From Hyphomicrobiales bacterium (GTDB lineage Bacteria; Pseudomonadota; Alphaproteobacteria; Rhizobiales; Aestuariivirgaceae): a DNA stretch of 14,555 bases. Both the position numbers and the translations under genes were made by a program. The stretch is from the NCBI GenBank assembly GCA_026987255.1, contig JALSNA010000169.1, positions 1 through 14,555 on the forward strand, in the 5' to 3' direction. This document shows positions 1 through 14,555 of this stretch, one piece after another (within the stretch, counting starts at the first letter, position 1; the number at the start of each line of letters is the position of its first letter). The notes beneath the pieces were generated by a model. It worked only from the letters and a program-made list of their open reading frames with translations. It searched no databases and was not told the origin of the DNA.

Positions 1-135
1 GTCTTTACCAAAGGGGCCGCCACATACTACCGGGCGCGCTTTGCAGGCTTCGGCAAGGCCTCCGCCTGGCGCACCTGCAGGATGATGAAGCGCAAGAAGG
101 TCTCGTGCTTCGTTCTGGCGCCCAAGACGCTGTGA
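1..135 (+). CDS. C-terminal fragment of a SPOR-domain envelope protein (5' end outside window)
   Basis: Frame 1 is open from the first base to a TGA at 133-135, giving 44 residues. They contain an aromatic YYRARFAGF segment, then a helix-like stretch with Trp and Cys, a basic KRKK turn and a final beta-like CFVLAP. This is the ending typical of SPOR domains (peptidoglycan-binding, about 75 residues), which often close alphaproteobacterial D-alanyl-D-alanine carboxypeptidases and lytic transglycosylases. The SPOR reading is pattern recognition on a short piece. The identity of the upstream catalytic part cannot be judged here. A possible terminator begins inside its stop region, so it probably ends its transcription unit. 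Confidence 0.6.
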   Translation, partial: VFTKGAATYYRARFAGFGKASAWRTCRMMKRKKVSCFVLAPKTL

Positions 136-158
136 CCCGCGGCCTGTCACGGCTTTTT
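130..158 (+). terminator. Possible rho-independent terminator after the SPOR-domain gene
   Basis: Bases 130-136 (CTGTGAC) pair with 146-152 (GTCACGG) through seven pairs, one of them a T-G wobble. The 9-base GC-rich loop is followed by C and five T (154-158). The stem overlaps the stop codon. The T-run is short, so termination strength is uncertain. Confidence 0.45.
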
Positions 159-180
159 CCCGCATGGTGGCATGAACGGA

Positions 181-254
181 TGCAACCTTGTGGCGTGGCA
201 ACCTGTCCGCTTGATCAGGCAGGCCGGATTTGGCATGCTCTGGACAAGGTTGCA
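181..254 (+). repeat. Perfect 11-bp inverted repeat flanking a 52-base core
   Basis: TGCAACCTTGT at 181-191 is exactly reverse-complementary to ACAAGGTTGCA at 244-254. The core contains smaller pairings: CCTG 202-205 with CAGG at 216-219 or 220-223, and TCCG 206-209 with CGGA 225-228. It lies in the leader of the 281-610 gene, ending 12 bases before that gene's Shine-Dalgarno sequence. It could be a leader RNA structure, an operator pair or the ends of a tiny mobile-element remnant. Nothing in the sequence decides between these. Confidence 0.5.
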
Positions 255-280
255 GCTACTGGCCCCAAGGAGCGCGAATC

Positions 281-610
281 ATGTCCATGTGGAAAAACCT
301 CCCGCGTCTGGTGCGGTTCATTCTTCGCAACATCGCCCTCGGTATAGGGGTTGGCTGGGCCTTGCTGAGCGCCTTGCTGTGGTCCGACATGGGAGGCATC
401 CGTACGCTCATCTCCCATTCCGCAAACGGCTTTATCCCGCTCTATCTGCTCTTTGGCGGCTTTGCGGTGACCTTCGGGCCGGCGGCGGTGGCATCGGCTG
501 TCCTTCTGGGCCACGAGTTTCGCGATGACGACGACATGGACAAGGCCAGCAAGGCCCCGGTGACGGATCTGGAGCCGTTGCCGGCGAAGGCCGCCGCCAG
601 GATCCGCTGA
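281..610 (+). CDS. Small two-helix inner-membrane protein, function unknown
   Basis: 109 residues. I chose the ATG at 281 because AAGGAG lies 8 bases upstream (267-272). An upstream in-frame ATG at 230 has no such site and would add an unlikely Cys/Gln-rich extension. Hydrophobic segments at about residues 13-34 and 51-77 predict two membrane helices. A short acidic patch (DDDDMD, about 82-87) and a proline/alanine-rich tail of about 30 residues follow. The basic N-terminus (KNLPRLVRFILR) suggests both ends are cytoplasmic. I do not recognise the family. It stands 68 bases before the cation efflux gene and may be co-transcribed with it. Confidence 0.7.
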   Translation: MSMWKNLPRLVRFILRNIALGIGVGWALLSALLWSDMGGIRTLISHSANGFIPLYLLFGGFAVTFGPAAVASAVLLGHEFRDDDDMDKASKAPVTDLEPLPAKAAARIR

Positions 611-678
611 ACGCGACTTCAGCCCTCTCCTTTCCCCGACTGGCGCCCCGAAGGTGGCGCGATTCACATGGCCGTTCC

Positions 679-1635
679 ATGAGCGCAACTTTGAAAATGG
701 CCGCAGGCTCGATTGCCGCGGGGCTCATTGTCTTTGCCATGAAATATCTGGCCTGGATGATGACCGGCTCGGTGGCGCTCTATTCCGATGCGCTGGAAAG
801 CATCGTCAACGTGGCGGCGGCGCTGGCGGCCACGGCGGCCATCTGGGTCGGCCAGCAGCCCCCCAGCGAGGCGCGCCCCTATGGGCATTACAAGGCGGAA
901 TATTTTTCCGCCGGGCTCGAAGGGGCCCTGATCGTCATTGCCTCCGTGGCGATCTTCCATGAAGCCCTTGGGGCTTTCTCCCGCCCGCATGCGCTGGAGT
1001 GGAAAAACCCCGGCATGCTGGTCAACGCCGCCGCCGGGGTTGTCAACGGATTGTGGAGCTGGGCGCTGATCAGGCAGGGGCGCAAGCTGAACTCTCCCGC
1101 CCTGGTGGCCGATGGCAAGCACCTTCTTGCCGATGTGCACACCTCCATCGGTGTGCTGGGAGGCGTGATCGTGGCGGCGGTGAGCGGCTGGTACATTCTC
1201 GACCCGCTGATCGCCATGGCGGTTGCCGCGCATGTCCTGTGGGCCGGGTGGAAGCTGATGCGCGATTCGGCCGCCGGGCTCATGGATGCCGCGCCGGACA
1301 GGAAAACAATGGACAAGATCCGCAAGACCATAGAAGCTTCGGCCAGGGGCGCACTGGAGTTCCACGACCTGAAAGCGCGCGCTGTGGGGCCCATGGTGTT
1401 CATCGATTTTCACCTGGTGGTGCCCTCGGCGATGAGCGTGCAGGATGCCCATGGCATCTGCGACGCCATAGAAGAGGCCTTGCGGAATGCCATCGGGGAT
1501 GTCAGCGTCTCCATCCATGTGGAACCGGAAACCGAAGATGCGGGCGGGCGTCAGGGCGCCGTGCTCATGCACCGGTGTGCCCCGGTTCCGCCTGCCCCGA
1601 GAATGAAGCAGGAAATCCCTTCCGCCCGAACCTGA
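679..1635 (+). CDS. Cation diffusion facilitator (CDF) family metal efflux transporter
   Basis: 318 residues, normal for bacterial CDF proteins, which export divalent metals across the inner membrane in exchange for protons. Several hydrophobic helices occupy about residues 5-190, followed by a cytoplasmic ferredoxin-like domain (about 205-290). Helix 2 carries YSDALES (35-41), the following loop GHYKAE (69-74), and helix 5 DGKHLLAD (145-152) with the HxxxD metal pair H148/D152. The helix-2 partner pair reads E40 and N44 in my alignment rather than the usual Asp/His plus Asp, so the metal cannot be named. The last 25 or so residues are low-complexity and may be disordered. The Shine-Dalgarno sequence is weak. 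A patatin-like gene starts 19 bases downstream, suggesting co-transcription. Confidence 0.88.
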   Translation: MSATLKMAAGSIAAGLIVFAMKYLAWMMTGSVALYSDALESIVNVAAALAATAAIWVGQQPPSEARPYGHYKAEYFSAGLEGALIVIASVAIFHEALGAFSRPHALEWKNPGMLVNAAAGVVNGLWSWALIRQGRKLNSPALVADGKHLLADVHTSIGVLGGVIVAAVSGWYILDPLIAMAVAAHVLWAGWKLMRDSAAGLMDAAPDRKTMDKIRKTIEASARGALEFHDLKARAVGPMVFIDFHLVVPSAMSVQDAHGICDAIEEALRNAIGDVSVSIHVEPETEDAGGRQGAVLMHRCAPVPPAPRMKQEIPSART

Positions 1636-1654
1636 TGCCGAAAAAGGAAAGATC

Positions 1655-2494
1655 ATGAGCGATCCGGCCATCGGAGTGGCCCTGGGCGGCGGCGCGGCGC
1701 GCGGGCTGGCGCATATTCCGGTTCTCGAGGCGCTGGACGATCTGGGAATTTCACCGGCGGTCATCACCGGCTCTTCCATGGGGGCGCTGGTGGGCGCGGC
1801 CTATGCCTCCGGCATCACGGCCCGTGAACTGCGCGAGCATGCCCTCCAGGTGCTGGGCAATCCACGCAAGGCGGCAAGGCGCATTCTCACCGGTGGCGAG
1901 ACGAGTCCGCTGTCGTTGCTCAATTTTTCCATCTCGCGCCCGGTGATGATCGACGGAACAGCCCTGGCCGGACTCATCATGCCTGAAAACACGGCGCGGC
2001 GGGTGGAGGAGACGCAGATTCCCTTCATGGTCACGGCGACGGATTTCCATGGCGCTTCGGAACTGCTCATCCGCGAGGGGAACATGCTTGAGGCGGTGGC
2101 CGCCTCCATCGCCATTCCCGGCGTCATCGCCGCTCCCAGATGGCACGGGCGCCTTCTGGTGGACGGAGCCATGGTCAATCCGGTGCCCTTCGACCATGCG
2201 CGTGATTTTGGCTGCGATATCGTCATTGCGGTGGAGGTCACCGGCAAGCCATATGCCGGCAAGAGGAAAAAGCCCGGCGCCACGGCCCTGGTGCTGGGGG
2301 CCACGCAGATCATGCAATTGCAGATCGCGGCGCTGAAACGGCGGCTTCATCCGCCGGATATCTGGATTGCGCCGCCGGTCGACGCCTTCCGCGCCCATGA
2401 GTTCTTCAAGGTGAAAGAGATTCTGCAAGCGGCGGAACCGGTCCGCGAAGAAACCAAAACGCTGATCGCGCAAATTGTGGAAAACCGCCGTTGA
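1655..2494 (+). CDS. Patatin-like phospholipase / serine hydrolase (RssA/YlbK-like)
   Basis: 279 residues. Patatin-like proteins are Ser-Asp dyad acyl hydrolases, usually acting on phospholipids. Visible are the glycine-rich oxyanion loop GGGAARG (11-17), the nucleophile elbow GSSMG (39-43, Ser41) and the Asp motif DGA (170-172). The catalytic set is therefore complete. Length and motif spacing fit the short bacterial RssA/YlbK type rather than large secreted toxins such as ExoU. No signal peptide is visible, so it is probably cytoplasmic. AGGAAAG precedes the ATG with suitable spacing. It is 19 bases after the CDF gene. The physiological substrate is unknown. Confidence 0.88.
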   Translation: MSDPAIGVALGGGAARGLAHIPVLEALDDLGISPAVITGSSMGALVGAAYASGITARELREHALQVLGNPRKAARRILTGGETSPLSLLNFSISRPVMIDGTALAGLIMPENTARRVEETQIPFMVTATDFHGASELLIREGNMLEAVAASIAIPGVIAAPRWHGRLLVDGAMVNPVPFDHARDFGCDIVIAVEVTGKPYAGKRKKPGATALVLGATQIMQLQIAALKRRLHPPDIWIAPPVDAFRAHEFFKVKEILQAAEPVREETKTLIAQIVENRR

Positions 2495-2531
2495 GGGCGC
2501 ACCGGGCAGGCCGTGCAGCCAAAACCAGCCA

Positions 2532-2560
2532 TTGACCCCATGGGCCTTTGCGTGTAACGC
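2532..2560 (+). promoter_or_regulatory. Candidate sigma-70-like promoter for the cobalamin operon
   Basis: TTGACC at 2532-2537 is a good -35. A weak -10 follows, either TAACGC at 2555-2560 (17-base spacer) or TGTAAC at 2553-2558 (15-base spacer). Transcription would start near 2566-2568, just before the riboswitch-like element. The -10 is poor, so this rests mainly on position. Confidence 0.3.
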
Positions 2561-2570
2561 TCGGGTCATC

Positions 2571-2678
2571 GTGCAGCGTTCCGTTTGAAGGGACTGAAAG
2601 CCATTCCGGTGCGGCCGACCCAAATCGGGGGCCAAGTCCGGATGCTGCCAGATTCGCCCAGAAGCGGATCCTGCCTTG
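2571..2678 (+). promoter_or_regulatory. Cobalamin riboswitch-like aptamer, compact or diverged form
   Basis: The stretch resembles the core of cobalamin riboswitches. GTTCC (2578-2582) can pair with GGGAC (2590-2594), followed by TGAAAG. CCGGTGCGGCC begins at 2606. CCGG 2606-2609 pairs with CCGG 2638-2641, and GGCC 2613-2616 pairs with GGCC 2630-2633 under a small CCC/GGG stem. The 3' side reads CCAAGTCCGG then GCTGCC (2644-2649), as in the conserved P4/P5-J region. A CGC/AGCGG hairpin (2655-2667) matches P6, and CCTGCC (2670-2675) matches the usual 3' end. The canonical CCCCGCAAC, GCCACTG and GGGAAGGC boxes are absent, so the peripheral P7-P9 domain seems missing. It sits directly ahead of B12 biosynthesis genes, the expected place for feedback control. 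No covariance-model score was available. Confidence 0.6.
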
Positions 2679-2696
2679 TCACCCTCAAGGAGGATC
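2667..2696 (+). promoter_or_regulatory. Shine-Dalgarno-sequestering hairpin (riboswitch expression platform)
   Basis: GATCCT 2667-2672 pairs with AGGATC 2691-2696, and CCTTG 2674-2678 pairs with CAAGG 2686-2690. This is an 11-pair stem with one bulged G (2673) and a 7-base loop TCACCCT (2679-2685). The 3' arm contains the whole ribosome binding site AAGGAGG (2687-2693) of the gene starting at 2702. When folded, it should block translation initiation. It overlaps the 3' end of the aptamer-like element, as expected for a translational OFF switch. There is no T-run, so it is not a terminator. Confidence 0.7.
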
Positions 2697-2701
2697 TTGT
2701 C

Positions 2702-2902
2702 ATGAAAAGCCTTTTTGCTTCCCTCGTCATCCTGTCCGCGAGCGCGGCGGGCGCCCTGGCCCATCCGGGGCATGTGCTCGATGCCGGACAGGGCCATTCC
2801 CACATCAGCGGCTATGCCGCCCTGGGGCTGGCCGCCATCGGCCTTGCCGGTCTGCTGGCGCAGAAAATCGCCAGGCGCCGCCGGGCCCGTCTCCATGGCT
2901 GA
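2702..2902 (+). CDS. Small exported HPGH-motif membrane protein, first gene of the cobalamin operon
   Basis: 66 residues. I chose the ATG at 2702 because a perfect AAGGAGG (2687-2693) lies 8 bases upstream. The longer in-frame form from 2585 would run through the riboswitch-like leader. Residues 1-20 look like a signal peptide ending ALA, so the mature protein would begin His-Pro-Gly-His. Histidines H21, H24, H32 and H34 precede a transmembrane helix (about 37-54) and a basic RRRRAR tail, giving a periplasmic His-containing segment anchored in the inner membrane. It resembles small HPGH proteins found beside B12 genes in alphaproteobacteria (I believe grouped as DUF6732, not verified). Its stop overlaps the cbiX start by 8 bases, implying translational coupling. 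A role in cobalt handling is inference. Confidence 0.75.
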   Translation: MKSLFASLVILSASAAGALAHPGHVLDAGQGHSHISGYAALGLAAIGLAGLLAQKIARRRRARLHG

Positions 2903-3959
2903 AAAAACCGGTCTGATGATCTGTGGCCACGGTTCGCGCGATGCGCGCGCCGTGGCCGAGTTCGCCCGCCTGGCCGCGGACGTGCGCGCCAGGGTGGGCG
3001 ATGTCTGGCCGGTGGAGCATGGCTATCTGGAGTTCGCCACTCCCATCATCCGCAACGGCCTGGACAAGCTGCGCGATCAGGGGTGCTCGCGCATCCTGGC
3101 GGTGCCGGGAATGCTCTTTGCCGCCGGGCACGCCAAGAACGACATCCCCTCGGTGCTCAACCGCTACGGGGCCGAGCATGGCCTGCGCATCGATTATGCG
3201 CGCGAGCTGGGGCTCGATCCGAAGATGCTCAGGGCCGGGGCGGAGCGCATCGGGCAGGCCGAGGCGGGCGCGGCGCGCAAGGTCTCGCGCCATGACACCC
3301 TGCTCATGGTGGTGGGCCGCGGCTCGTCCGATCCGGACGCCAATTCCAATGTCTGCAAGCTCACCCGCATGCTGGCCGAGGGGATGGGCTTCGGCTGGGC
3401 CGAGACGGCCTATTCCGGCGTCACCTTCCCGCTCGTCGCCCCGGCGCTGGAAAGAGCGGTGCGGCTGGGCTTTGCGCGCATCATCGTCTTTCCGTGGTTC
3501 CTGTTCACCGGCATTCTGGTCGAGCGCATTTACGCGGCGGTGGACGAGGCGGCAAGGGCCTTTCCCGAAACCGAGTTCATCAAGGCGCCCTACCTGAACA
3601 ACCATCCGCTGGTGGTGGAGACCTTCATCGAAAGGGCGAAAGGCATCCTTGAGGATGATACGGCCATGAACTGCGGCCTGTGCAAGTATCGCACTCAGAT
3701 CCTGGGCTTCGAATCGCAGCTGGGCGAGCCGCAGATGAGTCACCATCACCACGTGGAGGGAGTCCTGAGGCGCGAAAAAAACACGCATGACGGGCATACT
3801 CATGATCATGGTCATGGACATGACCATGGGGAATCCCATATAGTCGATTCTGAATATGATCACGGTCATCACCATCACCACGGTGGGCATGACCATCACC
3901 ATGCGCCCTACCCCCATGCGGATCACCCGCTCGGCCCGCGCACGCTGAAAAAGGATTGA
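2895..3959 (+). CDS. cbiX: Sirohydrochlorin cobaltochelatase CbiX, long form with 4Fe-4S-type motif and His-rich tail
   Basis: 354 residues. CbiX inserts Co2+ into sirohydrochlorin, the committing step of the cobalt-early B12 route. Two tandem chelatase-like halves occupy about residues 1-125 and 132-255. The first carries GHGSRD (H12) and GMLFAAGH (H79), the usual catalytic histidines. The second has GRGSSDPD in the equivalent place, lacking the first His. A CbiX-typical MNCGLC (MxCxxC, 258-263) follows, known in long CbiX proteins as an iron-sulfur site. The C-terminus then has 24 histidines between residues 283 and 344, likely a metal store. The ATG at 2895 overlaps the preceding small gene. 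There is no clear Shine-Dalgarno site of its own, so coupled translation is likely. The open frame extends upstream to 2715, but that part only shadows the small gene. Confidence 0.95.
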   Translation: MAEKTGLMICGHGSRDARAVAEFARLAADVRARVGDVWPVEHGYLEFATPIIRNGLDKLRDQGCSRILAVPGMLFAAGHAKNDIPSVLNRYGAEHGLRIDYARELGLDPKMLRAGAERIGQAEAGAARKVSRHDTLLMVVGRGSSDPDANSNVCKLTRMLAEGMGFGWAETAYSGVTFPLVAPALERAVRLGFARIIVFPWFLFTGILVERIYAAVDEAARAFPETEFIKAPYLNNHPLVVETFIERAKGILEDDTAMNCGLCKYRTQILGFESQLGEPQMSHHHHVEGVLRREKNTHDGHTHDHGHGHDHGESHIVDSEYDHGHHHHHGGHDHHHAPYPHADHPLGPRTLKKD

Positions 3960-3962
3960 CGG

Positions 3963-4607
3963 ATGCAATTCCTCAACGATCCGGAGGAGATCACCCGGCG
4001 CTCCTTCGAGATCATTGGCAGCGAGGTCGATCTGAGCGCGCTTCCCGAGGATGTGCGGCGCATTGTCGTGCGCATCGTGCATTCTTGCGGCATGACGGCC
4101 ATCGTGGATGCCCTGCGCATCGATCCGGGGCTTTACGAGACGGTGCGCGCGGCGCTGAGCGATGGCCGCCCCATCCTGGTGGACAGCGAAATGACCAGGG
4201 CGGGCATCATCCGCCGCTTTCTGCCGCCTGGCGCACAGGTGATCTGCAAGCTCAATGACGCAGATACCATCGAGACGGCGCAGCGCCTGGGGGTGACGCG
4301 CACCGCCGCCGCGGTGGCCCACTGGCGGCCCCTTCTCAAGGAGGCGGTCTGCGTCATCGGCAATGCCCCAACGGCCCTGTTCACCCTGCTGGAAATGATC
4401 GACAACGGGGCGCCGAAACCTTGTGCCATCATCGCCTTTCCGGTCGGCTTCGTGGGGGCGGCGGAATCCAAGGAGGAGCTGGACAAGAACCCGCGCGGGG
4501 CGCAGATCGCCACCTTGCTGGGCCGGCTGGGCGGAGCCGGGATGGCGGCGGCGGCGCTCAACGCCATTACCTCCATGGCGGCGGAGGCGGGCGCATGGAC
4601 AAGCTAG
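3963..4607 (+). CDS. cbiC: Precorrin-8X / cobalt-precorrin-8 methylmutase (CbiC/CobH)
   Basis: 214 residues, the normal family length. The enzyme moves the C11 methyl group to C12, producing (cobalt-)cobyrinate/hydrogenobyrinate. The family's catalytic-histidine segment RIVHSCGM is present (His40, equivalent to His43 of the well-studied CobH). DSEMTRAGI (about 94-102), CKLND, GNAPTALF and the FPVGFVGAAESKEEL segment near the C-terminus are also characteristic. The start lies 3 bases after the cbiX stop, with AAAAAGGA upstream. The stop overlaps the next gene's start by 13 bases. With CbiX and CbiG in the operon, the natural substrate is probably the cobalt form. Confidence 0.96.
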   Translation: MQFLNDPEEITRRSFEIIGSEVDLSALPEDVRRIVVRIVHSCGMTAIVDALRIDPGLYETVRAALSDGRPILVDSEMTRAGIIRRFLPPGAQVICKLNDADTIETAQRLGVTRTAAAVAHWRPLLKEAVCVIGNAPTALFTLLEMIDNGAPKPCAIIAFPVGFVGAAESKEELDKNPRGAQIATLLGRLGGAGMAAAALNAITSMAAEAGAWTS

Positions 4608-5839
4608 GCAGACCCGCTCCGGTGAGCGTCATCGGCATGGATGACGGCGGCCTGGCCAACCTGGGGATGGCCGCCACGCGGGAGCTTTTCAGCGCCGACG
4701 TGATCTATACCTCACGGCGTCTGGCGGCGCTTTTGCCCGAGCACCTGCAGGAGAACTGCCGGCTTTGGCCCTCGCCCTTTGCCTTGCCCGCAGCCGACAT
4801 CGCGGCGCGGCGCGAGGCGGGCGATTCGGTTGCCGTGCTGCTCAGCGGCAATCCTTTCTGGCATGGCGCGGGGCCGCTGCTGGCCGATGCCATCCCGGCG
4901 GGGGAGATGCAGGTCTATCCGGCGCCTTCCGCCTTTTCCCTCGCCGCGGCGCGCATGGGCTGGGCCTTGCAGGAGGTGGAGACCTTCTCGGCCCATGGCA
5001 GGCCGGTGCAGCGGCTGGAGCTGCACTTGCGGCCAGGGGCCCGCCTGCTCGTGCTCACCCAGAATGAAACCAGCCCGTTGAAAGTTGCGCGTTTGCTGAT
5101 CGAAAGGGGATTCGGGCAAAGCCGCATGAGCATCCTGGCCAATCTTGGCGGGGCGGCGGAGCGGCGCATTCACGCCACGGCGCAGGATGTTGCGCAAATG
5201 GACGAAGAGGATATTCCCCCCCTGCATGTGCTGGCCATCGAGGTCATGGCCGATGACGAGGCCACCATCCTGCCGCTGACGCCGGGACTTGCCGATGATG
5301 CCTTTTTGCATGACGGGCAGATCACCAAGCAGACCATCCGCGCGGTGACGGTCTGCGCGCTGGCCCCGCTGCCGGGGCAGCTCTTGTGGGATGTCGGGGC
5401 GGGCAACGGCACGGTGTGCGTGGAATGGGTGCGGGCCACGCGAGGCCGGGCGCGCGCCATCGCCATAGAACGCGACATGGCCCGCTGCGCGCGCATAACG
5501 GAAAACGCCCGCAGACTGGGGGCGCTGGACATCGAGGTCATAGAAGGATCCGCCCCGGCGGCCCTTGATGGACTGGAGCAACCGGACGCCATTTTCATTG
5601 GTGGAAACGCCGGTTGCGACGACACTTTCAACTTCTGCCTCAAGGCGCTCAAGAGCGGGGGAATCCTGGTGGCCAATGCCGTGACCACCCAGGGCGAGGC
5701 GGCCTTGCATGAGCGCCACCGCAGGCTGGGCGGCGATCTGGTGCGCCTCGATGTCTCCCATGCCGCCCCTCTGGGCGGCGGCAGCGCCATGCGCCCGGCG
5801 CTGCCGGTGACGCAACTGCGGCTGCGCAAGCAGGCCTGA
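4595..5839 (+). CDS. cobL: Precorrin-6Y C5,15-methyltransferase (decarboxylating), CbiE-CbiT fusion (CobL)
   Basis: 414 residues, the size of fused CobL. It methylates C5 and C15 and decarboxylates the C12 acetate chain. Residues 1 to about 205 form the CbiE half, a class III tetrapyrrole methyltransferase with IGMDDGG near the start and LLSGNPFWHG (82-91). Residues about 225-414 form the CbiT half, with HDGQITKQTIRA (239-250), the SAM-binding loop WDVGAGNGTVCVEW (265-278) and AIFIGG (332-337). The ATG at 4595 overlaps the end of cbiC by 13 bases. In the cobalt-early route the same chemistry is done by CbiE plus CbiT, so the fused form alone does not decide the route. A 73-base spacer with two small hairpins follows. 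Confidence 0.96.
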   Translation: MDKLGRPAPVSVIGMDDGGLANLGMAATRELFSADVIYTSRRLAALLPEHLQENCRLWPSPFALPAADIAARREAGDSVAVLLSGNPFWHGAGPLLADAIPAGEMQVYPAPSAFSLAAARMGWALQEVETFSAHGRPVQRLELHLRPGARLLVLTQNETSPLKVARLLIERGFGQSRMSILANLGGAAERRIHATAQDVAQMDEEDIPPLHVLAIEVMADDEATILPLTPGLADDAFLHDGQITKQTIRAVTVCALAPLPGQLLWDVGAGNGTVCVEWVRATRGRARAIAIERDMARCARITENARRLGALDIEVIEGSAPAALDGLEQPDAIFIGGNAGCDDTFNFCLKALKSGGILVANAVTTQGEAALHERHRRLGGDLVRLDVSHAAPLGGGSAMRPALPVTQLRLRKQA

Positions 5840-5894
5840 GCGCGGGTTGATGCGCGCCGGGTTTTGTGCGATTGGCTGAGGAGCGCAGAGCCAA
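5840..5894 (+). repeat. Two small intercistronic hairpins between cobL and cobI
   Basis: GCGCG 5840-5844 pairs with CGCGC 5853-5857; CGGGTTTT follows, too far from the stem and too short for a confident terminator. TTGGCT 5872-5877 pairs with AGCCAA 5889-5894, leaving a purine-rich GAGGAG sequence in the loop. This is the only spacer of any size within the operon. The stems could tune mRNA stability or the expression of downstream genes, but they are short and may be chance. Confidence 0.3.
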
Positions 5895-5912
5895 GAACAT
5901 CTGGACGACATC

Positions 5913-6608
5913 ATGCATGGCACCCTTCATGGCCTGGGGCTGGGCCCTGGCGATCCTGAACTGATCACCCTGAAAAGCTGGCGCATCCTGTCCATGGCCG
6001 AGGTCATCGCCTGGCCACGGGGGCCAAGCGGCGAAAGCCGGGCGCGGGCCACGGCTGCGCCCTTCATCCCCGATGACGTGGTGGAGATGGCCGTGCCCAT
6101 TCCCTTCGGAGAAACGCAAGAGGCGCTCGATGCGGCCTATGACGCGGCCGCGGAGGACATCCGCGCCCACCTGGCGGCGGGGCGCGATGTGGCCTTCATC
6201 TGCATGGGCGATCCGCTGTTCCACGGCAGCTTCATCTATCTGGCCGAACGGCTGCGCGGGGATTTTCCCGTCAAGGCGGTGCCCGGCGTCATGGCCCCAT
6301 CGGCCTGCGCGGCGGCCATCGGGCGGCCCCTGGCCTGCAAACAGGGCGTTTTCAAGGTGCTTCCGGCCACCATGGCGCAGAAGGCCCTGGGCGCCGAACT
6401 GAGCGCAGGAGGCGGGACCATCGCGATCATCAAGGCCGGGCATCATTTGCGCGCCCTGCGCGGGCTGCTCGACGAGGCCGGGCTGCTCGATCGCGCCTAT
6501 GCGGTGGAGAATGCCGGACGGGAGGATGAGCGCATTGCGCCCTTGCGCGATTGCGGCGATGATGCGCCCTATTTTTCCACCGTCATGGTCTTTGGAGAAG
6601 CGGCGTGA
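5913..6608 (+). CDS. cbiL: Precorrin-2 / cobalt-factor II C20-methyltransferase (CbiL/CobI)
   Basis: 231 residues, a usual length. It adds the first peripheral methyl group of the corrin-specific pathway, at C20, using SAM. Class III methyltransferase signatures are GLGLGPGDPELITLKS (7-22), the SAM-contacting MGDPLFHGSF (98-107) and VPGVMA (123-128). An in-frame stop at 5877-5879 with no ATG, GTG or TTG between it and 5913 fixes the start. No good Shine-Dalgarno site is visible, which is odd for an internal operon gene. The stop overlaps the next start as GTGA (6605-6608). Confidence 0.95.
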   Translation: MHGTLHGLGLGPGDPELITLKSWRILSMAEVIAWPRGPSGESRARATAAPFIPDDVVEMAVPIPFGETQEALDAAYDAAAEDIRAHLAAGRDVAFICMGDPLFHGSFIYLAERLRGDFPVKAVPGVMAPSACAAAIGRPLACKQGVFKVLPATMAQKALGAELSAGGGTIAIIKAGHHLRALRGLLDEAGLLDRAYAVENAGREDERIAPLRDCGDDAPYFSTVMVFGEAA

Positions 6609-8368
6609 GCGCCCCTTTGCCCTGCATTATCGCCCTTGGGCCGCAATCGGAAGGGCTGGCGCGGCAGCTGGCCTCGGCCCTGCCGGGCGAGGCGCTCATT
6701 GCGCCCGCCGATCCCGTGGCGGCCATGCGCGAGGTTTTCATGGCCGGCCGGCCGCTCATTGGCCTGTGTGCGTCGGGCATACTCATCCGCGCCCTTTGCG
6801 GCCTGCTGGCGGACAAGCGCGCCGAGCCGCCGGTCATCGCCGTTTCCGCCCACGGAAAGGACATCGTGCCGCTGCTGGGCGGCCATGGCGGGGCCAACGA
6901 GCTGGCGCGGCGCATCGGCTGGATCACCGGCGGGTATGCGGCCATCACCACGGCCACGGACAACCGCTTTCATCTGGCCCTGGACGATCCGCCCAAGGGC
7001 TACCGGCTGGCCAATCCGCAGGACGTGAAGGCTTTCGCCGCCGCCCTGTTGCGCGGCGAGACGGTGCGCCTGGAGGGCCATGCCCCGTGGATTTCCCGCT
7101 CCGGCCTGCCGCTGAAGGCGGATGGCCCCTTGCGCATCACGGTGACGGAAAAGGCCTTGAGCGGCTCACCGGGCCATCTGGTCTACCATCCCGCCACCCT
7201 TTGCCTGGGGGTGGGCCTGGCGCGCGGCGCGGCTGCCGAAGAGGTTGCCGCGCTGGCCGATGGCTGCATGAAAGAGGCAGGCCTGGCCGGTGCCGCGCTG
7301 GCCGCCATGGGCACATTGGACATCAAGGCCGACGAGCCTGCCCTTGCGGCCCTGAGCCGGGAGCTGGGCGTGCCCTTGCGGCTGTTCGATGCGCAAAGGC
7401 TGGCGCAAATTGATGTGCCCAACCCTTCCGAAGTGGTGGCGCGCGAGACCGGCACGCCCTCGGTGGCCGAAGCCGCCGCCCTGGCCCTGGCCGGTGATGG
7501 CGGCAAACTCATCGTCACCAAGACCAAGAGCGCCAATGCCACCTGCGCCATCGCCCTTGCCCCCCGGCCCGTGACGGACCCGCCCGGAGGGCGGCGCGGG
7601 GCGCTTTTCGTGACCGGCCTTGGCCCTGGCGCGCCGGACATGCGCACCCCGCGGGCGGCGCGGGCCCTGATGGAAGCCAGCGACTGGGTGGGCTATGGCC
7701 TCTATCTCGACCTGGCCGGGGATCTTGCCGCCGGCAAGAGGCTGCATCCCTTCCCTTTGGGCAAGGAGCGCGACCGGGTGCGCCATGCCCTGAAGCTGGC
7801 CGAAGAGGGCCGCCAGGTGGCGCTTTTGTGCTCCGGCGATGCGGCCATCTACGCCATGGCCGCGCTGGTCTTCGAGGAACTGGACAAGGCGGCGCAAGAG
7901 GGCGCTTTGGCGCGCTGCGCGGTCGAGGTCATCCCCGGCGTTTCGGCCTTTCAGGCTGCCTCGGCACGGGCCGGGGCGCTCATCGGCCATGATTTCTGCG
8001 CCATTTCGCTCTCCGATCTGCTCACCCCCTGGGAGACCATCGAAAAGCGCCTTGCCGCCGCCGCCGCCGGGGATTTCGTCACCGCCCTTTACAATCCGCG
8101 CAGCAGGCGGCGCACCCGCCAGCTGGAGCGCGCATTGGAGATTTTCCGCGCCCATCGTCCGCCGTCAACTCCGGTCATCATCGCCGCCAACCTGGGCCGG
8201 GAGAATGAAAAGGTGCGCGTCGTGACGCTTGGGCAGAGCGATCCGCGGGAGGTGGACATGCTCTCCATCGTGCTCATCGGCAATGGCGCCTCGCGCATCC
8301 TGGTGCGCGGCGACGGGCAGCTGCAGGCCTGGACGCCGCGCGGCTATGGGCGCAAGGAGGAAGCATGA
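6605..8368 (+). CDS. cbiGH: CbiG-CbiH fusion: cobalt-precorrin-5A hydrolase + (cobalt-)precorrin-3B C17-methyltransferase
   Basis: 587 residues joining two pathway enzymes. Residues 1 to about 325 are a full CbiG, which opens the ring-A lactone and releases acetaldehyde. The N-part has GLCASGILIRAL (53-64), PLLGGHGGANELA (89-101) and ITTATDNR (114-121). The C-part has LGVGLARGAAAEEV (201-214), TPSVAEAA (284-291) and KSANATCAIA (308-317). Residues about 332-587 are CbiH/CobJ, the ring-contracting C17-methyltransferase, with GLGPGAPDMRTPRA (338-351), GYGLYLDL (363-370), CSGDAAIYAMA (409-419), EVIPGVSAFQAA (441-452) and ALYNPRSRRR (494-503). The start is the GTG at 6605, overlapping the cobI stop, with GGAGAAG upstream. 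The stop overlaps cobM as ATGA. Both halves look intact. Confidence 0.95.
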   Translation: MSAPLPCIIALGPQSEGLARQLASALPGEALIAPADPVAAMREVFMAGRPLIGLCASGILIRALCGLLADKRAEPPVIAVSAHGKDIVPLLGGHGGANELARRIGWITGGYAAITTATDNRFHLALDDPPKGYRLANPQDVKAFAAALLRGETVRLEGHAPWISRSGLPLKADGPLRITVTEKALSGSPGHLVYHPATLCLGVGLARGAAAEEVAALADGCMKEAGLAGAALAAMGTLDIKADEPALAALSRELGVPLRLFDAQRLAQIDVPNPSEVVARETGTPSVAEAAALALAGDGGKLIVTKTKSANATCAIALAPRPVTDPPGGRRGALFVTGLGPGAPDMRTPRAARALMEASDWVGYGLYLDLAGDLAAGKRLHPFPLGKERDRVRHALKLAEEGRQVALLCSGDAAIYAMAALVFEELDKAAQEGALARCAVEVIPGVSAFQAASARAGALIGHDFCAISLSDLLTPWETIEKRLAAAAAGDFVTALYNPRSRRRTRQLERALEIFRAHRPPSTPVIIAANLGRENEKVRVVTLGQSDPREVDMLSIVLIGNGASRILVRGDGQLQAWTPRGYGRKEEA

Positions 8369-9132
8369 AGGTTCATTTCATCGGCGCAGGCCCCGGGGCG
8401 GCCGATCTCATCACCCTGCGCGGCCAAAGGCTGATCGAGACCTGCCCGGTGTGCCTTTATGCCGGTTCGCTGGTGCCGCGCGAGATCATTGCCTCGGCGC
8501 CTCAGGGGGCGCGGGTGCTGGACACCTCCGGCATGGACCTGGAGGCCATCGTGGGCGAAATGGCCGCCGCCCATGCAAGGGATCAGGATGTGGCGCGGGT
8601 GCATTCTGGCGATCCGTCCATCTATGGAGCCATCGGCGAGCAGATGCGCGCCCTGGACGCTCTGGGCATCCCCCATGACATCGTCCCCGGCGTTCCGGCC
8701 TTCGCCGCCGCCGCGGCGGCCCTGAAATGCGAACTGACCCTGCCCGGTATCTCCCAGACCATCATCCTCACCCGCAGCGGCGGCAAGGCCTCGCCCATGC
8801 CGGACGGTGAGGAGCTGGAGAAGCTGGCGCGATCGGGCGCCACCTTGGCCATTCATCTGTCGGTGCGCCGGTGCCGCGAGGTGCGGCGCGCCCTGGAGCC
8901 GCACTACGGGGCCGATTGCCCGGTGGCCGTCGTCTATCGCGCCAGTTGGCCGGACGAGATGATTCTGCACGGCATGCTTGCCGGCCTGGAGCGGCTGATT
9001 CGCAACTCCAAGGTTACCCGCACGGCGCTGATTCTGGTGGGGCGGGTGCTGGAGCCGGGCAAATTCGCCCAGTCGTCCCTCTATCACCCGGATTTTCGCC
9101 ATTTGCTGCGGCCGGGCGAAAGGAAAAAGTAA
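8365..9132 (+). CDS. cbiF: Precorrin-4 / cobalt-precorrin-4 C11-methyltransferase (CbiF/CobM)
   Basis: 255 residues, a normal length. It transfers a methyl group to C11, the step before CbiG in the cobalt-early route. Visible class III methyltransferase motifs are FIGAGPGAADLITLRG (5-20), LYAGSLVP (31-38), HSGDPSIYGAIGEQM (80-94) and DIVPGVPAFAAAAAAL (105-120). YRASWPDE (191-198) and KVTRTALILVG (216-226) are also typical. The ATG overlaps the upstream fusion gene by 4 bases, with AAGGAGGAAG immediately before it. It is the last recognisable corrinoid gene here. I see no convincing terminator in the 128 bases that follow. Confidence 0.96.
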   Translation: MKVHFIGAGPGAADLITLRGQRLIETCPVCLYAGSLVPREIIASAPQGARVLDTSGMDLEAIVGEMAAAHARDQDVARVHSGDPSIYGAIGEQMRALDALGIPHDIVPGVPAFAAAAAALKCELTLPGISQTIILTRSGGKASPMPDGEELEKLARSGATLAIHLSVRRCREVRRALEPHYGADCPVAVVYRASWPDEMILHGMLAGLERLIRNSKVTRTALILVGRVLEPGKFAQSSLYHPDFRHLLRPGERKK

Positions 9133-9150
9133 CCACAGGGGGCATAGTTT

Positions 9151-9164
9151 CGCTATATATGGCG
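9151..9164. repeat. 14-bp near-palindrome upstream of the EamA transporter gene
   Basis: CGCTATATATGGCG matches its reverse complement at 12 of 14 positions. It is an AT-rich core in a GC-rich spacer (9133-9260). It may be an operator or part of a promoter (TATATA as a -10), but no matching -35 is visible at the right spacing. TTGACC at 9167-9172 has no -10 at 16-18 bases. Confidence 0.25.
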
Positions 9165-9260
9165 CATTGACCATATTGGGGGCGATTCCGCGCCTGATAT
9201 TTTCCGGCTTGCCAGTGGGGGCGGGCATGCAGTGGCAGTTTTCGGTTTTCTGGAGTTTTC

Positions 9261-10157
9261 ATGACCGCAACAGTCGAGAATCTGGCAGATGACCACCGCA
9301 AGGGTCTGGCCATCGCCGGCATCGGCGGCATTCTCTTCACCTTCGACATCCCCCTGCTGCGTCTGGCCAATCCCGATCATCTGGTCAGCCAATCGACCTT
9401 GATATTCGGCCGCGGCATCTTCCTGTTCATCGCCATTTCCCTGTGGTGGTATTTCTACCGCTGGCGGCGCGGCCACAGGGAGCTGTTCCTCAACGGCTGG
9501 CCGGGAATCATCGTGGCCTGCACCAACACCCTGGCCAATATCCTGTTCATCGCCGCCATCAGCCGCACGACGGCGGCCAATCTGGTGTTCATCCTGGCGC
9601 TCAATCCCATATTCGCCGCCGTTCTGGCGTGGCTGGTGCTGAAAGAGAAAATCCCCTTCTGGACATGGATTGCGGTGGTTCTGTCCTTTACCGGCGTCGG
9701 CATCATTGTCTGGGACGGGCTGATCACCGGCACCTGGGTGGGCGATATCATGGCGCTCATCGTCGCCATGTGCACCGCCGTGGCGCTCACCGTCATCCGC
9801 AAGACGGGGCGCAACGTGGTCACGTCCCTGGCCACCGGCTCGCTCGTTTCCGCCCTCATTTCCCTGTGGTGGGCGCAGCCGCTGTTGCTGCCCATGGAAG
9901 GCTGGGGATGGCTGGCGCTCAACGGGCTCATCGTCATGCCCCTGGCCTCGGCCCTGATCGCCATAGGGCCGCGCTACATCCCATCGGCGGAGGTGGCCAT
10001 GTTCTTCCTGCTCGATACGGTGCTCACGCCCTTCTGGATCTGGATGCTGTTCGGCGAGGTGCCCACACACCGCGCCATGGTGGGCGGGGCCCTTGTCATT
10101 TCCACCCTGCTGGCCCATTCTGTGTGGCGCTACAAGACCCATCACGCGCATTCATGA
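9261..10157 (+). CDS. EamA-domain drug/metabolite transporter (DMT superfamily), substrate unknown
   Basis: 298 residues with about ten predicted membrane helices in two repeats (about 17-150 and 160-289), the standard EamA permease architecture. The first repeat ends with NLVFILALNPIFAAVLAWLVLKEKI and the second with the matching EVAMFFLLDTVLTPFW...FGEVPTH segment, both typical of the family. The ATG at 9261 follows TGGAG with correct spacing. A 128-base gap separates it from cobM, so it may have its own promoter. The unknown gene at 10180 starts 22 bases after its stop. EamA proteins export or import varied metabolites. A corrinoid link is possible only by position. Confidence 0.9.
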   Translation: MTATVENLADDHRKGLAIAGIGGILFTFDIPLLRLANPDHLVSQSTLIFGRGIFLFIAISLWWYFYRWRRGHRELFLNGWPGIIVACTNTLANILFIAAISRTTAANLVFILALNPIFAAVLAWLVLKEKIPFWTWIAVVLSFTGVGIIVWDGLITGTWVGDIMALIVAMCTAVALTVIRKTGRNVVTSLATGSLVSALISLWWAQPLLLPMEGWGWLALNGLIVMPLASALIAIGPRYIPSAEVAMFFLLDTVLTPFWIWMLFGEVPTHRAMVGGALVISTLLAHSVWRYKTHHAHS

Positions 10158-10179
10158 GCTCTCACAAGGGGGGTGGATC

Positions 10180-10878
10180 GTGCCGCGTCATTTGCGTGAT
10201 CCCTTCGTCATCGCCAAGGCCATCGCCATGCTGGAGGAGGAAATCGGCCAGCTTGGCTTTGCGGCGCACTATCATGACGACTTCGGGCAATTTTCCACCC
10301 TGCGCCGGCGCCTGCGCGAAGGGGCCCAGGCGCCCTTGTTCGATCCGGCCGTGACGACGCTCGATCCGGCGCGGGCCTTCTGGATGTCCGTCACGGACAA
10401 GGAGGGGCAGGTGCGCGCCCTGCAGGCCTTCCGGCTCGATCTGGCCGATCCGGATCTGGGAGAATGGGCGCTGGGCTGGGTTCTGGGCATCTACCTGAAA
10501 CGCAACGAACTGATCATTCCGGCCAATCTGACGCCGCCGGAGAGCTCCATCAGCCATCGCATTCGCGGGCCGGTGGTCTATCATGGCGAATTGTGGGTGG
10601 AGCGCAAGGTGCGGGCGCGCAAGCTGGTGGAGCTGTTCTCCAAGCTCGGCATGCTGCTGGCCCTGGTCAAGTGGCAGCCGCGCGCCATCTGGGCCTTGAT
10701 CGGCAACGCCATGGCCACCCGCGGGCACATGATCCGCATGGGCTATGTGCGCATGGAGCCCGGCTTCATGCGCTGGCAGTTCGTGCCGGAGGCGGCCGAC
10801 ACCAACGAATGGCTGGGCCTGGCGGAGGCCGAATCCCTGGAGCAGATGGCGCTTGATCTGATTGACGATCCATCGTGA
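10180..10878 (+). CDS. Conserved-looking hypothetical protein, possibly GNAT-like
   Basis: 232 residues from a GTG at 10180, chosen because AAGGGGGG (10167-10174) lies just upstream and an earlier in-frame ATG (10093) would be buried in the transporter gene. I do not recognise the family. There is no signal peptide or clear membrane helix. The middle has beta-like segments, with RALQAFRLDL at about 79-88 and HGELWVERKVRARKL at about 135-149. A helix, then ALIGNAMATRG and IRMGYVRMEPG (about 185-195) follow. The order strand, basic turn, helix, then a 'MGY' strand loosely recalls the second half of a GNAT acetyltransferase, but no proper R/QxxGxG/A acetyl-CoA loop is present. Its stop is 5 bases from the convergent regulator gene's stop. 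Confidence 0.7.
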   Translation: MPRHLRDPFVIAKAIAMLEEEIGQLGFAAHYHDDFGQFSTLRRRLREGAQAPLFDPAVTTLDPARAFWMSVTDKEGQVRALQAFRLDLADPDLGEWALGWVLGIYLKRNELIIPANLTPPESSISHRIRGPVVYHGELWVERKVRARKLVELFSKLGMLLALVKWQPRAIWALIGNAMATRGHMIRMGYVRMEPGFMRWQFVPEAADTNEWLGLAEAESLEQMALDLIDDPS

Positions 10879-10887
10879 GCGCTTCAC
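10875..10887. repeat. Near-palindrome spanning both convergent stop codons
   Basis: GTGAGCGCTTCAC contains the TGA of the plus-strand gene (10876-10878) and the TGA complement of the minus-strand regulator (10884-10886). Four pairs plus a wobble are possible around a very tight loop, with no T-run. It is too small to call a bidirectional terminator. The 5-base gap means transcription from each side probably runs into the other gene. Confidence 0.25.
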
Positions 10888-11495
10888 GCTTCGCGCACCA
10901 GGGTCCACAAACTGGCCAGCTCGGCGGAGTTTTCCGCCTGCATCTTGATCAGGGCATTGTGGCGATGGATCTCCACCGTTTTCTGGCTGATGCCAAGCTG
11001 GGAGGCAATTTCCCTGTTGGGCAAACCCAGGGAGATGAACTCCGCCACCTGCCTTTCCCTTTTCGTCAGCCTGGCCGAGCGGGCAAGAATGTCGCGCAGC
11101 GCGGCCTTTTCCGCCAGCCTGCGCCTGTGCTCGGCAATGGCCTCGCGCACACGATCGAGCAGCAGCTGATCATTGCAGGGCTTTTCCAGGAAATCGAAGG
11201 CTCCGGCCTTGAAGGCCCTGGCGGCCATGGGAATATCGCCGTGGCCGGTTAGAAATATGAGGGGAATGCGCGCCCCCTGCCGGTTCAGGACTTCCTGCAA
11301 ATCCAGTCCCGAAAGACCCGGCATGCGGATGTCGAGCAGAAGGCAGCCCGGATGGCCACCACGATAGGCAACGGCGAAGGCATCGGCGGTGGCGTATCCC
11401 TTTGCCTTCAGGCCGATGGATTCGATCAGCCAGCACAGCGAATCGCGCATGGCGTCATCATCGTCCACCACGTGCACGATGGGTGGCTGCGTCAT
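10884..11495 (-). CDS. FixJ/NarL-type response regulator (TtrR-like), partner of the adjacent kinase
   Basis: 203 residues. The N-terminal receiver domain (about 5-120) has the acidic pocket DDDD (11-14), phosphoacceptor Asp55 in LLLDIRMPG, Thr83 in FLTGHG and Lys105 in LEKP. The C-terminal LuxR-type helix-turn-helix (about 140-196) has LTKRERQVAEF, GLPNREIASQLGIS and KTVEIHRHN. The layout is that of FixJ and TtrR. It is a DNA-binding transcription activator switched on by phosphorylation. The ATG overlaps the kinase stop by 4 bases (ATGA), and AAGGAGGAG lies upstream. Target genes are not evident here. Confidence 0.95.
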   Translation of the reverse strand: MTQPPIVHVVDDDDAMRDSLCWLIESIGLKAKGYATADAFAVAYRGGHPGCLLLDIRMPGLSGLDLQEVLNRQGARIPLIFLTGHGDIPMAARAFKAGAFDFLEKPCNDQLLLDRVREAIAEHRRRLAEKAALRDILARSARLTKRERQVAEFISLGLPNREIASQLGISQKTVEIHRHNALIKMQAENSAELASLWTLVREA

Positions 11496-13252
11496 GCGGA
11501 CTCCTCCTTGAGCGGCAGGGAAAAGACCACCGTCAATCCCTTCCCGGTTTCGTTGGCCGCCGCGCCGATGCGGCCGCCATGATTATGAACAATGGAGCGG
11601 GATATGGAAAGGCCCAGGCCCATGCCCTTCTCGCGGCTGGTCTGGAAGGGCTCGAACATGGGTTCGATCTCCTCCTCCGGCAGGCCCGGGCCGGTATCGC
11701 TGATGGCCACGCGCACCATGGCGCCATCACGCGAGGTGGCAATGGTCAACTGGCGCGGCGCGCCGGGGGGATTGGCGCTCATGGCCTCCAGGGCGTTGCG
11801 GATGATGTTGAGCGCCACCTGCCCAATGGCCACCGCATCGGCGGGCACAGGCGGCAAGTCCTGTGCGTAGCGGGTGATGACGCGCACACCGGCGGCGCGA
11901 ATCCCGGCACAGAGAAGATCCAGCGCATCTGCCAGAATGGCGTTGATGTCCGCCGCGACGCGCTTTTGCTGTGGGGCGCTCATGAACCCCCGGATACGCT
12001 TGAGGATGCGCCCGGCATGCTCGGCCTGGCGGGAGATTTCACGCAAGGGCTTTTGCAATACGGACGGATCGGCCCCGGAAGCCAGGGCGCGGCGGCAGCC
12101 GGCGGCATAATTGCCTATGGCCCCCAGTGGCTGGCTGATTTCATGGGCAAGGCCGGAAGCCAGTTCGCCAAGGGTCACCTGGCGCGACACGTGGGCCAGC
12201 TCGGCAAGCCGCAGGCGGGCTTTCTGCTGGCTTTCCTTCAGGGCGCGGGTGCGTGCGTGAACGAGATATTCCACCCTGGAGACGTGCAAGATGGCCAGCA
12301 ACAGCAAGACGCCGGCGAAGGCGAACCAGCCCCAGTTGCGGCTCAGGGTCTCCAGCAGGACATTGCCCAGATTGACCTGATAGGGGCCGATGCGCAGTTT
12401 CTTGAACAGTTCGTGCACCGGCTGATAGGAGAGCGGAATGGTCCAATGACGCACATTCTCGCCCTTCAGGGCGAGAAGGGCGATGGCCACACGCTTGGCC
12501 AGGGCGCGGGAGGTCTCCATGGTCTTGGCGAAGGGCCAGTCGGGATATAGCGGGCTGGACAGGGCGCAATCGAATCCGGCCACCTTGCGCGGGTGAAGGA
12601 TACGGAAATCCTTCAGGGCGATGCGCCCTTCCGCCGCCATGCTCTCCAGCAGGCAGGCGCGCACGGTTCCGGCATCGCCCTTGCCATCGTGCACCGCCAT
12701 GACGATCTTGTCCAAAGGCAGCCCCTTGTAGACGAGGGCGCCCATGTCGCGTTGCGGATTGATGCCGGCATCATGAAGAACCCCCCAGGCGATCTGAAAA
12801 CCACCGAAAGCCTCCGGGCTGGCGGCCAGAAAGGTGCGGCCGCGCAGATCCTTCAGTGAGCGGATCGCCGGATTGCCGGCGCGGGCGAAAATGACCGCGC
12901 CTATGGCCGCCCCCGGCTTGCCGGTCATCACTGTCTCCAGGGTGGCCAGACGGGCCGCTCCGTAGCGTTGCTCCAGGGTGACATAATGGCCGGGATTGGT
13001 GATGAAGAAGTCCACCTTGCCGGTGCGCACGGCTTCTTCCAGGCCTTTCAGGGTTTTCAAGGGCGCCAGAACGAAGGTTTCTCCCGGCAAGGCGGCATCG
13101 AGCGCCCTTATGGTGGGGCTCCAGTCGCGCCGCGCCTTGTCCACGCCACGCCAGGCCAGAACGCCCACAACATGGGTGGCGCTCCATGCGGGAGCCGGAA
13201 GGAGCATTGCGGCCAGCAGGAGAAGGCGCAGGAATTTCCAGCATGGTTTCAT
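11492..13252 (-). CDS. Sensor histidine kinase with PhnD/TtrS-like periplasmic binding domain
   Basis: 586 residues from the ATG at 13252. GAGG lies 8 bases upstream of that ATG, and the signal peptide (KPCWKFLRLLLLAAML...WSA) starts immediately. An ATG 24 bases earlier (13276) is the alternative. Residues about 25-290 form a phosphonate-binding-protein-like sensor domain with TTRS-family features: GVLAWRG near the start, FFITNPGHYVTLEQRYG, GRTFLAASPEAFGGF and GDAGTVRACLLE. One membrane helix follows (about 307-323), then a short coiled linker and a HisKA domain with the H-box LASGLAHEISQPL (His370). An HATPase domain has NIIRNALEAM, SDTGPGLP and GMGLGLSISRSIV. TtrS senses tetrathionate and ThsS senses thiosulfate. 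The ligand here is unknown, as is the effect of the divergent Cys-containing VRACLLE segment. Confidence 0.92.
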   Translation of the reverse strand: MKPCWKFLRLLLLAAMLLPAPAWSATHVVGVLAWRGVDKARRDWSPTIRALDAALPGETFVLAPLKTLKGLEEAVRTGKVDFFITNPGHYVTLEQRYGAARLATLETVMTGKPGAAIGAVIFARAGNPAIRSLKDLRGRTFLAASPEAFGGFQIAWGVLHDAGINPQRDMGALVYKGLPLDKIVMAVHDGKGDAGTVRACLLESMAAEGRIALKDFRILHPRKVAGFDCALSSPLYPDWPFAKTMETSRALAKRVAIALLALKGENVRHWTIPLSYQPVHELFKKLRIGPYQVNLGNVLLETLSRNWGWFAFAGVLLLLAILHVSRVEYLVHARTRALKESQQKARLRLAELAHVSRQVTLGELASGLAHEISQPLGAIGNYAAGCRRALASGADPSVLQKPLREISRQAEHAGRILKRIRGFMSAPQQKRVAADINAILADALDLLCAGIRAAGVRVITRYAQDLPPVPADAVAIGQVALNIIRNALEAMSANPPGAPRQLTIATSRDGAMVRVAISDTGPGLPEEEIEPMFEPFQTSREKGMGLGLSISRSIVHNHGGRIGAAANETGKGLTVVFSLPLKEESA

Positions 13253-13288
13253 CGCTCCGGCCTCGCTGGCGCGCATGTTCTGCCGCCG

Positions 13289-14398
13289 TCAATCGGTCAT
13301 CAAGGCGCCCTGTTTCCTCTCCGGCAGGGGAGATGTTCCCTGAATCTTGGCGATGACATCTCCGGCATGGGCCAGCCGGTGCAGGTTGCGGGTGAACAAC
13401 CGGCCCGTCTGGTTGGCCTTGACGGGGGTGCGCCTTGCGGTGAGCGGATCGGCGATATGGGCGATGGGCTCGCCCTTGCGCACCATGGCGCCGAGCGGGC
13501 ACTCATAGATGATGATGCCGCCCGTGGGCGCGCGCACCAATCCGGTGGCCTCGAAAGGCGCCGCGATACCGGTGAAATCCCCGGCCTCGGCCTCGCCCTG
13601 CACAAGGCCGCGCAAAATGAGAAAATCGAAAATGGCGCGGGCATCGGCGCGGGCCAGTTCGTCATCCACATCGAGCTGGCCGCGCAGTTCGATGGTCACG
13701 GTGATGGGCAAGGTGCAGGGAATGTCCGCCTCGCGCATGGCAAGGAAGGGCGCGGCCACGGTTTCCTCGAAGGGATTGCCGCCGGAATGACGGGCAAACA
13801 TGACCACCCCGGCGCGCAGCAGAGCGGCCAGGTCGCGCAAGCCCGGCCAGTGACCGGGGTCGATGTAAAGATGCAGTTCGGCATCGAGATCGGTATGCAT
13901 GTCGAGAACGATGTCGGCATCATGGGCCAGCTTCATCAGCTCCAGCTTCAGGGCCTCATCCTCGGCATGGGGGGCCTGTTCGTCCAGAAAGCCGCGGATG
14001 ATGCGGCGCGCCCTTGCCAGGTTCACGGCTGGATCGGGGGTAAATTGCGCCTCTTGCGCCATGACGGCCGCGGTTGCATCGGGCCAGAAGCGGTTGAAAT
14101 TGCGCCCAGATGGGCAATGGTGGCGGCCCATGTGATGATCGAGCAGAAGCTGGGAAAAGCCGATCGGATTGGCGGCCGGCACCAAAATGATCTCGCCCAT
14201 GATCCGGTCTTCCTCACCGGCCTGTTGCAAAAGGGCGCGCAGATGCTGGGCGGCAAGGGTGGCGGGCAGCTCATCGGCATGCATCGAGGCCTGAACATAG
14301 GCCTTGGGGCCCTTACCTGGGCGGCCGAAGCGGCAAATGGTCAGATCCCTGCGGGTGCCGGGAGAGAATTGCGCAAGCTCGATGGTGGTGCATGACAT
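13289..14398 (-). CDS. Succinylglutamate desuccinylase/aspartoacylase-family zinc deacylase (M14-like)
   Basis: 369 residues. Family members are zinc carboxypeptidase-like amidohydrolases that remove acyl groups from amino acids or small amides. The zinc ligands appear as MHADE (H40, E43) and DMHTD (H168). The substrate-binding GRNFNR is at 98-103 and the catalytic Glu is in TIELRG (E237). From about residue 285 a C-terminal beta domain follows, with GLVRAPTGGIIIYEC and GAMVRKGEPIAHIADP, a small barrel-sandwich-like fold common in these proteins. No signal peptide is visible. GGAAGGG precedes the ATG. It lies 36 bases before the kinase start and 27 bases after the preceding gene's stop, so it appears to be in the same operon as the two-component genes. 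The substrate is unknown; AstE itself is unlikely without other ast genes. Confidence 0.88.
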   Translation of the reverse strand: MSCTTIELAQFSPGTRRDLTICRFGRPGKGPKAYVQASMHADELPATLAAQHLRALLQQAGEEDRIMGEIILVPAANPIGFSQLLLDHHMGRHHCPSGRNFNRFWPDATAAVMAQEAQFTPDPAVNLARARRIIRGFLDEQAPHAEDEALKLELMKLAHDADIVLDMHTDLDAELHLYIDPGHWPGLRDLAALLRAGVVMFARHSGGNPFEETVAAPFLAMREADIPCTLPITVTIELRGQLDVDDELARADARAIFDFLILRGLVQGEAEAGDFTGIAAPFEATGLVRAPTGGIIIYECPLGAMVRKGEPIAHIADPLTARRTPVKANQTGRLFTRNLHRLAHAGDVIAKIQGTSPLPERKQGALMTD

Positions 14399-14425
14399 GT
14401 CCCGGCCCTTCCCGTTGCGATCCGT

Positions 14426-14555
14426 TCAGCGCCGTCTGCGGCGGCGTCTGCGCCCTGCCCCGTTGCCGCCATCCTCGCCATGGTGGCCGTGGGCGCATGT
14501 GTGTCCGGCGGCATTCTGCGTCAGCGGGCCGACTTTTGCAATGATGTCCGCGATG
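14426..14555 (-). CDS. C-terminal fragment of an unidentified gene (5' end outside window)
   Basis: Read on the minus strand from the window edge, a frame stays open for 42 codons to a TGA at 14428-14426. Codons are mostly G/C-ending, as in the neighbours. The peptide has a short helix-like start (IADIIAKVG), a His/Cys-containing part (GHTCAHGHHGED), glycine-rich sequence and a tail of eight consecutive arginines. The stop lies 27 bases before the deacylase start on the same strand, suggesting the same operon. I do not recognise it. The Arg run could contact nucleic acid or membrane, and the His/Cys part could bind metal, but both are guesses. Confidence 0.5.
   Translation of the reverse strand, partial: IADIIAKVGPLTQNAAGHTCAHGHHGEDGGNGAGRRRRRRRR

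Follow-up and report, generated by a model that had tools for sequence, protein, structure and literature searches.

The window, by which we mean the entire stretch of 14,555 nucleotides analysed from a Hyphomicrobiales bacterium of the family Aestuariivirgaceae, carries on its forward strand a B12 operon with the gene order DUF6732-cbiX-cbiC-cbiET-cbiL-cbiGH-cbiF. The first putative controlled gene (2702–2902) encodes a small DUF6732 protein (Pfam PF20506, E 9.7e-8) and the second (2895–3959) a CbiX-type chelatase; genes for CbiC, CbiE-CbiT, CbiL, CbiG-CbiH and CbiF follow on the same strand, up to 9132. The gene families assigned with Pfam and NCBIfam uphold the position in front of a B12 operon given in an earlier note on this DNA, which had read the segment at 2571–2678 as a compact cobalamin riboswitch lacking P7-P9.

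Several features of the genes themselves can be mentioned here. CbiE-CbiT (4604–5839) and CbiG-CbiH (CobJ; 6605–8368) are fused enzymes, each encoded in a single reading frame. The DUF6732 protein has an HPGH motif and a membrane-like stretch, and similar small ORFs lie at the same place in many relatives; a role for it in cobalt handling is a guess. The translation of cbiX ends in a long histidine-rich tail (window about 3730–3950), which may possibly serve as a metal store. Upstream of the operon and on the same strand lies a cation-efflux (CDF) gene (679–1635), with a patatin-like gene in between.

The operon is preceded by a conserved RNA leader at 2571–2696, a unit of ~125 nt when its expression platform is included. 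For its helices and junctions we use P and J numbers as we take them to be customary; only the terms P3-P6 core and L5-L13 are those of the papers cited below. A three-way junction of 77 nt (2573–2649) comes first and is followed by a hairpin that masks the ribosome site. P1 is closed by GCAGC (2573–2577) and GCTGC (2644–2648). Within it, the P2 hairpin GTTCC/GGGAC (2578–2594, loop 2583–2589) is succeeded by the conserved junction TGAAAGCCAT (2595–2604) and by an arm at 2605–2642 whose counterpart in cobalamin riboswitches is the P4/P5 arm with its L5. This arm consists of an outer stem TCCGG/CCGGA, an internal loop TGC/AAGT and an inner stem GGCC-GA-CCC/GGG-GGCC, arranged as TCCGG (2605–2609), TGC, GGCC-GA-CCC-AAATC-GGG-GGCC, AAGT and CCGGA (2638–2642). 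Column frequencies in the alignments show almost no variation in the junction TGAAAG, in L5 and in the GA-CCC-AA loop. Downstream of P1, the hairpin GATCCT-G-CCTTG / CAAGG-AGGATC (2667–2696) sequesters the Shine-Dalgarno sequence AAGGAGG (2687–2693), and the start codon follows at 2702. When folded with the junction enforced, 2667–2678 faces 2686–2696 and covers the Shine-Dalgarno sequence. A putative alternative partner of 2573–2586 lies at 2662–2674 and overlaps the anti-Shine-Dalgarno strand.

Direct reading of the sequence agrees with the pieces quoted in the earlier note, namely CCGGTGCGGCC...GGCCAAGTCCGG at 2606–2641, GCTGCC at 2644–2649 and CCTGCC at 2670–2675, and with its statement that the CCCCGCAAC, GCCACTG and GGGAAGGC boxes are absent from the leader. 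The frame drawn around these pieces does not hold, as the unit is a three-way junction in which GCAGC at 2573–2577 pairs with GCTGC at 2644–2648. CCTGCC, taken for the end of the aptamer, belongs instead to the anti-Shine-Dalgarno strand 2667–2678, and we reject it as a B12 box. The 'P6-like' CGC/AGCGG hairpin is likewise rejected as a conserved element: among five relatives from the window's own genus it is not kept, and mainly CGGATCCTGCC is retained.

More is missing from the leader than P7-P9. The B12 box AGCCAGGAGACCTGCC and the J6/3 segment GCCACTG are absent from 2571–2701, both by reading and by the lack of an Rfam match, and the CCGCAAC segment (P6) that should come after CTGCC is absent from the window. 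Among the 119 pattern loci listed (see below), CCGCAAC occurs at two: L188, itself full-size, and L170, which looks like a chance match. The P3-P6 four-way junction is gone as well; covariation supports the three-way junction closed by 2573–2577 and 2644–2648, and the P3 strand GGG is replaced. The leader thus lacks P3, P6, J6/3 and the B12 box, a four-way-junction core that classes I and II have in common.

Searches with Rfam gave a concordant result. At gathering score no family matched anywhere in the window, and at E<=10 the only match to 2480–2760 was a chance snoRNA on the opposite strand. No Rfam cobalamin family was found in the loci of 14 relatives at E<=5 or in a further locus (L148) at E<=10, and a strict DNA pattern scan of the genome contigs returned 0 matches. 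The search with Rfam cobalamin models proposed in the earlier note therefore ended in no significant match, the outcome that it had itself set against its reading. Since the binding core is absent and none of the Rfam cobalamin models finds a match even when filters are relaxed, we reject assignment to the canonical or the class-II cobalamin riboswitches.

Is the structure nevertheless conserved? With 2495–2710 as the query, blastn against 60 genomes (the window's own and 59 relatives) found 22 relatives at E<1e-3, including 13 loci from other genera with 78-87% identity over 52-83 bases (L006-L013, L016, L018-L020 and L022). Alignment A1 comprises the window and 19 of the 22 relatives, with L015, L023 and L025 left out. 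With the three-way junction as we specified it, 89.5% of the paired cells of these 20 leaders are complementary, and double-sided changes occur in 7/22 pairs, with 15 double-change cells versus 3.7 (sd 2.0) in shuffles. RNAalifold applied to A1 recovered the arm, and did not recover P1 and P2. A larger alignment, A2, contains 98 matches from 100 chosen sources (95 distinct rows). Here 96.8% of paired cells are complementary and 17/22 pairs show double changes, amounting to 212 such cells versus 50.2 in shuffles; when partners are slid by one column, pairing falls to 53-54%. As A2 was fitted to the model, and many of its rows stem from a pattern that fixes parts of the junction and the arm, independent weight falls on P1, P2 and the lower arm. 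Over the 95 distinct sequences, all five P1 pairs and all five P2 pairs (10/10) show double-sided changes, while the inner CCC/GGG pairs hardly vary and hence carry no covariation evidence. Covariation among homologous leaders, the other check suggested in the earlier note, is accordingly present in both A1 and A2, and a conserved, structured leader with covariation is what a riboswitch-type cis-regulatory RNA would display. Fold stability, by comparison, is rejected as evidence: the leader's stability is ordinary (z -1.00, with 33/200 shuffles folding equally well), and only 34/82 loci have at least 70% of the motif pairs in their minimum-energy fold.

To what known RNA is the leader related? 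Two covariance models were compared, R1 built from the short motif of the relatives and R2 built from 18 of 30 prepared 5' halves of RF00174 elements (29 located with RF00174, and L001 from the window's own genome). R2 matches window 2551–2649 with an E of 1.6e-6, the next best match having an E of 0.058; its selection leaned to members with the arm extension, which favours a match, and the 12 omitted halves mostly had short or unusual arms. At E<=0.01, R2 finds 26/30 motif loci, with L011, L014, L021 and L105 weak or missed. Conversely, the R1 matches are RF00174 elements at gathering score in 14/20 class-level loci and in 10/12 chosen family loci, and the six other class-level loci (L035, L036, L038-L041) look like the motif. 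R1 also recognizes the genome's own RF00174 element with 24.3 bits (E 0.0008). In the R2 alignment the canonical TTAAAAGGGAAC corresponds to the leader's junction TGAAAGCCAT, and the canonical GGGATTAAAAGGGAACACGGTG to GGGACTGAAAGCCATTCCGGTG of the motif. These reciprocal matches bear out the kinship with the cobalamin riboswitch asserted in the earlier note.

Compared with alphaproteobacterial RF00174 elements that have an extended P5 arm, the leader has the same parts in the same order: a hairpin, an A-rich junction, a CGGTG...CCG arm with L5, and (G/A)CTGCC. One RF00174 feature, a P4/P5 arm with L5 and then (G/A)CTGCC, is thereby recognised in the leader: R2 matches it there, and R1 in turn matches RF00174 elements. 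The GACCCAA...GGGG extension is nearly identical in some members, as is the whole arm in the RF00174 loci L037, L270, L271 and L277, and RF00174 regulates cobalamin genes, as the leader probably does. Thereafter the two differ. RF00174 goes on with CCGCAACTG (P6), J6/3, peripheral helices and the B12 box, all of which the leader lacks, and it forms P3 with GGG, whereas in the leader the 5' strand is the partner of (G/A)CTGC. As a separate observation, the extension ACCCA...GGG recurs in the P5 arm of full-size alphaproteobacterial RF00174 elements (L037, L254, L262, L269-L271 and L277); it is an insertion in the Rfam alignment and maybe a subdomain. We take these model matches to demonstrate that the leader and the 5' half of alphaproteobacterial cobalamin riboswitches are related; the simplest reading, which we infer, is that a full-size ancestor lost its remaining parts.

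Other known riboswitches resemble the leader less closely. The cobalt/nickel riboswitch NiCo (czcD) shares a possible link to cobalt genes, but its junction differs from that of the leader, and no Rfam match of the NiCo kind is found here. Class-II cobalamin riboswitches (RF01689; class-IIb of Mycobacterium tuberculosis ppe2) are likewise compact, have no large P6 extension and act on the ribosome site, as described in the relevant passages of PMC11260477. According to the same passages, however, they keep the P3-P6 four-way junction, the B12 box and an L5-L13 kissing loop, while the leader is a three-way junction whose Shine-Dalgarno sequence is covered by a plain hairpin. The sections on architecture in PMC11260477 and PMC8123684 agree that the cobalamin riboswitch classes share a core, the P3-P6 four-way junction; to this PMC11260477 adds the B12 box and the L5-L13 kissing loop.

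These comparisons bear on two ways of keeping the leader within the cobalamin riboswitches. It could be a genuine, strongly reduced class-II-like aptamer, as the earlier note supposed, if sequence further downstream had taken the place of J6/3 and P6 in a form not recognised here. In favour of this, the leader retains L5 and the P4/P5 arm, and in some Devosia leaders GCGAACCTGCC resembles, by eye, the B12-box end GCGA(GCCAGGAG)ACCTGCC. Nevertheless, no Rfam cobalamin family matches even with permissive filters, and past GCTGC nothing in the sequence is conserved between genera except the Shine-Dalgarno pairing, which makes a reduced aptamer very unlikely. It could instead be the decaying remnant of a cobalamin riboswitch with no present function. 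The loss of the binding core and the divergent copies in the window's own genus (L015 and L023, both outside A1) would fit decay; compensatory changes throughout the order, near-invariant bases and the repeated position in front of B12 genes are so contrary to it that we find a functionless remnant hardly credible.

The motif is widespread. At E<=0.01, R1 has matches in 58/69 family genomes and 32/385 class genomes, and at E<=0.001 in 110/297 order genomes, tallies that mix the motif with full-size RF00174 elements (in the family tally, G014, G019 and G027 are among the genomes matched through the full-size element only). Because of this mixing, a cut-off of 52 bits was used for the count, the best R1 score of a confirmed RF00174 element being 50.4 bits (L095). 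Scores above 52 bits occur in 50/69 family genomes and 75/297 order genomes, as counted by hand from the tables on score and not by an Rfam search of each genome. A pattern scan of named genomes found at least 119 loci; the matches listed include Sinorhizobium meliloti, Ensifer adhaerens, Rhizobium herbae, Aestuariivirga, Jiella, Aurantimonas and many Devosia. RF00174 matches are also present in 55/60 genomes (the window's own and its relatives). The window's genome has one strong RF00174 element elsewhere (L001, 1500–1860, 118.4 bits); as a side observation, this element, the only strong one in the genome, precedes by eye a YncE-type beta-propeller-like gene and not a B12 synthesis gene. Judged from the sequence comparisons, the RNA of the earlier note is real and wider-ranging than first stated, but it is other in kind: instead of a small aptamer without P7-P9, it is a relative of the cobalamin riboswitch that has no core.

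Most copies with a classifiable neighbour precede cobalamin genes. Among the 119 pattern loci listed, 66 have an ORF of the CbiX cluster a short way downstream and 41 have one of the CobE/CbiG_C cluster; the clusters were made by single linkage and also hold wrong-frame ORFs, so that these counts are approximate. Viewed by eye, seven of the other 12 listed loci are chance matches and L188 is full-size; in two (L121 and L171) the sequence breaks off within the motif or just past it, and two (L169 and L174) are motif loci outside both clusters. For 32 further loci, also viewed by eye, the neighbour is CbiX-like in 25, HupE-like in 2, CobE-like in 1, CbiC-like in 1 and DUF6732-like only in 1, with L243 and L246 viewed from a misplaced anchor. 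Pfam confirms the S. meliloti gene as CbiG_C and the neighbour of L013 as HupE/UreJ.

In S. meliloti strain Ak57, the motif (R1, 60.3 bits) lies 75 bases before an annotated cobalamin biosynthesis gene, which is followed, as annotated, by cobA, cobyrinate diamide synthase, cobD and cbiB; a divergent TSUP gene adjoins. This operon is presumably the one named cobE-cobA-cobB-cobC-cobD. A locus from the window's family (L093) has a full-size B12 riboswitch, cobN, cobO, the motif and the cbiX operon in that order. In class-level cbiX loci from other orders, the motif is found at 5/29 and RF00174 at 0/20 scanned (L299-L307 lie outside the scan). Mostly neither element is present there. These loci thus lend no support to a swap of one riboswitch for the other in front of cbiX, an idea that we reject for those orders.

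The gene context also bears on the nature of the signal. The leader could be a riboswitch for another ligand, such as Co2+, a metal-free ring intermediate or some other small molecule, that reuses the P4/P5 scaffold after loss of the cobalamin pocket. The binding core is gone while the TGAAAG junction, L5 and the GA-CCC-AA loop remain nearly invariant, which suggests a new pocket; moreover, many copies stand before the chelatase gene cbiX, and L013 stands before HupE. On the other hand, 41 among the 119 pattern loci listed precede the CobE/CbiG_C cluster and not a gene for cobalt insertion or cobalt transport, and the operon of S. meliloti extends to late steps of the pathway. We therefore hold another ligand to be somewhat unlikely, and a purely cobalt-specific signal is rejected, since the cobE operons are hard to reconcile with cobalt as the sole signal. 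A corrinoid appears as the most economical signal from gene context and ancestry, the two grounds left for it once the known cobalamin-binding features are absent.

To evaluate the expression platform, a Shine-Dalgarno sequence and a start codon were assigned by a simple rule to 82 of the 95 distinct rows. Pairing between the Shine-Dalgarno sequence and the linker exceeds that of shuffled linkers (mean z -1.39, with 27/82 at p<0.05; cross-locus z -1.03), while a control with coding segments gives a mean z of 0.07 and 3/82 at p<0.05. For the window alone the same test yields p 0.099, though its 11-bp helix is plain in the fold. Together with the constrained fold, this pairing supports the control at the ribosome site that the earlier note had in mind, and a platform of this type is in keeping with a riboswitch (27/82 vs 3/82). 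As a side observation, one locus (L210, about 6552–6780) has after the motif, by eye, a hairpin and T run like an intrinsic terminator, so that some copies may act on transcription.

The signs of an alternative fold are more modest. In the window the alternative structure has an energy of -51.7 kcal/mol vs -50.8 kcal/mol with the three-way junction enforced. Across loci, a narrow test of the pairing equivalent to 2573–2586/2662–2674 gives 9/94 at p<0.05, and a wider test, designed after the weak narrow one, gives 17/80 at p<0.05, with a mean of -16.0 vs -14.3 kcal/mol for exchanged strands. The alternative strand shows no excess overlap with the anti-Shine-Dalgarno strand (0.42 vs 0.435 expected). 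Furthermore, the fraction of Shine-Dalgarno bases paired is 0.82 with the junction enforced and 0.83 without it. Structure alone may thus hold translation down, as would be the case for a static or protein-bound leader element (a translation repressor site or an mRNA stabiliser) with no small-molecule ligand. The near-invariant unpaired bases in the junction and loops and the kinship with a ligand-binding RNA speak against such an element, and we regard it as unlikely.

In our preferred reading, which we favour by a narrow balance of probability, the leader, a B12 riboswitch relative without the core, acts as an OFF switch that shuts B12 operons when it senses a corrinoid or a similar signal. 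The leader would be a transcribed cis-regulatory RNA derived from the 5' half of a cobalamin riboswitch, from which it keeps a hairpin of the P2 type, a junction rich in A, and the P4/P5 arm complete with L5 and the ACCC...GGG extension, with GCAGC/GCTGC re-closing these parts as a three-way junction. A corrinoid, either the end product or a late pathway intermediate, would stabilise the junction; 2667–2678 would then sequester the Shine-Dalgarno sequence, and translation of the B12 operon would drop. Without the signal, 2573–2586 might pair with 2662–2674 and engage the anti-Shine-Dalgarno strand, leaving the ribosome site open. The proposal builds on observed conservation, covariation, homology, gene context and Shine-Dalgarno pairing. 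A bolder version is a serious possibility that falls short of being probable: an unrecognised riboswitch class of Hyphomicrobiales which discarded more than half of a cobalamin riboswitch, re-closed as a three-way junction and binds not intact cobalamin but a different ligand, be it cobalt, an intermediate of corrinoid synthesis or some further signal. It would govern B12 operons, and in these genomes other operons would be left to full-size B12 riboswitches.

Published surveys, as far as their accessible parts extend, do not describe this element. No paper title or beginning of an abstract pointed to it, the 2017 catalogue of 224 candidate RNAs being covered to the extent that Rfam includes it. 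The portions of PMC2864571 at hand list an AdoCbl-variant (RF01689) and the flg-Rhizobiales, Rhizobiales-1 and Rhizobiales-2 motifs; Rhizobiales-1 has no Rfam number there, and that motif lies outside our comparison with the leader. For S. meliloti, the relevant section of PMC2573895 lists three cobalamin riboswitches, one at cobPW and none at cobE. Term searches of the available text found no cobalamin, cob or cbi in PMC1273637 and no cbiX or hupE in PMC3766115, and the element goes unmentioned in passages of PMC5948670, PMC8123684 and PMC11260477.

Taken together, the comparative record indicates that the RNA is a separate conserved leader of B12 operons in Hyphomicrobiales. If our reading is true, it would offer a seldom-seen view of one riboswitch becoming another, with the ligand core lost and the remainder conserved across an order. 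Sinorhizobium is a genus used in B12 production, and the leader would supply a regulator for its cobE-cobA-cobB-cobC-cobD operon and for cbiX operons elsewhere. As a small unit of ~125 nt with its platform, it would be directly testable in S. meliloti.
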